From positions 1 to 64,000 of the forward strand of contig JBFMHE010000001.1 in the NCBI GenBank assembly GCA_040752355.1: a stretch of DNA of 64,000 nt. The letters run 5' to 3'. The stretch comes from Nitrospirota bacterium. GTDB taxonomy: Bacteria > Nitrospirota > Thermodesulfovibrionia > Thermodesulfovibrionales > Dissulfurispiraceae. The translations under genes and the position numbers were made by a program. Positions 1 through 64,000 of this stretch are shown here, one piece after another (the stretch's first letter is position 1; every line of letters begins with the position of its first letter). The notes beneath the pieces are model-generated. The model made no database searches. It had not been told where the DNA came from and saw nothing but the letters and a program-made list of their open reading frames with translations.

Positions 1-121
1 TTGCCTTGAATGCTGCCCCGTGATTCCTTCTCGGTCTTTTCCCCATTGCCGCTGCTCCTTTCTGTTCCCCTATTTTAGAGCAGCTTTATCACTTATGTCC
101 CTGTCTATTTTTTCCAGACCA
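1..121 (-). mobile_element. End of an IS3-family insertion sequence with the first codons of orfA
   Basis: On the minus strand an ATG at 46-44 opens MGKRPRRNHGAAFKA and runs off the window edge. This is the typical start of an IS3-family OrfA (helix-turn-helix subunit of the transposase). A good ribosome binding site, AAGGAG, lies at 55-60. The sequence from 47 to about 121 is the non-coding end of the element. Read outward-in on the minus strand it begins TGGTCTGG (114-121), a plausible terminal inverted repeat of the IS2/IS3 type. The other end is outside the window, so target duplication cannot be checked. To the right, a cassette gene resumes in mid-protein. Confidence 0.72.
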
Positions 122-380
122 GCTCTTTCCTGGGAATACAAAGAAACAGAGAGCATGGTTTAAAGAAATATTTTATGAGGGCCATATCCCCCACAAATTG
201 ATTTATCTGAAAGCAGATGATCAACTATGCTTAAAGCGACTTAAACAACGAAGGAAGAGTTCACCGGAACGCGCTCGATTTGATACGGAAGAGGTTTTTC
301 ATCAGGTAAACAGTTATTTTCAAGCCCCTACAGATGGTGAAGGGTTTAATGTTGAAGTCGTGAATCAATCGAACTTATAA
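122..380 (+). pseudogene. 3' fragment of an AAA-family ATPase/kinase gene cut by the IS element
   Basis: The reading frame is open from the IS edge to the stop at 378-380. It reads FPGNTKKQRAWFKEIFYEGH at 126-185 and ends in a conserved EGFNV block. This matches the C-terminal half of small P-loop ATPases related to zeta-toxin-like kinases, in which a VLDFPxNT motif follows the Walker B strand. The Walker A half is missing, because the frame meets the inserted element at about 121. A TTG at 198 gives a 60-residue open frame, but it lies within the conserved region and is unlikely to be a real start. The fragment is probably the first gene of the first visible integron cassette. Confidence 0.6.
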
Positions 381-400
381 CATTTAAACGGAGGGATGAA

Positions 401-796
401 TTGTTGCAACATCCAGTAATCACACAAATTGAAAAAGCAGATAAAGCAATAGTCGCAGAAGATTTTGACACTCTTCTCGATATTTATACTGATGAAGCGA
501 TATTGGTTGTCGAGCCAGGAAGAAATGCCATCGGTAAAAATGCTATTAGAAAAGCGTTTGAGGCTATAGCTGTTTATTTCAAAAATGGTCTACAGGTAAG
601 GCAAGAAGGCTTGAAGGTTCTGGAGTCTGGTGATACGGCTTTGGTATTGGCAAATACGGTTATTTCGGCACCCAATTTGCCAACTACCACTCGCAAAGCA
701 ACATACGTTTTTACTAAAAGCGCAAACGGCGATTGGTTGTGTGCGATCGACAATTCATATGGCCATGAAATTATTAGAACTGGCGAAAATGCATAA
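401..796 (+). CDS. SnoaL/NTF2-like domain protein (cassette cargo)
   Basis: This 131-residue protein has the cone-like NTF2 fold pattern of the SnoaL/SgcJ/DUF4440 group: an N-terminal helix with ADKAIVAEDFDTLLDIYTDE, then a curved sheet ending in YVFTKSANGDWLCAIDN. Family members include ketosteroid-isomerase-like enzymes and binding proteins, and no substrate can be assigned. The start is TTG at 401, preceded by GGAGGG about five bases upstream. An ATG at 396 is out of frame and closes quickly. The last codons run into the attC site at 791, as is usual for compact cassettes. The 20-base gap to the truncated ATPase holds no attC, so both probably belong to one cassette. Confidence 0.7.
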   Translation: MLQHPVITQIEKADKAIVAEDFDTLLDIYTDEAILVVEPGRNAIGKNAIRKAFEAIAVYFKNGLQVRQEGLKVLESGDTALVLANTVISAPNLPTTTRKATYVFTKSANGDWLCAIDNSYGHEIIRTGENA

Positions 797-865
797 CAAC
801 CGCATCAACTCGGACTGACAATTCCGCTGCGCTTCATTGCCAGCCGGTTATGCGGAGCGTTATGC
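791..865 (+). other. attC site 1 of the integron cassette array
   Basis: R'' is GCATAAC (791-797) and R' is GTTATGC (859-865), exact reverse complements. The internal arms can fold. At 75 bases and with a different interior, this attC differs from the later sites, so the cassette has a different origin. Confidence 0.85.
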
Positions 866-892
866 TTACAAGAATACGGAAGAATTAAGACA

Positions 893-1471
893 ATGTTAAA
901 TTTCGACAGCGAAGAACGAGCAATAAAGCATTTGAAGCAAATTCGCTGTGTTATGGCTACCTTGTGGTTTCTCGGTATGGCATTTATAGGAACGTTCAAG
1001 AATGAAACCGTTGCTGGATTTACTGGATTAGTATTAACGGGCCTTACCATATATTTGTATTACACTGAAAAAGAGAAAGTCATGAATCAGTTAAAATCGA
1101 ATCGGAAAACAGAGCAAATAGCAACCAATCCTACTACTACGGCCTCAGTCGCAGACCCTAAGTCTTTTATGTCCAACAAAAAGATAATAATTTTGGCAGT
1201 AATTATCTCTCTTGTCATATCAGCTTACAAGGTTGCTTCTAAATATATGTCAACGGCAAACGAAAAAGCGAAACTTGTTAGTACCGGTATGAGCATAGAT
1301 GAGGTTGAAAGCATTTTAGGTCGCCACGACGACAGTCGGTGGTATCAGATTTCCGGAAGCGACCATCTCTGGTGGAGATACCCCGATGGATCAAGGTTAT
1401 ACTTAGAGTTTCGGAAAGTCCCCTATAAACCATTTCATCCAGGCAGATTAGAAAAAATTACCACTGAATGA
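893..1471 (+). CDS. Membrane protein of unknown function with SmpA/BamE-like tail
   Basis: This 192-residue protein is not recognised as a named family. It has two hydrophobic stretches at about residues 18-57 and a third at about 96-113. A hydrophilic domain follows: VSTGMSIDEVESILGRHDD, then WWRYPDGSRLYLEF. The G-M-S-x-x-E-V-x-x-x-L-G pattern resembles BLIP-like/SmpA (BamE) domains. It is the only gene in its cassette (859-1524), between attC sites 1 and 2. Base composition is AT-richer than the chromosome to the right of 9980, as expected for imported cassettes. Confidence 0.65.
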   Translation: MLNFDSEERAIKHLKQIRCVMATLWFLGMAFIGTFKNETVAGFTGLVLTGLTIYLYYTEKEKVMNQLKSNRKTEQIATNPTTTASVADPKSFMSNKKIIILAVIISLVISAYKVASKYMSTANEKAKLVSTGMSIDEVESILGRHDDSRWYQISGSDHLWWRYPDGSRLYLEFRKVPYKPFHPGRLEKITTE

Positions 1472-1517
1472 TTTAAATGCCAAATTCAAAGGAGAACATA
1501 AATACATCGATTAAAAC

Positions 1518-1583
1518 GCATAACGACGCGCTTCACTGGATCGCGGGATACTGCCCCGCTCCCAGTGAGCTTGTGTGTTACAC
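1518..1583 (+). other. attC site 2
   Basis: R'' GCATAAC (1518-1524) is the exact complement of the R' that starts its own cassette at 859. R' is GTTACAC (1577-1583). The interior shows the array-typical motif with a GGATCGCGGG...CCCCGCTCCC hairpin. Confidence 0.92.
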
Positions 1584-1623
1584 ATAAAAATAATAACGAC
1601 AAAATAACGACAACAAGAATAAA

Positions 1624-2502
1624 ATGACAATTATACTTGCAATTCTTGGCGCATTAATGGTCGCTTTTATTATCTACCTCGGTATCAACGCACGTCGCGG
1701 TCACAGAATTGCCGTCCATCTGGATATGTTTGAAAGGTTATATGACAAAACCTTCGCGGATACCAAATCAAAAAATCTGGCGTTATCGACCGGATTGATG
1801 CAGTTCAAGATATGCCCTCGTTTTTCTCAACTGACAAGTGATGATATTGATTCAATTACATCTATTCTCGCGCCATTGTCAGACCCAAAGGCAATAATCA
1901 GTAGAATTGTACTGCAAATGGATTCAAAACGCGCAGTGAGAGCTTTAAAAGATGCTGACTTCTTGGCAGACATCGCCAAGATTTACGAAAAACAACCATC
2001 AAAGGAATTATCGGATGCTGAGACAGAGATTTTAGAAGAGAAGGCGGAAGATTTGCTTGCTTCATGTCGTACCTTGCTCGGCATATTGCAGCCGACCTTG
2101 TACCGTAAGTACCCCGAACTGCTTACCTTATCTGACGACACAAAGGTTACTTTTTTCGGCACTATAGCTTTCGTTTGGACTGCTTGTGTCAGACTGCATT
2201 TTGATGTATCAGAGGAGCGACGTACTGCGATAGAGCGGTTAGTTCAAGACGAACTGGAGAAATGGCATCCAGACGCACTAAACGAATACGTGAACCTACA
2301 CAGATTCGCGTCGGAACGGCTTGAACAAGAACCAGATAGAGAAGAACGCGGTCACTTGGTATTTGCCCTGGCTGCACTCTGGGCAGTGGCTAAAATAACC
2401 AATGAAGACCAAGTGACCGGGAAAGGCATCGAAATAGCTGAAACATTGGCTGCTCTGTTTCTAGAGGAGACGACGGGATATTGGAAATCGAAGAATGTGT
2501 AA
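1624..2502 (+). CDS. Hypothetical protein with N-terminal membrane anchor
   Basis: This 292-residue protein is not recognised. One transmembrane helix at about residues 3-22 is followed by a soluble, mostly helical, charged region. The C-terminal half has alternating acidic helices (for example SEERRTAIERLVQDELEKW) and an Ala/Leu-rich segment FALAALWAVAKI. It is the sole gene of its cassette, and its stop codon lies inside attC 3. The start ATG at 1624 follows an A-rich leader with no strong ribosome binding site. It could be an anchored regulatory or defence-related protein, but nothing in the sequence decides this. Confidence 0.62.
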   Translation: MTIILAILGALMVAFIIYLGINARRGHRIAVHLDMFERLYDKTFADTKSKNLALSTGLMQFKICPRFSQLTSDDIDSITSILAPLSDPKAIISRIVLQMDSKRAVRALKDADFLADIAKIYEKQPSKELSDAETEILEEKAEDLLASCRTLLGILQPTLYRKYPELLTLSDDTKVTFFGTIAFVWTACVRLHFDVSEERRTAIERLVQDELEKWHPDALNEYVNLHRFASERLEQEPDREERGHLVFALAALWAVAKITNEDQVTGKGIEIAETLAALFLEETTGYWKSKNV

Positions 2503-2556
2503 CAATTCATTTCACGGGATCGCGTAAAACGCTCCCCGTGAATTCAAGCGTTACAC
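2497..2556 (+). other. attC site 3
   Basis: R'' GTGTAAC (2497-2503) is the exact complement of GTTACAC at 1577, the start of this cassette. R' is GTTACAC (2550-2556). The site is 60 bases long, with strong internal arms TTCACGGGATCG / CCCCGTGAA. Confidence 0.93.
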
Positions 2557-2569
2557 AAAAGGAGATAAT

Positions 2570-3166
2570 ATGAAGACAAAGAATATCGTGATCAGCTTGT
2601 TCGCACTTTTCATTATGCCAGGGTGTGCAGCAATGTTAGTGCCTGAGACAAATGATCCAATTGAGAAGCTTAAGTGGGCAGGTGAATTATTTGACCGTCA
2701 AGAGAGGCCCTTACCGGCTGAGAGGCTGATCAATGAGGCAATCGAAATATGTAAGAACAACAATAATCAATCATGCCTCGGCAGAGCTTACCTAAACTAT
2801 GGTTTCTTTTTTCGATCTCCATCGATAAGAAAATGGGAAAAAACATATAAGGAAAGTGGCTTCATTGATAAAACGGCCACTTATGAAAATCGACTGATAA
2901 AATCAAAGGAATATTTTGAGAAGGCTATAGCAAGCTTTTTACAAACAAATGAATATGATGCACTCACGAGCGCATATTTGAATCTTGGCTTTGCCTATTA
3001 TTTCTTGGGTGATCATAAAGCTGAATGCGAGCCATATGCTAAGAGCCTCGAGTACCATTTAAAAAATATTGAAGCTAACCCAAATGCAGACGTTATTCTT
3101 CCGCCTGGGTTCTCAAGCTACAAAGAATATTTATCTGTTCAGCAGAAACGTGCAGGCTGTTTATAA
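2570..3166 (+). CDS. Lipoprotein with tetratricopeptide-like repeats
   Basis: This 198-residue protein starts with a lipoprotein signal ending MPGC (cysteine at residue 19), so it is probably anchored in a membrane. The mature part is helical with TPR-like pairs: ERLINEAIEICKNN, LGRAYLNYGFFF, SKEYFEKAIASFLQ, SAYLNLGFAYYFLG and CEPYAKSLEYHLKN. Such domains usually bind protein partners, but none can be named. An AGGAGA ribosome binding site precedes the ATG. It is the only gene in its cassette. Confidence 0.72.
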   Translation: MKTKNIVISLFALFIMPGCAAMLVPETNDPIEKLKWAGELFDRQERPLPAERLINEAIEICKNNNNQSCLGRAYLNYGFFFRSPSIRKWEKTYKESGFIDKTATYENRLIKSKEYFEKAIASFLQTNEYDALTSAYLNLGFAYYFLGDHKAECEPYAKSLEYHLKNIEANPNADVILPPGFSSYKEYLSVQQKRAGCL

Positions 3167-3198
3167 AAAGAAGGTACTACATGACGAGATGAAATATT

Positions 3199-3264
3199 GT
3201 ATAACAGTTCACTTCAAGGGATCGCGCGGAACTACCGCGCTCCCCTTGAGCTTTGGCGTTAGCA
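3199..3264 (+). other. attC site 4
   Basis: R'' GTATAAC (3199-3205) differs by one base from the complement of GTTACAC at 2550. R' is GTTAGCA (3258-3264). The interior is TTCACTTCAAGGGATCGCGC...GCGCTCCCCTTGAG, a clear imperfect hairpin. Confidence 0.9.
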
Positions 3265-3332
3265 GGAAAAGTAAGATGAAGACCACACCCCTCTGTTGCC
3301 AAAATGCACACAATGTGCTAATCTACCAATAA

Positions 3333-3611
3333 ATGAAATATATAAATTGGAATACTGAAAAGAGCCTAAAACTTAAAGAGTTAAGAGGAATCAGCTTTGA
3401 GGATGTGGTTTATTATATTGAGAAAGGCGATATTTTGGATGACTATCTGCATCCAAATCAAAAGAGATATCCAGCTCAGCGAATAATGGTAATTGGCATA
3501 GACAATTACGCATACCTTGTGCCCTATGTTGAGGATGAAGAAGAATTATTTCTGAAAACAATCATCCCTTGCAGAAAGGCAACGAGTAAATATTTAGGAG
3601 GAGAAAAATGA
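3333..3611 (+). CDS. BrnT-like toxin candidate of a toxin-antitoxin pair
   Basis: This 92-residue protein has a compact mixed alpha/beta pattern: INWNTEKSLKLKELRGISFEDVVYYI, a hydrophobic strand IMVIGIDNYAYLVPYV, and an acidic turn before FLKTIIPCRKATSKYL. The layout (W-N-x-E-K, then G-I-S-F-E-D) recalls the BrnT/RelE-fold ribonuclease toxins and the small cassette proteins that accompany CopG-type antitoxins. Its stop overlaps the start of the next gene (ATGA at 3608-3611), so the two are translationally coupled, toxin first as in brnT-brnA. Toxin activity is inferred. Confidence 0.65.
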   Translation: MKYINWNTEKSLKLKELRGISFEDVVYYIEKGDILDDYLHPNQKRYPAQRIMVIGIDNYAYLVPYVEDEEELFLKTIIPCRKATSKYLGGEK

Positions 3612-3886
3612 AAACTAAACTGACAAAAGAAGAACAAGAGATATTAGATAGCTATGAAAGAGGCGAATGGATGCCGGTCAAAAATCTTGCAGCAAGGAAA
3701 GCAGAGCTCAGAAGGTACGCAAGGAATACCTTAAAGAAGGATAAAAGACTAAATATAAGAATTTCCGAAAGAGACTTGAATGAACTGCAAAAAAAGGCAG
3801 CAAGCGAGGGCTTACCCTATCAGACATATGTTTCAAGCATAATCCATAAATTTATTAACGGCAAACTGATAGAAGCAAAAAATTGA
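3608..3886 (+). CDS. CopG/ribbon-helix-helix-type antitoxin candidate
   Basis: This 92-residue basic protein partners the toxin candidate just upstream. The C-terminal half reads KDKRLNIRISERDLNELQKK and then GLPYQTYVSSIIHKF. That is the strand-helix-helix pattern of RHH/CopG DNA-binding antitoxins, including the typical G-x-x-Y-Q-T-Y. The N-terminal part, EEQEILDSYERGEWMPVKNL, would be the toxin-contact arm seen in such antitoxins. AGGAGG at 3597-3602 gives a strong ribosome binding site. The antitoxin probably represses the pair by binding its promoter, though no operator was identified. Confidence 0.75.
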   Translation: MKTKLTKEEQEILDSYERGEWMPVKNLAARKAELRRYARNTLKKDKRLNIRISERDLNELQKKAASEGLPYQTYVSSIIHKFINGKLIEAKN

Positions 3887-3888
3887 TC

Positions 3889-3956
3889 TGCTAACAAATC
3901 ACTCCACGGGATCGGCGGGTAACGACCCCGCCTCCCCATGAGTTCAGGCGTTGGCC
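3889..3956 (+). other. attC site 5
   Basis: R'' TGCTAAC (3889-3895) is the exact complement of GTTAGCA at 3258. R' is GTTGGCC (3950-3956). The interior has the shared GGGATCGGCGGG...CCCCGCCTCCCC arms. Confidence 0.94.
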
Positions 3957-3984
3957 AGAAAATAAATAACGACGGATAAAGACG

Positions 3985-4404
3985 GTGAAGATAACTTGGA
4001 TTCAGTGCAAGAGCTATGATGATGCTAAAGATTTTTGCGACATCATATATCTGCAACAATGGAATGATAAACCATTTTATTGGGGCATCTGCAATAATTC
4101 GGTTTTCGGCGGAAATCCCCGGGCAATAAAAGACAGACGACGTAATCCCCGATACGGACCATCCTATCGCCACTGGATTGAGGGTTGCCTTCAACACGGA
4201 GGAAAGTTATACATTGGACAACCGACAGAGAGAAAAAATTACAGCCTTGAAGACATCGAATTATCATTAATCGCTCAGTTCCCCTCAGAGATGAATTTGG
4301 AGAATAATGCACGAATGACAATTCAAAACATCGATCATAGTGGTGACATCCCAGAATGCATTAAATTAAAAACGACCAACGTCGATTCAGGCATCCGGAA
4401 ATAG
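3985..4404 (+). CDS. Hypothetical protein, faint resemblance to GIY-YIG nucleases
   Basis: This 139-residue protein starts with GTG at 3985. It is not firmly recognised. Features are FYWGICNNSVFGG, a basic stretch DRRRNPRYGPSYRHWIEGCL, GKLYIGQP, and an acidic helix SLEDIELSLIAQFPSEMNL. The order of a Y-W-G-I strand, Arg-rich segment, Tyr/His and a Glu-containing helix loosely recalls GIY-YIG enzymes, but the canonical motif is not intact. It is the first gene of a three-gene cassette (3950-5017) with a DUF4160/DUF2442 pair downstream and no attC between them. Confidence 0.5.
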   Translation: MKITWIQCKSYDDAKDFCDIIYLQQWNDKPFYWGICNNSVFGGNPRAIKDRRRNPRYGPSYRHWIEGCLQHGGKLYIGQPTERKNYSLEDIELSLIAQFPSEMNLENNARMTIQNIDHSGDIPECIKLKTTNVDSGIRK

Positions 4405-4497
4405 AAAATTGCCTTTTTCATTGTCTCAGGCTTTATTCTGGCCACTGTTCAAAAGCAAACAATAGACAACTTTTTGATAAACCATATATAATTCAAT

Positions 4498-4755
4498 ATG
4501 CCAACGGTCAAGAAAATTCCTGGGCCTTATCGTTATTTTTTTTATAGCTTTGATTGTAATGAGCAAATGCATGTACATGTTCAAAGGGACAAGATGATTT
4601 GCAAATTTTGGCTGGAACCGGTTGCATTGAGCCAGAACCACGGTTTTTCATCGAAAGAGCTCAATATTATACGGAAATCCATTATAAACAATAGACAAAA
4701 AATATTGGAGGCGTGGCATGAACACTGCGGTGAAATTACAGGAAGTAAGAATTAA
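4498..4755 (+). CDS. DUF4160 domain protein (toxin-antitoxin-like pair)
   Basis: This 85-residue protein has the DUF4160 layout: MPTVKKIPGPYRYFFYSFD, then N-E-x-x-H-V-H-V (EQMHVHVQRD), then AKFWLEPV-like CKFWLEPVALSQNHGF, and a C-terminal helix NRQKILEAWHEHCG. Proteins of this family are often encoded directly before DUF2442 proteins, in operons treated as putative toxin-antitoxin pairs. The histidine pair is the family hallmark. The gene overlaps the DUF2442 gene by 38 bases, implying coupled translation. The biochemical role is not established. Confidence 0.85.
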   Translation: MPTVKKIPGPYRYFFYSFDCNEQMHVHVQRDKMICKFWLEPVALSQNHGFSSKELNIIRKSIINNRQKILEAWHEHCGEITGSKN

Positions 4756-5041
4756 AGATATAAAAGTTACAGAGGATACAATAACTGCCCAACTCGTTGA
4801 CGGGCGCATAATCAGTGTCCCGCTTGCATGGTCATGGCGGTTATCTGAGGCGACCCCAAAACAGCGATCTAACTACAGAATAATAGGCAATGGCCATGGA
4901 GTACACTGGCCGGATATAGATGAAGACATTAGCGCCGAAGGTATGCTGTATGGTATTCCCGCTCCCCACCCCGTCAAACGTGCGATGAAATCAAAACCTG
5001 ATAAAAGGACGGCCAACAAATCGCTCCAGCGGACGCGGTGA
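4718..5041 (+). CDS. DUF2442 domain protein (partner of DUF4160)
   Basis: This 107-residue protein reads VRIKDIKVTEDTITAQLVDG, then ISVPLAWSWRLSEATPKQRSNY and GHGVHWPDIDEDISAEGML. These are the core strands of DUF2442, whose best-known feature is the W-P-x-x-D-E-D-I-S motif. Its C-terminal tail (KPDKRTANKSLQRTR) is encoded by the attC sequence at 5011 onwards, so the original protein end was probably replaced when the cassette formed. It starts inside the upstream gene. The likely role is antitoxin or regulator, by analogy only. Confidence 0.85.
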   Translation: MNTAVKLQEVRIKDIKVTEDTITAQLVDGRIISVPLAWSWRLSEATPKQRSNYRIIGNGHGVHWPDIDEDISAEGMLYGIPAPHPVKRAMKSKPDKRTANKSLQRTR

Positions 5042-5077
5042 AACCCGCGCCGCTCCCCCTGAGCTTCTGTGTTATAA
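5011..5077 (+). other. attC site 6
   Basis: R'' GGCCAAC (5011-5017) is the exact complement of GTTGGCC at 3950. R' is GTTATAA (5071-5077). The first part overlaps the end of the DUF2442 gene. Confidence 0.93.
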
Positions 5078-5143
5078 CAAGACATAAATAACCTGACCGC
5101 TCGCCATCTTGACAAACCGTGTCATACATTGTAAACATATAGC

Positions 5144-5413
5144 ATGATTGTTTACGAAGAAAATATCAAAAAAGCGATTACCAAGGGTTCTTTACCCAGA
5201 GATGTCTTTAAAAGATTTAACAACGTTTTTATCGCGCTTGATACAACTCACGATTTAAGCCTTTTTGACATTAAGAAATTAAAGACATCTGATAAAAGGA
5301 CATACTACCGCGTCAGAAAAGGAAAATACAGGGCCATATTCTATATTGAGGACAGCAGCTGTTTTGTTATCTCAATTGCCAAAAGAGAGGAGGTATACGA
5401 TAAATGGGAGTGA
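5144..5413 (+). CDS. RelE/ParE-superfamily toxin
   Basis: This 89-residue protein has the RelE fold order: N-terminal helices (ENIKKAITKGSLPRDVFKRF), FDIKKLKTSDKRTYYRVRKGKYRAIFYIED, then VISIAKREEVYDKWE. The K-L-x-x-x-Y-R-x-R-x-G-x-Y-R core and the terminal R-x-E-V-Y are family hallmarks. RelE toxins cleave ribosome-bound mRNA. The gene overlaps the downstream antitoxin by 10 bases (5404-5413), so the pair is coupled, toxin first. Confidence 0.88.
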   Translation: MIVYEENIKKAITKGSLPRDVFKRFNNVFIALDTTHDLSLFDIKKLKTSDKRTYYRVRKGKYRAIFYIEDSSCFVISIAKREEVYDKWE

Positions 5414-5619
5414 TATCCATCAGGTTGAATAAAGAAGAGGAGCGGATTTTAAAAAAATTGTCCGAACATTTTCATGAGGACAAGTCGGCTTTGGTCAAAA
5501 AATCGTTGCATGAGCTGTATGAAAATATTCTTGATTTGGACGAAATAAAGAAATTTGAGACTAAAGAACGCAAAGGCAAAACAACTTTTTATACGGCAGA
5601 AGATATTCTGAAATCATAA
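5404..5619 (+). CDS. Ribbon-helix-helix antitoxin (RelB/DUF6290-like)
   Basis: This 71-residue protein begins with a ribbon-helix-helix (ISIRLNKEEERILKKLSEHF, then DKSALVKKSLHELYENI). A charged toxin-binding tail ends TTFYTAEDILKS. Antitoxins of this kind bind both the promoter and the RelE toxin encoded just upstream. The ATG at 5404 follows a ribosome binding site (GAGAGGAGG) inside the toxin gene. The pair fills the cassette between attC 6 and attC 7. Confidence 0.87.
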   Translation: MGVISIRLNKEEERILKKLSEHFHEDKSALVKKSLHELYENILDLDEIKKFETKERKGKTTFYTAEDILKS

Positions 5620-5624
5620 GGCCG

Positions 5625-5692
5625 TTATAACAATTCACTTCATGGGATCGGCGGGAAACTGCCCCGCCTCCCCATGAGTTCTGGCGTTAGGC
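5625..5692 (+). other. attC site 7
   Basis: R'' TTATAAC (5625-5631) is the exact complement of GTTATAA at 5071. R' is GTTAGGC (5686-5692). The interior is nearly identical to attC sites 8, 9 and 12. Confidence 0.95.
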
Positions 5693-5765
5693 TAAAACGA
5701 ACTACCCACATCAACAGCCATACCGATATATTGCTCATTCAGCCATATATTGATATACTACCCTT

Positions 5766-6053
5766 ATGAGTAAAGTCCGTTTTGAATGGGATGAAAAGAA
5801 GGATGCGGAGAATATCGCTAAGCACAATATCTCGTTTTCACTGGCTCAGCATGCATTTTTTGATCCCAGCCGTGTAATAGTTGAGGATATCAGTCATAGC
5901 TCGGAGGAAGAACGATTTTACTGCATAGGCCGTGTCGGCGATGGCATAGTGACCGTAAGGTTTACGTATCGTGGTAATGTTATCCGCATCTACGGTGCGG
6001 GATATTGGAGAAAAGGGAGGAAGATATATGAAGAGCAAAATAAAATATACTGA
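5766..6053 (+). CDS. brnT: BrnT family toxin
   Basis: This 95-residue protein shows the BrnT hallmarks FEWDEKKDAENIAKHNISF, an acidic turn after FDPSRVIVED, the R-F-x-x-I-G strand (ERFYCIGRVGDGIVTVRFTYRGNVIRI), and a basic end YWRKGRKIYEE. BrnT is a RelE-fold ribonuclease that inhibits translation. It is neutralised by BrnA, encoded immediately downstream and overlapping by 26 bases. The start at 5766 has no clear Shine-Dalgarno, so expression may be low or leaderless. Confidence 0.9.
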   Translation: MSKVRFEWDEKKDAENIAKHNISFSLAQHAFFDPSRVIVEDISHSSEEERFYCIGRVGDGIVTVRFTYRGNVIRIYGAGYWRKGRKIYEEQNKIY

Positions 6054-6267
6054 TCAACCTATGGGCGAGTTGAAAGTTGTTAAAGACTTTCTTCCTAAAC
6101 CGGAGCAGTTGGCCTTGAAGGAGGAAAACGTCAAAATTACAATTTCTCTGAACAAATCGAGCATTGATTTTTTCAAGAAAAAGGCCAAAGAGCAGCACAC
6201 ATCATATCAAAAAATGATTCGGCGCCTAATAGATTGGTACGCCTCGCAGTATCAAAAAGGTGCCTAA
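6028..6267 (+). CDS. brnA: BrnA-type antitoxin
   Basis: This 79-residue protein starts at the ATG at 6028, preceded by GGGAGG at 6015-6020. An upstream in-frame ATG at 5971 lies deep inside brnT and is less likely. The C-terminal half, VKITISLNKSSIDFFKKKAK then TSYQKMIRRLIDWYA, is the RHH DNA-binding module of BrnA. The N-terminal part would wrap the toxin. BrnA normally represses its own operon with BrnT as co-repressor. The stop codon lies inside attC 8. Confidence 0.9.
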   Translation: MKSKIKYTDQPMGELKVVKDFLPKPEQLALKEENVKITISLNKSSIDFFKKKAKEQHTSYQKMIRRLIDWYASQYQKGA

Positions 6268-6329
6268 CAATTCACTCCATGGGATCGGCGGGAAACTGCC
6301 CCGCCTCCCCATGAGTTCAGGCGTTATGT
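6263..6329 (+). other. attC site 8
   Basis: R'' GCCTAAC (6263-6269) is the exact complement of GTTAGGC at 5686. R' is GTTATGT (6323-6329). Confidence 0.95.
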
Positions 6330-6386
6330 ATTAATAAAAGGCCAATTAAAATGCTATGATATGAGAAAAGATGAGAGAGGTTTAAT

Positions 6387-6584
6387 ATGAAAACTAAATT
6401 GAATATGATTTATTGGAAGGGCAAGAAATACTGGGTAGGCAAATTGCTTGAGCGTCCCGACATAATGACTCAGGGCGAGACCCTTGCTGAACTTGAAGAA
6501 AATATGAAAGAGGCATACATGCTTATGACAATGGAAGATGTTCCTGCAAAGCACAAGATCAAGAAACTCGAACTGGCTGTATGA
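6387..6584 (+). CDS. hicB: HicB-like antitoxin (short form)
   Basis: This 65-residue protein reads KLNMIYWKGKKYWVGKLLERPDIMTQG, then TLAELEENMKEAYMLM. This is the partial RNase-H-like fold of HicB antitoxins (strand, G-x-x-x-x-x-P-x-x-x-T-Q-G-x-T-x-x-E-A-x-x-N-x-x-E-A). It lacks the C-terminal RHH/HTH domain of longer HicB proteins, so DNA binding may be weak or absent. The stop overlaps the hicA start (ATGA at 6581-6584). Antitoxin-first order is one of the two known hic arrangements. Confidence 0.85.
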   Translation: MKTKLNMIYWKGKKYWVGKLLERPDIMTQGETLAELEENMKEAYMLMTMEDVPAKHKIKKLELAV

Positions 6585-6754
6585 AACGCAAAACGTTAAT
6601 CAAGAAATTAACCGCCCTCGGTTGTATTCTTGAAAGACACGGCAGTAACCACGACTTATATAAAAATCCCACCACAGGCAAAAAACAGCCGGTTCCACGC
6701 CATAATGAAATAGATGAAACTCTCGCAAAACATATCTTAAAAGAATTAACATAA
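6581..6754 (+). CDS. hicA: HicA toxin, 57 residues
   Basis: This short gene reads MKRKTLIKKLTALGCILERH, then GSNHDLYKNPTTGKKQPVPRHNEIDETLAKHILKEL and stops at 6752-6754. It contains the HicA core: K-K-L-x-x-x-G-x-x-x-x-R-x-G-S-N-H-x-x-Y, with the catalytic histidine in GSNH, and V-P-R-H-x-E-I. HicA is a double-stranded-RNA-binding-fold mRNA interferase. At 57 residues it is of normal length for the family. It overlaps hicB by four bases, and its last codons form the R'' site of attC 9. Confidence 0.92.
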   Translation: MKRKTLIKKLTALGCILERHGSNHDLYKNPTTGKKQPVPRHNEIDETLAKHILKELT

Positions 6755-6816
6755 CACTTCACTTCATGGGATCGGCGGGAAACTGCCCCGCCTCCCCCTG
6801 AGCTCACGCGTTCGAG
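6749..6816 (+). other. attC site 9
   Basis: R'' ACATAAC (6749-6755) is the exact complement of GTTATGT at 6323. R' is GTTCGAG (6810-6816). Confidence 0.94.
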
Positions 6817-6837
6817 CTAAGGAGAAACTGGAGCCTC

Positions 6838-7674
6838 ATGAACGAGACCAACCCCCGCTTCTGGGAGATCTTCTTCGAGGTTTACGAGGATCTGCCCCGT
6901 CAAGGTCCAGGCAACCGCACTTGCGCCGCCAGAGCCCTTGGCCTTTGCAGCGAACTGCGGGAATTCCCCGCAATCCTCGACTTGGGGTGCGGTGTCGGCG
7001 GACAGACGCTCCAGCTCGCCGAACTGACGTCCGGTTCTATCGTGGCAATCGATAGCCATGCGCCGAGCATCGAACGGCTGCGGGCGGCCATCTCGGAGCG
7101 CGGGCTTTCGCAGCGCGTCAGCGCGATCGTCGGAGACATGGCCCGTCCCGAGCAACCGCTTGAAAGTTTCGATCTCATTTGGTCGGAGGGTGCGCTCTAC
7201 AGCATCGGTCTGCGGAACGCCCTTCACGTCTGCCATGGATTGGTCCGCCCGGGCGGCTACCTTGCGTTCACCGACGCGGTCTGGCGCAAGGAGAACCCGC
7301 CTCGCATAGTCAAGGCCAGTTTCGACATGGACTATCCGACCATGGGGTGGCTGGACGACGATGTGGCAGCGATACAAAACTGCGGATTCGAGCTCGTCGG
7401 GCACTTCACGCTTCCTGATGAAGCATGGTGGGACGATTTCTACGCCCCCATGGAGACTCGTATTGCTGAGTTGCGCGGCAAATATGCCAACGATATTGAA
7501 GCCTCGGCCATACTCGACCAACTCGCCGAGGAGCCCGAGATGCACCGCCGCTATTCCGACTTCTATGCTTATGAGTTCTTCGTGGCACGCCGTCCCTTTC
7601 ACAGTCGCGGCCCGGAGACGAACGAAGCGCTCGAACAATGCGTTCCAGCTGACGCGGACAAGCCGCGCCGCTGA
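6838..7674 (+). CDS. Class I SAM-dependent methyltransferase (cassette cargo)
   Basis: This 278-residue protein has motif I ILDLGCGVGGQTLQLAEL (about residues 42-59), the acidic strand IVAIDS (motif II), VGDMARP, and FDLIWSEGALYSIG (motif IV), followed by GYLAFTDAVWRKE. Small-molecule methyltransferases of the UbiE/MenG type share this layout, and the substrate is unknown. The gene is clearly GC-richer than the other cassettes, which points to a different donor. Its last 15 codons lie within the attC (7630-7674), so the extreme C-terminus is attC-encoded. Confidence 0.85.
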   Translation: MNETNPRFWEIFFEVYEDLPRQGPGNRTCAARALGLCSELREFPAILDLGCGVGGQTLQLAELTSGSIVAIDSHAPSIERLRAAISERGLSQRVSAIVGDMARPEQPLESFDLIWSEGALYSIGLRNALHVCHGLVRPGGYLAFTDAVWRKENPPRIVKASFDMDYPTMGWLDDDVAAIQNCGFELVGHFTLPDEAWWDDFYAPMETRIAELRGKYANDIEASAILDQLAEEPEMHRRYSDFYAYEFFVARRPFHSRGPETNEALEQCVPADADKPRR

Positions 7675-7689
7675 GCTTTGGCGTTCGCA
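7630..7689 (+). other. attC site 10
   Basis: R'' CTCGAAC (7630-7636) is the exact complement of GTTCGAG at 6810. R' is GTTCGCA (7683-7689). The interior (GCTGACGCGGACAAGCCGCG) is of a different type from the dominant array attC and resembles gammaproteobacterial sites. Confidence 0.88.
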
Positions 7690-7749
7690 GCCACAGAGGA
7701 TAGGCTTCAGTAATGGCAAAAAATGCATTGTCATCGATTCTGGTGAAAC

Positions 7750-8448
7750 ATGAGCACATACTGTGATTTGCATCTCCATCTGGGAGGAAGCGTTTCTCCG
7801 GAGCTGGTGAGGCGGTTTGCCCAATCAGATCACGACGAGCACGCGCTCGAAGCGCTGGCCGAGGCCGATGTGCTGACCTTGTTTCAGGTCGTTCATCGTC
7901 TTGTGCAGTCGCCGGAGCGGGTTGAAATCGCGACAGAAAATGTGATCACCACCAGTACCACTGATTATCTGGAGCTCCGGAGCACTCCCAGAGCATTTTC
8001 TTCGGAGGCGTCGTTTCGTCCCTATGTAGAAGCTTTTGTATCGGCCTTGCGTCGATACCCTGACAAGGCCAGGGGAATACTCAGCATTGATCGCTATAAA
8101 CACGATCTTACTACCGCGCGGGACATTATCGCACTTGCGCTGGAGTATCCCGATTGTATTGTCGGCATCGATATTTCCGGCGTTAATCCCCCGGGAACTC
8201 GTACCTTGCGGGGAAACGACCTGGCCGCGTGCATTGAAATCATCCTGGACAGCCCGTTGGGATTGGCCATCCACGTGGGGGAATTGGAGAGCGAAAAAGA
8301 TCAGCGCGACAACACCGCCGCGTTGACGGCCATTGATCGCCGGCTGCAGCGGGACGACGATTGTATATTTACTGAGAAAAATGGGAAAGAATATTTCTGG
8401 ACTGAAAGTAAATGCAAAGGGTTTGAGACGAGACCAGCCACCGATTAA
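7750..8448 (+). pseudogene. Truncated adenosine-deaminase-like gene with a foreign tail
   Basis: The first ~190 residues follow the adenosine deaminase/AMP deaminase barrel. HLHLGGSVSPELVRR holds the first metal-binding His-x-His, then come YLELRSTPRAF and GIDISG, and LAIHVGELE holds the next metal His and catalytic Glu. The protein then stops matching. The essential later motifs (the HxIGHG histidine pair and the final S-x-N-x-D-D aspartates) are absent, and the last ~40 residues look unrelated. Family members are about 330 residues, against 232 here. Cassette boundary evidence (see the attC at 8615) also shows a deletion in this cassette. Confidence 0.7.
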
Positions 8449-8608
8449 ATTTGAAAAGATATTTCTTGAATTCATTTTGAATTCCAAAGATACAAAGGAC
8501 ACCGATATTCAAAAAGCAAGTCATCTTGCTGAGGAGTCTGTCTGTCCGGTATGGCAAATGGTAAAGAATAATGTTTCCGTTACAACTGAGTATAAGATTA
8601 ATGCCTGA
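8345..8608 (+). pseudogene. 3' remnant of another cassette gene
   Basis: From about 8345, in a frame one base ahead of the deaminase-like gene, an open frame encodes KFEKIFLEFILNSKDTKD, then HLAEESVCPVWQMVKNN, and stops at 8608, just before an attC. No family is recognised. Its AT-rich composition contrasts with the GC-rich deaminase part upstream. I read it as the 3' end of a second cassette joined to the deaminase 5' part by deletion. The exact junction cannot be fixed by eye. Confidence 0.4.
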
Positions 8609-8614
8609 GCAGAC

Positions 8615-8671
8615 AGCCAACAAGCGCGTCGAGTGAGTCCCGAAAAACACGCTCCTCACGCGCGAGTTCAG
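8615..8671 (+). other. attC site 11 (R'' no longer matches its cassette start)
   Basis: R'' is AGCCAAC (8615-8621) and R' is GTTCAGG (8665-8671), with arms GCGCGTCGAGTGAG / CTCACGCGCGAG between them. The expected R'' for a cassette starting GTTCGCA (7683) would be TGCGAAC. The mismatch indicates that the left part of this cassette was lost. Confidence 0.75.
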
Positions 8672-8691
8672 GGCAAAATATAAAAAATAAC

Positions 8692-8736
8692 TTGACAACC
8701 AACCCTTAGAATAGTACTATAGCGCTATAATACTAT
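8692..8736 (+). promoter_or_regulatory. Cassette-borne sigma70 promoter overlapped by a 26-base palindrome
   Basis: TTGACA (8692-8697) and TACTAT (8715-8720) are 17 bases apart. A near-perfect palindrome, 12 of 13 positions, covers 8711-8736 (ATAGTACTATAGC / GCTATAATACTAT) and includes the -10. It is a likely operator for the DNA-binding protein encoded at 8753, suggesting autoregulation. Confidence 0.75.
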
Positions 8737-8752
8737 TAGCAAGGGAGGAGTT

Positions 8753-9148
8753 ATGAAAAGTATTGAGATTGATTTTGATGTAGAAAAGGCTCTGTTTATG
8801 CGTCGCTCTTCAGAAGAAGTCACTTATAATGATGTGTTGCGTGATCTGCTGGGATTGGGACCAAAGAAAACTGCAACGGCATTAACTGAAACAGTAGACA
8901 GCCGCAGAGATTGGGTTACAAAGGGCGTGCGGTTTCCCAGCGGTACAGAATTCCGTGCCACGTATAAAGGGCAGGCATATTACGGCAAAGTCGAGGACGG
9001 CGAGCTTGTTGTTCAAAACAAAAAATACGGCTCGCCTTCGGCTGCAGCTGTTGCCATTACAAATAACCCCGTCAACGGCTGGCACTTCTGGGAGTGTCGG
9101 GTACCTGGGAGCAGTTCTTGGAAAATGATAAAAACACTACGAAAATAG
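8753..9148 (+). CDS. Probable DNA-binding regulator: RHH/SeqA-like N-terminus plus RAMA/DUF4357-like domain
   Basis: This 131-residue protein has an N-terminal IEIDFDVEKALFMRRSSEEV then TYNDVLRDLLGL. The pattern matches a ribbon-helix-helix of the SeqA N-terminal type (strand, helix, then L-R-x-L-L-G). The C-terminal 80 residues (FPSGTEFRATYKGQAYYGKV, YGSPSAAAVAITNN, NGWHFWECR) fit the RAMA/DUF4357 domain, found with restriction-modification proteins and thought to bind DNA. Its promoter carries a long palindrome. GGGAGGAG lies just upstream of the ATG. It shares a cassette with a DUF4258/DUF2283 pair. Confidence 0.75.
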   Translation: MKSIEIDFDVEKALFMRRSSEEVTYNDVLRDLLGLGPKKTATALTETVDSRRDWVTKGVRFPSGTEFRATYKGQAYYGKVEDGELVVQNKKYGSPSAAAVAITNNPVNGWHFWECRVPGSSSWKMIKTLRK

Positions 9149-9202
9149 ACAAGGACATAGACCTAGTTCTCAATACTGTCTCGATAATGATAATATAAAG
9201 TC

Positions 9203-9466
9203 ATGGAAATTCAGATAGACCCTCATACTCTGGAGCGCGCCGAAGAACGCGGCACTAATGAAGCTGAAATTAAAGACGTGATCCATTCAGGCGCGGCAAT
9301 TCCTGCAAAGTACGAGCGCATCGGAAAAGCCAAGGTCTACGATTTCAAGCAAAGCAGGCATAATAAATATTATGAACACAAAAGAGTTGAAGTGTTCTAT
9401 CTGATTGAGGGGGACAAGATTATTACCGTAACAGTTTATGTCTTTTATGGGAAATGGGAGGTGTAG
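9203..9466 (+). CDS. DUF4258 family toxin-like protein
   Basis: This 87-residue protein starts IDPHTLERAEERGTNEAEIKDVIHSG and continues with a strand-rich second half: KVYDFKQSRHNKYYEHKRVEV, then FYLIEGDKIITVTVYVFYGKWE. H-x-x-x-R-x-x-x-R-G-x-x-x-x-x-V followed by I-T-V-x-x-x-Y is the DUF4258 pattern. The family is distantly related to RelE/BrnT-fold toxins and is often followed by DUF2283. The stop lies one base before the ATG of the DUF2283 gene. Confidence 0.85.
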   Translation: MEIQIDPHTLERAEERGTNEAEIKDVIHSGAAIPAKYERIGKAKVYDFKQSRHNKYYEHKRVEVFYLIEGDKIITVTVYVFYGKWEV

Positions 9467-9467
9467 C

Positions 9468-9680
9468 ATGAACATAGTTTATAATGACAAAACAGATTTG
9501 CTTTACATCAGACTTGACGACAGAAAACAGGATGTCGTCAACAAGAGGGTATCGGAAGATATTGTCCTTGATATTGGAGAAAACGACAAAATTATAGGAA
9601 TAGAAATACTTGATGCCTCAAAGCATGTGGCTCTTGATAAGCTTTTGCCTGTTAAATATGACATCACAAAAGCATCCTGA
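9468..9680 (+). CDS. DUF2283 family protein, putative antitoxin
   Basis: This 70-residue protein is a clear DUF2283 member: MNIVYNDKTDLLYIRLDDRK, then VSEDIVLDIGENDKIIGIEILDASK. The family sequence Y-D-x-x-x-D-x-L-Y-I-x-L and the D-x-x-G-x-I-x-G-I-E-I-L-D-A-S strand are intact. It follows a DUF4258 gene, a recurrent putative toxin-antitoxin arrangement. The start was set at 9468, preceded by GGGAGGTG, rather than the longer frame from 9438, which lies inside the upstream gene. Confidence 0.87.
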   Translation: MNIVYNDKTDLLYIRLDDRKQDVVNKRVSEDIVLDIGENDKIIGIEILDASKHVALDKLLPVKYDITKAS

Positions 9681-9708
9681 GATTCAGAACAGACACACCA
9701 ATATTAAA

Positions 9709-9777
9709 GCCCTGACATTTTACTTCATGGGATCGGCGGGAAACGGCCCCGCCTCCCCGTGAGTTCTAGCGTTCTCT
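9709..9777 (+). other. attC site 12, last of the array
   Basis: R'' CCTGAC (9711-9716) lacks one A compared with the CCTGAAC expected from GTTCAGG at 8665. R' is GTTCTCT (9771-9777). The interior is of the dominant type. No further attC follows, and chromosomal genes of different composition begin at 9980. Confidence 0.88.
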
Positions 9778-9979
9778 CTGCCAGTTGCTTCCGTTAATCC
9801 TCAGTGCTTGCAAGGAGAAAGAACTCTCGACGTGTCGGTGAACGCGCACCCTTCGGCGCACTTTTACCTCGTTTGTTTCCAGAAAAGCTTATAGTGCTGC
9901 GTCATATCTCTCCGCTTCATAAGAGACGGCTGTAAACGATATTTTTTATAATAGTAGTAATCTTAAGTGAAGGTGCAGA

Positions 9980-10789
9980 ATGACGAGAATCAAGAATCCG
10001 TTGGAACTCTACAAGGTGCTTCCGAAAACCAATTGCAGGCAGTGCTCGGCTCCGACATGTCTTGCCTTTTCCGCAGCGGTAATCAAAGGTGAGAAACACC
10101 TCGCCGATTGCCCTCATATCCCGGACAGCCTCACCGCGCCGCTTGCTGAGTCGATCACTACGCACAAGACCATGGAGCACCGGAGAGAAGAGGCGCTTGA
10201 GCAGTTAAGGAGTACGATAACGACGCCGATAGATCTCGCGTCGGCCGCGCAAAAGGTAGGAGCGGCTATCGTTAATGAAAAGCTGGCCGTCAAATGTCTC
10301 GGCAGGAGCTTTTTTGTAGACGCTCTGGGCAATGTTACCTCCGAATGTCATACCCACGCCGGTATGGCGTACATATTGCTCGACCATATTCTCCACAGCA
10401 ACGGCGCCGCTGTAGCGGGGCAATGGGTTCCGTTCGGAGAGCTGAAGAGAGGAGGGGCGATGAGCGCCCTCTTCGGGCAGACGTGCGAAAAGCCTTTAAA
10501 GAGGCTTGCCGATACCTATACGGATCTCTTCAAGGACCTCATCTATATTTTCAGCGGAGACCGGTCGACGAATATGTTTTCGTCCGATGTGTCTCTCATT
10601 TTATATCCTTTTCCTAAAGTACCTCTCCTTATCTGCTACTGGGAACCGGAAGGCGATATGGAGTCGTCCCTGCACCTATTCTTCGACTCCACAGTTGAGA
10701 GCCATTTAAGCATTGAATCGACCTATGCGCTCGGTGTGGGCTTGGCTGCGATGTTCGATAAGGTCGTCCTCAAACATAACAATACATAA
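9980..10789 (+). CDS. Fe-S cluster and DUF3786 domain protein
   Basis: This 269-residue protein starts with a four-cysteine Fe-S motif of the CFeSP/PF04060 type: NCRQCSAPTCLAF and later ADCPH (cysteines at about 15, 18, 23 and 40). The rest is DUF3786: KCLGRSFFVDALGNVTSECH, YILLDHIL, WVPFGELKRG, PLLICYWEPEGDMESSLHLFFDS. Such proteins occur in anaerobes with corrinoid or acetyl-CoA-pathway metabolism, but their reaction is unknown. It is the first chromosomal gene right of the integron array. A TATAAT at 9947-9952 lies a short distance upstream. Confidence 0.85.
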   Translation: MTRIKNPLELYKVLPKTNCRQCSAPTCLAFSAAVIKGEKHLADCPHIPDSLTAPLAESITTHKTMEHRREEALEQLRSTITTPIDLASAAQKVGAAIVNEKLAVKCLGRSFFVDALGNVTSECHTHAGMAYILLDHILHSNGAAVAGQWVPFGELKRGGAMSALFGQTCEKPLKRLADTYTDLFKDLIYIFSGDRSTNMFSSDVSLILYPFPKVPLLICYWEPEGDMESSLHLFFDSTVESHLSIESTYALGVGLAAMFDKVVLKHNNT

Positions 10790-10952
10790 TTCGGGGTAGG
10801 CATTTCCTTACCCTCCCTTTTCTTGCTCTCGCACCCGTGGTATCGTCTTAAAAAGGTTCGAAGGTGATCGCGTGGTTAAGGACGATCCCGGCATCGGGGC
10901 ATGGTTCTTTCTTTTGTTTGACATTTCTCCTGCGTTCACTCGAAAATACAGG

Positions 10953-11915
10953 ATGCTGAAGGCGCTCCAGGAAAAGGTCGTTTCCGGCGGCTCTCTCTCG
11001 CGAGACGAGGCGCGCTCGCTCACCGAGGTGTCGGGGCCGGATCTGTTCGAGCTCTTCGCCACGGCCGGCAGCATCCGTGCCGCCGCGGGGCAGAGCGCCG
11101 TCGACCTCTGCGCCATCGTGAATGCCAAATCCGGCGCCTGTCCCGAAGACTGCTCCTACTGTGCACAGTCGTCGAAGAGCGCCGCAGCAGCGACGATCTA
11201 TCCGCTGGTGAAAAAGGAGCTCGTGATCGAGAAGGCTGCCGAGGCGAAGGAGGCGGGGGTCAGGAGGTTCTGCATCGTCACCAGCGGAAGGAAGATCGGG
11301 AGACGGGAGCTCGGAGAGATAGGGGAGATGGTGCGCGAGCTGCGGAGCCTCGGCCTCTTGCCCTGCGCGACGCTGGGACTGCTCGATCGTGAGGAGCTCC
11401 GGGTCCTCAAGGACAGCGGCCTCGAACGCTACCACCATAACCTCGAGACATCGGAGCGCTTCTTCCCCGAGATATGCAGAACCCACACCTACCACGATAA
11501 GCTGAAGACCATCGAGGCAGCGCATGCCGCCGGTCTCTCGGTATGCTCCGGCGGGATCTTCGGCCTCGGTGAAACGTGGGACGACCGGATCGATATGGCC
11601 TTTGCCCTCAGGGAGCTCGCCGTCGATTCGGTGCCGATCAATTTCCTTATCCCCATCAGGGGAACGTCTCTCGGCGCACGGGAGTTCCTCCATCCCCTCG
11701 AGGCACTCAGGATCGTGAGCCTCTACCGTTTCATCCTTCCGCAGAAGCAGATCCGCATCTGCGGCGGAAGGATCCAGGTGCTCGGCGATTTCCATTCGAT
11801 GGTCTTCATGGCAGGCGCGGATTCGCTCCTCACCGGCAACTATCTCACCACCACGGGCCGGACTTACGAGGACGACCTCCGGCTCATCAGGCTGCACGGC
11901 CTGCGGGTTGCCTGA
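10953..11915 (+). CDS. bioB: Biotin synthase
   Basis: BioB is a radical-SAM enzyme that inserts sulfur into dethiobiotin. The cluster motif is CPEDCSYCAQS (C-x3-C-x2-C). Family landmarks follow: RFCIVTSGR, YHHNLETSERFF, VCSGGIFGLGETWDDRI, NFLIPIRGT, RICGGR and LLTGNYLTT. The frame is open from 10872, but the ATG at 10953 gives 320 residues, the usual length, and the extra N-terminal 27 residues have no family match. No other biotin gene is adjacent, so it stands alone between the DUF3786 gene and ppdK. Confidence 0.93.
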   Translation: MLKALQEKVVSGGSLSRDEARSLTEVSGPDLFELFATAGSIRAAAGQSAVDLCAIVNAKSGACPEDCSYCAQSSKSAAAATIYPLVKKELVIEKAAEAKEAGVRRFCIVTSGRKIGRRELGEIGEMVRELRSLGLLPCATLGLLDREELRVLKDSGLERYHHNLETSERFFPEICRTHTYHDKLKTIEAAHAAGLSVCSGGIFGLGETWDDRIDMAFALRELAVDSVPINFLIPIRGTSLGAREFLHPLEALRIVSLYRFILPQKQIRICGGRIQVLGDFHSMVFMAGADSLLTGNYLTTTGRTYEDDLRLIRLHGLRVA

Positions 11916-12125
11916 TCGCGTACCCGCCCCCGCTCCCTTTCTCCTCTCCGACGCTCCTGTTTATTCGGCCCTGTTTATTCGGCCCTGTTTATTCGGATTG
12001 ACGACAGGGAATTTATCGTCTATTCTTTAATAAATTGGGAAAATTACCCTTGTGCGCCCGCCGGGGCACGCAGCGGGGCCGAACCGCCGGGGGCTGCCAG
12101 AGGCTTCCGGTAGGGTGCTGTTTTC
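11916..12125. other. Gene-free region between bioB and ppdK
   Basis: This 340-base gap (to 12255) holds a 14-base tandem repeat, a very GC-rich stretch at 12054-12115, and the ppdK promoter. No reading frame of coding character and no recognisable riboswitch or small RNA was seen. Confidence 0.6.
11956..11996. repeat. Three tandem copies of a 14-base repeat
   Basis: CCTGTTTATTCGGC occurs at 11956-11969 and 11970-11983, and its first 13 bases at 11984-11996. The copies are perfect. The repeat lies 40 bases after the bioB stop and could vary in copy number by slippage. No function is visible. Confidence 0.9.
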
Positions 12126-12155
12126 TTGAAAAAATTTTGATGGGACTGGTATAGT
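12126..12155 (+). promoter_or_regulatory. Probable promoter of ppdK
   Basis: TTGAAA (12126-12131) is followed after 18 bases by TATAGT (12150-12155), with an extended -10 TGG just before it. This leaves a leader of about 95 bases before the ATG at 12256. Confidence 0.55.
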
Positions 12156-12255
12156 TAATGTACTCTGTGTCTTATCGCCTCAAAAGCCTTAAACGTACGC
12201 ATGTTGCAATGACGACACCAATACTTCTTAATCTATAACTCGCGGGAGGGCATTC

Positions 12256-15105
12256 ATGGGTAAGGTAGCGACAAAGAGCAGAAAGACTGCAAAACCGGCG
12301 AAGCCGGCGAAGAAGACGGTGAAGGCGCCTAAGGCTGCGAAGACCGCGAAAGGCCGGACGAACGGGAGAGCAGCGCAGGGCGCACGGGCTGCTAAATATG
12401 TCTATTTCTTCGGTGCGGGGAAAGCCGACGGCAAGGCGGCAATGAAGAATCTGCTGGGAGGCAAGGGAGCCAACCTGGCGGAGATGGTGAACCTCGGCAT
12501 ACCCGTCCCCCCGGGCTTTACGATCACGACGGAAGTCTGCACGTACTATTACAAGAACAGCCGCACGTATCCTGCCGAGCTCAAGTCCCAGGTCGAGGCC
12601 GCCCTGTCAAAGGTCGAAAAGATCATGGGAAAGAGCTTCGGCGACCCCAACGATCCCCTTCTCCTGTCCGTCCGCTCCGGCGCGCGCAGCTCCATGCCGG
12701 GCATGATGGAGACGGTGCTGAACATCGGGCTTACGACGAAGACGATCCCCGGCCTTATAAAGAAGACCAGCAACGAGCGGTTCGTCTATGATGCGTATCG
12801 CCGCCTCATGATGATGTACTCGGACGTGGTGATGGAAAAGGCTGCGGGGGTCGAGCCCTCGGAGGGACAGGCCATCAGGCACAAGCTCGAGCACAGGATG
12901 GACAGGCTCAAGAAAGAGAAGGGTTATGTAAGCGATACCGACCTCACGAGCGGCGACCTCATGCTGCTCTGCGAAGAGTTCAAGTCCATTATCAAGGATA
13001 CCCTGGGCAAGCCGTTCCCCGACAACCCCATGGAACAGCTCTGGGGCGGCATCGGCGCGGTCTTCCAGTCCTGGATGGGCAAGCGCGCCGTCTCCTACAG
13101 GAGAATCGAGAAGATCCCCGATGACTGGGGCACAGCGGTCAATGTCCAGTCGATGGTCTTCGGCAACACCGGCGACAACTCCGCAACGGGCGTCGCGTTC
13201 ACGCGCAACCCGGCCACCGGCGAAAACATGTTCTTCGGCGAGTGGCTCCCGAACGCACAGGGAGAGGATGTCGTCGCGGGCATCAGGACGCCCAACCCGG
13301 TGAATGAGGCCGGAAAGACGGAGGATACGAGCAAGCTTTCCTCCCTCGAGACCGCGATGCCGAAAGTCTACAAGGAGCTCCTCGGCATCGAGAAGAAGCT
13401 CGAAAAGCATTATACGGATATGCAGGATATCGAATTCACCATCGAGGACGGCCGGCTCTGGATGCTCCAGACGAGGGTCGGAAAGAGGAACGGTCCGGCG
13501 GCTATCCGCATGGCGGTCGAGATGGCGAAGGAGAAGCTCATCACGAAGGAAACCGCTGTTCTGCGCGTCAAGCCCGAGCAGCTCGACGAGCTCCTCCACC
13601 CGAGCGTCGATCCGCTCGCCGAGAAGAGAGCCGTAGAAGTGGCGAAGGGGCTTCCCGCAGGCCCGGGCGGCGCTGTCGGAAAGATCGTCTTTACCGCCGA
13701 TGACGCGGAGGCGTGGGCCAAGAGAGGGGAAAGGGTCATCCTGGTACGCAACGAGACCTCTCCCGAAGATGTCCACGGCATGCATGCCGCGCAGGCTATT
13801 CTCACGGCCAAGGGCGGCATGACGAGCCACGCTGCGCTCGTTGCCCGAGGGTGGGGCAAGTGCTGCATCGTCGGCGCTTCCGCGCTCCATATCGAAAGCG
13901 CCCGTAAGGAGATTCATGTCAACGGAAGGGTGCTCAGGGAGGGCGAATGGATCACCCTGAACGGCACCAAGGGGCGCGTTTACGAAGGGCAGCTTACGCT
14001 CCTGCCCGCCGACCCCGAGCATAATCCGTGGTACAAAGAGCTGATGAAGTGGGCGGATCAGCTCAGGACCATGAAGGTGCGGACCAATGCGGATACGCCC
14101 AACGACGCGGCCGTAGCGCGCAACTTCGGCGCCGAGGGAATCGGCCTCTGCAGGACCGAGCATATGTTCTTCGGCCCTGACCGGATAAAGGCGGTGCGGG
14201 AGATGATCCTCTCCGATGATACCGAGGGAAGGAAAAAAGCGCTCGCAAAGCTGCTTCCTTTCCAGAAGGGGGACTTTGTCGGGATATTCAAGGCCATGGC
14301 AGGGCTCCCGGTTACGATCCGTCTCCTCGATCCGCCGCTCCACGAGTTCCTCCCCCATACCGATAAGGAACTGGAGGACCTGGCCCGGGACATGGGCGTT
14401 TCCTTCGACAAGCTGAACGCAAAGAACAAATCGCTCCATGAGTTCAACCCCATGCTCGGTCACCGCGGCTGCCGTCTCGGCGTCACCTATCCCGAGATCT
14501 ACGAGATGCAGGTGCAGGCCATCATGGAAGCGGCGTGCGAGCTCGCCAAGCAGAAGGTGAGGGTAATTCCCGAGATCATGATTCCCCTCGTCGGTCATGT
14601 TAACGAGCTCGAGCGCCTCAGGACCATGACGATCCGGACCGCCGGCAGGGTCCAGAAAGAGTACGGTGTCAGGGTCTCCTACACCGTAGGGACCATGATC
14701 GAGCTGCCGCGCGCCTGCGTCACCTCCGACGAAATCGCCACTCAGGCCGACTTCTATTCCTTCGGAACGAACGATCTTACCCAGACGGTCTACGGACTCT
14801 CCCGCGATGACGCGGGGAGATTCCTGCCGTTCTATATAGAAGCAGGCGTTCTGAAAGACGATCCCTTCATCACCATCGACCAGAGCGGCGTAGGCGCCCT
14901 GATGAAGATGGCGGTCGAGAAGGGCCGCGCTGTCAAGAGGGATATGAAGCTCGGAATCTGCGGCGAACATGGCGGCGAACCGAAGTCGGTCGAGTTCTGC
15001 TACAGCATCGGGCTCGACTACGTGAGCTGCTCGCCCTTCAGGGTGCCGATAGCGAGATTCTCCGCAGCACAGGCTGCGCTGAAGAACCCGAAGAAGAAAA
15101 AGTAG
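12256..15105 (+). CDS. ppdK: Pyruvate, phosphate dikinase with a Lys/Ala-rich N-terminal tail
   Basis: PPDK interconverts pyruvate + ATP + Pi and PEP + AMP + PPi. All three domains are present: the ATP-grasp domain (from KNLLGGKGANLAEMVNLGIP, about residue 58, with VRSGARSSMPGMMETVLNIG); the phosphohistidine domain (GGMTSHAALVARGWGKCC, His at about residue 524); and the PEP/pyruvate barrel ending GICGEHGGEPKSVEF. At 949 residues it is some 65 longer than usual. The surplus is an N-terminal stretch of KTAKPAKPAKK-type low complexity, reminiscent of histone H1 tails. GGGAGGG precedes the ATG. A terminator follows. Confidence 0.95.
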   Translation: MGKVATKSRKTAKPAKPAKKTVKAPKAAKTAKGRTNGRAAQGARAAKYVYFFGAGKADGKAAMKNLLGGKGANLAEMVNLGIPVPPGFTITTEVCTYYYKNSRTYPAELKSQVEAALSKVEKIMGKSFGDPNDPLLLSVRSGARSSMPGMMETVLNIGLTTKTIPGLIKKTSNERFVYDAYRRLMMMYSDVVMEKAAGVEPSEGQAIRHKLEHRMDRLKKEKGYVSDTDLTSGDLMLLCEEFKSIIKDTLGKPFPDNPMEQLWGGIGAVFQSWMGKRAVSYRRIEKIPDDWGTAVNVQSMVFGNTGDNSATGVAFTRNPATGENMFFGEWLPNAQGEDVVAGIRTPNPVNEAGKTEDTSKLSSLETAMPKVYKELLGIEKKLEKHYTDMQDIEFTIEDGRLWMLQTRVGKRNGPAAIRMAVEMAKEKLITKETAVLRVKPEQLDELLHPSVDPLAEKRAVEVAKGLPAGPGGAVGKIVFTADDAEAWAKRGERVILVRNETSPEDVHGMHAAQAILTAKGGMTSHAALVARGWGKCCIVGASALHIESARKEIHVNGRVLREGEWITLNGTKGRVYEGQLTLLPADPEHNPWYKELMKWADQLRTMKVRTNADTPNDAAVARNFGAEGIGLCRTEHMFFGPDRIKAVREMILSDDTEGRKKALAKLLPFQKGDFVGIFKAMAGLPVTIRLLDPPLHEFLPHTDKELEDLARDMGVSFDKLNAKNKSLHEFNPMLGHRGCRLGVTYPEIYEMQVQAIMEAACELAKQKVRVIPEIMIPLVGHVNELERLRTMTIRTAGRVQKEYGVRVSYTVGTMIELPRACVTSDEIATQADFYSFGTNDLTQTVYGLSRDDAGRFLPFYIEAGVLKDDPFITIDQSGVGALMKMAVEKGRAVKRDMKLGICGEHGGEPKSVEFCYSIGLDYVSCSPFRVPIARFSAAQAALKNPKKKK

Positions 15106-15125
15106 ACTGCCCGGCAGGGAAAATG

Positions 15126-15160
15126 AAGGCCAGGGTCGGAAGACCTTGGCCTTTTTTATT
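15126..15160 (+). terminator. Rho-independent terminator after ppdK
   Basis: AAGGCCAGGGTC (15126-15137) and GACCTTGGCCTT (15142-15153) form a 12-base-pair stem with one G-T pair, loop GGAA, followed by TTTTATTT. Confidence 0.9.
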
Positions 15161-15255
15161 TATGGCAACCATGATGGATAAATTGATCTGCCCTGTTAGT
15201 GCGAGTTCCCCCTGCCGTTCGCAACGAGCCGTGCCAATCTATCGTTAAGAGAGCC

Positions 15256-18200
15256 CTAGAACTCGATGCGCTCTTCCCCGCTCCCGGCGGTAATGGTGAG
15301 CTCGTCGAAATGGGTGACCGAGTCCGCCTTTGTCCAGAGCCCTATGAAGCCTGCCGGCGGTGCGCCGGCGGTATACTCGATGAGCGCCTCGCCATCACAG
15401 GCGCCGCGTATCTGCGGGCCGTTGACCTCGACCGCAAGGAGGTGCCAGGCCCCTGACTCGATTCTCTTGCGCGCCGAAGCGCGCTGGACCCTCTTGCCGT
15501 TGATGAACTCGAAGAGGATCACATTCCCTTCCAGGGCGTTGAGCCTCAGTACGAAATAGTTCTCGATATCCTTTATGCCGAAAGCGATGCCGCCCGCCCG
15601 GTCGATGTTTCCTGCAACCGGCCTTATCTTCACTGCCACCATGCCCCCGGAGAACTCATAGCGCCTCAGGACCGCGAGCGGGAAGTAGTAGTACGCCTCG
15701 ATGGTATCGAGGAACTCCTGGTAGGACTGGCCCATCACCTTTCCCACAAGTCCCGCGATACCCGAGGCGATGCCGCGCCCCCACCGCGAGCCGTCCTGGC
15801 CGCAGTAGTGGTGTCCATCCCCGGCAATGCGCTGCCAATGGCCGCCGCTGGTGTAGAATCCCTGGAGCTGATCGGGCCTCGGCTTCTGGAGATAATCATA
15901 CTCGCCCTCGAAGAACGCCCTGATATACTGCTCGACATCGTCCTGGCCGGTGATCGTCATATCGAGCAGGCGGCTCGAGGCGAGCAATCTCCCCAGCTGG
16001 TCGAGCCGCTCTTCGAGCGAAGGGCGGTCATACCGGCAGAGGGAGGCGTCGATGAGGTCTCCCTTGATCTGGACCGTGAACCCCAGCCGTTCGAGGACAG
16101 CGCCGAGCAATTGTATCCGCAGCGACCGCCCGTAGTACGCGCCGGCGCCGCCGGTGAACTGGAGCGTGGCGTAGTTCTGGTTGCTGTCCTCGCCGCAGAG
16201 GGCGTCCACGGTGGCGAAGTGGTAGGCGAAACGGGCGCTCAGGTTCATGTAGTCATGCGAGAGGAGTGCGTAGCTGTCCCCTCCCGGCGTTTCGCCGAAC
16301 TCCGCCGCAGCCTGCGCAGCGAGGCGGCCGGTGAAGTTGCCGGTGTCGACGCTCATCGTGCCCTGCCAGCTTATGCCGGGGTGGACGAAGCCTTTCCAGA
16401 GCGCTTTCATCGGTACGGACTCGATCAGGTCGGGCGTGACAGCGTCGCAGGTCGTGAGCCCCTCCCTGAGACCGCCGCCCAGGTCGACGAGACGGAGCTG
16501 GAGGGGGATGGTCGAGACGAGCCTCACCGACGGGGTCTTGTCCTTGAGCTCCTCGGTAATGCCGAACATCTCCTTCATGGCGTATTCGTGCGTGAATCGT
16601 ATGATGTCGTGGAACGTCCTGCAGCCGTCGGGAGCGAACGACGGGCTTTCGGGATCGGTGAGGGTGAGGGGAGAAATGTAATCGAGAATGCCCCTCAGCC
16701 GGCGGTGAACGGGACTGTCGAGGATCGTCCTCTTCGCGGGTCTCATTTCGGCGAGCAGCGACTCGACGATGCCTTTGTATATGGTCGATGCGTCGGCAGA
16801 AAGGGTGATGAGGTCTCCTTCGGCAAGCGCCTGCATCGCCTGCTTCGTATCGAACAGCGCGGGGACGCCGAATTCGCGCGCCACCGACGCGAGGTGGCTC
16901 GCAGGGCTTCCTATATCGGTGACAATGCCCCGTATCCTGCCCATCACCTTCGCATAATTGGGCGAAGCCGTTCTCGTGACGAGTATCGCGTCGGCCGGGA
17001 GCGACGAGAGCGCATCCTCTGTACCATCGGGGCGTGTCGCCTTCACGACCCTTCCCGCTGCGGCGCCGAATGACGCGGGCCTGCCTCCCGAGAGGAGCAC
17101 GGGATGAGCGGGGAGGTCGAGGACCGCCGTCTCCTTCTGCTGCCGCATCTCGGGGAGGCCGAGCGGCCGTGACTGGAGGATGACGATCGTTCCTCTGCCG
17201 TCGACCGCCCACTCGATGTCCTGCGGCGACTCATAGAACTCTTCGAGCAGGAGACCATACCTGGCCAGGGCCATCACGGCATCGTCGGTGAGGGCGGGGA
17301 GCTTCTGTTCATGATCGGGGACCGCTTCGAGCCGGGTGCCGCCCGAAGGGAGCGCGACGAGCCGCTGCTCCTTCCTGCTGATATGCCGCTCGGTGATCCT
17401 CTGGTCCCTGCGATCGACGACAAAGGTATCGGGAGAGCTCGTGCCGCTCACGAGATATTCGCCGAGACCCCAGAGGGCGTTGATCTGCAGGGGGCAGGCG
17501 TCGCCGAGGGAGGGTTCCACCGTATACATCACGCCGCTCGCCGCTGCATCGACCATGACGACGCCGGCGACGCACATGGGGGTGCTCCGGTCGTCGAGGC
17601 CGTGGTGCAGCCTGTAAGCGAGCGCCCGGCCCGAATACTTGCTCGCGATGACCGTCTTGTACGCGTCGATGAGCGAATCGCGGGTCACGTTCAGGACCGT
17701 CGCATACTGCCCGGCGAAGCTCGCCTCCGTGTCCTCGCCGATGGCGCTGCTCCTCATGGCGATGCGCACGCCCGGCACGGTCTTCTGCTCGAGCGCTGCA
17801 TAGGCCTCACCGATGGCGGCGATGATGTCTGCGGGAACCGCGGCCCCCTGGATCAGCTTCCTGATGCGCGCGCCTGCGCGGTCGATCTCTTCCGGCTTTT
17901 CCGGGGCGAGGGTCGAGAGCTCCTCGTCGATAGCCTTGACGAGCCGGTTCTCCTCGATAAAGCGCTCGAAGGCATAGGAGGTGACGGCGAATCCGTGGGG
18001 TACCGGGATGCCGAGGTTGTTCTTTATGGCCGCGAGATTCGCCGCCTTTGCCCCTGCCACGATCTCCATCTCCCTCGTTATCTCTTCAAAAGGGAGGACG
18101 ACTTCCTTGGTGGCGACGGTGCAGCGGGGATTGAAGGAGTCGAAGAGCTTCCTGTCGAGCGCCTCGGCCGCGCCGTACAACGCCGCATAGCGGTCATCCG

Positions 18201-18453
18201 CCATGGCATTGATCGCGTGGACGATGCCGAGGACCGACTCGAGCAGCTCTTCATACCGTATGCGCGCAGTGACCAGGCTGAACGGTCTTCCGCTGTGATA
18301 CATCTGCTCGAGGTCGGCTATAAGGGAGAGCGCCGCATGGTTGTGGCGGAGGAGGCTCTTGAAGCGGCGGTACTTCGCTGAAGAGGCTCCGCGGTGCTCG
18401 TCCAAGGGCGTGCACCCGCGCTTCATGCGCAACCTGTTCAGAATGTTTCTCAT
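15256..18453 (-). CDS. PEP-synthase-like protein with lectin-like C-terminal domain
   Basis: This 1065-residue protein starts with about 110 residues of unknown type. A pyruvate phosphate dikinase ATP-binding domain follows (GAKAANLAAIKNNLGIPVPH near residue 133, MRSSAIGEDTEASFAGQY near 233, IVILQSRPLG near 427). Next is a phosphohistidine domain, GIVTDIGSPASHLASVAREF, with His near residue 520. The PEP/pyruvate TIM barrel of true PEP synthase is missing. In its place are about 340 residues of no recognised family. From about residue 925 a concanavalin-like sandwich follows (MVAVKIRPVAGNIDRAGGIAFG, YFVLRLNALEGNVILFEF, WHLLAVEVNGPQIRGACDG). It may phosphorylate an unusual substrate. It is divergent from the phnD-like operon. 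Confidence 0.72.
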   Translation of the reverse strand: MRNILNRLRMKRGCTPLDEHRGASSAKYRRFKSLLRHNHAALSLIADLEQMYHSGRPFSLVTARIRYEELLESVLGIVHAINAMADDRYAALYGAAEALDRKLFDSFNPRCTVATKEVVLPFEEITREMEIVAGAKAANLAAIKNNLGIPVPHGFAVTSYAFERFIEENRLVKAIDEELSTLAPEKPEEIDRAGARIRKLIQGAAVPADIIAAIGEAYAALEQKTVPGVRIAMRSSAIGEDTEASFAGQYATVLNVTRDSLIDAYKTVIASKYSGRALAYRLHHGLDDRSTPMCVAGVVMVDAAASGVMYTVEPSLGDACPLQINALWGLGEYLVSGTSSPDTFVVDRRDQRITERHISRKEQRLVALPSGGTRLEAVPDHEQKLPALTDDAVMALARYGLLLEEFYESPQDIEWAVDGRGTIVILQSRPLGLPEMRQQKETAVLDLPAHPVLLSGGRPASFGAAAGRVVKATRPDGTEDALSSLPADAILVTRTASPNYAKVMGRIRGIVTDIGSPASHLASVAREFGVPALFDTKQAMQALAEGDLITLSADASTIYKGIVESLLAEMRPAKRTILDSPVHRRLRGILDYISPLTLTDPESPSFAPDGCRTFHDIIRFTHEYAMKEMFGITEELKDKTPSVRLVSTIPLQLRLVDLGGGLREGLTTCDAVTPDLIESVPMKALWKGFVHPGISWQGTMSVDTGNFTGRLAAQAAAEFGETPGGDSYALLSHDYMNLSARFAYHFATVDALCGEDSNQNYATLQFTGGAGAYYGRSLRIQLLGAVLERLGFTVQIKGDLIDASLCRYDRPSLEERLDQLGRLLASSRLLDMTITGQDDVEQYIRAFFEGEYDYLQKPRPDQLQGFYTSGGHWQRIAGDGHHYCGQDGSRWGRGIASGIAGLVGKVMGQSYQEFLDTIEAYYYFPLAVLRRYEFSGGMVAVKIRPVAGNIDRAGGIAFGIKDIENYFVLRLNALEGNVILFEFINGKRVQRASARKRIESGAWHLLAVEVNGPQIRGACDGEALIEYTAGAPPAGFIGLWTKADSVTHFDELTITAGSGEERIEF

Positions 18454-18503
18454 CTGCCGCCTCCCGCCTGTCCCGTACGTCTGTCCGAAACGCTGCTTCT
18501 TCT

Positions 18504-18533
18504 ATTATATAGCCAACGAGAGCGGGCTTTCAA
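18504..18533 (-). promoter_or_regulatory. Strong promoter for the PEP-synthase-like gene
   Basis: On the minus strand TTGAAA (18533-18528) and TATAAT (18509-18504) are 18 bases apart, about 50 bases before the ATG. GGGAGG serves as ribosome binding site. Confidence 0.65.
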
Positions 18534-18566
18534 AAAGCTCCGCCGGGTTTCCCTGCCCGCGCTTTC

Positions 18567-18595
18567 TTGACTATCATTCCGCAAATGTGTAAACC
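18567..18595 (+). promoter_or_regulatory. Possible promoter of the phnD-like/two-component operon
   Basis: TTGACT (18567-18572) and TAAACC (18590-18595) are 17 bases apart, just before the lipoprotein gene. The -10 match is only partial. Confidence 0.35.
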
Positions 18596-18612
18596 TTAGA
18601 GAACAGCGATCT

Positions 18613-19557
18613 ATGTTGCCACGTCCGATGATGAAAACGCTACTGCCTCTCTTGCCGATACTGATCCTTGCCGCAGCCTGCAGCCGGGAGGAGCCGCCGG
18701 TCGCGGTCGATATGACGAAGCGCGCCGAGGTCGCGGTAAAGCGGGAGCCGAACAGCATTACCTTCGCCTATCTGCCCCAATACTCCCACCTCGTCTCCTA
18801 TAAGCGGCAGAACCTGCTCGTCGAATACCTGAAGAACGAGACGGGCCTGAACGTCAAGCAGGTCTATCCCGATACCTTCGACGAGCAGGTGAAGATGTTC
18901 GGCCAGGGGAAGATCGATATCTCCTTCTCGAACCCCTTCGTCTACATAAAGCTCTCCCGTCTTTACGGCGCCCGGGCACTGGCGCGGGTCGTCGAGCTCG
19001 ACGGGAAAAAGGATTTTCGCGGGATGATCATCTGCCGCAAGGACAATCCCGATGTTCAGACCATCGACGACTGCCGGGGGAAGCGGTGGATAGCGACCGA
19101 CCCTTCCTCTGCCGGAGGATACCTCTTTGCGCTCGGGCACTTTATCGACCACGGTATCGGGAAGAGCGATTTTGCCCGGATAGACTTCGCACCCGGTCCC
19201 GGAGGAAAACAGGAAAAGGTGGTCCTCGCCGTGCATGCCGGAAAGTACGATATCGGTTCCGTCCGGGAGGGGACCCTGGCGGTGGTGGCGGACAGGATCG
19301 ATGTGGGCGAATTGAGGGTGCTCGCGTATACCCGCTCCTATCCCGGCTGGGTCTACGCGGTCCGCCGGGACCTGGACAGCGCTGTCGCGGATACGATACG
19401 GCAGGCGCTCCTGAAACTCGACGGAAAGGACCCCGGGCACAAGAAAATTCTCGATGCAGCCGCCATCAGCGGCGTTGTCGCTTCGAGCGAAAGCGAATTC
19501 GATCCCGTGCGCGCGTTAGCGGTCAAAGCCGGCCTTGACCTGAGTGAGGAGCCGTGA
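18613..19557 (+). CDS. PhnD-like periplasmic phosphate/phosphonate-binding lipoprotein
   Basis: This 314-residue protein has a lipoprotein signal (LILAAACS, Cys at about residue 24). The mature part follows the PhnD/SsuA-type solute-binding family: ITFAYLPQYSHLVSYKRQNL, then YLKNETGLNVKQVYPDTFDE, GQGKIDISFSNPFVYIKLS, IATDPSSAGGYLFALGHFI and YDIGSVREGTLAVVADR. No ABC permease or ATPase gene is nearby. Instead the stop overlaps a sensor kinase gene (GTGA at 19554-19557). I infer that it senses a ligand and signals to that kinase rather than importing. The start codon is uncertain: ATGs at 18613, 18628 and 18631 are in frame. Confidence 0.82.
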   Translation: MLPRPMMKTLLPLLPILILAAACSREEPPVAVDMTKRAEVAVKREPNSITFAYLPQYSHLVSYKRQNLLVEYLKNETGLNVKQVYPDTFDEQVKMFGQGKIDISFSNPFVYIKLSRLYGARALARVVELDGKKDFRGMIICRKDNPDVQTIDDCRGKRWIATDPSSAGGYLFALGHFIDHGIGKSDFARIDFAPGPGGKQEKVVLAVHAGKYDIGSVREGTLAVVADRIDVGELRVLAYTRSYPGWVYAVRRDLDSAVADTIRQALLKLDGKDPGHKKILDAAAISGVVASSESEFDPVRALAVKAGLDLSEEP

Positions 19558-21653
19558 GGTTCGTTTACCGCATAAACAGACGGCTCCGGCTTCGCACCAA
19601 GATATCGCTGAGCATCATCCTCATACTGCTCGCCCTGGGGAGCGGCCTCTCCCTGGTCATCAGCAGAATCGCGTCGGAGGCGCTCCTCGAGGAGAACAAG
19701 ATGAGGGGGATATCGGGCGCCGTCTCTCTCGGCTCCCGGGCGGCAGAGCCGCTGCTGACCATGGATTTCCTCGAGATGAAGAAGGCCGTCGACGAGGTGG
19801 TGCGCGGGAACAAGGACCTCTCCTACGTATTCATCCAAGACCGCTACGGCGAGCCGCTGGTGCATACCTTTACAGGCGGGTTTCCCGTTGACCTGAAGGC
19901 CGTGAATACCGTGGCCGACGGGACAGGGCATCACGTTCGCCTTATCACGACCGGCGCCGAGGTGATCTACGATGTCGCGGTGCCGGTCATGGCCGGCAGC
20001 GACCGCCTCGGCACCGCACGGGTCGGCATGTCCCGCGCCCATGCCCAGCAGGTGGTGAGCAAGCTCGTGGGGGCGACGGTGCTGTCTACCGTGCTCGGCA
20101 TCCTGATAGCGGGCTTTGTCAGCACCGCGCTCGCCCGGACCGTGACGAAGAGGATACGGCTCCTCCACGACTCGGCCGAAGAGCTCATCAAAGGCAACCT
20201 GGACATCTCCATGCTGCCGGAAGTGAAGCAGCAGTGCTGGGAGACGATGAAGTGCGCCAAGCGTGAATGCCCTGCCTACGGCAACACCCGACAGCGCTGC
20301 TGGTATCTCGTCGGCACCCTCTGCCAGTCCTGCGTCGAGAAGAACTACGAGGACAAGATCAGGAACTGCTTCGACTGCAAGGTATACCGAGGCAATACCG
20401 GGGACGAGATCCAGGACCTCTCGGAATTCTTCAACATCATGGCGCTGATCCTGCGGGACCGCCTGCAGGCCCTGCTCAAGACCGAGGCGAGCCTCAAGCA
20501 GCAGCAGCAGCTCTTCCGCACCATCCTCGATGTGACGCCCGACAGCGTCTCGCTGCAGGACCGGTCGTTCCGGTTCCAGGCGGTCAACCAGTCATTCTGC
20601 AGAATGGCGGGCAGGGGCGAGGACGAGATCATCGGGAAGACGGACGCCGACCTCTTCAACCCCGAGCTCGCCGAGGTCAACCGGCAGGAGAACCTCCGGA
20701 TCGTCGAGACCGGGGAATCCCTCTCGGCCGAGCGGAAGACGAGAAAGGCGGGGGGCATCCGCTGGTTCCATCTCGTCAAGACGCCGGTCTTCGATGCGGA
20801 CGGCAGTGTCGCCGGCATCCTCTGCAACAGCACCGACATTACCGAGCTCAAGCGGCTCCACGAGCAGATCATCCGGTCCCAGAAGATGGAGTCCCTGGGA
20901 CAGCTCGCTGCGGGCGTTGCGCACGAGATCAACACGCCGCTCGGGATCATCCTGGGGAATACCCAGCTGCTGCTCGAGGATACCGCAGCCGGCACCGAGG
21001 CGCACGAGACCCTGCAGACGATCGAGAAGTACGCCCGGATCTCGAAGAAGATCGTCGCGGACCTGCTCCACTTTTCGCGCCATGCCCAGAGCGTCAAGAG
21101 GCCGCTCGACATCAACAGCACCCTGACGCAGGTGGTCGATATCGTGGAGCACACCTTCGGCCTCGAACGGGTCTCGATCGGGCGGTACCCGGCGGCGGAG
21201 CTTCCCCTCGTCTTCGGAGACCAGGAGAAGCTCGAGCAGGTCTTCATCAATGTGCTCAAGAACGCCTTCGACGCCGTAGGGTCGGACGGCAGGATCGAGG
21301 TCGCCACAGAGTACGACGCGGAGCAGCAGGAAGTGGTCGTCTCGATCGCGGACAGCGGTCCGGGGATCCCGCGGCGGATAAAGGACAGGATATTCGATCC
21401 CTTTTTCAGCACCAAGGGGGTCGGCAAGGGGACGGGGCTCGGTCTCTCGGTGACCTTCGGCATCATAAGGGACCACGGAGGAAAGATCGATGTCGAGAGC
21501 CCCCCGGGCGCGCCCCTGAGGGAATGGCCCGGCGGCGCGAACGGCGGCGAGGGCAGGGGGACGGTCTTTATCATACGGCTGCCGGTGTATCGTGATTCTG
21601 AAAACAAGGAAGGGAGAGCAGTTGCCCATGGCGAAGATAGTGGTTCTCGATGA
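19554..21653 (+). CDS. Sensor histidine kinase with two-CW cysteine domain and PAS domain
   Basis: This 699-residue membrane kinase has a transmembrane helix at about 17-37, a periplasmic sensor part, and a second helix at about 170-195, followed by a HAMP-like linker. Next comes a cysteine-rich block at about 225-280 (CWETMKCAKRECPAY, RQRCWYLVGTLCQSC, NCFDCKVYRG) matching the two-CW domain, a putative metal or Fe-S site. A PAS domain follows (about 320-430), then HisKA with the phospho-acceptor in GVAHEINTPLG (about residue 457). The HATPase has NVLKNAFDAV, DSGPGIP and GKGTGLGLS. It starts with GTG overlapping the binding protein and overlaps the response regulator by 26 bases. Confidence 0.92.
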   Translation: MRFVYRINRRLRLRTKISLSIILILLALGSGLSLVISRIASEALLEENKMRGISGAVSLGSRAAEPLLTMDFLEMKKAVDEVVRGNKDLSYVFIQDRYGEPLVHTFTGGFPVDLKAVNTVADGTGHHVRLITTGAEVIYDVAVPVMAGSDRLGTARVGMSRAHAQQVVSKLVGATVLSTVLGILIAGFVSTALARTVTKRIRLLHDSAEELIKGNLDISMLPEVKQQCWETMKCAKRECPAYGNTRQRCWYLVGTLCQSCVEKNYEDKIRNCFDCKVYRGNTGDEIQDLSEFFNIMALILRDRLQALLKTEASLKQQQQLFRTILDVTPDSVSLQDRSFRFQAVNQSFCRMAGRGEDEIIGKTDADLFNPELAEVNRQENLRIVETGESLSAERKTRKAGGIRWFHLVKTPVFDADGSVAGILCNSTDITELKRLHEQIIRSQKMESLGQLAAGVAHEINTPLGIILGNTQLLLEDTAAGTEAHETLQTIEKYARISKKIVADLLHFSRHAQSVKRPLDINSTLTQVVDIVEHTFGLERVSIGRYPAAELPLVFGDQEKLEQVFINVLKNAFDAVGSDGRIEVATEYDAEQQEVVVSIADSGPGIPRRIKDRIFDPFFSTKGVGKGTGLGLSVTFGIIRDHGGKIDVESPPGAPLREWPGGANGGEGRGTVFIIRLPVYRDSENKEGRAVAHGEDSGSR

Positions 21654-21984
21654 CATAGCCGAGGCGGTCACCCTGATACGCAAAATCCTCGAACGCAAGG
21701 GGCACGAGGTCGTGGGGTTCACCGAGGAGGAGGAGGCGATCGCCTATGCGCAGGCGCATGCGGTGGATCTCGCCATTCTCGATATCAAGCTGAAGAAGAT
21801 GAGCGGCATCGAGGTGCTGGCCGAAATCAGGAAGGTGAATCCCGCGGTCAAGGTGATCATGCTGACCGGGTATCCGACCCTCGAGACGGCGAAGGACGCG
21901 GTGCGGCTGGGAGCGAGCGAGTATTGCGTAAAACCCTTCGAAAAGGAAGAACTGGAAGAAAAGGTGGCCGATGTCTTAAAGTAA
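21628..21984 (+). CDS. Single-domain response regulator
   Basis: This 118-residue receiver domain starts MAKIVVLDDIAEAVTLIRKIL. It has the acidic pair LDD, the phospho-acceptor aspartate in LAILDIKLKKMSG, the conserved Thr in VIMLTGYP, and the Lys in YCVKPFEKEEL. There is no output domain, so it acts by protein contact or as a phosphorelay step. The start at 21628 was chosen over 21592 because the receiver fold begins there. It overlaps the kinase gene and is probably its partner. Confidence 0.93.
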   Translation: MAKIVVLDDIAEAVTLIRKILERKGHEVVGFTEEEEAIAYAQAHAVDLAILDIKLKKMSGIEVLAEIRKVNPAVKVIMLTGYPTLETAKDAVRLGASEYCVKPFEKEELEEKVADVLK

Positions 21985-21991
21985 AAGGATT

Positions 21992-23098
21992 ATGGCGGGC
22001 TACGAAGTGTTATGGGTTACCGATAGCCTGGCGACCGGCGCTGCGCCGATGTCCTATGACGACCTCGGCACCATACGGGGCCAGGGCATCGATGCCATCG
22101 TCAATCTCTGTGCCGAATATTGCGACCTGCACGACATCCAGCGCGACTACGGCTTCGATGTCTACTATTTTCCGGTCGTCGACGACTCCGCCCCGAACAT
22201 CAAGGAGATGGAAGAGGCCCTCGACTGGCTCGATGAGGCGATCTACCTCGGCAAAAAGGTGCTGGTGCACTGCCGCCTCGGGCTCGGCCGGACCGGGACC
22301 TTCATCACCGCCTACCTGCTCCGGCGGGGGTTCGGCCTCAAGCTGGCGCGCGAGCGGCTGAAGCGGCTCCGGCCCAATCCCACGAGTTTTCACCAGTGGC
22401 GGCTGCTCCGGAAGTACGATAAACAATCGGGGAAGCTCACCCTGCGGGAGCCGTCGATAGAGACGAAGAACCTCGTCGACCTCGGCCTGTATTTCACCGA
22501 TTACGAGCGCCTCGTAGACGGGGTCGAGGCGGCGATAGAAGCGGGCAGCGCCGGTATCCGGCGGTGCGGGAGGGACACCGATGCATGCTGCCACCGCTTC
22601 CTCCATCTGCAGCTCATCGAGGCAGCCTACCTGCACCTCTCGCTCAACAAACGGCTGAGCAGGAACGACCGGGTCGATGCCGCGGCCAGGGCGATCGCCA
22701 TGCACCGGGTGTTTTCGGACGAAGGGGACACCCCCCATTCAGGCGATTCAACCAGTTCAGTAATCCCTGCCGATCCGGAATGTCCGGCTGCCGCCGGCTA
22801 CACCTGTCCGTTGAATAGAGAGGGCAGGTGCATCGCCTATGAGTACCGTCCCCTCACCTGCCGCCTCCATCCCATCGCCGCTGACGCCTGCGATGGCGAT
22901 TCCTGCAGTGATGCCCTGGATAGCGGGGATTCGCTCAGCCCCGAAGCGATCAATAAAGAGCTCCACGACATCTCGAAGCGCCTCTTTTTCGCCCTGAACT
23001 CTTCTTTTCTCGAGGACCGGAGCCTCCTCTTTCCCCTGACCCGGGTGGTTTCGGGCAAATTCGTGCAGGACTATTTCAGCTTTCTCTCGAAAATCTGA
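21992..23098 (+). CDS. Dual-specificity phosphatase fused to a YkgJ-type cysteine cluster domain
   Basis: This 368-residue protein begins with a cysteine phosphatase domain. The active site HCRLGLGRTG (about residues 92-101) fits H-C-x5-R, and the general acid region is FPVVDDSAPN. From about residue 185 the C-terminal part holds CGRDTDACCHRF, and later CPLNREGRCIAYEYRPLTCRLHP. This is the cysteine pattern of YkgJ/PF03692 zinc- or iron-chelating proteins. It is seven bases behind the response regulator and probably in the same operon. A phosphatase coupled to a metal-binding domain suggests redox- or metal-controlled dephosphorylation, which is inference. Confidence 0.83.
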   Translation: MAGYEVLWVTDSLATGAAPMSYDDLGTIRGQGIDAIVNLCAEYCDLHDIQRDYGFDVYYFPVVDDSAPNIKEMEEALDWLDEAIYLGKKVLVHCRLGLGRTGTFITAYLLRRGFGLKLARERLKRLRPNPTSFHQWRLLRKYDKQSGKLTLREPSIETKNLVDLGLYFTDYERLVDGVEAAIEAGSAGIRRCGRDTDACCHRFLHLQLIEAAYLHLSLNKRLSRNDRVDAAARAIAMHRVFSDEGDTPHSGDSTSSVIPADPECPAAAGYTCPLNREGRCIAYEYRPLTCRLHPIAADACDGDSCSDALDSGDSLSPEAINKELHDISKRLFFALNSSFLEDRSLLFPLTRVVSGKFVQDYFSFLSKI

Positions 23099-23311
23099 AT
23101 CATTTCAAAGGTAAATCTCTCCTGCCGGTCCTTTCCTTGCAGCAGGGGCATATCCATTTTTTCCTCCCCCAAGGAGCTCAGGATTTGGTATAATGGTCGG
23201 GATTGTTATTCGAGGCGTCATGGTATCGATGATGGAAAAGATTACCGGCAGACAGGCACGGCAGCGAGCGCGCCGTATCCGGCACGCGGAATACGAGCGA
23301 GGTGTCCGGTA

Positions 23312-24994
23312 GTGCCCTTTAACACACTTCCCAGAGAAGGCTTCATCAGCAGGGATACCGAGCTCAGCCACCTGAAGCAGCTGATCGCTGCCCGCGACGC
23401 TGCCACTGCCCGCAACGTCCTCCTCGAGGGAGCACGGGGCATAGGCAAGACCGAGCTCCTGAAGCAGCTCTACCGCACCGTTTACCAGGGCAGCGATACC
23501 GTTGTCCCCTTCTACTATTCCTTTCAGCGAGCCGCGCTCAAGGGCACCCATTTCGCCCGTGACTACTTTATGCGCTTCGTCCGGCAGTATCTCGCCTCGG
23601 TGAAGCAGGACCCCTCGCTGGTCAACGCTATGAGCACCCCCCTTACCCGCCTGATGCCGCTCATCGCCTCGTTGCGGGCCGAATGGATGATCGACCTGAT
23701 CGAGGACTTCAACGAGCAGGTGCGCGAAGGTGACCTGCACGGCCAGCTCCTCGGGGCGATCTCGGCGCCGGTGACCGCTGCGGAAAAGAGCGGGCGGACG
23801 CTGCTCGTGATGCTCGACGATTTCCATCTCGCCCCGCAGCTCTACGAGCATCAGCCCGGGGATGTGCCGGGCCTGGTCAGTCTCTTCGAGAGCTCCCTGC
23901 GGTCTCCCGTCTGCCCCCATATATTGACCGGCTCGCCGGAGGGAGCCCTCGAGTCGATCTTCACCGATAATGCCTTCAGGGGGCAGGCGGAGCGGCTCTT
24001 CGTCCGCGCCCTCGACGAGCGCGCGGCGCTGGGGCTCTTCAGATACTACTGCACTGCGCTCGGCATCAGGGAGCAGGTCGAGTCGTCGCTCAAGTTCATG
24101 AAATTCCTGGGGGGAAACCCCCTGTATATCAGAAACGCCGCCCGGTCGCTCTGGAAAATGCAGAAGAAAGAGCTGTCGGAGCGGGACCTCTGGGAGTGCT
24201 ACAGCTACGAAGTCTCCGAAGGGGAGACCGCTTTTTACTGGTCCTCGATTCTCGGCGAGTTCATCCGCGACGTCGACCAGAGGAGGGTAGCCATAGAGCT
24301 GCTCATGCATTCGATCAAGTCGAACACCGAGTTCCACGACATCGGGAGACTCTCGCGCGTGCTCGGCATCCCGGAGCGGTCCATACGGCAGGCCCTCGAT
24401 GCGCTCCAGATGTCGGGCATCGTGCAGGCGGGCGGCAGTCTCAGGCACCTGAAGGACAATGTGCTGCAGGACTTCATCCAGAGCCTCTACCTGCGGGAGG
24501 TCGAAGGGAGGAGCACGGAGCGGGTCCGGGAGCTCATCGAGACGAAGTATTATACCGAGGGCAGCGAGGCCGCCTGCTTCGAGATGGTCATCCCGATGAG
24601 CTCCGATGCCGAGCTCGTTGCAGCGCGGGCCGTCGAGCAGATCGGGAAGAACATACACCTGAACCCCGATGTCACCAACCATATCCAGCTCGCCCTCATC
24701 GAGGCATGTATCAATGCCATGGAGCACAGCGGCAGCTACGAGAAGAAGGTCTTCCTCAAATTTACGGTCAGCCCCGAGAGGATCGAGATCGCCATCGAGA
24801 CGCCGGGGAAGCTCTTCGAGCCCGAGTTCGGCGAGGGCGTCACTGCCGAAGACAAGCTCAATACGGAGCACAAGCGCGGGTGGGGTCTCAAGCTGATGCG
24901 CACCGTCATGGACGAAGTGAAGGTGGAGCGGATAGGGGAAAAGACCAGGGTGCTGCTCGTGAAAAAAATAAAGCCTGACGAGGTGTTGCGGTGA
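23312..24994 (+). CDS. AAA ATPase fused to an RsbW-like HATPase domain
   Basis: This 560-residue protein has a P-loop GARGIGKTELLKQLY at about residues 45-59 and a Walker B LLVMLDDFHL at about 165. Winged-helix-like segments in the middle (RLSRVLGIPERSIRQALDALQ) follow the STAND/AAA_16 pattern. From about residue 435 comes a GHKL kinase domain of the anti-sigma-factor type: HIQLALIEACINAMEHSGSY, then IAIETPGKLF and RGWGLKLMRTVMDEV. It starts with GTG at 23312 and overlaps the STAS gene (24991-24994). The pairing suggests a partner-switching module in which ATP-dependent sensing controls phosphorylation of the STAS protein. Confidence 0.82.
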   Translation: MPFNTLPREGFISRDTELSHLKQLIAARDAATARNVLLEGARGIGKTELLKQLYRTVYQGSDTVVPFYYSFQRAALKGTHFARDYFMRFVRQYLASVKQDPSLVNAMSTPLTRLMPLIASLRAEWMIDLIEDFNEQVREGDLHGQLLGAISAPVTAAEKSGRTLLVMLDDFHLAPQLYEHQPGDVPGLVSLFESSLRSPVCPHILTGSPEGALESIFTDNAFRGQAERLFVRALDERAALGLFRYYCTALGIREQVESSLKFMKFLGGNPLYIRNAARSLWKMQKKELSERDLWECYSYEVSEGETAFYWSSILGEFIRDVDQRRVAIELLMHSIKSNTEFHDIGRLSRVLGIPERSIRQALDALQMSGIVQAGGSLRHLKDNVLQDFIQSLYLREVEGRSTERVRELIETKYYTEGSEAACFEMVIPMSSDAELVAARAVEQIGKNIHLNPDVTNHIQLALIEACINAMEHSGSYEKKVFLKFTVSPERIEIAIETPGKLFEPEFGEGVTAEDKLNTEHKRGWGLKLMRTVMDEVKVERIGEKTRVLLVKKIKPDEVLR

Positions 24995-25356
24995 AAGCAG
25001 CAAATTTCAACGTCACGACGAAGCTCAACGACCGTGTCGCCGTCATCTATCCCCGGGGATACCTGAACAACATCACGGGCGAGGACCTTGTCGACGCCTC
25101 TTCCGCCTGCCTCGGCAAAGGCGTAAAGAACATCGTGCTGAATTTCAGCGAGACCGAGTTCATCAACAGCATCGGCATCTCCCTGCTCCTGACGATCATC
25201 GAGCGGCTCAGGGAGTCGGGCGGAAGCCTCTGCTTTACCAATATGAGCAAGATGTACGCCGAGACGTTCCAGGTGCTCGGCCTGACGAAGTACGTTGCGG
25301 TCTTCGACAGGGAAGAGGATGCGCTGCGGCATTTCGGCGGCAGCCCCCTGCAATGA
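24991..25356 (+). CDS. STAS-domain anti-sigma factor antagonist
   Basis: This 121-residue STAS protein reads VAVIYPRGYLNNITGEDLVD, IVLNFSETEFINSIGISLLL and GGSLCFTNMSKMYAETFQVLGLTKYV. The serine in the FINSIG motif is the site that RsbW-type kinases phosphorylate in SpoIIAA/RsbV proteins. It overlaps the upstream kinase-like gene and the downstream HD-GYP gene by four bases each, so the three are made together. It would transmit kinase activity to a sigma factor or to the c-di-GMP enzymes downstream. Confidence 0.88.
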   Translation: MKAANFNVTTKLNDRVAVIYPRGYLNNITGEDLVDASSACLGKGVKNIVLNFSETEFINSIGISLLLTIIERLRESGGSLCFTNMSKMYAETFQVLGLTKYVAVFDREEDALRHFGGSPLQ

Positions 25357-26579
25357 GCCTCGAGCTGAAAAAAGCGCTGTACCATATTTCATCCCTCGTC
25401 GACCTCGGCCAGGAGGTGACCTCGTCGAAAAACTTCTACGTCAAGATACAGTCGGTCCTCTATTCCATCATGGGGACCTTTCTCGCGAACCGGGGAGCCA
25501 TATTCGTGTATGAGAAGGATACGGGAGCGCTCATCCCCCTGGCGAAGAAGGGCTTTCAGAAGACCGAAATCCCGATGCTGACCTTCAGCATCGAGCACAT
25601 GCTGCCGCTCAGGAAGAACGAGCCCTGCCGGCTCGGCGGCAACGGAAACAGCTCCGCGCTCTTCTACGGGCTGAAGGAAGAGCTGCTCCAGTCGGGCTTC
25701 GAGATATTCATCCCCCTCTGGGTGAGGGACGAGTTCATCGGCGCTATCGCGCTGAGCAGCAAATTCACCGAGGAGCCCTATACCCCCGACGACCTCGAGC
25801 TCCTCAGGGTCATCGCCCACCAGATCGGCATCACCCTGAGCAACCACGCCCTCTTCATCAACCTCTCGGAGCAGCTCGACAGGAACCGGAAGCTCTACGA
25901 AGAGATGCGGCGCATCTACCACGACACCATCCAGGCCTTCGCCGCCGCCATCGACGCGAAGGACGCCTATACCAAGAACCACTCCCAGCGCGTGGCGCGC
26001 TATTCCGTGGCGATCGCCCGGGAGCTCGGCTGGAGCGAGTCCGATATCGAGGGCATCTATATCGCGGGATTCCTGCACGATGTGGGGAAGCTGGTGGTCA
26101 ACAACGAAGTGCTCAACAAGAAGGAGCCGCTGACGAACCAGGAGTGGCATGAGCTGCGGAGCCACTCCTCGGTCTCGTACAAGATCAGCTCGAAGATAAA
26201 GTTCCCCTGGAAAGACGTGGTGAAGATGATCAAGCACCACCACGAGCGGCTCGACGGCAACGGCTATCCCGATTCGCTGACCGGCGCCGACCTGAGCGAG
26301 GGCGCCAAGATCCTCATCCTCGCCGACTCATTCGACGCGATGACCACGGACCGGCCCTACAAGCCGCGGCTGGAGCTGAGGGAGGCCCTGGAGGAGCTGA
26401 AGAAGTGCCTGGGGACCCAGTTCGAGCCGCGCATCGTCGCTGCCTTCTGCAGGGTGCTCGACAAGGAGATAAAGGGTGAGCTTCCCGAACCGCATATACT
26501 GCCCCACCTCGACGAGGGATTCGATCCCTCCATCATTTCGGAGATCCTCCAGGCGCTGATCGAAGAGCTCTCCGAGTAG
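25353..26579 (+). CDS. GAF-HD-GYP c-di-GMP phosphodiesterase
   Basis: This 408-residue protein has an N-terminal GAF-like sensor (about 20-165) and a HD-GYP domain. Metal-binding HSQRVARYS, GFLHDVGKL (the HD pair), HHHERLDGNGYPDSL (the HHE and GYP motifs) and SFDAMTTDRPYK are all intact. HD-GYP proteins hydrolyse cyclic di-GMP. It overlaps the STAS gene by four bases, so it is likely the output or a co-regulated member of the same signalling operon. Confidence 0.93.
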   Translation: MSLELKKALYHISSLVDLGQEVTSSKNFYVKIQSVLYSIMGTFLANRGAIFVYEKDTGALIPLAKKGFQKTEIPMLTFSIEHMLPLRKNEPCRLGGNGNSSALFYGLKEELLQSGFEIFIPLWVRDEFIGAIALSSKFTEEPYTPDDLELLRVIAHQIGITLSNHALFINLSEQLDRNRKLYEEMRRIYHDTIQAFAAAIDAKDAYTKNHSQRVARYSVAIARELGWSESDIEGIYIAGFLHDVGKLVVNNEVLNKKEPLTNQEWHELRSHSSVSYKISSKIKFPWKDVVKMIKHHHERLDGNGYPDSLTGADLSEGAKILILADSFDAMTTDRPYKPRLELREALEELKKCLGTQFEPRIVAAFCRVLDKEIKGELPEPHILPHLDEGFDPSIISEILQALIEELSE

Positions 26580-26663
26580 CCGTTATCCGCAGGAAAAAAG
26601 CATGGTGCAGAAGCGAGAATATCTTTAGTGCTCCTTCGCTCCTTTTTCAGGTAAAATACAGTC

Positions 26664-27782
26664 ATGATACACAAAGCATACAAAGTCATCGTGACCCGCA
26701 CCTGCCCGTCCTGCGGGCTGGGGTTTACCAATACGATCGCCAAGAATGTTTATGAATGCAACTACTCCCAATGCCATGCGCGGTTCGATTTCTCGATATT
26801 TTCCGACGAGGAGATCAGAAAGGCGCTCAATACGGAAAACGGCGAGGCCAGGGCCCCGGAGGCGTCGTCCGAAGAGAGCGGCGCACCTCCCCTCGATTTC
26901 AGCGTCTTCAGCAGCGGAAGCGCCGAGGAAAGACAGAGGACCTATGGGGAGCTGCCTGAGCGGGCCGGCGCAGCCGGTACGGCTGCATTGAACGGGGAGC
27001 TGACCCCGGAAAGGGTTGAAAGCCTCGAAAACAGCCTGGTACAAGCCATAGGGCGCGGCGAGCTGGTGGTGCATTACCAGCCCCAGATCGACAGCTCGCT
27101 CAACAGGGTCACCGGCGCCGAGGCGCTGGTGCGCTGGAACCATCCTGAAAGGGGACTGCTCGTACCGGAGGAGTTCCTTCCCCTGGCCGAAGAGAGCGGC
27201 CTTATCGTAGCCCTCGATGAGTGGGTGCTGCGCACCGCCTGTGAACAGGTTTCGGCGTGGCAGAGCCAGGGGCGCCCGCCGCTCCGGGTGACGGTCAATC
27301 TGTCTGCCCGGCAGTTCCGGCAGCCGCAGCTCATCGAGACGGTCTCCCGGGCGCTGAACGAGACAGGGCTCGGTCCCGAGCGGCTCGAAATCGAGATTAC
27401 CGAGGCGATCGCCCTGCAGGATATCGAGCTGGCCGTCGCCACCCTGCAGCAGCTGCAGGAGCTGGGGGTTACGCTCTCGCTCGACGACTTCGGGACCGGC
27501 TATTCGTCGTTGAACTATCTGAGGAAGCTCCCTGTGCAGCGGATAAAGATCGACAGGACGGTGACGAGAGGCATCACGGAGAATCCCGATGACCTCGCGG
27601 TCGTAAGAGCGGTCGTCGCCATGGGGTCCGGCCTCGGCCTGAAGGCGGTCGCCGAAGGGGTCGAGACGATCGACCAGCTGATGCTCCTCCAGAAGAACGG
27701 CTGCGACGAGGTCCAGGGATTCTATTTCAGCAGGCCGCTTCCGCCGGATGAGTTCGCAGCATTCAAGGTTATCTACAAGTAG
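26664..27782 (+). CDS. EAL-domain c-di-GMP phosphodiesterase with N-terminal zinc-ribbon-like motif
   Basis: This 372-residue protein starts with CPSCGLGFTNTIAKNVYECN...C (Cys at about 12, 15, 31 and 36), a zinc-ribbon-like segment, followed by a low-complexity linker. The EAL domain from about residue 115 has LVVHYQPQID, GAEALVRWNHPE, VNLSARQF, LEIEITE, LDDFGTGYSSLNYLRKLPV, KIDRTV, AEGVET and VQGFYFSRPLPP. The catalytic and metal residues look complete, so the enzyme is probably active. It lies 84 bases behind the HD-GYP gene and is followed by a terminator. Confidence 0.9.
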   Translation: MIHKAYKVIVTRTCPSCGLGFTNTIAKNVYECNYSQCHARFDFSIFSDEEIRKALNTENGEARAPEASSEESGAPPLDFSVFSSGSAEERQRTYGELPERAGAAGTAALNGELTPERVESLENSLVQAIGRGELVVHYQPQIDSSLNRVTGAEALVRWNHPERGLLVPEEFLPLAEESGLIVALDEWVLRTACEQVSAWQSQGRPPLRVTVNLSARQFRQPQLIETVSRALNETGLGPERLEIEITEAIALQDIELAVATLQQLQELGVTLSLDDFGTGYSSLNYLRKLPVQRIKIDRTVTRGITENPDDLAVVRAVVAMGSGLGLKAVAEGVETIDQLMLLQKNGCDEVQGFYFSRPLPPDEFAAFKVIYK

Positions 27783-27797
27783 CCCGCCGTCAGACGT

Positions 27798-27819
27798 GCC
27801 GGGTGCCCGGCTCCTTTTC
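27798..27819 (+). terminator. Terminator after the EAL gene
   Basis: GCCGGG-TG-CCCGGC (27798-27811) is a perfect six-pair stem followed by TCCTTTTCT. The U-run is interrupted. Confidence 0.6.
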
Positions 27820-27849
27820 TGATCCCCTGTTCCTTTCCATCCTGCTGTT

Positions 27850-29694
27850 CTACCCCGGGTCTTTCTGTTCGTTCCGTGCTTTATATCGGCGATACAGGAG
27901 AGGGAGGAGGGATCCCAGGACAATCAGTCCCAGACCTATGAAGAAGGCCGGCGGCAGCGTGCCCTCGATTACGTCGAGCAGGGAGCTCGAGAAGACGACG
28001 TAGGCTATTGCGCCGGGAAGCATGAAGATGAGCGACGCCAGGGCAAAATGCAGGAACCTGATCTTCGTGAGGCCGAAGGCGTAATTGAGGAGATTGAAAG
28101 GCAAGAGGGGGATGAGCCGCATAATGGCAACGATCTTCCAGCCCTGCTGCGCCACGTCCTTATCGAGCTGCTGCCAGCGCGGCCCCTGCAGCCTTCGTTC
28201 TACCCAGCCCCGTGCACCATACCGTGAGACGAGGAAGGCGAGGCAGGCGCCGAGGGTGGCGCCGGTGATGCTGTAGACCACCCCCCAGAAGGGGCCGAAG
28301 AGGACCCCGGCGGTGATGGTGAGCGGAAGGCCCGGCAGAAAGAGCACCGGGGCGATCGTATAGATAAGTACAAAGATGAGCGGGGCGAGGGCGCCGTAGC
28401 TCTCGATGAGACGCTGCAAGGCATCTTTTTCCAGGTATGCGACAGCACCGGACAGATGCACTGCCAGAATCGCCCCGATGAACATCGCTGCAAGGAAGAG
28501 CCGTTTAATGAGGTTCCCTTTCCCGCTCTTTTCCGGAAGCGGCCGCTCTCTGTGGCCCCGTGCATCGACGAGCTTTTTGAATTCTTTTTTTAACCGTATC
28601 CTGTTGCGGTAGGTAAACGGAGCCTTTGCCGCTTTCACCGTCCCCTCCATGGTGGCCTGCGGTTCGAAGAGAAGGTCAAGTACATGGCTTGTAGGGGTCA
28701 ATGCTCCCAGATAAGTGGCGCATCCCGCGCAATAGGTAATTATTCTTCTGCCGGCTGCTTCGTCTTTCCGAAGCATGCCCCATTTCTTTGAAAGCTCCGG
28801 CGAAAGAAAGCCGACCGAGCCTCCTTCGCCGCAGCAGAGAGTCAGCTTCCCTGAATGGGCCATTTCTTCTGTCTGCAGGCCTTGTCCCTTCACCAGATCA
28901 CGGACGGCCCTGTGGGTCGTCTCATGCTCCCTGAGAGCGCAAGGATCATGGATCGTGACCTTGCCGACGGTGCCGTTACCGGCCGATAAGCGATTTCTGG
29001 CCATGAGCTCATAAACGGTTTCCACCTCAATCTCACCGCCGTACCTGCTGAATACCTTGTGGCAGTTCGGGCAGGCTACGATGACTTTTTCCACTCCGTG
29101 ATCAAGGAGGAACCGCCTCATTTCGCCGAAGACGGCGGTAAAGCACCCGGTTCTCCCGAGATCATGGGAGGGCTTTGCGCAGCAGTCGAGAACAATGCCG
29201 AGAGTGGGGATGGCCTTTTTCAAAAGCAGAAAGACCTCTTTTGTCCTTTCGGGGCGCGTTCCGGGCAGGGTGCATCCGGGAAAAAAGACAGTGGAGCATC
29301 CATCGGGAAGACCGTAATAGGTGTACTTCGGGGAGGTCCCCCTTTTCTCATAACCCAGAATTCCCGCGTGCTCAGGGAAGTCTCCTGCACCGCGCATGAC
29401 CGCAGCTCGCCTCATTTCGAGAAACATGCCGGCAGGATCGATCTTTACCGGACAGACCGCCGAGCACAATCCGCAGAGACTGCACTCAAAGGGCAGGGCC
29501 TGACGCCTCATTCCTTCAGGGTTGCAGGAATCGGCAATTTCCTTGGGGGTGCCGTACTTCGAAAGGAATGCACATTCCTTTACACACGTTTTGCACTCGG
29601 TGCACGTTTCGGAGACAGAGCGGAGCGCCTCCGGAAGCGCTCCGCGCATCGGAATATCTCGTTTTTCTGTTTTTTTCTGTTGATCGATAAGCAT
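27850..29694 (-). CDS. HdrD/GlpC-like Fe-S protein fused to a TVP38/TMEM64 membrane domain
   Basis: This 614-residue protein starts with two 4Fe-4S motifs (CTECKTCVKECAF, then CSLCGLCSAVCPV, about residues 31-82). Two CCG-type domains follow (VFFPGCTLPG with CCAKPSHDLG, and IHDPCALREH with LCCGEGG), as in heterodisulfide reductase HdrD and glycerol-3-phosphate dehydrogenase GlpC. From about residue 395 it turns into a membrane protein with about six helices and the VTT-domain pattern (FLPGLPLTITAGVLFGPFWG, then IVAIMRLIPLLPFNLLNYAFG). E. coli TVP38 proteins YdjX and YdjZ are encoded beside YdjY. Here a YdjY gene is the upstream neighbour. The fusion suggests electron transfer at the membrane in the same pathway. 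Confidence 0.85.
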   Translation of the reverse strand: MLIDQQKKTEKRDIPMRGALPEALRSVSETCTECKTCVKECAFLSKYGTPKEIADSCNPEGMRRQALPFECSLCGLCSAVCPVKIDPAGMFLEMRRAAVMRGAGDFPEHAGILGYEKRGTSPKYTYYGLPDGCSTVFFPGCTLPGTRPERTKEVFLLLKKAIPTLGIVLDCCAKPSHDLGRTGCFTAVFGEMRRFLLDHGVEKVIVACPNCHKVFSRYGGEIEVETVYELMARNRLSAGNGTVGKVTIHDPCALREHETTHRAVRDLVKGQGLQTEEMAHSGKLTLCCGEGGSVGFLSPELSKKWGMLRKDEAAGRRIITYCAGCATYLGALTPTSHVLDLLFEPQATMEGTVKAAKAPFTYRNRIRLKKEFKKLVDARGHRERPLPEKSGKGNLIKRLFLAAMFIGAILAVHLSGAVAYLEKDALQRLIESYGALAPLIFVLIYTIAPVLFLPGLPLTITAGVLFGPFWGVVYSITGATLGACLAFLVSRYGARGWVERRLQGPRWQQLDKDVAQQGWKIVAIMRLIPLLPFNLLNYAFGLTKIRFLHFALASLIFMLPGAIAYVVFSSSLLDVIEGTLPPAFFIGLGLIVLGSLLPLLYRRYKARNEQKDPG

Positions 29695-29706
29695 CAGAAA
29701 GGATTT

Positions 29707-30432
29707 TTACTTTGAATGTGCTACCCTGTAGATGAGAATCACGGGTTTGCCGTCGGTCGGGAGCACTTCTGCGCGTCCCTTATACCTAGAATTCGGGTTG
29801 ATGAACCTTTTCAATGTGCCGGTCTGCGGGTAGGATGCATTGCTCGATACCGCAATCCAGCAGCTTTCGAGGCAGGTGATGCATCCGGTCTTCTGCTCCT
29901 CTGAGGCTTTGCGGTTGCCGCCGAATTTGATATGGAAATCCTTGCCCTGTTCATCCCAGAAGATTTCGTTTAATGAAAGCTCTTTTCCCAGTCCGGGCCA
30001 GGTGGCGGTTATGTTCAAAGTATCACCTTCCACATGCTTGCCGACCGTCTCTTTTGTCAAGGTATTGCCGGGCTTTGCGCCGATCTTTATCAGACCATCG
30101 TAGAAATCGAGATTATGAGCGTAGGCCTTGAGAATCGCCCGGTCCTGGTATTTGCCCTCTTTGAATACCACGCCCCAGTGGACGTTCGGCTGATGGACGT
30201 TCATTTCATGCACTTCCGTGTAGATCAATACCCGCTTGCCTTTTTCATCGACAATGACAGGGTTTTCCCTTGTCGGGAAATTCTGTATACCTGTGCTGCC
30301 TACTTTTGCGATCAGCTGATGTCCTTTTTTCTCGTGCGAATCAGCGAAGACGCTTGCGGTGAGCAGTGCCATAACTATTGTTACGAGAATACCAGTGCCG
30401 ATGTGCTTTAAGAAATCTCTTTCCATACTCAT
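29707..30432 (-). CDS. Exported YdjY-domain protein
   Basis: This 241-residue protein has a signal peptide (GTGILVTIVMALLTASVFA) and a mature domain of the YdjY type: NFPTRENPVIVDEKGKRVLI, EVHEMNVHQPNVHWGVVFKEG, and the cysteine-containing CITCLESCWIAVSS near the C-terminus. Its three cysteines in C-x2-C-x3-C could bind a metal or redox centre. It lies 12 bases upstream of the Fe-S/TVP38 fusion and just downstream of yedF, and is probably transcribed from the yedF promoter. It is periplasmic by prediction. The reaction is unknown. Confidence 0.78.
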   Translation of the reverse strand: MSMERDFLKHIGTGILVTIVMALLTASVFADSHEKKGHQLIAKVGSTGIQNFPTRENPVIVDEKGKRVLIYTEVHEMNVHQPNVHWGVVFKEGKYQDRAILKAYAHNLDFYDGLIKIGAKPGNTLTKETVGKHVEGDTLNITATWPGLGKELSLNEIFWDEQGKDFHIKFGGNRKASEEQKTGCITCLESCWIAVSSNASYPQTGTLKRFINPNSRYKGRAEVLPTDGKPVILIYRVAHSK

Positions 30433-30467
30433 AACTCCCCCGGTTTATAGTGAGCGAGACAACGTCT

Positions 30468-31091
30468 CTATCCGATCCAGACCGTTCTTCTGAAGTCCTT
30501 GATGCCTTCGACGATATGATTCGTTGTGCCCCGATAGCCGACCTTCAATTCTCTTTCGAGGCCGTAGTGCTTGAGGCAGGTGCCGCAGGTGAATATCTCG
30601 ACCCCCGTCTTCTCGATCTCTTTCAGAAGGGGAACGATCTCCTCGTCGGTCGTGGTGAGCCTCACCGCGGCATTGAGGAAAAATATGGTGTGAGGGACCT
30701 CTTTCGTCACCCGCATGGTATCGAAGAACCCTTTCATGAGGACCTTTCCGAGGTCCTCGTCTTTGCCCATCACATCAGACCCGATGATGAGGAGAACGTC
30801 CTTTTCCGGCTCGACGTATTCTCCGGGAGCGGGCGCAGCCTGTGTCGCCGGCCCTGCACCGCCCGCCGCTACTTCGCAGGGGTATCCTTTCACGATCTTC
30901 ACCTTCCAATAACCGTCTTCCTGTATCGACTCCGCGTAAAAGCCGCCCTTCGCGGCAAACCTGGTGAGATTCTTGACCGATGCCTCGTTATCGGTGAGGA
31001 CATCGACAACGCCTTCGTCTATTGTTGCCAAAGCTTCCTCCGCCATGATGACCGGCTTCGGGCAGCCGAGGCCTCGTGCGTCGACGACCAT
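30468..31091 (-). CDS. yedF: YedF: TusA-like plus DsrE-like selenium-metabolism protein
   Basis: This 207-residue protein has an N-terminal TusA domain, VVDARGLGCPKPVIMAEEAL, whose Cys in the CPKP motif carries persulfide or perselenide. The C-terminal DsrE-like domain holds VLLIIGSDVMGKDEDLGKVLMK, HTIFFLNAAVRLTT and IFTCGTCLKHYGLER. This is the architecture of the selenium-associated YedF proteins found next to SelD and YedE in selenium-using bacteria. It probably moves activated Se or S. GAGGAGG precedes the ATG. The upstream region holds a two-part operator shared with the double-cubane reductase gene. Confidence 0.9.
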   Translation of the reverse strand: MVVDARGLGCPKPVIMAEEALATIDEGVVDVLTDNEASVKNLTRFAAKGGFYAESIQEDGYWKVKIVKGYPCEVAAGGAGPATQAAPAPGEYVEPEKDVLLIIGSDVMGKDEDLGKVLMKGFFDTMRVTKEVPHTIFFLNAAVRLTTTDEEIVPLLKEIEKTGVEIFTCGTCLKHYGLERELKVGYRGTTNHIVEGIKDFRRTVWIG

Positions 31092-31164
31092 AGTGTCCTC
31101 CTCATTGGATTAGTGCGGTTGCAAGGGAAGCAGATATCACAAAATAACTTTTCGGAAGAGGTGG

Positions 31165-31216
31165 TTTCCAATAGTTTGTTCCGATGCGCGACAGTCCAAT
31201 GATAGGTTATCCCTAT
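31165..31216 (-). promoter_or_regulatory. Two-part LysR-type operator upstream of yedF
   Basis: The palindrome ATAGGTTATCCCTAT (31202-31216, ATAGG-N5-CCTAT) lies 37 bases from a block starting TTTCCAAT (31165) that includes GTTCCGATG. The same two elements at the same spacing occur at 37622-37673. LysR regulators typically bind such a distal palindrome plus a promoter-proximal site. Confidence 0.7.
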
Positions 31217-31245
31217 GCGAGAGCGAGCGGCCGGGTACGAGAGCG

Positions 31246-32028
31246 CTATCCGAAAATGTCCATCCCGATCTTCACGGCGGTGCCGATGATGATGACGGCG
31301 AGCAGCCGGTTCAGAAAGCGGGTATCTGTTTTCCTGCCGATAGCGCCGCCGAAGCGCGCAGCCGGAACAGCTCCCAGCAGGAGGGCAAGGGCCATATGAA
31401 AGGGAACCTGGCCGGTGGCGATCTTCCCTGCCAGGCCTGCCGAGGATGAAAAGAGCCCGATCGCGAGCGTGCTCCCGAAGGCTACCCTGAGAGGAACCTT
31501 CAGTACGTAGAGGAGGAGGGGGATTATGATGAACGCGCCCCCCTGGCCCACCAGGCCGGTCAGAAACCCGATGCCAACGCCCATAACGACCGCCGTCGGT
31601 TTATGGAAGCGGACAGCCTCTTCGGTAAGGTCGTCCCGCGCATAGCTGCGCGGTATGAGCATCACTATCGAGGCGGCGAGGGCGAGGATGCCGAAGATGG
31701 ACAGCAAGAGCGTATCCGGCACTGCTGCGGAAACGAGAGAGCCGGCGAGCGACGAAAGAAAGAGAGAGAGCCCGAGGGTGACGACGAGCGGCTTGTGCAC
31801 CAGACGGTGTTTATGATAGTAGAGCATGGCGGCGAGGGCCGCGAAGAAGCCCTGTATCATCGTGAGGCCGGTGATGCTCTTTACGCCTATCGGGTCGAAT
31901 CCGAGGAGGGGAGGCACGTAGAGGAGCAGCGGGAACATGAGAATGCCCCCGCCTATCCCGAGCAGTCCTGAAAAGAAGCCGACGAGCGCGCCGGCAAGCA
32001 CGAGGAACAGGTACAAGGCAGCCGGCAT
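31246..32028 (-). CDS. TauE/SafE (TSUP) family sulfur-anion exporter
   Basis: This 260-residue membrane protein has about eight helices. The N-terminal LVGFFSGLLGIGGGILMFPL and the central GIGFLTGLVGQGGAFIIIPL are the two half-repeats of the TSUP family. Members move sulfite, sulfonates or related anions across the cytoplasmic membrane. The ATG immediately follows the selD stop (TAG-ATG), so the two are strongly coupled. Given the neighbours, selenium or sulfur oxyanions are plausible substrates, but this is inference. Confidence 0.87.
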   Translation of the reverse strand: MPAALYLFLVLAGALVGFFSGLLGIGGGILMFPLLLYVPPLLGFDPIGVKSITGLTMIQGFFAALAAMLYYHKHRLVHKPLVVTLGLSLFLSSLAGSLVSAAVPDTLLLSIFGILALAASIVMLIPRSYARDDLTEEAVRFHKPTAVVMGVGIGFLTGLVGQGGAFIIIPLLLYVLKVPLRVAFGSTLAIGLFSSSAGLAGKIATGQVPFHMALALLLGAVPAARFGGAIGRKTDTRFLNRLLAVIIIGTAVKIGMDIFG

Positions 32029-33075
32029 CTATTCCTCTACGATGATGCGCCTGTCGCTTTCGATCCCGGCATCGAGGATATCCCCGATATGCGCCGCCAG
32101 GATGCCCTCTCGTTGCAAACCGTCGACCAGCGCCTCTCTCCTCTCCCGGGGGACAAAGATGAGAAGGCCTCCCGAGGTCTGCGCATCGTTCATGAGGGCC
32201 TGTACAAAACCCGGAATCCCCGACGCCCACTGGACGGACGGCGCATATGTCTTCATATTGCCGCGTGTGCCCCCCGGGATGATGTCCTGCTCGGCCAGCC
32301 TCAATGCGTCGCTGAAAAAGGGTATCCGGCTTGCATGGAGCTTTGCTTTGCATTTGCTTGCCGTGAGCACTTCGTTCAGGTGACCTATCAGGCCGAAGCC
32401 GGTGATATCCGTTGCAGTGCTCACTCCCACTTCGAGCATGATCTCGCTCGCCTTCTTGTTGAGCGCTGCCATCGATGCGGTGAACTCTTCGACGGTCGCA
32501 GCGCTGCACCTGCCGGCTTTCACTCCCGTAGAGATAACGCCGGTGCCGATCTTCTTGGTGAGGATGAGGGCATCTCCGGGGCGGGCCTTGGTATTGTCGA
32601 GGATCCTGTCGGGATGGATGAGCCCCATCACCGTGTAGCCGAACTTCGGCTCCTTGTCTCTGATGGTGTGGCCTCCGATGATGGATACCCCGGCCTCGGC
32701 CATCTTGTCGATGCCGCCCTGCATGATCTTCCTCAGGGAGGGGAAGAATTCGGGCTGGCTCGGCAGCATCGCGACATTCAGCGCAACGACGGCCCGTCCT
32801 CCCATGGCCCAGACATCCGAAAGCGAATTCGCTGCGGAGATCGCGCCGTACCAATAAGGGTCATCGACAATAGGGGTGAAAAAGTCGGTGGTGAGGACCA
32901 CTGCAATTTCGTCGGTGATCCGGTACACTCCGGCGTCATCCGCATTCGCCGAACCGACCAGCACATTCCTATCCGTGATTGCAGGCAGCTGCCCCAGCAC
33001 CTGGGACAGGTCCGAAGGACTGAATTTCGCTGCTCAGCCGGCGCAGCTCGAAAGCTCGGTCAGTTTGATGTCCAT
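32029..33075 (-). CDS. selD: Selenophosphate synthase SelD, itself a selenoprotein (in-frame UGA)
   Basis: SelD makes selenophosphate from selenide and ATP. Read from the ATG at 33075-33073, the protein begins MDIKLTELSSCAGUAAKFSP. U is the TGA at 33036-33034 (codon 14), at the active-site position that is Cys or Sec in SelD. The frame then continues unbroken to 32029, 348 residues in all, the family length. Later motifs include VGSANADDAGVYRI, TDFFTPIVDDPYWYGAISAA, DVWAMGG, IIGGHTI and ATDITGFGLIGHL. GAGGAGG stands seven bases before the ATG. A GTG at 33000 gives a shorter frame that would lack the catalytic residue. Short hairpins follow the UGA. It lies between arsR and the TSUP gene in one operon. 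Confidence 0.93.
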
Positions 33076-33093
33076 CGTTATCCTCCTCTGTTG

Positions 33094-33435
33094 TTATCGT
33101 TTCCTTTCGCCCGGGTATTTCCCCTTCTTCGTTACCGGGCAGCACGCCGGAGCTGGCAGTTCCTCGAGATAATCTTTTTTAAGCACCTCGATGATATCGG
33201 GAATGATGGGGTCCCTCAGAAAGTAACATCTGAGCCTTCCATCGACGTAGTAGTCGATAGTCCCGTATCTCCGCAGGAGCGAGAGGTGCTGGGAGATGTT
33301 GGGCTGGCTGATCTCGAGAAACTCCTCGAAATCGCTGACGCACTTTACGCCCTTCGTCAGCTCTTCGAGTATATGTATGCGGGCAGGGTGAGCGATGATT
33401 TTCAGGAGCTCGATCTTTTTCCCGATGGACCGCAT
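33094..33435 (-). CDS. ArsR/SmtB-family transcriptional regulator
   Basis: This 113-residue winged-helix protein reads ELLKIIAHPARIHILEELTK, FLEISQPNISQHLSLLRRYG (recognition helix) and YYVDGRLRCYFLRDP. The tail contains APACCPVTKKG, a Cys pair that could bind a soft metal or metalloid or sense redox state. It stands directly upstream of selD (18 bases) and is preceded by an AT-rich palindrome, so it probably represses its own operon, including selD and the exporter. The ligand is unknown. Confidence 0.88.
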   Translation of the reverse strand: MRSIGKKIELLKIIAHPARIHILEELTKGVKCVSDFEEFLEISQPNISQHLSLLRRYGTIDYYVDGRLRCYFLRDPIIPDIIEVLKKDYLEELPAPACCPVTKKGKYPGERKR

Positions 33436-33456
33436 TCATTTCCCTCCGTGAGAAAG

Positions 33457-33482
33457 TATGCATATATAATAATATTTGCATA
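33457..33482. promoter_or_regulatory. AT-rich palindrome upstream of arsR, probable operator
   Basis: TATGCATATAT (33457-33467) and ATATTTGCATA (33472-33482) form an inverted repeat with one mismatch, 22 bases upstream of the arsR start. ArsR proteins bind such sites over their own promoter. Confidence 0.6.
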
Positions 33483-33682
33483 TAAAATGTCAAGGGTAAA
33501 TACAAGCTTCAAATGAGGCGAATCACGGTGCTATAGCTACCAGCTATGCTTTAGAAACCATTAATAGCTATTAACAATTGGACCGTAAAAGGGAAAATGC
33601 ATTATTCAATAAGAGCGATACCATTCTCTTGTGATCTGCACGGCCTCGATTGCGGTCTTTCCAATACCTTTCCGCAAGACCG

Positions 33683-34444
33683 TCATTTCTTAAGCTCTTC
33701 AAATCCAGCCTCTTTCCATTCGGCAAAGAGCGTCTGATAGATCTGTTTGTAATCCATCTTTATGAGCTTTCTGTACGCCATATAACTCCGGCTGCCGGTA
33801 TTGCAGTAGACGATGATCTTTTTCTCTTTGGGAAGTATGTCCTGTGCCGACGCAAAACGCTCCGCAGGAATGTTGATCGCGCCGGGGATACGGCCCTCCT
33901 TGTACTCCGAAGCATCTCTGACATCGACAAGAACGTAATCATTCTTGTTCTCATCGATCAATGCCTTCATGTCCGCCGGCTTCAGCTTTGTCGTTTCGAT
34001 CTTCCTGCCGTATTCCGCCCCGGCGACGATGGGGAGGTTCTTTTCTTCCCAGACCGGGAAGCCCTCATTGTAAATGACTATATTCGTGTAGCCGAGTGCT
34101 TCAGCTTTTTTAGCCGTCCTTTTGCTCTTGCCGCACTTCACCCCGTTGCAATAAAAGACCAGCTGAGCATTTTTGTCAGCGGGGAGGAGCGAAGTCAGAC
34201 TTTCGAAGCTCTTTTCGGGGATATTGATCGCAGTGATGATATGCGCTTCCTGATATTCCTCTTCGGTCCGCGCATCGATAAGGGTGAATGCCTTTTTCTC
34301 ATCGATCAACGCCTTCAGCTGTTCCGAGGTAATGGTTTGATAAGTGCTATCGGCAGCGAGAGACAATCCCGCCGGTATCGTGCAGAGGAGCACAAGAGAG
34401 ATGATGAGAACTTTTGTACGGAACGTCATTTTCGCTTCGAGCAT
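33683..34444 (-). CDS. Exported protein with two rhodanese domains
   Basis: This 253-residue protein has a signal peptide (about 1-31). The first rhodanese domain reads ITSEQLKALIDEKKAFTLID with the active-site loop CNGVKCGKS, and the second reads MKALIDENKNDYVLVDVRD with the loop CNTGSRSYM. Both catalytic cysteines are present. Rhodaneses pass sulfane sulfur or selenium between proteins, and E. coli YnjE, near ydjXYZ, is a multi-rhodanese sulfurtransferase. It lies 10 bases downstream of the transglutaminase gene, in the same direction. Confidence 0.88.
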   Translation of the reverse strand: MLEAKMTFRTKVLIISLVLLCTIPAGLSLAADSTYQTITSEQLKALIDEKKAFTLIDARTEEEYQEAHIITAINIPEKSFESLTSLLPADKNAQLVFYCNGVKCGKSKRTAKKAEALGYTNIVIYNEGFPVWEEKNLPIVAGAEYGRKIETTKLKPADMKALIDENKNDYVLVDVRDASEYKEGRIPGAINIPAERFASAQDILPKEKKIIVYCNTGSRSYMAYRKLIKMDYKQIYQTLFAEWKEAGFEELKK

Positions 34445-34454
34445 ATGCCCTCCT

Positions 34455-35477
34455 TTAGAGTTCCCTGAACGTAATCGTATAGCCTAGATTGAAGCCGAAC
34501 AGGTCCTCGTTCAGCGGTTTTCCATCGGCCTCTGCATAGGGATACATGAAATAGTTGAGTTTGTCGCCCTTTTGAGCCGGATTGAGGATGAGGTCTCTAC
34601 CAGTCTGATAGCCTATCCTGCTTTCGTCGAGGCCGCCGAAATAGTACTCGACGAGATCTTTTCCTTCTTTTACGTCGGTTATTTTTCTTTCAAGCATCGC
34701 CTTTCTCACATCGGAAGGATCGACCGGGACCCAGCCGTAGCCCGGCATATAGAACTCGGCCCAGCAATGCTGATTCCTGGTCATATCACCCTCTCTTCCT
34801 TTCGGCATGCGAATGCCGGAAATCTCGCGCGACGGTACGCTAACGCTCCGTGCAAGAGCAACATAGACGGAATGGATGTCGCCGCATTTGCCGCCCAGCG
34901 ATACAAGGAGCTTCTCGACTTCGCCGTAGCCGCAGCCTTTAATATTGGGATCGCGGTGCATGTTGTTGACGATCCAGTCATAAATGGCTCTCGACTTTGC
35001 AAGATTCGTCTTTTTCCCTTTTGTTATTTTTTCCGCCAGCTCTTTGACCTTTCCGCTCGTAGGGCCAAGGCTTGTCGGCTTGAGGTACTGGGCAAACTCT
35101 TCTTTGGAGAACAGCAGCTCTTTTTTAGGGAAATCTTTTTTGAGCGCTTCTTTCCGCTTTACTTTGATAGTGTATGTCAGTGTCCGCTCTTTTGAAGGGG
35201 TGTTCCATTCGGCATACAAGGCCATGTTGCCATATTCACCCTCTCTGTAAACGCCGCTGTGGGCAAAGTTGCCGGTGACTTTGATATCTTCGACGGTCTG
35301 ATTCTCATCCGAAACGGGGTAGGGCACCCAGAGCCGTACCTCTTTTGCATCAGCCGGCGCGTTCAGGTTGAACTGAATGGTTACCTCGCCGGTCCGCTCT
35401 TTTGCTATGCATAGACCGGGAAGGGATACCACGAGTGCTACTAATACTGCCCAATACAAAACTCTCATACTGCGCAT
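34455..35477 (-). CDS. Exported transglutaminase-like protein
   Basis: This 340-residue protein has a signal peptide (VLYWAVLVALVVSLPGLCIA). The transglutaminase-like core has the Cys-His-Asp triad in GGKCGDIHSVYVALARS, NQHCWAEFYMPGYGWVPVDPSD. Family members act as cysteine proteases or crosslinkers, or are inactive. The role beside the rhodanese and the double-cubane reductase is unknown. The start has alternatives (MRSM or the next Met). Confidence 0.83.
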   Translation of the reverse strand: MRSMRVLYWAVLVALVVSLPGLCIAKERTGEVTIQFNLNAPADAKEVRLWVPYPVSDENQTVEDIKVTGNFAHSGVYREGEYGNMALYAEWNTPSKERTLTYTIKVKRKEALKKDFPKKELLFSKEEFAQYLKPTSLGPTSGKVKELAEKITKGKKTNLAKSRAIYDWIVNNMHRDPNIKGCGYGEVEKLLVSLGGKCGDIHSVYVALARSVSVPSREISGIRMPKGREGDMTRNQHCWAEFYMPGYGWVPVDPSDVRKAMLERKITDVKEGKDLVEYYFGGLDESRIGYQTGRDLILNPAQKGDKLNYFMYPYAEADGKPLNEDLFGFNLGYTITFREL

Positions 35478-35495
35478 TGTTACTCCTCCTCAGTT

Positions 35496-36254
35496 TTATA
35501 CAATATCTTCCATCAGTGACGAGCCATACAGGGCCGCGCCGATAGCTCCTACTACATCTGGTTGCGGCGGCACAAATACGCGAATGCCGAGCCTTTCCTG
35601 CAGCAACGCGGCAATGCAGGGATTCTTTGCCACTCCTCCCGAAAAAACGATAGTGTCGTCATAACCGACACGATGCAGCATACCGATAAGACGATCAACT
35701 ACTGAGAGATGCACTGCTTTTGCAATGTCCCGTACGTCAGTACCGTGATTCTTGAGCGATATGACCTCGGACTCCGCAAATACAGTACACATGCTGTTGA
35801 TCTTGAACTCTCCCTTTGCCTTGAGCGCTTCAGGGCCGAATTCTGCAAGTGAGAATCCTAGGCCTGAGGCCATGATCTCGAGAAACCTACCGGTTCCGGC
35901 AGCGCACTTGTCATTCATCTGGAAATTGAGCAATTTGCCGTTACTATCGAGAGAGATTACTTTCGAATCCTGTCCGCCTACATCAAGGACAGTACGGCAT
36001 TCGGGGAAGAAATAACGGGCACCAAGTGCATGTGCCTTGATCTCAGTAATCACCTCCTGTGCGAAATGCTTTTGAGCGAGGTGTCGCCCGTAGCCGGTAG
36101 CTACGATCTTTTTCGGATGGTACTTTTTGATCATCTCGAGTGATTGGTGATGGGGATCGAATCCGCTCTCGGCAATCTGGCAGTCCTGCAGCCGCCCTTC
36201 GTCAAGGGCGGCTGCCTTTATGGTACGTGAGCCTAAATCAATGCCGACGATCAT
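35496..36254 (-). CDS. BadF/HgdC-type ATPase, activase of the double-cubane reductase
   Basis: This 252-residue ASKHA-fold ATPase starts MIVGIDLGSRTIKAAALDEG. It has GGQDSKVI, the cluster-ligating cysteines in FQMNDKCAAGTGRFLE and NSMCTVFAESEVISL, and a later GGVAKNPCIAALL. In the family a homodimer with a bridging 4Fe-4S cluster uses ATP to push electrons to its partner at very low potential. It lies one base behind the reductase gene, confirming the pair. Confidence 0.93.
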   Translation of the reverse strand: MIVGIDLGSRTIKAAALDEGRLQDCQIAESGFDPHHQSLEMIKKYHPKKIVATGYGRHLAQKHFAQEVITEIKAHALGARYFFPECRTVLDVGGQDSKVISLDSNGKLLNFQMNDKCAAGTGRFLEIMASGLGFSLAEFGPEALKAKGEFKINSMCTVFAESEVISLKNHGTDVRDIAKAVHLSVVDRLIGMLHRVGYDDTIVFSGGVAKNPCIAALLQERLGIRVFVPPQPDVVGAIGAALYGSSLMEDIV

Positions 36255-36255
36255 A

Positions 36256-37551
36256 CTATCCTTTTATCTGCTCCAGGAATGCCTCGATCCTGGTCTGGAG
36301 TTGACCGACATCTTCCGGTGAGTAGTCGGATTCAATGGCGAGGAATGGAATTCCCTCCCTCTCGCACATCTCCTTCAACTTGATTGCCTCGATGTTATAG
36401 GTATGACAGAACTGGAGACAGTAGTGGACAATGCCTTGTGCCCCTGATTCCTTGTGCTCCTTCAGCACCTGATCGACCCTGTCATTGTTCGGGGTGAAGC
36501 AGGAGCAATCTATTTTCATGTAACGTTCGGTCAGGGCTTCGATCTGTGTATCGAGGTCGTTTGCATTTTCGTCCATAAGATCTTTGTAATACCGCGTGCC
36601 GATGCAGCTCTCGTCATTGACAACAATGCCGCCGGCGTTCTCAACGATGTTGTGGATTTTCCAGTTGGGCATTGCCATAGGTGTTCCTGAGACCAGCACG
36701 CGGGGAGTCTTGGCCGGAGCGACCGATATCCCTTTTTTGACCCGCTCGTCGAGCTCGTCACAGAGGGCATTCACCTTTTCAGCGAACCGTACCGGATTGT
36801 CGTAGAAAGCGATCTGCTCGATGAGGAGCACATCCTTGCCGCTGATAGGCGAGGGGTTATGGTGCTGGAGCTTGTTCAGCCGCTGCAATGCTCTGCGCTT
36901 GTTATTCATTATTTTGACTGCTTCTGAAACAGCCTCTGCGGTAATCGACTTGCCGGTGACTTTTTCCATCTGTGCCTTGAAGTCTTTCACTTCTTCTACC
37001 CACAGCGTTTTATCCCTTTTCCGTTTCATCTGCGGTATCTCCATCACATACGTCGGCACTTCGCGGTCGAGGAGCTCCCACGTCTTCTTCTTCGCGTCGC
37101 AGGTCGTTTCGCCATAAACGAAATCCACCGACTGGAAGTAAGGACATACTTTCGCCACCTTGAAGCCGTAGGCGGATTTGACCATAGGGCAGATGTTTCT
37201 CGGCAGCACCTTTTCCGCATCCGGAATGGGCCCGGGCGAGCCGCCGCAGAGACCGAGGCAGATGCCGCCGGCGGCGATCACGAGCTCTTCGGGTACATAG
37301 ACGCAGAAGGTGCCGACCACCGGGCTCCCCTGCTTTTTCGCATCGAGGATCTCCCTCACCCTCCCGCCGTGGATCTCGGAGACGATCCAGTCGAAGTAGC
37401 CCATGCCTTTCGGCCGGTTGTTCTGGAAGAGAAAGGCCTTCTGATACACGTCTCCCAGCACGCAGCGCATCTTCTCGAAGCGCTCCACATCCATGCCGAG
37501 CTCATGCCACATATCCTTGTACTGCTTGATCTCAAATGCCGCAGTCTCCAT
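36256..37551 (-). CDS. Double-cubane-cluster anaerobic reductase (HgdB-like)
   Basis: This 431-residue protein is of the 2-hydroxyacyl-CoA dehydratase D-subunit family. It has VVGTFCVYVPEELVIAAGGI, NICPMVKSAYGFKV, FVYGETTCDAKKKTWELLDR, EVSGTP-like VLVSGTPMAMP, and FCHTYNIEAIKLKEMCEREG. It stands with its activase alone, without the second dehydratase subunit, which is the arrangement of double-cubane cluster proteins. Those reduce small, hard substrates with activase-supplied electrons. The selenium-type operator upstream and the LysR gene beyond it suggest a role in selenium or sulfur chemistry. Confidence 0.9.
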   Translation of the reverse strand: METAAFEIKQYKDMWHELGMDVERFEKMRCVLGDVYQKAFLFQNNRPKGMGYFDWIVSEIHGGRVREILDAKKQGSPVVGTFCVYVPEELVIAAGGICLGLCGGSPGPIPDAEKVLPRNICPMVKSAYGFKVAKVCPYFQSVDFVYGETTCDAKKKTWELLDREVPTYVMEIPQMKRKRDKTLWVEEVKDFKAQMEKVTGKSITAEAVSEAVKIMNNKRRALQRLNKLQHHNPSPISGKDVLLIEQIAFYDNPVRFAEKVNALCDELDERVKKGISVAPAKTPRVLVSGTPMAMPNWKIHNIVENAGGIVVNDESCIGTRYYKDLMDENANDLDTQIEALTERYMKIDCSCFTPNNDRVDQVLKEHKESGAQGIVHYCLQFCHTYNIEAIKLKEMCEREGIPFLAIESDYSPEDVGQLQTRIEAFLEQIKG

Positions 37552-37621
37552 ACACCCTCCTCGTCATTACGATGCAGCATGATGCCGCAGTCTTATAACG
37601 ATAGCTCCCGAAAAACGGACA

Positions 37622-37673
37622 TTTCCAATTGTTAGTTCCGATGGCGCGCGCGTGATTTATAGGTATTGCCTAT
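37622..37673 (-). promoter_or_regulatory. Two-part LysR-type operator upstream of the double-cubane reductase
   Basis: ATAGGTATTGCCTAT (37659-37673) is the same ATAGG-N5-CCTAT palindrome as at 31202. A block starting TTTCCAAT at 37622 with GTTCCGATG follows at the same 37-base offset. It lies between the reductase gene and the LysR gene. Confidence 0.72.
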
Positions 37674-37693
37674 TGAAGATGCTAGTTCGGGAA

Positions 37694-38602
37694 TTACAGA
37701 TGCGCTTTGATGTGCTCCAGGAAGAGCGCGTAGGGGAGGGGAAGCGTTCGCTTTTTGTGCGAGACGATATAGAATTTACGATTCATTTGTATATCGGGCA
37801 CCTTGATCTCTTTGAGCGTGCGGTGTTTGAGCTCGTCGGTGACCGCGAATCGCGATATGATCGTAATGCCCAGCCCCTCCTTGACCGCCTGTTTCACCGC
37901 ATCGGTCGAGCCGAAGATGCCGGCGATCCTGAGCTGTTCTCTATCGATTCCTTTCTGCTCGAGTATGCGTTCCACTTCTTTGCGGGTCCCCGATCCCTCC
38001 TCCCTGAAGAGCATCGGGAAGGTGACGAGCTCCTCGAGCCGAAGCGTGTTCCCTTTGATGAGGGAGGGCGCGGCGATAACGACCAGGTCATCGTCCAGCA
38101 GGGGATGGAACGCCAGGTGTCCGTCGTTCTGCTTCGCACCGACGACACCGACGAGCAGCTCGTGCTTCATCACCTTGTCGATGATATCTTTCGAGTCGGT
38201 GATGACGACCGTGAAGGAGACCGAGGGATGCTTTTCCTTGAAGCCGGCGATGAGACGGGGCATCAGGTAGGTGCCGGGGATGGTGCTCGCGCCGACCACC
38301 AGCTCGCCCGAGATCTCTTTCTTCAGCCGGCTGAAGGTCTCTTTGAGCGCGCTTACCCTCTCGAGAATAGTGAGGGCGTGGTTGTAGAGGACATCGGCCT
38401 CTTTGGTCGGTATGATCGTACGGCCCAGGCGGTCGAAGAGCCTGCACTCGAGCTCTTCTTCCAGGGTCTTTATATGATCGCTGATCGTCGGCTGGGTGAG
38501 GTAAAGCTGTTCCGAGGCCTTGGAAAAGCTCCTGTTCTTGTAGACCGATACGAATACCCTGAGCTGGTGCACATCCATAGCGGTCATTGTAGCATATTTC
38601 AT
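37694..38602 (-). CDS. LysR-family regulator of the selenium-metabolism-associated type
   Basis: This 302-residue protein starts at 38602, where GGAGGAG precedes the ATG. A longer frame reaches 38653 but has no ribosome binding site. The winged helix is LRVFVSVYKNRSFSKASEQL, YLTQPTISDHIKTLEEELEC. The effector domain follows CysB/CysL-like lines (LVVGASTIPGTYLMPRLI, MLFREEGSGTRKEVERIL). Regulators with this profile are commonly annotated as selenium metabolism-associated LysR. It probably acts on the two identical operators upstream of yedF and of the reductase, one of which lies 20 bases from its own stop. Confidence 0.88.
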   Translation of the reverse strand: MKYATMTAMDVHQLRVFVSVYKNRSFSKASEQLYLTQPTISDHIKTLEEELECRLFDRLGRTIIPTKEADVLYNHALTILERVSALKETFSRLKKEISGELVVGASTIPGTYLMPRLIAGFKEKHPSVSFTVVITDSKDIIDKVMKHELLVGVVGAKQNDGHLAFHPLLDDDLVVIAAPSLIKGNTLRLEELVTFPMLFREEGSGTRKEVERILEQKGIDREQLRIAGIFGSTDAVKQAVKEGLGITIISRFAVTDELKHRTLKEIKVPDIQMNRKFYIVSHKKRTLPLPYALFLEHIKAHL

Positions 38603-38660
38603 CAAGGCTCCTCCGCGGGCTCTCCGGCCAAAGCCCCCTTGATACCCGATCATGCACGTC

Positions 38661-38710
38661 CTCCTGCGGAAGCAGGAGCGATTGACTCTTCAACGCAAAT
38701 TTGGTAGGGT
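38661..38710 (+). promoter_or_regulatory. Hairpin and probable promoter of the metal-uptake cluster
   Basis: TTGACT (38682-38687) and TAGGGT (38705-38710) are 17 bases apart, with TTGG just before the -10. A hairpin CTCCTGC-GGAA-GCAGGAG lies just upstream (38661-38678) and could end transcription from the left weakly or serve as an operator. Confidence 0.45.
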
Positions 38711-38716
38711 TTCACA

Positions 38717-39013
38717 ATGAAACCGGCAGCCCTGACTATGCTCGTTGTCCTGTGCGCCACATCGTTCGTCCCGTTCACCTGTGTGCGCCCCTACCCCTTT
38801 GCCGACGGCGAGCATGCCGCATCCATCGCGATGCTCGATGTCTGTCACGCCAACGGTACCGGTATAGTGCCCGCTTCTGACATGCCCTGTATCAGCAATG
38901 GGTTTGCTTGTACGGCTGTTCATCTGAACGTCTTTGTTTCTGCCTTTGCTGTGCCGTCCTTATTAAAACCGTTTCTCATACCCAGCTCGAAAGAGCGTCC
39001 CCCGCAAGCGTAA
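38717..39013 (+). CDS. Small exported cysteine-containing protein ahead of a TonB receptor
   Basis: This 98-residue protein begins with a signal-like segment MKPAALTMLVVLCATSFVPF. The mature part contains four scattered cysteines (in FTCVRP, DVCHAN, MPCISN, FACTAV). No family is recognised. Its position directly behind a probable promoter and before a TonB-dependent receptor suggests a role in the same uptake system, perhaps metal binding. The gene could also be a spurious frame, as no homologue pattern is visible. Confidence 0.45.
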   Translation: MKPAALTMLVVLCATSFVPFTCVRPYPFADGEHAASIAMLDVCHANGTGIVPASDMPCISNGFACTAVHLNVFVSAFAVPSLLKPFLIPSSKERPPQA

Positions 39014-39172
39014 CTGTCAGCTCCGGCATCACTCCTTTTGTAAACAGCAATCGATGCATCGGGCGTGTCCTGTGCTGCTGGGCGCATCCGTTGCAGGGGT
39101 GATGCTGCGAGAGCTGCGCCCGCACAGCCGTTCCGTTTACGTAGCAACCTGAAAAAAAGATAAGGGGGACGT

Positions 39173-41239
39173 ATGCGCATTCTCTTACTAATGAGCGCAT
39201 TCCTGTTGATGACTTCGACAGGCTTTGCGTACGAAACTGCGCCGCCGGAGCTCGAAGAGGTCGTCGTGACCGCCACAAGGACCGAGCGACCTGCTGACGA
39301 GATACCGGCAGGCGTCAGCACCGTGACCGAGGAGCATATCGGCGATACCCGGATGTTCGGCATCAAGGAGGCCCTTACCGGGATATCCGGCGTTCAGTCC
39401 GAATCGAAAAACGGCGGGTATGACGCGCGGCTGATCATACGGGGCGCCGGGCTCAAGGCGCGCTACGGCGTGAGGGAGATAATGATACTGCTCGACGGCG
39501 TGCCGATCACCGATCCCGACGGCATGACGAGGCTCGATTTCGTCGATACCCAGCTCGTGGAGCGCATCGATGTCGTAAAAGGACCGAACTCGACGCTCTA
39601 CGGAGCCAACGCCGCCGGCGGCGTTGTCAACATAATCACCAGGAGCCCCCATGAAGAGATCAAGGCGGTCAAGGCGGGTTACGGGAGCGACAATACGCAA
39701 CTGTACAATGCCGTGTTCGGTACAAGCCTCGGCAAGACCTCGGTCATGGTGAACGGAAGCAGGCGCTCGACCGACTCCTGGAGAGAGTGGAACGAGTTCA
39801 GCACCAATCAAGGGAGCATCAAGATCGGGCATAGCTTCGACGATACTGCCTCGATCGAAGCCGCGATCTCCTATACCGAAGCCGACCTCCAGCTCCCGGG
39901 CACGCTCACCAGGGCGCAGTTCGACGGCGACCTGTCGCAGCTCACCTCCGAACCCTGGAGGCACATGGGGAGGTACAGCGAAATCCTGTACACCAGCCTG
40001 AAGGGTGAAAAGGAGTGGGGTCGTCTTACGCTGAAGCCTCTCGTCTACTTCCAGAAGTGGTATCACTACCATCCGGTGACGGGCCTCATCAACGACGGTG
40101 GCGCGAACGTTTACGGAACGGATATCCAGGCAGACCTGAAGCATACCCTGGCAGGGATGGAGGGTACGCTGACGGGAGGCGTTACCGCGCAGGTGGACGA
40201 TGCGGACGGCGATAAATACACCTACCGCGATGTGGCGACCGGCTTCATGGGGAGGATACTCTTCACCCGGTCCGATGAAAAAGGCGTGCTGGCCGAGGTC
40301 AGCAGGGATACGGTCGTCAAGTGGGGCGCCTTCCTCCAGGAGAGCCTCCGGCCGTCGGACCGGTGGATCGTCGATGCCGGGATACGGTACGACCGGGTGC
40401 GTTTCGATATCGAGGCAACGAGGTTCCTCGAGTACAGCTTCAGCAGCGGGAGGTATGTCGTCCCGTCCGATCCCGTTGTCGGCAGGGAGACGACTTTCGA
40501 TCAGGTGAGCCCGCGGGTCGGTGTCGTCTACAAGCTCGGCAAGGGCCTCAATCTCTACGGTACCATAGCGACGGGGTTCCAGACCCCGCAGTCTTCCGAG
40601 CTCGCCGAGAACCCCGACCTCGACCCCTCCGAGACCTGCAACTACGAGCTGGGAATGAAGGCCCGCTTCGACGGCGGCCACAGCGTGGACCTCGCTCTCT
40701 TTTATATAACCGTCGAGAACGATATCGTGCAGACGATACTGTCCGGCAACGATATCTCTTACAGCAATGCAGGTGAATCGAGAAAGCGGGGGATCGAGCT
40801 TTCGGGAAAGGTCCGGGTGGCGGAGGGGCTGCTCCTCGGCGGCGCCTATACCTACAGCGATTTCACGTTCGTGGAGTTCAGCGAGGTCATCAACGGGAAG
40901 AGCTTCACCAGGGACGGCAACCGTTTCCCCTACATCCCCCGCCACCAGTACAGCCTGTTCGCCTCGTACAAGCACCCTTCGGGGTTCAAGGCCCGCATCG
41001 ACACGTACACCTGGGGAGACTATTATGTGGACAACGCAAATTCGGAGACGTACGGCGGGTATGACTTTCTCACCAACCTGCTCGTCGGATACGAAGGGGA
41101 ACATTTCGACGTCTCCTTCGACATCTATAATCTTTTCGACAAGCGCTATGCGATGGAGGTTACCAAAGACTCGACAACGACCCGGTACCGTCCCGGTGCG
41201 CCCCTCACCTGGATGGCCCGGGTCGGATACCGGTTCTAG
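39173..41239 (+). CDS. TonB-dependent outer-membrane receptor
   Basis: This 688-residue receptor has a signal peptide (to about residue 20) and a TonB box EEVVVTATR at about 27-35. The plug domain reads RMFGIKEALTGISGVQ, RLIIRGAGLKARYGVREIMI, VERIDVVKGPNSTLYGANAAGGVVNI. The 22-stranded barrel ends in the typical terminal aromatic, WMARVGYRF. Late-barrel landmarks are NLYGTIATGFQTPQ and FDIYNLFDKRY. Such receptors import siderophores, cobalamin or other metal complexes using TonB energy. The downstream genes (YHS domain, membrane ferredoxin, TonB, DUF2318) point to a metal substrate. Confidence 0.93.
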   Translation: MRILLLMSAFLLMTSTGFAYETAPPELEEVVVTATRTERPADEIPAGVSTVTEEHIGDTRMFGIKEALTGISGVQSESKNGGYDARLIIRGAGLKARYGVREIMILLDGVPITDPDGMTRLDFVDTQLVERIDVVKGPNSTLYGANAAGGVVNIITRSPHEEIKAVKAGYGSDNTQLYNAVFGTSLGKTSVMVNGSRRSTDSWREWNEFSTNQGSIKIGHSFDDTASIEAAISYTEADLQLPGTLTRAQFDGDLSQLTSEPWRHMGRYSEILYTSLKGEKEWGRLTLKPLVYFQKWYHYHPVTGLINDGGANVYGTDIQADLKHTLAGMEGTLTGGVTAQVDDADGDKYTYRDVATGFMGRILFTRSDEKGVLAEVSRDTVVKWGAFLQESLRPSDRWIVDAGIRYDRVRFDIEATRFLEYSFSSGRYVVPSDPVVGRETTFDQVSPRVGVVYKLGKGLNLYGTIATGFQTPQSSELAENPDLDPSETCNYELGMKARFDGGHSVDLALFYITVENDIVQTILSGNDISYSNAGESRKRGIELSGKVRVAEGLLLGGAYTYSDFTFVEFSEVINGKSFTRDGNRFPYIPRHQYSLFASYKHPSGFKARIDTYTWGDYYVDNANSETYGGYDFLTNLLVGYEGEHFDVSFDIYNLFDKRYAMEVTKDSTTTRYRPGAPLTWMARVGYRF

Positions 41240-41252
41240 CGGGGAGGCCACG

Positions 41253-41879
41253 ATGAAGACCATCTTCTTTTTTACGCTGGCAGTTGCAGTCTCCCTCACC
41301 GCCGCAACCTACCGGTGGGGAGATTCGGCCCACTCTGTCGGCCTTATCAGGGCGCAGGGAGGCCAGGCAAAGCATCCGTCCTTTCTCGAAAGCGGCAGCG
41401 AGCGCTATACCGTGATCGCAACAGCAACGGTGCTGCCGCCGTACCGCGGCGATGCGAGGATAGCGCTCGAAGGGACTCCGCCGATACCGTACGAGGCGCA
41501 TCTCTCCGCTCCTGCCGTCGATCTCCGTTCCCGCAGTGCGCCCGAGCTGAAGGGCAGCATTCTCCACAATCTCAGGCCGAAAGACAGGATTGCGCTCTGG
41601 GTGGTGCTGTATCCGCCCTGTGTCGATCCCGTCTGCGGCATGGTCCGGGAGGAGAGATTCGTTCAGCGCAGTTACAAAGGGCGGGCGTACTACTTCTGCG
41701 GGGAGGGATGCCTCGCCGCCTTTGCCGCTCATCCCGACCGCTACCGCGAGAGGGATCGAGGCAGAGGGAAGTATACCCTCGCCCTCTATGATACGGAGAC
41801 CGGCAGCGCTGTCCTGCGCCTGCCTATTGTTTTTAAAGGAAAGGGGGATGCAGACCATGCAGGAACACACCACCACTAA
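41253..41879 (+). CDS. Exported YHS-domain protein
   Basis: This 208-residue protein starts at the ATG at 41253, after GGGGAGG. A signal peptide or anchor (TIFFFTLAVAVSLTAATYRW) is followed by a domain of unknown type, then a YHS metal-binding domain: CVDPVCGMVREE, YKGRAYYFCGEGCLAAFAAHPDRY. The C-terminus is histidine-rich (HAGTHHH). YHS domains often bind copper or other metals in transporters. The stop overlaps the ferredoxin gene. Confidence 0.82.
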   Translation: MKTIFFFTLAVAVSLTAATYRWGDSAHSVGLIRAQGGQAKHPSFLESGSERYTVIATATVLPPYRGDARIALEGTPPIPYEAHLSAPAVDLRSRSAPELKGSILHNLRPKDRIALWVVLYPPCVDPVCGMVREERFVQRSYKGRAYYFCGEGCLAAFAAHPDRYRERDRGRGKYTLALYDTETGSAVLRLPIVFKGKGDADHAGTHHH

Positions 41880-42687
41880 GCAGGGCGTTCTGGTGAAACA
41901 CCGTTACGGCATACTCGTCCTGAGCCTTCTCATTTTCCTTCCGCCCTTGTCCCTCCTCTTTCAGGTTACCCAGGACAGCAGCTTCTGCGGGGCCTGGTGT
42001 CCCCGGATGTTCTTCTCATGGAGAAAGGGGATGCAGGGGAGCGAGTTCCTGATGGGGTTTTTGCGAAGCTACATGGGGGTCGTACTCGTTGCCGGCGTGC
42101 TGGCGAGCACCCTTTTTCTGGGCAGGTACTGGTGCAGCCATCTCTGTCCTGTCGGCGGGAGCATGGAGCTGGGGAGCAGGCTCGTGCCGGGTGCTTTGAG
42201 GCTCAACTATGCGGGGATAGCCGCGCCCGCCTTCCGGTACGGATATCTTGCCGTTTATCTGCTGGCGCCCGCCGCAGGCCTGGGGAGCCTCTGCTGCAAC
42301 TATTGCAATTTCGCGACGGTCCCGCGATTCTTCGGCGCCGCGTTTTCATCGGCGGATATGGCGTACTTCCTGAGGGCCGCGGGCCTGGTCAATCTCGGCC
42401 TCTTCATCCTGCTCGGCCTCATGGCAAAAGGGGGACGGGCGTACTGCAATCTCCTCTGCCCGGTCGGGGCGCTCGATTCTCTCGTGAACCGGCTCGGCGC
42501 AGGCTGCGGGAAGCGGGTGCGCGTAGACGGGCTCAAGTGCAACGGCTGCGGCGCCTGTGCGACCGTATGCCCCACCTGGGCGATCACGGTCAAGGGAAAG
42601 GCAGCGATCGATTATCTCTCCTGCATGCCCTGCAGGCAGTGCGAGAACGTATGTGCAAAGGAGGCGATCCGCTATGGAAAACCGTAA
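41848..42687 (+). CDS. Membrane 4Fe-4S protein (NapH/CcoG-like)
   Basis: This 279-residue protein starts at the ATG at 41848, seven bases behind AAAGGA. An ATG at 41857 is possible too. Membrane helices alternate with cysteine motifs: FCGAWCPR, WCSHLCPVG, LCCNYCNF and YCNLLCPVG, then two ferredoxin motifs CNGCGACATVCPTW and CMPCRQCENVCAKE. This is the NapH/RdxA-type membrane electron carrier. In a metal-uptake operon it could supply electrons to reduce imported metal, or to the DUF2318 protein downstream. Confidence 0.87.
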   Translation: MQTMQEHTTTKQGVLVKHRYGILVLSLLIFLPPLSLLFQVTQDSSFCGAWCPRMFFSWRKGMQGSEFLMGFLRSYMGVVLVAGVLASTLFLGRYWCSHLCPVGGSMELGSRLVPGALRLNYAGIAAPAFRYGYLAVYLLAPAAGLGSLCCNYCNFATVPRFFGAAFSSADMAYFLRAAGLVNLGLFILLGLMAKGGRAYCNLLCPVGALDSLVNRLGAGCGKRVRVDGLKCNGCGACATVCPTWAITVKGKAAIDYLSCMPCRQCENVCAKEAIRYGKP

Positions 42688-42880
42688 GGAGATGAAGCTC
42701 TATTCGGCAATCGGCGCATCGAGCGGGATCGTGGGATTCGCTCTCTCCTCCTGCCCGGGAGGCGGCTGCACCTCCTGCTTCGGTTGTGCGGCGGCGGGCG
42801 TCGTTCTTCTGCTCCTTGCGGCGGCCAAGAGACTGAGAGGACTCACCGGGACCGGCCTCCGGAGGGAGGAGGGGAGATGA
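42674..42880 (+). CDS. Small membrane protein with a CPGGGCTSCFGC cysteine motif
   Basis: This 68-residue protein begins MENRKEMKLYSAIGASSGIV. The core FALSSCPGGGCTSCFGCAAAG holds four cysteines in C-x4-C-x2-C-x2-C. One transmembrane helix follows, GVVLLLLAAAKRL. No family is recognised. It overlaps the ferredoxin gene by 14 bases and the TonB-like gene by four, so it belongs to the operon. A metal relay or Fe-S site at the membrane is plausible, but not shown. Confidence 0.7.
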   Translation: MENRKEMKLYSAIGASSGIVGFALSSCPGGGCTSCFGCAAAGVVLLLLAAAKRLRGLTGTGLRREEGR

Positions 42881-43650
42881 GCCGCAGCTCGCCGAGCCGG
42901 TTCAGGGCTGCCGGGGCGGTCGGGTGGTCGGCTGCGCTCCACACCCTGGTTGTCGTCATGGCTGCGGTGCTCGGCGCCTTCGCCGGTCCGCAGAGGCGTC
43001 CATTTCTTGTGGTCGATTTCAGCATTGAAGAAAAGGGAAGTTCGGCGTCAGCATCCTTGCAGCATGATGCCCCTCCTCCTTCCCGTTCCGCGCTGCAGCG
43101 CCGGGAAACTGAGGCGGAAGGCCGGCACGACACCGAGGAAATGCTGCCTGCAGCCACCACTCCGCCGCAGCCGGACAGAGGACCGGCAGAGGACCGCGCT
43201 GCCGCTCCTCTGTCTTCGCCGGCGGCGCTGCGCGCTGCGGCATCTCCCCTCGCTGCTCCGGAACAGGAGAGCGCTGGAATAAGGGGAATCCACCGCTCCC
43301 CGGGAGAGGGGACAACGACAGCCCCGGCGGCTGCGGAATCGAATACCGAGAGCTCCCCGGAGGGCCTGAGAAAGCGCTATCTCAAGGAGCATTTTGCATT
43401 CATCCGTGAAAGAGTCGTGCGCAATATCGCCTATCCTCCGCTCGCGAGAAAGCGGGGATGGGAGGGCAGGGTTCTGCTCTCGTTCTGTGTCATGTACGAC
43501 GGGTCGGTGAGCGCCATAACGATACTGCGGAGCTCCGGGAAAGAGCTGCTGGACGACTGCGCCGTCGAAGCGGTAAGGAAGTCGATGCCTTTCCCGCGCC
43601 CCCCGGTAGAGGCGGAGGTGGTCCTTCCCGTGGTGTTTCACTTGAAGTAG
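42877..43650 (+). CDS. TonB-family energy transducer
   Basis: This 257-residue protein starts at the ATG at 42877 (ATGA overlap with the preceding stop). One N-terminal membrane helix (SAALHTLVVVMAAVLGAF) is followed by a long Pro/Ala/Ser-rich linker that would span the periplasm. The C-terminal TonB domain is YLKEHFAFIRERVVRNIAYP, PLARKRGWEGRVLLSFCVM, DGSVSAITILRSSGKELLD. It probably energises the receptor encoded at 39173. No exbB or exbD is in the cluster. Confidence 0.88.
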   Translation: MSRSSPSRFRAAGAVGWSAALHTLVVVMAAVLGAFAGPQRRPFLVVDFSIEEKGSSASASLQHDAPPPSRSALQRRETEAEGRHDTEEMLPAATTPPQPDRGPAEDRAAAPLSSPAALRAAASPLAAPEQESAGIRGIHRSPGEGTTTAPAAAESNTESSPEGLRKRYLKEHFAFIRERVVRNIAYPPLARKRGWEGRVLLSFCVMYDGSVSAITILRSSGKELLDDCAVEAVRKSMPFPRPPVEAEVVLPVVFHLK

Positions 43651-43715
43651 CATTCATGGAGCACGAAGTACCGGGCCGGCAGCGGCGAGGAGCAAGTAAA
43701 ATGGAAGAGGCTGAT

Positions 43716-43745
43716 TTGACAAAAGAGCGTGTCCGGTTCTACATT
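43716..43745 (+). promoter_or_regulatory. Probable promoter of the DUF2318 gene
   Basis: TTGACA (43716-43721) and TACATT (43740-43745) are 18 bases apart, 27 bases before the GTG start. It suggests separate expression of the last gene of the cluster. Confidence 0.5.
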
Positions 43746-43771
43746 TGTAGGAAACGGGTAAGGAGAGAGCT

Positions 43772-44233
43772 GTGACAAACAGGCGGAGCAGCAGGGCGGT
43801 GGCCGTGGGATGGGTGCTTTCTCTCTGTGCGCTGTCCCTCGTGCTCCTCGTCTCCTGTTCGAGAAAAGGGGATTACCCGAGTCCCGCATCAGCGGGTCTC
43901 GATGCGGTGGTCGATGCGCATTCGCTGCAACCGGGCGTCCCCCGGTTTTTTACCTATCGTCACCGCTCGAAAGAGATCAATTTTTTCGTGATTCATCATG
44001 ACGGCAAGGTGCTCTCCTTCCTCGATGCCTGCGTCACCTGCTACCGGTCGAGGCTGGGCTATCATTTTTCAGAGGGGACCTTTACCTGCCGCGACTGCAA
44101 CATGAAGTATTCCACTCCCGAGATCGAGAAGGGGTTCGGCGGATGCTTTCCTATCAGGGTCCCGGGGACGCTCAGGGACGGCAAGTACTACATACCGAGA
44201 GCGGTACTCGAAAAGGCGGCAAAATACTTTTAG
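43772..44233 (+). CDS. DUF2318 membrane-anchored metal/Fe-S protein
   Basis: This 153-residue lipoprotein-like protein (LLVSCSRKG) has the DUF2318 pattern: RFFTYRHRSKEINFFVIHHD, FLDACVTCYRSRLGY, FTCRDCNMKY, GGCFPIRVPG. The C-x2-C pairs are family hallmarks. DUF2318 proteins accompany iron permeases (FtrD-like) and other metal importers and probably handle metal or electrons at the outer face of the membrane. It starts with GTG behind AAGGAGAG. Confidence 0.85.
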   Translation: MTNRRSSRAVAVGWVLSLCALSLVLLVSCSRKGDYPSPASAGLDAVVDAHSLQPGVPRFFTYRHRSKEINFFVIHHDGKVLSFLDACVTCYRSRLGYHFSEGTFTCRDCNMKYSTPEIEKGFGGCFPIRVPGTLRDGKYYIPRAVLEKAAKYF

Positions 44234-44299
44234 AGTGTCTGACAGAATGAGCCGTCCTCTTTTTGACCCTCTTCATGAAAACGTGATAGAGTAGGCGAT

Positions 44300-45199
44300 A
44301 TGGATCCGGTAACGCACGCCCTTTCGGGTGTGGTCATTCACAGGCTCGGGTTTGCGAGGAAGACGGCGCTCTTCGTCCTCGTCTTTTCGGCGATCGCGCC
44401 CGATCTCGATTATGTGACGAGGCTCTGGGGGGCCGACGTATTTCTGCGCTACCACCGGGGAATTACGCACGGCATCCTGGCGCTTGCTGTTTTCCCCCTG
44501 ATCATGGCGCTCCTCTTCGGGCTCAAGAGAAAGGGGTTCTTTTATTTCTATGCCCTCTCGTTTCTGGGCTACGGCTCTCACCTGCTGCTCGATCTTACGA
44601 ACCAGTACGGTACGCGTATCCTCTCTCCGCTGGATTGGGATAAGTACGCCCTCGACCTCACCTTCATCATCGACCCCTATGTCTCGCTCGGGCTGCTGCT
44701 CGCTGTAGTAGGGAGCAGTGTCAGCAGGAAGCGCGCGGGCCTCATCGCCTTCGCTGCCGTGCTGCTCCTGTCGGGGTACATCGCGGGCAAGGCCTATCTG
44801 CAGGAAGAGGCGAAGCAGTTTCTGAAGACCAGGGTCGATGCGCATACGTACCGGCTCTGTCCTCTTCCCAACGACTTTCTCAGGTGGTGGTTCGTAACGA
44901 GCTCAGGCGACGACGTCTCGACAGGCTTTGTCGACCTCTTTACCCGGCGTGTCTACCTCCAGGAGAAGTACCGGATGGACAACGGCGCTCCCGAGATCGT
45001 CGCCTCGAAGCAGAGCGGGATGGTCCGGAGCTTCCTCACCTTCAGCCGCTATCCTTACGCAGAAGTAAAGAATGAGCAGGGCAGGACGGTCGTCTTGTGG
45101 AGGGAGCTGTCGTATTCGTTCCTTCCCGGAGAACGGTTCATCGCAAGGGTGGTCATGGATAAGCAGGGCAGGATCATAGGTTCGAGCTTCCATTTTTAG
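44300..45199 (+). CDS. YdjM/DUF457-type membrane-bound metal-dependent hydrolase
   Basis: This 299-residue protein begins MDPVTHALSGVVIHRLGFAR, with the metal-binding His/Asp pairs in APDLDYVTRLWG, YHRGITHGILAL and GYGSHLLLDLTNQYGTRILSP. Several membrane helices lie between these. The C-terminal 120 residues are soluble (LCPLPNDFLRWWFVTSSGDD). Family members are membrane-bound hydrolases of unknown substrate. It stands alone, with queE 17 bases behind. Confidence 0.87.
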   Translation: MDPVTHALSGVVIHRLGFARKTALFVLVFSAIAPDLDYVTRLWGADVFLRYHRGITHGILALAVFPLIMALLFGLKRKGFFYFYALSFLGYGSHLLLDLTNQYGTRILSPLDWDKYALDLTFIIDPYVSLGLLLAVVGSSVSRKRAGLIAFAAVLLLSGYIAGKAYLQEEAKQFLKTRVDAHTYRLCPLPNDFLRWWFVTSSGDDVSTGFVDLFTRRVYLQEKYRMDNGAPEIVASKQSGMVRSFLTFSRYPYAEVKNEQGRTVVLWRELSYSFLPGERFIARVVMDKQGRIIGSSFHF

Positions 45200-45216
45200 G
45201 TCCGAGGGACACGGCA

Positions 45217-45852
45217 GTGACCATAACCGAAATCTTTGCGAGCATCCAGGGAGAGTCATCGTATGGAGGGAGGCCTTGCGTTTTCATCAGGCTGACCGGC
45301 TGCAACCTGCGCTGCATCTACTGCGATACTGCCTATGCGTATGAGGGAGGCCGGGAGCTGTCTGCCGATGAGATCGTGGCGGCGGTAAGGGCCTATGGAA
45401 TCCCGCTGGTCGAGATTACCGGGGGCGAGCCCCTGCTGCAGGAGGAGACCCTGCCGCTCGTACGGCGGCTGATCGATGAGGGATTCACGGTCCTGATCGA
45501 GACGAACGGGAGCGTGAGCATTCGGGAGGTCGACCGGAGGGCGGTGGTGATCATGGATATCAAGACGCCGAAGAGCGGCATGTTCGACAAGATGGAGCTC
45601 GACAACCTCGCGCTTCTCAAGCCGTCCGATGAGCTGAAGTTTGTCGTCGCCGACAGGGAGGATTACGAGTGGACCAGGGAGTTTATCCGAAACCGTCGTC
45701 TGGCCGGAGTCTGCACCCTTCTTCTCTCGCCGGGCTTCGGCACGCTTGCGCCGAGGGACCTGGCCCAGTGGATCGTCGCCGACCGCCTGCCGGTGCGGCT
45801 CAACCTGCAGCTCCACAAGTACGTTTTCGGCCCCGAAGAGCAGGGGGTATAA
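45217..45852 (+). CDS. queE: 7-carboxy-7-deazaguanine synthase
   Basis: This 211-residue radical-SAM enzyme converts carboxytetrahydropterin to 7-carboxy-7-deazaguanine in queuosine synthesis. It begins TITEIFASIQGESSYGGRPCVFIRLTGC. The SAM cluster motif is CNLRCIYCDTAYA (C-x3-C-x2-C), then VEITGGEPLLQ and VLIETNGSVS. Its pathway partner QueD is encoded at 59290. It starts with GTG at 45217. Confidence 0.93.
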   Translation: MTITEIFASIQGESSYGGRPCVFIRLTGCNLRCIYCDTAYAYEGGRELSADEIVAAVRAYGIPLVEITGGEPLLQEETLPLVRRLIDEGFTVLIETNGSVSIREVDRRAVVIMDIKTPKSGMFDKMELDNLALLKPSDELKFVVADREDYEWTREFIRNRRLAGVCTLLLSPGFGTLAPRDLAQWIVADRLPVRLNLQLHKYVFGPEEQGV

Positions 45853-45856
45853 GATA

Positions 45857-46372
45857 TCAGGAATTGCTTTTCCGGTGTTCGAGATATCTCCTCAGCTCCG
45901 ATTCGAAGTTGTCGCTGAGCATCCCGTTTCCGAGCGAGCGCTCGATCTCTCCGATGCTCCAGAACCGCACCTCGTCGATCTCGTCCCGGTTGAAGGAAAA
46001 GGGGCCGTTATGCGTGCAGGTATGGGTGAATACCAGCTCGCTCTCGTAGGGGTTCGCGTGAATATAGGAATAGAGGAACCGTATATCCTCTGAAAGGACC
46101 CCGAGCTCCTCTTCCATCTCCCGCTGCGCTGCGAGCAGGAGGTCTTCCAGCGGGGCCACATGGCCTCCCACCGAGGTGTCCCATTTGCCCGCAGCCACCT
46201 CTTTCTTCATCGAGCGCTTCTGGAGGAGCAGCTCGCCGTTATCGTTGAATACGAGCACATGCACTACTTTATGGAGCAGCGCGGGGTTCCCGTGGACCTC
46301 GGTGCGGGGGACTGTGCCGAGCGTCCTGCCCTCTTCGTCTACTATCTCGAGCATCTCTTCCTGCATACTCAA
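45857..46372 (-). CDS. NUDIX hydrolase
   Basis: This 171-residue protein has a nudix box, GGHVAPLEDLLLAAQREMEEELGV (positions about 76-99), that fits G-x5-E-x7-R-E-x-x-E-E-x-G. The N-terminal EEGRTLGTVPRTEVHGNPALLHKV is typical of isopentenyl-diphosphate isomerase-like nudix proteins. The substrate is not known. It is convergent with queE, which ends only five bases away. Confidence 0.9.
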   Translation of the reverse strand: MSMQEEMLEIVDEEGRTLGTVPRTEVHGNPALLHKVVHVLVFNDNGELLLQKRSMKKEVAAGKWDTSVGGHVAPLEDLLLAAQREMEEELGVLSEDIRFLYSYIHANPYESELVFTHTCTHNGPFSFNRDEIDEVRFWSIGEIERSLGNGMLSDNFESELRRYLEHRKSNS

Positions 46373-46460
46373 CGATACCAGAAACCGGAAAGGGCTGTAA
46401 ATGAAGATCGATTTTCAGCCCTCCGGAGGGTTGTTTTCGATAGCGGCACAGGGTACATTA

Positions 46461-46470
46461 TTGGTATAAT
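46461..46470 (+). promoter_or_regulatory. Extended -10 promoter of the PAS protein gene
   Basis: TTGGTATAAT (46461-46470) is an extended -10. The same core stands at 23185-23194 before the AAA/HATPase gene, and a variant at 12148-12155 before ppdK, so it seems to be a common promoter form here. Confidence 0.5.
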
Positions 46471-46541
46471 GCCTCAGGTACCGAAGCGGCAGGAAGTGAT
46501 TTCCACCTGAAAACAGGGGGACACATCCCTGGGAGGCTCAT

Positions 46542-47600
46542 ATGAAGGACTCTGCCGTCAACAGGAACAGACGCATCAAGCAGCTCGAACAGTCGGCTGT
46601 CCACGACCACCTCTGCCTCAGTTGCGAGACCCGCGAGGGGAAGTACCGCTCGCTGATGGAGAATATTCCCGATATCGTCTGGACAGCGGATGAGCAATTT
46701 ACGATTACGTTCGTAAGCCGGAACGTGGAGCGGATCGCCGGGTATACGCCGGATGAAGTGTGCTCCGGCGGGCGCGACTTCTTCCTCGGGAGGATTCATC
46801 CCGAGGACCGCGAGACCGTCGTGAGGAGCTGGAAGGCCCTCTTCGAAAAAGGGGAGCGGTTCGACATAGAGTTCAGGGGCAGAAGGAAGGACGGCGCTTG
46901 GATCTGGCTCCGCGACAGGGCGATTACGACGTATGAGCGGGAAGGAGTCCGGTATGCCGACGGCCTGATGTCCGATATATCGGAGTGGAAAAGGACATCG
47001 GAAAGACTGCAGGAGCAGGAGAATCTCATGCAGATCATGCTCTCGGTCATTCCCGATATCGTCTTTTTAAAAGACAGGGAGTCGATTTACCGGATGGTGA
47101 ATCCCGCTTTTTGCAGGCTCCTCAACATACCGGAGGACGGGATCGTCGGGAAGTCCGATTACGACCTCTTTTCCGTTGAAGAGGCGGAGCGGTTCAGAAG
47201 CGGAGACCTCGAAGTGATGCGGTCAGGGGGCCCGCTGGTCCAGGATGAGGTGGTGAGCGGCATCGAGGGGAAGCGGTGGGTCCAGGCTATAAAAGTGCCG
47301 GTAATCGATGCATCGGGAGCGATACTGGGAGTCCTCGGCTCGGTGAGGGATATCACCAGGCGCAAAAAGCTGGAGGAGGAGCGGGAAAAGCTCATCGCAG
47401 ACCTCCGGGAAGCCCTCGGCAGGATCAGGACCCTCCGGGGACTCCTGCCGATCTGCTCTTCCTGCAAGAAGATCCGTGATGACCGCGGCTACTGGAACCA
47501 GATCGAAGCCTATGTGCATGAACACTCCGAGGCAGAGTTCAGCCACGGCATCTGCCCCGAATGTTCGAAACGCCTCTATCCCGATTACTTCAGGGAGTGA
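46542..47600 (+). CDS. Two-PAS sensor protein ending in a cysteine cluster, no output domain
   Basis: This 352-residue protein has a first PAS (YRSLMENIPDIVWTADEQFT, about 34-150) and a second PAS (MLSVIPDIVFLKDRESIYRM, about 165-285). A short coiled coil follows. The C-terminal module is RTLRGLLPICSSCKKIRDDR, GYWNQIEAYVHEHSEAEFSHGICPECSKRLYP. This C-x2-C...C-x2-C module with W-x-x-I-E-x-Y is usually found next to PAS domains in soluble sensor kinases. Here no kinase or cyclase follows, so it probably acts by protein contact. Confidence 0.85.
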   Translation: MKDSAVNRNRRIKQLEQSAVHDHLCLSCETREGKYRSLMENIPDIVWTADEQFTITFVSRNVERIAGYTPDEVCSGGRDFFLGRIHPEDRETVVRSWKALFEKGERFDIEFRGRRKDGAWIWLRDRAITTYEREGVRYADGLMSDISEWKRTSERLQEQENLMQIMLSVIPDIVFLKDRESIYRMVNPAFCRLLNIPEDGIVGKSDYDLFSVEEAERFRSGDLEVMRSGGPLVQDEVVSGIEGKRWVQAIKVPVIDASGAILGVLGSVRDITRRKKLEEEREKLIADLREALGRIRTLRGLLPICSSCKKIRDDRGYWNQIEAYVHEHSEAEFSHGICPECSKRLYPDYFRE

Positions 47601-47708
47601 GCCCCGCAGCGGACCGCGGCAGGCTTCTGAAAGAGCTGTCTTTTCAGCCCTGCCGAGAAGGCTAAAAGTCCTGAAAAAACCGAGAGTTTTATGGTAAAAT
47701 AAAGGACT

Positions 47709-48170
47709 GTGAATCACGTCTCCGCAACGTTCGCCAAGACCATTGCGACGGTCTTTTTCATAGGGTATCTTCCCTTTGCTCCCGGGACGTTCGGCAGCCT
47801 CGCCGGGGCGCTTTTCATATGGCTCGTTCACCCCGGTCCGGCGGTGCAGGCCATCGTGATCGGCGCCGGGCTGGTAATAGGAACCATGGCTGCACAGGCT
47901 GCGGAAAACCTCTTCGGGAGAAAGGACAGCGGCTGTATCGTCATCGATGAGTTTGTCGGATATGTGACCGCGATCTTCTCTCTTCCCCTCACTGCCGGGT
48001 ACATGATCGCCGCCTTCTTCCTGTTCAGGCTCTTCGATATAATGAAGCCGCCCCCGATCAGGAACCTCGAACGGGCGATCAGCGGCGGCCTGGGAGTGAT
48101 GCTCGATGATATTGCGGCAGGGGTGATGACGAACATTCTGCTCCAGCTCTGGAAGGCGGTGGCCGCGTGA
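47709..48170 (+). CDS. pgpA: Phosphatidylglycerophosphatase A
   Basis: This 153-residue membrane protein reads GYLPFAPGTFGSLAGALFIW, then DSGCIVIDEFVGYVTAIFSL and FFLFRLFDIMKPPPIRNLER. The acidic residues of the I-D-E-x-x-G motif and the D-x-x-K-P-P motif are the family signature. It removes phosphate from phosphatidylglycerol phosphate. It starts with GTG at 47709 and overlaps thpR by four bases. Confidence 0.92.
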   Translation: MNHVSATFAKTIATVFFIGYLPFAPGTFGSLAGALFIWLVHPGPAVQAIVIGAGLVIGTMAAQAAENLFGRKDSGCIVIDEFVGYVTAIFSLPLTAGYMIAAFFLFRLFDIMKPPPIRNLERAISGGLGVMLDDIAAGVMTNILLQLWKAVAA

Positions 48171-48754
48171 GATGCTTCATCGCCATAGCAGTGCCGGAGC
48201 CGGTACGAGCGGCTATCGGGGAGCTTATGGTGCAGGTGAAAGGTATCCCGGCCTCTTCGGCGAGGGTGCGGTGGGTGGCGGAGGAGAATATCCACCTGAC
48301 GGTGAAGTTCCTCGGTGAGGTGGACGAGGGCAGGGTGGCCGGGATCGGCGAGCGGCTGCGGGAGGTCTGTACAGGACACGCGCCGTTCGGACTCACCATC
48401 GAAGGAACGGGCGCCTTTCCCGGCACTAAGAACCCCCGCACGCTCTGGGTCGGTGTTGCCGGATCCGAAGCGTTGGCGAACCTCGCCCGGGATATCGAGC
48501 AGGCGATGGAATCGCTGGGGTTCGAAAAGGAGGAGCGGACGTTTTCTCCCCATCTCACTATCGGGAGAGTCAGGCCCGGCAGGGTAACCGAAAGGAGAGG
48601 TCTCGACAGCATAGTCAAGGAACTGGCTACATTTAAGGACAAGGTTTTTGGTACTATACAAGTGGAAGAAATTCTGCTTATGAAGAGCCAATTGCGACCG
48701 GGGGGAGCGGAATATTCCGTCGTCGCCGGTTTTCAACTGAAAGCGTGCGAGTAG
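48167..48754 (+). CDS. thpR: RNA 2',3'-cyclic phosphodiesterase
   Basis: This 195-residue 2H-phosphoesterase has the two H-x-T motifs: ENIHLTVKFLGEV and TFSPHLTIGRVRPG. It begins MRCFIAIAVPEPVRAAIGEL, typical of ThpR/LigT. It opens 2',3'-cyclic phosphate ends of RNA. The GTGA overlap with pgpA shows one operon, with recA 60 bases downstream. thpR next to recA is a frequent arrangement. Confidence 0.93.
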   Translation: MRCFIAIAVPEPVRAAIGELMVQVKGIPASSARVRWVAEENIHLTVKFLGEVDEGRVAGIGERLREVCTGHAPFGLTIEGTGAFPGTKNPRTLWVGVAGSEALANLARDIEQAMESLGFEKEERTFSPHLTIGRVRPGRVTERRGLDSIVKELATFKDKVFGTIQVEEILLMKSQLRPGGAEYSVVAGFQLKACE

Positions 48755-48814
48755 GGGGGCGCCGGCGGGGTCCTCATCGTACTCAGCCCGTGATACCCAG
48801 AAGGAGGAGCACCA

Positions 48815-49852
48815 ATGAATAAGGATAGGCTTAAAGCCCTCGAAGTGGCAATCTCCCAGATCGAGAAGAATTTCGGAAAAGGGGCGATCATGCGCCTCGG
48901 CACTGCCGAGGTGGCCGACGGAGTACAGGCGATCCCGACCGGATCGCTGTCGCTCGATATCGCTACCGGCATCGGCGGGTTCCCGCGGGGAAGGGTGGTC
49001 GAGATCTACGGCCCCGAATCGTCGGGGAAGACGACCCTCGCCCTGAACGCCATAGCACAGGCCCAGAAGGCGGGCGGCGTCGCCGCCTTCGTCGACGCAG
49101 AGCATGCGCTCGATGTCGTCTATGCGTCCCGGCTCGGGGTGAACGTGGAAGACCTCCTGGTCTCGCAGCCCGATACCGGCGAGCAGGCGCTCGAGGTCGC
49201 TGAAACCCTCGTCCGGAGCGGCGCGGTCGATATCGTCGTCATCGACTCCGTCGCCGCCCTGGTGCCGAAGGCGGAGATCGAGGGCGACATGGGCGATGCG
49301 CTGCCCGGCCTTCAGGCCCGCCTTATGAGCCAGGCCATGAGAAAGCTGACGGCAGCCATCGCGAAGTCGCAGACCACGATCATCTTCATCAACCAGATCA
49401 GGATGAAGATCGGCGTCATGTTCGGCAATCCCGAAACCACGACCGGCGGCAATGCGCTCAAATTCTACTCGTCCATGAGGCTCGATATCAGGAAGATCGA
49501 CAACCTCAAGGACGGCACCGAGGTGGTCGGCGGGAGGGTCAGGGTGAAGATCGTGAAGAACAAGGTCGCTCCGCCCTTCAGACAGGCCGAGTTCGATATT
49601 CTCTTCAACGAGGGGATCTCGAAGATGGGTGAGGTGATCGACCTCGGTACCGAAAAGGGGATCATCGAGAAGGCGGGCGCATGGTACAGCTACAACGGCA
49701 CCAGGATAGGGCAGGGCAGGGACAACGTCCGCGAGTATCTGAAGGCGAACCCCCAGGTCGCTGCAGAGATCGAGCAGAAGATCATGGAGGCGTACGGCCT
49801 CGGATCGAAGTCTGCCGAGCCTGTCTCTCAGGGTAAGAATAACGGCAAATAG
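48815..49852 (+). CDS. recA: Recombinase RecA
   Basis: This 345-residue protein has all RecA landmarks: P-loop [92 protein letters not shown] and [22 protein letters not shown] precedes the ATG. No typical LexA box is visible just upstream, although promoters further up (before pgpA) could serve it. Confidence 0.97.
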
Positions 49853-49876
49853 AAGATAACCATAGTGACGGCCGAA

Positions 49877-49935
49877 GGGCGGGGCGGCCCGGGCTTAAGG
49901 GCTTTACCGGCGATGAAGTCCGGGCCGCCCCGCCC
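49877..49935 (+). terminator. Perfect 16-pair GC hairpin between recA and recX
   Basis: GGGCGGGGCGGCCCGG (49877-49892) pairs perfectly with CCGGGCCGCCCCGCCC (49920-49935), with a 27-base loop. There is no U-run. A partial terminator or RNA-stabilising hairpin that lowers recX expression relative to recA is likely. Confidence 0.65.
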
Positions 49936-49959
49936 GGCAGTTGTCCGAGAGAAAGATCA

Positions 49960-50460
49960 GTGACCCGAAGGACTGCGGTAAAAGGGTTCGACGATAGTTT
50001 CGACAGCGCGGTCAAGCATGCCTGCAAGCTCCTGAGCTACCGCGACAGGAGCGGAAAGGAGATGCGCGAGAAGCTGCTCACGAAGGGCTTTTCGGGCGCT
50101 GTCGTTGACCGGGCCGTCGCCTTTCTCGAGGAGAAGGGCTTCATCAATGACGAGAAGCTCGCCGAGGCGCTGCGGCGGGATGCGGTGGAGCGTCGCTGCC
50201 TCGGGAGGCAGGGCGTCAGGACCCACCTGGTCAAACGGGGGATTCCTCGGGAGAGGGCCGAGGCCCTTTCCACAGGCGGCGCCGAAGAGGACTATATCGA
50301 TGCAGCGCGCCGTCTCATCGAGAAGCAGCTGCGCCGGTTGAAACAGTATGATGAGGCGACGGTGAAGAGACGGCTCTGGGGCATGCTCGCCCGGAGAGGA
50401 TTTTCGATCGATAGCATACGGAAAGCGATGAAATCCCTGAATATGGAGGAGGAATCATGA
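49960..50460 (+). CDS. recX: RecX regulator of RecA
   Basis: This 166-residue protein is built of helical repeats: AVKHACKLLSYRDRSGKEMR, EKLLTKGFSGAVVDRAVAFL, EEKGFINDEKLAEALRRDAV, CLGRQGVRTHLVKRGIPRER. These are RecX modules that insert in the RecA filament groove. It starts with GTG and overlaps the next gene by four bases. Confidence 0.92.
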   Translation: MTRRTAVKGFDDSFDSAVKHACKLLSYRDRSGKEMREKLLTKGFSGAVVDRAVAFLEEKGFINDEKLAEALRRDAVERRCLGRQGVRTHLVKRGIPRERAEALSTGGAEEDYIDAARRLIEKQLRRLKQYDEATVKRRLWGMLARRGFSIDSIRKAMKSLNMEEES

Positions 50461-50798
50461 GAGGTGGACGCATCACCTGTATAGCAGTACTCGGCATTGC
50501 CTTGTTCCTGGCCGGTTGCGCGTCTCCGGCACGGTTTACCCATGACGAGATAAAGCACTATCCCATCGAGATCCAGGAGAAGATAATCAAGGGCCAGATC
50601 GCGCCCGGCATGACGCCGCAGCAGGTGCGCTATGCCTGGGGTGCGCCGGACTCGGTGCGGACGCTCCAACCCGAGGCGGGAAAGCCGAAGGAGGAGTGGA
50701 TCTACACCTCCGGCATCGGCCTGCTCAGGACCGTGCTCACCTTTATCGATGGAAAGCTGACCTATATCGTCAGCTCCGAGCCGGGGAGGATGAAATAG
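50457..50798 (+). CDS. Small lipoprotein with SmpA/BamE-like domain
   Basis: This 113-residue protein has a lipobox (FLAGCAS, Cys at about 21) and a short domain: KIIKGQIAPGMTPQQVRYAW, GAPDSVRTL, then EEWIYTSGIGL and YIVSSEPGRMK. I-x-x-G-M-x-x-x-x-V-x-x-x-W-G-x-P-D is the BLIP/SmpA pattern. It may be an outer-membrane assembly or scaffold protein. It overlaps recX by four bases and is followed by alaS after four bases. Confidence 0.8.
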   Translation: MRGGRITCIAVLGIALFLAGCASPARFTHDEIKHYPIEIQEKIIKGQIAPGMTPQQVRYAWGAPDSVRTLQPEAGKPKEEWIYTSGIGLLRTVLTFIDGKLTYIVSSEPGRMK

Positions 50799-50802
50799 GA
50801 GC

Positions 50803-53445
50803 ATGAAGAGCGCAGAGGTACGAGAGCTTTTCCTGGAGTTCTTCAGGGCAAAAGGGCACCAGAAGGTCGCCAGTTCGTCGCTCATACCGCGCAACGACCC
50901 GACGCTCCTCTTCACCAACGCCGGCATGGTCCAGTTCAAGTCCGTTTTTCTCGGCGAGGAGAAACGGCCCTATACCAGGGCGACAACCTGCCAGAAGTGC
51001 ATGCGGGCAGGGGGCAAGCACAACGACCTCGAAAACGTCGGACATACCGCCCGGCACCACACCTTCTTCGAGATGCTCGGCAACTTCTCCTTCGGCGATT
51101 ACTTTAAAAAAGACGCCATTCTCTTTGCCTGGGAGCTCCTTACCGGGGTCTACAAACTGCCGAAGGACAGGCTCTGGGCAACGGTCTACCAGGATGACGA
51201 CGAGGCCGAGAATCTCTGGAAAGAGCTCACCGGAATTCCCGCGGAAAGGATCGTCAGGCTCGGCGCCAAGGATAATTTCTGGCAGATGGGAGACACCGGG
51301 CCCTGCGGACCCTGCTCCGAGATCATTATCGACCAGGGCGAGGAGGTAGGATGCGGAAAGCCCGACTGCAAGGTAGGCTGCGACTGCGATCGCTATCTGG
51401 AGATATGGAATCTCGTCTTCATGCAGTTCAACAGGGACGAGTCGGGCACGCTCACCCCGCTGCCGAAGCCGAGCATCGATACCGGCATGGGGCTCGAACG
51501 CCTCTGTGCCGTACTGCAGGGCAGGCGCAATAACTTCGATACCGATCTTTTTGCGCCGATCATTGCTGCCGTCGAAAAGGCGTCCGGGAAGACCTATGGA
51601 CGCATCACCGAAGACGACACCTCGATGCGCGTTATCGCCGACCACATGAGAGCAGCCGCCTTCCTGGTTTCCGACGGCCTCATGCCTTCGAATGAGGGGA
51701 GGGGATACGTGCTCCGGCGCATCATCCGGAGGGCCTCGCGCCATGCGAAGCTGCTCGGCCTCGAAGGCGCGGTCCTGTACAGCTTGCTGGATTCCGTGAT
51801 CGACGCCATGGGGGCGGTCTATCCCGAACTGGCCGAGGAGCGTGAGCGGACCGCAAAGGTCCTGCGGTTCGAGGAGGAGCGCTTTACCAAGACCCTCGAA
51901 CAGGGCATGAGACTTCTCGACGACGTTATCGACAGGCTGAAGAGGTCCGGCGAGAAGACGATCCCCGGCGAAGAGCTGTTCAAGCTCTACGATACCTACG
52001 GGTTCCCTCTCGACCTCGCGCGCGATATCGCCGTCGATAACTATCTGCTGATCGACGAAGACGGCTTCCATCGGGCGATGGAGCTGCAGCGGGAGCGGGC
52101 GCGGGCGTCATGGGTCGGCGAGGAGGAAGCCGTTGCCTCCATCTATAAGGAGCTTTTATCCGAGATCGGCGAGACAACGTTTGCAGGCTACGATACGCTC
52201 GAAGCCCCGGCAGTGGTCAAGGCGATGCTGAAAGAGGGCAAGGTAATTACCGAAGCCGCCGCAGGAGACGAGGTGGAAGTCTTTCTCGATACAACGCCCT
52301 TTTACGGCGAATCGGGAGGACAGGTCGGCGACAAGGGGATGCTCGTTTCCGATGCCGCCGAGGCGGAAGTCATCGGCACCAAGAAGGAGATCGATCTCCA
52401 CGCCCATGTGGTGAGAGTGAGAAAGGGCGTCCTCATGGTATGGGACAGGGTCAGGGCGGCCGTCGACCGCGGCGAGAGAGCTGCCGCGGCGCGCAACCAT
52501 ACGGCGACCCATCTCCTCCACAGCGCGCTGCGGACGGTGCTCGGCGAACACGTGAAACAGGCGGGCTCTTTCGTCTCTCCCGAGCGGATGCGGTTCGATT
52601 ATACCCATTTCTATCCGCTCGAGCGGAGAGAGCTCGACGCTATCGAGGCGATGGTGAACGACGCCATCCTCGATAACATCGGGGTGAGCACCGAGGTTAC
52701 GGATATCAAGGAGGCGGTGAAGTCCGGCGTCATCGCCCTCTTCGGCGAGAAGTACGGGGAGAAGGTGAGGGTCGTCAGGGTTCCGGGGGTCAGCGCCGAG
52801 CTCTGCGGCGGAACGCACTGCCGGACCACCGGCGATATCGGGCTCTTCACGATCGTTGCCGAGGGCAGCGTAGCCTCCGGCATCCGGAGGATCGAGGCCT
52901 TTACCGGGAAGGCCGCTTTCGAGTACCTCAAGCAGCGGAGCAACGAGCTCCGCGCCATCGCCGAGGTGCTGAAGACCGATAAACCGCTCGACCGGGTCGA
53001 GCGGCTGCTCAGCGACCTGCGGGAGCGCGAACGGGAGATTGAGGCGTTCAAGGCAAAGGCCGCCTCCGAGAGCTCGTCGTCTATCATGGAGCAGGTGCGC
53101 GAGATCGACGGGATCAAGGTGCTCGCAGGCCGCGTGGACGGGCTCGAGCAGAAGGACTTGAGGGTCCTCGCTGACACCATACGCGACCGGCTGGGTTCGG
53201 GGGTTATCGTCGTCGCCTCGGTGATGAACGGACAGGCGTCGCTCCTCTCGATGGTCACCAAGGACCTCACCGGGAAGTTCAGCGCCGGAGACCTGCTCAA
53301 GAATATCGCCGCCCTCGTCGGCGGCAGGGGCGGCGGAAAACCCGAGATGGCCCAGGGCGGCGTCGCCAACCTCGACGATCCGGGCAAGCTGGACAAAGCC
53401 CTTGAGGCGGTATATGATATAGTGAAACAAAACCGTAATGCGTGA
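50803..53445 (+). CDS. alaS: Alanyl-tRNA synthetase
   Basis: This 880-residue enzyme has the class II core (FTNAGMVQFKSVFLGEE, RHHTFFEMLGNFSFGDYFK), the editing domain with zinc-type ligands (ARNHTATHLLHSALRTVLG and VSAELCGGTHCRTTGDIG), and the C-terminal C-Ala domain. Length is normal. Its last codons run into a palindromic repeat at 53435-53504, so the terminal residues (KQNRNA) may be encoded by that element. Confidence 0.97.
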   Translation: MKSAEVRELFLEFFRAKGHQKVASSSLIPRNDPTLLFTNAGMVQFKSVFLGEEKRPYTRATTCQKCMRAGGKHNDLENVGHTARHHTFFEMLGNFSFGDYFKKDAILFAWELLTGVYKLPKDRLWATVYQDDDEAENLWKELTGIPAERIVRLGAKDNFWQMGDTGPCGPCSEIIIDQGEEVGCGKPDCKVGCDCDRYLEIWNLVFMQFNRDESGTLTPLPKPSIDTGMGLERLCAVLQGRRNNFDTDLFAPIIAAVEKASGKTYGRITEDDTSMRVIADHMRAAAFLVSDGLMPSNEGRGYVLRRIIRRASRHAKLLGLEGAVLYSLLDSVIDAMGAVYPELAEERERTAKVLRFEEERFTKTLEQGMRLLDDVIDRLKRSGEKTIPGEELFKLYDTYGFPLDLARDIAVDNYLLIDEDGFHRAMELQRERARASWVGEEEAVASIYKELLSEIGETTFAGYDTLEAPAVVKAMLKEGKVITEAAAGDEVEVFLDTTPFYGESGGQVGDKGMLVSDAAEAEVIGTKKEIDLHAHVVRVRKGVLMVWDRVRAAVDRGERAAAARNHTATHLLHSALRTVLGEHVKQAGSFVSPERMRFDYTHFYPLERRELDAIEAMVNDAILDNIGVSTEVTDIKEAVKSGVIALFGEKYGEKVRVVRVPGVSAELCGGTHCRTTGDIGLFTIVAEGSVASGIRRIEAFTGKAAFEYLKQRSNELRAIAEVLKTDKPLDRVERLLSDLREREREIEAFKAKAASESSSSIMEQVREIDGIKVLAGRVDGLEQKDLRVLADTIRDRLGSGVIVVASVMNGQASLLSMVTKDLTGKFSAGDLLKNIAALVGGRGGGKPEMAQGGVANLDDPGKLDKALEAVYDIVKQNRNA

Positions 53446-53504
53446 TCAGTGATGCGTAATCAGTTCACGTATTTTCCCGTCACGGATCACGCGTTACGCA
53501 TTAC
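53435..53504. repeat. Imperfect palindromic repeat at the alaS 3' end
   Basis: GTAATGCGTGATC (53435-53447) faces GATCACGCGTTACGCATTAC (53485-53504). Between them lie more TGCGTAAT and CACGTATT words. It belongs to the degenerate short-word repeats of this genome. Confidence 0.6.
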
Positions 53505-53524
53505 GACTGAATTCGGAGGTGGCT

Positions 53525-53851
53525 ATGACCGTGTTTGATCTGGTGCGGAACGCGATTCTCGCGGGCTTCGGTGTGCAGGAGAAGGTCAAGGACTTCATCG
53601 ACGAGCTGGTGAAGAAGGGGGAGTTGAGCGAATCCCAGGGCGCCAAGCTGGTGAAGGAGTGGAGCGAAAAGGCGGAGAAAGGGACCTCCGAGTGGAACAA
53701 GAACATCTCCGAGCTGATGAGCAAGACCATGGAGAAGATGAATATTCCTACGAGAGACGACTTCGAAAAGCTGAGCAGGAAGGTGCAGAACCTCTCCGCA
53801 CGGGTGAAGAAGCTCGAAGGGGCCGTTGAAGACGAGGGAAAAGAGGAGTAG
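53525..53851 (+). CDS. Phasin-like (PhaF/PhaI-type) helical protein
   Basis: This 108-residue protein starts at the ATG at 53525, five bases behind CGGAGG. The frame is open from a GTG at 53519. It is almost wholly helical: LVRNAILAGFGVQEKVKDFI, DELVKKGELSESQGAKLVKE, and a C-terminal coiled coil EKLSRKVQNLSARVKKLEGA. The pattern matches the polyhydroxyalkanoate granule-associated/PhaF-like family, which coats granules or regulates. No PHA synthase is in the window, so the role is uncertain. Confidence 0.75.
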   Translation: MTVFDLVRNAILAGFGVQEKVKDFIDELVKKGELSESQGAKLVKEWSEKAEKGTSEWNKNISELMSKTMEKMNIPTRDDFEKLSRKVQNLSARVKKLEGAVEDEGKEE

Positions 53852-53852
53852 C

Positions 53853-53930
53853 GTTTAGAGCGTTGTGCGTATAATGAAGATGACGCCTGCAGCTCATGAC
53901 GCTATAAACGCTATAACGCTATAAACGGTT
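53853..53930. repeat. Degenerate CGCTATAAACG-word repeat
   Basis: The region contains GCGTTTAGAGCGTT at its left and CGCTATAAACGCTATAACGCTATAAACG at its right, i.e. words of a 9-10-base unit on both strands, in the gap before ubiB. Similar words recur at 59682-59790 and 59896-59936. Confidence 0.65.
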
Positions 53931-53934
53931 TATT

Positions 53935-55632
53935 GTGGATATCTTTAAACTCAACCGTACCTACAAGTCGGCGCGGCGGCTTCAGCAGATCATCAATGTC
54001 TTTCTCAAGTACGGCTTCGGCCAGATCGTCGAGCAGATAAACCTCGGCAGGTACATCCCTTTCAAGAAACGCATCAGGTCCTTCGGCGCCTGGCCCGCCC
54101 TCAAGGGCCCGACCGTTCCCGAGCGGCTCAGGATGGCCTTCGCCGAGCTGGGGCCCTCGTTCATAAAGCTCGCCCAGGTGCTCTCGTCCCGTCCCGATCT
54201 CATCACGGTCCAGTACGCGAACGAGCTCAGGAAGCTCCAGGACAAGGTGCCCCCCTTTCCCGCTGTCGAAGCGAAGCAGATCGTCGAGCGCGAGACCAGC
54301 CTGCCCCTCTACGACATGTTCAGGACCTTCGACGACCATCCCATTGCAGCGGCCTCCATCGCCCAGGTCCACCGGGCAGCGCTGCTCGACGGCGCGGACG
54401 TGATCGTCAAGGTCCAGCGCCCCGGCATCAGGGAGGACATCGAATCCGATATCGATATCCTCTATGTCATCGCCCGCCTCCTCGAGAAGCATGTGCCCGA
54501 GAGCAGGTTTTTCAATCCCGTCGGGATCGTTGACGAGTTTGCCCGTACGATCAGGAAAGAGCTCAACTTCGAGGAGGAGGCCCGCAACGGGTACCGCTTC
54601 AAGAAGAACTTCGAGGAGAACCAGGATATCTATATCCCCCGGATCTATCTCGAGTTCGTCACCGAGAAGGTGCTCGTCATGGAGCGGATCGACGGCGTCC
54701 GGATCGACGATTTGGGGGCGATCACCAGGATGGGGTTCGACCGGAAGCAGCTCGCGAAGGTCGGGGTCGACGCCTTCTTCAAGCAGGTGCTCGAGGACGG
54801 CTTCTTCCATGCCGACCCCCATCCGGGCAACATCATGGTAATGCCGAACGGCCAGCTCTCCTTTATCGATTTCGGCATCGTCGGCAGGGTCTCGGAGGAG
54901 CTGAAGACGACGATGGCCAATACCTTTCTCGCCCTCATACAAAAAGACTTCGACCGGCTCATCGATCAATACCTCGAGCTCGGCATCATCCCCGAGCATG
55001 TCGATATCGACGCCTTCAGGAAGGAGTTCAAGGCCGACCTTGTCGATCTGCTCGAACCGCTCTACGGCCTGACGCTACAGGAGATCAATTTCGCCGAATA
55101 CCTGCAGGCGATCACCCAGCTCGCCATAAAGCACAGCCTCAGGGTGCCGTCGGACCTCCTCCTGGTCAACAAAGCACTGCTCATTCTCGAGAATATCGGG
55201 CGGCAGCTCGATCCCGGGTTCGATTTCGTTCTTGCCGCACAGCCCTACGCCTCGCAGCTCATCAAGGAGCGGGTGAGCCCTTCGCGCTTTTACGAGAAGG
55301 CACGGGCGAATATCATGGACTTCACCGACTTCGTAGCCCTCTTCCCGAAGCAGATGAAACAGATCATCAAGAAGATCATCAAGGACGACATCAATGTCCG
55401 CATGTACCACGTCAATCTGCCCGAGTTCATCCGCGATATGGACCGCTCGAGCAACCGCATCGCCTTCGCCATGATCGTCAGCGCCATGATCCTCAGCTCC
55501 GCCATCATGCACGCAACCGGCGTGGGCCCGACCATTTTCGGAGTCTCCCTCCTCGGCCTCTCGGCCTTCTTCTTCGCCTTCTTCCTCGGCGTCTGGCTGA
55601 TCATCTCGATCATCAGGTCGGGGAGGCTGTAG
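53935..55632 (+). CDS. UbiB/ABC1-family atypical kinase
   Basis: This 565-residue protein begins with GTG at 53935. Motifs are FIKLAQVLSSRPDL (equivalent of the KxGQ loop), PIAAASIAQVHRA (Ala-rich nucleotide loop), VIVKVQRPG (ion-pair Lys), FFHADPHPGNIM (catalytic loop) and FIDFGIVG (metal-binding DFG). Two membrane helices end the protein (about 500-560). UbiB proteins are needed for quinone synthesis, probably by ATPase rather than protein kinase action. The canonical KxGQ reads KLAQ here, a small deviation. Confidence 0.92.
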   Translation: MDIFKLNRTYKSARRLQQIINVFLKYGFGQIVEQINLGRYIPFKKRIRSFGAWPALKGPTVPERLRMAFAELGPSFIKLAQVLSSRPDLITVQYANELRKLQDKVPPFPAVEAKQIVERETSLPLYDMFRTFDDHPIAAASIAQVHRAALLDGADVIVKVQRPGIREDIESDIDILYVIARLLEKHVPESRFFNPVGIVDEFARTIRKELNFEEEARNGYRFKKNFEENQDIYIPRIYLEFVTEKVLVMERIDGVRIDDLGAITRMGFDRKQLAKVGVDAFFKQVLEDGFFHADPHPGNIMVMPNGQLSFIDFGIVGRVSEELKTTMANTFLALIQKDFDRLIDQYLELGIIPEHVDIDAFRKEFKADLVDLLEPLYGLTLQEINFAEYLQAITQLAIKHSLRVPSDLLLVNKALLILENIGRQLDPGFDFVLAAQPYASQLIKERVSPSRFYEKARANIMDFTDFVALFPKQMKQIIKKIIKDDINVRMYHVNLPEFIRDMDRSSNRIAFAMIVSAMILSSAIMHATGVGPTIFGVSLLGLSAFFFAFFLGVWLIISIIRSGRL

Positions 55633-55725
55633 GCGTCCCGCCTCAGCTCCCCCTGATCGCGACAAACCCTCCGGGATGATAGACAACGCCCTTCTCTTTG
55701 TCAGGAGAGCATTTTTCACCAGGCC

Positions 55726-55754
55726 TTGACAAACGATCCTAAACAGGATAGAAT
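55726..55754 (+). promoter_or_regulatory. Strong sigma70-type promoter of the cyd remnant
   Basis: TTGACA (55726-55731) and TAGAAT (55749-55754) are 17 bases apart, about 100 bases before the ATG at 55851. Confidence 0.7.
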
Positions 55755-55795
55755 CGGTCCAGAATTAATGCCGGGACGCATGCCCAGCCCGGCTG

Positions 55796-55830
55796 AAGCG
55801 CACTCATAAATTTTAAGCGCACTTATAAAT
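55796..55830 (+). promoter_or_regulatory. Pair of 16-base direct repeats in the cyd leader
   Basis: AAGCGCACTCATAAAT (55796-55811) and AAGCGCACTTATAAAT (55815-55830) differ at one base and are 19 bases apart centre to centre. They stand between promoter and ribosome binding site and could bind a regulator such as the Rrf2 protein encoded downstream. Confidence 0.55.
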
Positions 55831-55850
55831 ACAGCAAGGAGGATAGGGTT

Positions 55851-56099
55851 ATGGATGCATTGATGCTCAGCAGGCTGCAGTTCGCCGTCACCGTCATGTT
55901 CTATTTCATCTCGAGCATCGACCCGAGCTACAGTCTGACGATCTTCAACTCGTCATCGAGCGTCTACACGCTCAAGATCATGACGGTCGTTGCATTGGTC
56001 CTCGTGCCTGTGGTGATCGCGTACCAGGTCTGGATTTACCGGATATTCAGCCATAGGGTGAGTGCGGACGAGATACTCTCCGACAAGGAGGCGTATTAA
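55851..56099 (+). pseudogene. In-frame fusion remnant: start of cydA joined to end of cydB
   Basis: This 82-residue frame begins MDALMLSRLQFAVTVMFYFI, the classical N-terminus of cytochrome bd subunit I (CydA, including the first-helix heme b595 His-ligand region, where His is replaced by Tyr). From residue 21 it reads SSIDPSYSLTIFNSSSSVYT, LKIMTVVALVLVPVVIAYQV, WIYRIFSHRV, the last helix of subunit II (CydB). About 2.3 kb of intervening sequence is missing, without a frame shift. The promoter, leader repeats and ribosome binding site (AGGAGG) are intact. No functional oxidase can result. The loss is either a real deletion or an assembly error. Confidence 0.8.
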
Positions 56100-56187
56100 A
56101 AATTATCGTATACTGTTCTAAGGGAGCGGAGCACCCTTACCATTAAAAGAGAAGGATAAGGAGTTCCTTACGAAAGGAGCGAGGCAT

Positions 56188-56607
56188 ATGGAAATTACCC
56201 GTGAGTCCGACTACGCCATACGGTGTGTCTTGTATCTTTCCGGCAAGCCCGGCGACATCGTGATGGTGGATGAGATTGCCCGGGAGATGGAGATCCCGAA
56301 GAGCTTCCTGGCGAAGATCCTCCAGAAGCTGAACAAGTCGGGGCTGGTGAAGTCGTACCGGGGCATCAAGGGAGGGTTCCAACTGGCCCGGAGCCCGCGG
56401 GAGGTCACCCTGCTCGATGTGGTCGAGGCGGTTGAAGGGCCGGTCGCCCTCAACAGCTGCGTCATCGATAAATCGGTCTGCGGAAGGAGCAGCACCTGCG
56501 GGGTACACCACGTCTGGGCGGATGTCAGGGCGGATTTCAGAGAGATACTGAAGAAGTATACGTTCGAGCGTCTTGCTCCGGCGAGCGCCTCGCTCCGGCA
56601 GCAATGA
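56188..56607 (+). CDS. Rrf2-family Fe-S transcriptional regulator
   Basis: This 139-residue winged-helix protein begins MEITRESDYAIRCVLYLSGK. The recognition region is MEIPKSFLAKILQKLNKSGL, VKSYRGIKGGFQLARSPREV. The three Fe-S-ligand cysteines are in LNSCVIDKSVCGRSSTCGVH. Such regulators sense NO, oxygen or Fe-S status. Located behind the cyd remnant, it probably regulated cydAB. Confidence 0.92.
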   Translation: MEITRESDYAIRCVLYLSGKPGDIVMVDEIAREMEIPKSFLAKILQKLNKSGLVKSYRGIKGGFQLARSPREVTLLDVVEAVEGPVALNSCVIDKSVCGRSSTCGVHHVWADVRADFREILKKYTFERLAPASASLRQQ

Positions 56608-56637
56608 AGTGAGGACCGTGACGGGGTATCAGGGAGT

Positions 56638-56690
56638 CGGCGTATCGGTGCAGAGGAGTAAGGGAAGAGATTCTTTACACCGATACGCCG
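56638..56690. terminator. Perfect 13-pair hairpin between convergent genes
   Basis: CGGCGTATCGGTG (56638-56650) pairs with CACCGATACGCCG (56678-56690). The loop is 27 bases. It lies between the Rrf2 gene and the acyl-CoA dehydrogenase gene, which converge, so it may serve both, although no U-runs follow. Confidence 0.5.
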
Positions 56691-56702
56691 GCAGTTCGTT
56701 CC

Positions 56703-57860
56703 TTACTTCTTCTTCGCCGCCTCTTTGATGAGGGCCTGGCCTATGACGTTCCTCTGTATCTGGTTCGTGCCCTCGTATATCTGGAGTATCTTTGCGTCCC
56801 GCACCATCTTCTCTACGGGATACTCCTTCATGTAGCCTGCGCCGCCCATGACCTGCAGGGCGTCGAGCGCCACCTTTATGCCCAGATCGGTAGCAAAGGT
56901 CTTCGCCATGGCGGACTCTTTCGATACGTCCTTCGCCCCGCTGTCGATGTACCGTGCCACGGAGTAGATCAGCGAGCGGGCGGCCTCGATCTGTATCGCC
57001 ATATCGGCGAGCATGTGCTGTATCGCCTGGAAGCTTATGATGGGGTGGCCGAACTGGTGGCGTTCACGGGCGAACTTCACCGCCTCGTCGAAGGCGCCCT
57101 GTGCCACGCCGAGCCCCTGTGCCCCGACGCCGGTCCTCGATGAGTCGAGGGTCTTCATGGCGACGATAAAGCCCATGCCCTCCTTGCCGATGATGTTCTC
57201 CTTCGGTATCCTGCAGTTGTCGAAGATCAGCTCTCTCGTGGAGGAGGCGCGGATGCCCATCTTGTCTTCCTTTTTCCCGAAGGTGAAGCCGGGCGTTCCC
57301 TTCTCCACGACGAAGGCCGACGCGCCGCGGGGGCCCTTTGTCTTATCGGTTATGGCGATGATGGTATAGATATCGGCCTCGCCGCCGTTGGTGATCCACT
57401 GTTTGGTCCCGTTGAGGATATAGTCATTTCCCTCGAGACGGGCGGTGGTCTGGATGCCGCTCGCGTCGCTGCCTGCATTGGCCTCGGTGAGGCCGAAGGC
57501 GACCAGCTTTTTCCCGGCAGCGACATCGGGGAGGTATTTCTTTTTCTGTTCCTCGGAGCCGAAGAGCAGGATCGGGAAGGTGCCGAGGGCATTCGCGGCA
57601 TAGGTGGTCGATATGCCCACGCACGCGCGGGACAGCTCCTCCACCGCGATGCAGAGCTCCAGGCAGCCCTTGCCGAGGCCGCCGTACTCTTCCGGAATGT
57701 AGAGCCCCATCATATCCGACTGGGCCAGGACCTTTATGACTTCCCAGGGATACTCGTTCTTCTCGTCGAGCTCAGCCCTGACAGGGACGATCTTCTCTTC
57801 GGCGATCTGCCGGGCGAGATCGCGAATCATCTGCTGCTCTTCGGTCAAAAAATAATCCAT
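56703..57860 (-). CDS. Acyl-CoA dehydrogenase
   Basis: This 385-residue flavoprotein was started at 57860 (MDYFLTEEQQMIRDLARQIA) because GGAGG stands five bases ahead. A longer frame reaches 57881. Motifs are KLVAFGLTEANAGSDASGIQ, GTKQWITNGGEADIYTIIA, the FAD and substrate region, and the catalytic Glu in KMVRDAKILQIYEGTNQIQR. It oxidises acyl-CoA to enoyl-CoA, with short-chain (butyryl-type) specificity likely. No electron-transfer flavoprotein genes are adjacent. Confidence 0.93.
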   Translation of the reverse strand: MDYFLTEEQQMIRDLARQIAEEKIVPVRAELDEKNEYPWEVIKVLAQSDMMGLYIPEEYGGLGKGCLELCIAVEELSRACVGISTTYAANALGTFPILLFGSEEQKKKYLPDVAAGKKLVAFGLTEANAGSDASGIQTTARLEGNDYILNGTKQWITNGGEADIYTIIAITDKTKGPRGASAFVVEKGTPGFTFGKKEDKMGIRASSTRELIFDNCRIPKENIIGKEGMGFIVAMKTLDSSRTGVGAQGLGVAQGAFDEAVKFARERHQFGHPIISFQAIQHMLADMAIQIEAARSLIYSVARYIDSGAKDVSKESAMAKTFATDLGIKVALDALQVMGGAGYMKEYPVEKMVRDAKILQIYEGTNQIQRNVIGQALIKEAAKKK

Positions 57861-57948
57861 TAACTCCTCCTCCAGATTCATAACACTGAGCCACAGAGTA
57901 CCGCCTGTGTCACCAGCGGCGCGCGGCGATGTATGGCGATGAGCTGCG

Positions 57949-59286
57949 TTATGCGCTGATATCGATGTCTTCTATCAGAAGACTTGAGGCCCCTATGTTA
58001 CCATAAAATCTCATATCATCGCCAACTGCAGCGACCCTCTGGAAGAGGTCCAGCACCGTGCCGGAAATCACCGCCTCTTTGACCGGGTACCGGAGCTCTC
58101 CGTTCTCGATCCAGACCCCCGAAGCGCCCACGGAGAACTCTCCCGACACGGGGTTGGCGGTATGCATCCCCATCGTCTCGAGGACATAGAGGCCCCTGTC
58201 CGCCGCCCTGACCAGGCGGTCGAAGCCGGCGACGCGCTCCGGCGACGACGATTCGAGGACGAGGCAGGTGGGGCCCACATGGGGAAGGGAGAGCGCGCCG
58301 CCGCGCACCGCGTTCCCGGTCGAGGCGACGTTGTCTTTCCTGGCGGTGTAGGTGTTGTAGAGATACCCCGTCAGGACTCCGCTGTCGATGAGCCTCTTGC
58401 TCGTCGTGGGGACGCCCTCGTCATCGAACGGCCTGCTCCCCAACCTCCCCTCGATCATGCCGCTGTCCGTAACGGTGAGCCGCGTGCTGATGACCTGCGC
58501 TCCCTTCTTCCCCGCCAGCATGGATTTCTTCTTCTGGACCGACTCCGAGGAGAGCGCCGCAGCGAAGATGCCGAGAAACTCGGTCGTGACCGAGCTGTCG
58601 AGGAGGACGAACCCCCTCACCGCCGTCGTCTTGCGCGCGCCGAGGAGGCGCAGCGCGTTCTGCGCCGCTCTCCTGCCGACGAGCTCGAACTGCACGCCGC
58701 TCAGGAACCTGCTCCCCTCGTAGTCCCATCCCATCTGGCTCTCGCCGTCCTCTTCGGCGATCACCATGAGCTGGGCGGAGCATCCCGAGGATGCATAGCG
58801 GACATCGACGCCGTGCGAATTGAGGATATAGGTGTCGCTCGTGCCGAAATGCCCCGAGGCCTTTCGCACCTTCCGGATTCTGCTGTCCGTATCGAGAGCG
58901 GTCTTTTCGACGAGCATGACCCGCTCGATCGCCTCGCTCTCGGGGAGCGCCGGGACCGCCTCGTCGAATACCCGCAGGTCAGGAGCGGGTCCGGAGCGGA
59001 CCGGCAGGGCGAGTGCGTCATCGGGCTCGGTATGGCGCGACGCCTCGAGTGCCCGCTCTACGACGAGCTCCGCATCGTCGGGAGCGGTCGAGTAGGAGAA
59101 GCCGAGCCGTCTGTCTCTTATCACCCGGAGGCAGAACCCTGCGGTGACCGACGTCTCGAGGGTGTCTATCTTCTGGTCCCGGACGTCGATGCCGAGACTC
59201 TTCGAGCGCTTGAGATAGACCTCGGCCTCGTCGGCGCCGCGCCGTAACGCGCTGTCGAGCAGCCGTTCTGCAAAGAGCGTATCCAT
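57949..59286 (-). CDS. pmbA: PmbA/TldE-family protein
   Basis: This 445-residue protein begins DTLFAERLLDSALRRGADEA, then VRDQKIDTLETSVTAGFCLR and IRDRRLGFSYSTAPDD. The central part has TSDTYILNSHGVDVRYASSG and the C-terminal half SRPFDDEGVPTTSKRLIDSG and MGMHTANPVSGEFSVGASGV. It is of the TldD/TldE family. The HExxxH-like metalloprotease motif of TldD is absent, as in PmbA/TldE, the non-catalytic partner. No tldD is in the window. queD follows four bases upstream in the genome, same strand. Confidence 0.92.
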   Translation of the reverse strand: MDTLFAERLLDSALRRGADEAEVYLKRSKSLGIDVRDQKIDTLETSVTAGFCLRVIRDRRLGFSYSTAPDDAELVVERALEASRHTEPDDALALPVRSGPAPDLRVFDEAVPALPESEAIERVMLVEKTALDTDSRIRKVRKASGHFGTSDTYILNSHGVDVRYASSGCSAQLMVIAEEDGESQMGWDYEGSRFLSGVQFELVGRRAAQNALRLLGARKTTAVRGFVLLDSSVTTEFLGIFAAALSSESVQKKKSMLAGKKGAQVISTRLTVTDSGMIEGRLGSRPFDDEGVPTTSKRLIDSGVLTGYLYNTYTARKDNVASTGNAVRGGALSLPHVGPTCLVLESSSPERVAGFDRLVRAADRGLYVLETMGMHTANPVSGEFSVGASGVWIENGELRYPVKEAVISGTVLDLFQRVAAVGDDMRFYGNIGASSLLIEDIDISA

Positions 59287-59289
59287 GGT

Positions 59290-59664
59290 TTACTCCTCTT
59301 CGTAGTACGTTGCAGAGGCGGTATCGGACTCCCAGACGGTGACTGCCGATACCGTGACCGGATGCGGTGCGAGCCGCTTCTTGAGCGAATCGAAGAGCCA
59401 CTTCGCGATGTTTTCGGAGGAGGGGTTCTTCTCGGTAAAGGGGAAGACGTTATTGAGGCAGGTGTGGTCGAGCGGCATAACGAGCTCGTTGGTTATCTTC
59501 TTCAGCTCGTGGAAGTCGATGGCGATATCGATGTCATTGAGGCGCTCGGCGGTCACATAGACCTGAACGCGCCAGGTGTGGCCATGCAGGTTCTCGCACT
59601 TCCCCTTATACCCCCTCAGCTGGTGGGCGGAGGAAAAGCTCGACTCTATCATCAACTCATACAT
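59290..59664 (-). CDS. queD: 6-carboxytetrahydropterin synthase
   Basis: This 124-residue enzyme reads SSFSSAHQLRGYKGKCENLH, GHTWRVQVYVTAERLND, LDHTCLNNVFPFTEKNPSSE and VTVWESDTASATYY. The zinc histidines (SAHQL, LHGHTW) and the Glu near the C-terminus are in place. It precedes QueE (45217) in queuosine synthesis. GGAGGTG precedes the ATG. A 9-base repeat region lies just upstream. Confidence 0.94.
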   Translation of the reverse strand: MYELMIESSFSSAHQLRGYKGKCENLHGHTWRVQVYVTAERLNDIDIAIDFHELKKITNELVMPLDHTCLNNVFPFTEKNPSSENIAKWLFDSLKKRLAPHPVTVSAVTVWESDTASATYYEEE

Positions 59665-59681
59665 TGCGCACCTCCACGGGA

Positions 59682-59790
59682 GTTATAGCGTTCATCGCGT
59701 CCATCGCGTTATAGCGTCCATCGCGTTTGTCGCGTCCATAGCGTTTATCGCGTTTATCGGCGTTCATAGCGTTTATCGCGTTATTGCGTC
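59682..59790. repeat. Degenerate tandem repeat of GCGTTTATC-type 9-mers
   Basis: About a dozen copies of a 9-base unit (GCGTTTATC, GCGTTCATC, GCGTCCATC, GCGTTATA) run head to tail between queD and hpt. Units vary, and there is no spacer, so this is not a CRISPR. The region lies in the leader of queD (minus strand). Confidence 0.85.
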
Positions 59791-59895
59791 ACGAGTACGT
59801 TGTTAATCGTTTTAATGGCAGTCGGGTCAGTTGTCGTGAAGCGGTCGGCTCCGAAAGAATCCCTCATGGTCTTTTAACGTATCAATAGCATGTTT

Positions 59896-59936
59896 TTACG
59901 CTATGACGCGATGAACGCTATAACGCTATAAACGCT
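59896..59936. repeat. Second cluster of the same words, opposite strand
   Basis: CGCTATGACGCGATGAACGC, then TATAACGCTATAAACGCTC are inverted copies of the 9-mer words at 59682-59790. Together they could form a large imperfect stem downstream of hpt. Confidence 0.7.
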
Positions 59937-59937
59937 C

Positions 59938-60459
59938 TTATGTCTCTTTCTTGAATACCGCGATGTAGGGCAGATTCCGGTATTTGTTCTCGTAATCGAG
60001 ACCGTAGCCGACGACGAAGATATTAGGGATAGTAAACCCGACATACTCTACCGGCACCTCGATAATGCGCCGCTCCTTTTTATCGAGGAGGGAGCAGGTC
60101 TTGAGGCCGGCCGGCCTCATCGAGAGTATCTGCTGCCGAATGTGGTTGAGCGATATTCCTGTATCAATTATATCATCGATAAGCAGCACCTCTCTGCCTG
60201 CTATGGCTTCCCGCGCATTATAGAAGATCTTCACATCCCCTGTCGAAGAGGTCTTCACATAGCTCGAGGAGACGATGAAATCGACGGTAACAGGAACCCT
60301 CACGGCCCTGATGAGGTCCGCGAAGAACATGAAGGCGCCTTTCAGAATGCCCAGCGCCAGTATTTCTTTCCCGGCATAATCGCGGGATATGGTCTCTGCC
60401 AGTTCCTGGACCTTATCACGAATCTGCTCGGTCGTGAGAAAGGGTCTGCCGACAATCAT
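59938..60459 (-). CDS. hpt: Hypoxanthine phosphoribosyltransferase
   Basis: This 173-residue enzyme salvages hypoxanthine or guanine with PRPP. It has IISRDYAGKEILALGILKGA-type start (ETISRDYAGKEILALGILKG), FIVSSSYVKTSSTGDVKI, the PRPP motif VLLIDDIIDTGISLNHI and VPVEYVGFTIPNIFVVGYGLDY. GGGAGG stands before the ATG at 60459. Confidence 0.94.
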   Translation of the reverse strand: MIVGRPFLTTEQIRDKVQELAETISRDYAGKEILALGILKGAFMFFADLIRAVRVPVTVDFIVSSSYVKTSSTGDVKIFYNAREAIAGREVLLIDDIIDTGISLNHIRQQILSMRPAGLKTCSLLDKKERRIIEVPVEYVGFTIPNIFVVGYGLDYENKYRNLPYIAVFKKET

Positions 60460-60571
60460 GAGGTCCTCCCCGTAACGTAGTGTATATATAATACGGCTAT
60501 TCGCCGCTTATCTCAATATCTCTTTTCCCGGCAGGCAGGTGATTGCGGAGAGCTCCGGTATCCCGGGAATA

Positions 60572-60596
60572 CCCTCCGTCCGGTGCTGACGGAGGG
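60572..60596 (-). terminator. Hairpin after fdhA
   Basis: CCCTCCGTC and GACGGAGGG (60572-60580 / 60588-60596) form a perfect nine-pair stem 14 bases beyond the fdhA stop. There is no clear U-run. Confidence 0.45.
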
Positions 60597-60609
60597 CGCT
60601 CCCGTTCGG

Positions 60610-63393
60610 TTATGTTCCTGTCTTGACGGTCGTAATGGCTACGGCGCAGACCTTGTACTCAGGCGTCTTCACCTGCGTATCGAGGGCGTCGATCGTCAGC
60701 ACGTTCGCCGCCGCCTCGTGGTAATGCATGGGGATGAATACCGTGCCCTCGGGGACCCTCGTCGTCATCCTCGCCTTTACCGCGATGCTGCCGCGCCGTG
60801 ACGAGACGGTGACCGTATCGCCGTTGCCGACAGCGAGCCGCCTGGCATCGGCAGGATTGATCTCGACATAGGCCTCGCCGGCCCGCTCCTCGATAGCCGC
60901 GACCTTTCTCGTCATCGAGCCGGAGTGGTACTGGAAGAGGTTCCTTCCCGTGGTGAGGATGAAGGGATAGGCTTCGTCCGGGAGCTCGGCAGGAGGCGTG
61001 TACGCGACCGGAGCGAAACGGACCCTGCCCTTGGGGAATCCCCCTTTGTAGAGATAGCGCGTCCCGGGATGCTTCTTGTCAGGGCAGGGCCAGGGGATGC
61101 CCGCCCTCTCGATCCGTTCGTAGGTGATGCCCGCAAGGGTGGGCCAGACCCGGCCGAACTCGGCCAACACATCCTCGGGGGTGGCATACTGCATCGGATA
61201 TCCCAGCCGCTTCGAGACCTCCATGATGATATCGAGGTCCGGGCGCGCCTCTCCCGGCGGCTCGACAGCCTTCCTCACTCGCTGCACCTTCCGCTCGGTA
61301 TTCGAGAAGGTGCCGTCCTTTTCCGCAAAACAGGTGGAGGGCAGCACGACATCCGCCAGTGCCGCCGTCTCGGTCATGAAGATGTCCTGGACGACGAGGA
61401 AGTCGAGCTTCTCCAATGCCGCGGTGGTATGGTGCATATCGGGATCGGTGAGTACCGGGTTTTCTCCCATGATATAGAGCGCCTTTATCCTGCCCGCGAG
61501 GGCAGCCGGGATCATCTCCGTCGCGGGCATCCCGGCCTTGGGCGAGAGCGATACGCCCCAAGCTTTTTCGAATTTCTCTTTGACCTCGGGCAGATCGACC
61601 TTCTGGTAGCCGGGATACACATTGTAGAGACACCCTGCGTCCGACGCGCCCTGCACATTGTTCTGTCCCCTCAGGGGATTGACGCCGGTCGACTCCCTGC
61701 CGATATTGCCGGTGAGCATCACCAGGTTGGCGATGGCGGTGACGTTGTTGGTGCCGCAGGTGTGCTGCGTGATGCCCATAGTGTAGAAGATGCCGGCCCG
61801 CCGCGATCCGCCGTAGAGCCGGGCAGCCCTGACGATGTCTTCAGCAGGGACTCCCGTTATCTTCTCGACATGCTCGGGCGTATAGTCTTCGACCGACTTC
61901 TTCCACTCCTCGAAGCTCTCGGTCTGCTCCTTGATGAACGCTTCATTAGCGAGCCCTTCCTTCAGGATCACATGGGCCAGGCCGTTCAGCAGGGCGATGT
62001 CCGTACCGGGCTTCAGGTTGAGGAAGACCTCGGAGAAGCGCACCATCGGTACCCGCCGCGGGTCGGCGATGACGATCTTCGCCCCGTTCCGCCAGGCCTT
62101 GATCATCCTGTTGGCGATGACGGGATGGGTCTCCTTTGTGTTGGAGCCGATGATGAAGATGACCTCCATATCCTCGATCTCGGGGATCGAGTTGGTCATG
62201 GCGCCCGAACCGAATATGGCAGCCAGACCGGCTACCGTCGGCGCGTGTCAAAGACGGGCGCAGTGATCGACGTTGTTCGTCCCCACCGCGGCGCGGATCA
62301 TCTTCTGGAAGGCGTAGTTCTCCTCATTGGTGCAGCGCGCCGAAGAGAGCCCGCCGATGGCGTCGGCGCCATGAGCGGCCTTTATCTCGCTCAACCTCTT
62401 CCCGATATAGTCCAGGGCCTCATCCCAGGAAACTTCCTTAAAGACACCGTTCAAACCGTTTCTAAAAGTCTGGTTCAAACCGTTTAAGCCGTTCAAGTCG
62501 TTTAAACCGTTTGAACGGCTTGAACTGTTTGAGCGGTTTGAACGGTCCTTTATTCTTATAAGCGGTTTCGTAAGGCGGTCGGGGCTGTTGACGAAGGTGT
62601 AGCCGAAGCGCCCTTTGACGCAGAGCCATCCCTCGTTCCAGGTGTCCTCGCGCGAGCTTACCCTGACGATCTCGTTCTCTTTGACATGGAGGGTGATATT
62701 GCAGCCGGTCCCGCAATAGGTGCAGACCGTGTCGACCTCCCGGACGTCCTTCTGCCTGCCCTTGCGCGACCACATCTTTCCGGTGAGGGCGCCGGTGGGG
62801 CATACGGCAATGCACTGGCCGCAGAACTCGCAATCGAGGTCCTTTTCGTAGGGAGGGCAGACCTTCGACTTGAACCCGCGATAGGTAAAGTCGATCGCCT
62901 CGACGCCCTGCACCTCTTCGCAGACCTTGACGCATCTGCCGCAGAGGACGCAGCGCTCCATATCGCGCTCGACGAAGGGGTTCCCGTCCTTCTGCGCGTA
63001 TACCCTCCGCTCGCCGTCGGCGAACCTGTTTTCCTTGAGGCCGTAGGTATACGCCAGCTCCTGCAGGGAACAGTCCCCGGCCCGCTCGCATACCATACAG
63101 TCATGCGGATGGTCCGAGAGGATGAGCTCGAGTATGGTCTTGCGCAGCCCCTCGATACGCGGGGTCGAAGTGGTCACTTCCATATTATCCACGACCGGCG
63201 TGGTGCAGGCGGTGACGAGCCGGGGGATCCCCTTGACCTCGACCGCGCAGAGCCTGCAGCCCCCGAACGCGCTCAGCTTCGGATGGTGGCAGAGCGTTGG
63301 GATATCGACGCCCAGCAGCCTGGCCGCATCCAATATCTTCGTCCCTTCAGGGACCTCGATCATCTTGCCGTCTATTGTCACCTTGTACATCAT
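60610..63393 (-). CDS. fdhA: Selenocysteine formate dehydrogenase, NuoG-like catalytic subunit (in-frame UGA)
   Basis: This 927-residue enzyme was started at 63393 (MMYKVTIDGKMIEVPEG), preceded by AGGAG. It oxidises formate to CO2, or the reverse. Domains in order: 2Fe-2S (Cys 35, 46, 49, 63); the His-Cys NuoG motif HPHDCMVCERAGDC; two 4Fe-4S motifs (CVLCGRCVKVCEE, CEFCGQCIAVCPT); the 4Fe-4S of the catalytic part (CTYCGTGCNI); and the molybdopterin domains. The TGA at 62250-62248 (codon 382) lies in VDHCARLUHAPTVAGL, the exact position of the metal-ligating Sec in formate dehydrogenases, and is followed by a SECIS hairpin. A low-complexity 34-residue insert (about 279-315) is encoded by a repeat. 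The NuoF-like gene lies 38 bases upstream. Confidence 0.95.
62218..62250 (-). promoter_or_regulatory. SECIS element of fdhA
   Basis: On the minus strand the UGA (62250-62248) is followed after 11 bases by stem GGTAGCC (62236-62230), loop GGTCT (62229-62225) and stem GGCTGCC (62224-62218), seven pairs with one G-U. Loop sequence and distance match the E. coli fdhF SECIS (GGUCU apical loop), which SelB recognises. Confidence 0.88.
62448..62545. repeat. Palindromic GTTTGAACGG-word repeat inserted in the fdhA reading frame
   Basis: Words of the type CCGTTCAAACCGTTT recur on both strands. AAGCCGTTCAA faces TTGAACGGCTT around 62487-62522, giving a large stem. The element keeps the frame open and encodes Ser/Asn/Leu/Gly-rich sequence (SNGLNDLNGLNGLN). 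Confidence 0.8.
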
Positions 63394-63431
63394 AGCTATC
63401 GCTCCTGACCGTCCTTTATCGTTTGTTTTCA

Positions 63432-64000
63432 TCATGTCCTGCCCACCGCCTTGAACTTGCAGACGTCGAAGCAGCTCCCGCATTTGATGCACTTTTCTGC
63501 AGCGAGGCGGTGGGGCTTCTTCTTTTCGCCCGTGATAGCGCCTGCAGGGCAGGCCCTCAGGCAGGCGCCGCAGCCCTTGCAGTACTCTTCCATGATGCTG
63601 TAGGTGACGAGATCGCGGCAGACCTTTGCCGGGCACTTCTTGTCGCGCACATGCGCCTCGTATTCATCCCTGAAGTATTTCAGGGTGCTGAGCACGGGAT
63701 TGGGAGCGGTCTGGCCGAGCCCGCAGAGGGATCCTGCTTTTATATCGTCGCTCAGCGACTCCATGAGCTCGAGATCGCCCTCTCTGCCCCGGCCCTTGGT
63801 GATCCGGTCGAGGATCTCGAGGAGCCGCTTCGTGCCGATCCTGCAGGGCACGCACTTGCCGCAGGATTCGTTCTGCGTAAAGTTGAGGAAGTAGCGGGCT
63901 ACATTCACCATGCAGTCGTCCTCGTCGAGAATGATCATGCCTCCCGAGCCGACGATGGAGCCGACTTTGCAGATGGACTCGTAATCGACGCTGATATCGA
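63432..64000 (-). CDS. NuoF/HndC-like NADH-linked subunit of the formate dehydrogenase (partial)
   Basis: Only the C-terminal 189 residues are visible, as the gene runs off the right edge. They read CKVGSIVGSGGMIILDEDDC, then the 4Fe-4S site SCGKCVPCRIGTKRLLEILD with SLCGLGQTAPNPVLSTLKYF, as in NuoF. Two added ferredoxin motifs follow (CKGCGACLRACPAG, CIKCGSCFDVCKF), as in HndC and electron-bifurcating enzymes. With FdhA downstream it makes an NAD(P)-linked formate dehydrogenase. A 24-kDa (NuoE-like) subunit is expected just outside the window. Confidence 0.93.
   Translation of the reverse strand, partial: DISVDYESICKVGSIVGSGGMIILDEDDCMVNVARYFLNFTQNESCGKCVPCRIGTKRLLEILDRITKGRGREGDLELMESLSDDIKAGSLCGLGQTAPNPVLSTLKYFRDEYEAHVRDKKCPAKVCRDLVTYSIMEEYCKGCGACLRACPAGAITGEKKKPHRLAAEKCIKCGSCFDVCKFKAVGRT

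Follow-up and report, generated by a model that had tools for sequence, protein, structure and literature searches.

A probable young remnant of a lost cytochrome bd operon, in frame between ubiB and an Rrf2 regulator gene in a Nitrospirota genome

What is the short open frame between a ubiB-type gene and an Rrf2-type regulator gene in this Nitrospirota bacterium, and what became of the oxidase whose pieces it carries? In the window (the whole stretch of DNA analysed, 64,000 nt), positions 55851-56099 of the forward strand hold an open frame of 82 codons with an ATG start and a TAA stop, translated as MDALMLSRLQFAVTVMFYFI (CydA part) followed by SSIDPSYSLTIFNSSSSVYTLKIMTVVALVLVPVVIAYQVWIYRIFSHRVSADEILSDKEAY (CydB part). 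An earlier note on this DNA had proposed that the first 20 residues of CydA are here fused in frame to the C-terminus of CydB, and both profile matches and alignment to relatives bear this out. Codons 1-20 (55851-55910, forward strand), compared with relatives' CydA, are a CydA N-terminus in which His18 has become Tyr, with 16 of 20 residues identical to those of G003 (L022). The last 62 codons of CydB and the stop follow (55911-56099, forward strand), 85% identical to the G003 CydB: the Pfam profile PF02322 (CydB) matches remnant residues 5-66 (E 7.6e-12) with its C-terminal end, 239-302 of 302; positions 305-374 of 378 in TIGR00203 match residues 12-79; and solved CydB chains match the C-terminal part (e.g., 7d5i_B 283-339). 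The in-frame join falls between codons 20 and 21, near 55910/55911.

Upstream, the locus is bounded by a gene of the ubiB/ABC1-kinase family (53935-55632, forward strand), a neighbour shared with the relatives G002, G004, and G006; named members of the window's family are mostly Nitrospirae or Thermodesulfovibrionales MAGs. In G002 (L182) the order is recX-alaS-phasin-ubiB-cydA-cydB-rrf2-acdh-pmbA-queD-hpt, and that of the window is identical except that G002 has full cydAB. G004 (L184) has ubiB-cydA-cydB-rrf2, and G003 has cydA-cydB-rrf2-acdh-pmbA. Full genes between ubiB and rrf2, which the note had suggested looking for in relatives, are therefore found in both G002 and G004, at the remnant's place. 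Since they lie at exactly the same position in G002, DNA is missing from the window: about 2.1 kb, judged against G003. In G017 the order is ubiB-rrf2-cydA-cydB, with rrf2 upstream of cydA. A CydA match of some kind was found in 30 of 60 relatives, many of them weak; many family members lack a full CydA, and cydAB loss is common nearby. G009 (L139:2664-4832) shows another loss at this locus, and a cleaner one: rrf2 directly follows ubiB, with no cydAB between the two.

We consider it probable (roughly 80%) that 55851-56099 is an in-frame deletion remnant of a cytochrome bd operon. An ancestral ubiB-cydA-cydB-rrf2 operon would have lost about 2.1 kb in a deletion that involved little or no homology and brought codon 20 of CydA into frame with the final 62 codons of CydB.

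The same arrangement could be produced by assembly collapse, with the real genome carrying full cydAB; the genome (3.57 Mb, rated 100% complete) is a draft in 44 contigs, and the assembly may also mix strains at the remnant site. Collapse is nevertheless very improbable, one argument against it being the haem d ligand. This is His18 in M. smegmatis, His21 in G. thermodenitrificans, and His19 in E. coli (PMC8324918; PMC8585947). Residue 18 is Tyr in the window and His in 77 of 77 intact CydA sequences from fetched loci covering the position, and Tyr18 is the sole change among 24 positions invariant in 61 intact sequences. An intact operon shortened by the assembler would have retained the His; the inactivation is therefore real, and the piece does not come from a functional gene. 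The breakpoints have at most a possible microhomology of 1-2 nt, and no in-register repeat longer than 2 bases is found at both, with relatives standing in for the lost ancestor. The missing cydA and cydB pieces are on no other contig, and the contig with the remnant is 460 kb long. Tyr18 and the lack of repeats led us to reject collapse as unlikely. The His18Tyr change itself might have come first, as the inactivating step, or later, by drift or by being favoured.

Genome searches found no CydA elsewhere in the 3.57 Mb and no second CydB; an intact cydAB elsewhere, proposed earlier as a check, is thus absent. No haem-copper oxidase subunit I (COX1) was found in the genome either. A cytochrome bd is taken here to have a full CydA with its haem ligands (E. 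coli His19, His186, Met393, Glu445) and a full-length CydB. With the quinol oxidase (CydA PF01654, CydB PF02322) the remnant shares CydA residues 1-20, with Tyr at 18, and the last 62 of CydB, and with its operon the position in the gene order, the promoter, and the downstream regulator; about 90% of both subunits is missing, however, and the haem d ligand is replaced. As judged from its sequence, the product cannot be an oxidase, because none of the other haem ligands is present and both subunits are almost entirely missing.

The note had also raised a loss of oxygen defence. For the defence as a whole this is not borne out: the genome keeps 8 rubrerythrin-family matches and two flavodiiron-type candidates (ODP domains), while a search of it for desulfoferrodoxin found none. 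One rubrerythrin-like match (G000:C1:125273-125755) has two TAA stops in its frame, and is possibly another decaying oxidative-stress gene.

When the oxidase was lost was approached with a purpose-written codon model, comparing the window branch with intact genes. Over the 62 CydB codons omega on the window branch is 0.072, equal to that of the intact genes (LRT 0.004), and neutral evolution (omega 1) along the entire branch is rejected (LRT 9.0); the evidence against omega 1 is weaker (LRT 3.2) when all 82 codons are included. The haem ligand is lost, yet the CydB part has evolved no faster than in intact genes, so either the deletion is late or the fragment is constrained. If the branch is split into a constrained and then a neutral part, the neutral part is best fitted by about 0.017 substitutions per site when all 82 codons are used and by zero when the CydB part is taken by itself, and the likelihood clearly falls once the post-deletion neutral part exceeds about 0.1. 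Under this simple codon model, then, the deletion occurred late along a long branch (about 0.02 neutral substitutions per site, with an upper limit of about 0.1), or the fragment is under constraint; the first alternative agrees with the recent loss that had been suggested. When indels were simulated at one tenth of the substitution rate, a frame of 82 codons remained open in 55% of cases at 0.02 substitutions per site and in 8% at 0.1, so an open frame is to be expected of a young remnant.

A second remnant lies in G006, which belongs to the same family but to another genus (g7). A 109-codon open frame (L018:1366-1695 / L136:6801-7130) lies there between ubiB and rrf2. Its first part is a decayed CydA N-terminus (MYALWAGRLQRAVAAAFYFI), which likewise has Tyr at position 18; its last part is a CydB C-terminus, decayed as well, in which two compensating frameshifts keep the frame open. 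Like the window's genome, G006 has no CydA of its own. Its remnant differs from the window's in being longer, in having decayed with frameshifts, and in its right junction; the left junction could be anywhere from about codon 20 to 31.

One old deletion, inherited by both from a common ancestor, would account for the same locus, the same Tyr18, the two open frames, and fusion near the same left point. Other evidence makes this highly unlikely. A tree of eight neighbouring genes places the window with G003 and G016 (98/98), and G006 outside both that group and the G002/G015 pair (99/99), and cydAB is intact in G003 and G002; two separate deletions are therefore simpler, and the shared Tyr18 would then be parallel. 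In addition, G006 retains about 25 more CydB codons and has an uncertain left junction, the closest relative of the window fragment is that of G003, and the codon model times the window deletion late. A UbiB-only tree is too weak to resolve shared from separate deletion. A single ancestral deletion was thus not favoured by the eight-gene tree, and the two remnants are apparently separate events.

Directly after rrf2, G006 has what look like genes for a haem-copper oxidase subunit I-type protein (482 aa) and a cytochrome c-like protein (296 aa), both named by eye (L136:7608-9948). They occupy the interval from rrf2 to acdh, which is empty in the window and in G002, and it is possible that they replace the lost bd oxidase.

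The slow evolution of the CydB part suggests another reading, in which the product of 82 residues has been retained as a small membrane protein with a function of its own, for example as a structural or regulatory peptide like CydX. The start, the ribosome-binding site, and the frame are intact, the omega of 0.07 and the rejection of neutrality over the whole branch would fit, and the separate G006 fusion is open too, although random indels would usually have closed it. We regard this as unlikely. A late deletion explains the slow evolution equally well; in G006, 5 of the 9 invariant N-terminal residues are gone and one stretch is frameshifted, so residues are not conserved there; and such a frame occurs in just 2 of 176 members of the order.

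The resemblance to the small bd subunits CydX and AppX is in being a small membrane peptide at a cyd locus; the remnant is longer, has no sequence match to them, derives from CydA and CydB, and has no oxidase to bind. No match to a CydX family was found in Pfam or NCBIfam at E up to 1, and neither CydA nor CydB is encoded in the genome as a partner; the missing family match led us to reject a CydX-like identity. The note had counted two membrane segments; hydropathy and a single-sequence structure model of moderate confidence (mean pLDDT 75, pTM 0.41) give only one strong membrane helix (about residues 43-65) and a short N-terminal one (model helices 2-21 and 43-81).

The regulator downstream may account for the intact expression signals of the remnant. 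The Rrf2-family gene (56188-56607, forward strand) still adjoins the remnant and is intact: it encodes an Rrf2 domain (PF02082, E 4.7e-39) and a C-x6-C-x5-C triad, with the cysteines shared by G003. It is full-length and has three cysteines, as in Rrf2-family Fe-S regulators of the IscR, NsrR, and RirA type, but all NCBIfam equivalog scores are below cut-off, which gives it no named subgroup. In G003 rrf2 starts 8 bases after cydB, a spacing which indicates that it belonged to the operon.

Upstream, a sigma-70-like promoter (TTGACA-17-TAGAAT, 55726-55754, 11 of 12 consensus bases) is overlapped at its -10 element by an imperfect Rrf2/IscR-like dyad, AGGATAGAATCGGTCC, the two together spanning 55726-55766 on the forward strand. 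The same arrangement precedes intact cydA in L022, L044, L046, L047, and L026, and 30 of 47 bases in the promoter region are identical to G003; the promoter has thus been kept, as had been proposed. The dyad reads AGGACTAAATTAGTCCT in L026, AGGATAAAATCAGTCTT in G003, and AGGATAGAATCGGTCCA in the window, and the relatives' versions carry GACT...AGTC halves, which we take to resemble IscR-type sites. It is a putative operator. The former cydA ribosome-binding site, AAGGAGGA (55837-55844, within a base or two, forward strand), has likewise been kept, being conserved before cydA of L022.

The leader repeats are another matter. Two 14-base copies of GCGCACTYATAAAT, at 55798 and 55817 and 19 bases apart (55798-55830, forward strand), had been counted among the kept features, but none of the relatives' cydA leaders has them, and two such matches arise in 15 of 100 shuffles. 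Private to the window and weak against shuffles, they were rejected as an ancestral operon feature; they are probably a local duplication.

The promoter, ribosome-binding site, and open first frame may have persisted because rrf2, further along the same transcription unit, still depends on them. A leader translated in frame would keep ribosomes on the message and so avoid polarity on rrf2. The remnant is in this sense a candidate translated leader serving rrf2, at somewhat less than even odds. In G009 rrf2 adjoins ubiB although cydAB is absent, and in G017 it precedes cydA, so it can be expressed otherwise than from the cyd promoter. In the window, the 88-base gap before rrf2 could also hold a weak promoter missed by the consensus scan. 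This gap (56100-56187) contains the short inverted repeats AAGGGAGCGGAGCACCCTT and AAGGAGTTCCTT, where G003 has only 8 bases.

In a broader version of the leader proposal, the bd operons of this family would be reduced time and again to short in-frame CydA::CydB mini-genes without the haem ligand, which persist as translated leader peptides or membrane peptides controlling rrf2. This seems unlikely. Beyond the window and G006, no CydA::CydB fusion was found among 176 genomes of the order, a count that leaves out short-frame matches near contig ends (such as those in G125, G128, and G156). The best reading is more modest: an anaerobe-like bacterium has lost its bd oxidase, leaving a young remnant whose promoter and first frame may now serve rrf2, a real but fairly ordinary gene loss. 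A literature search on cydA-cydB fusions or pseudogenes found no matching paper.

The remnant would then be a snapshot of oxygen-reductase loss in a lineage where such loss recurs, and of the order of decay: the structural genes have gone first, while promoter and regulator stay. It also bears on annotation. With 45.6 bits, the CydB match of the remnant exceeds the Pfam cut-off of 35.6 in an organism with no bd oxidase, so that family matches alone would wrongly credit it with oxygen respiration.
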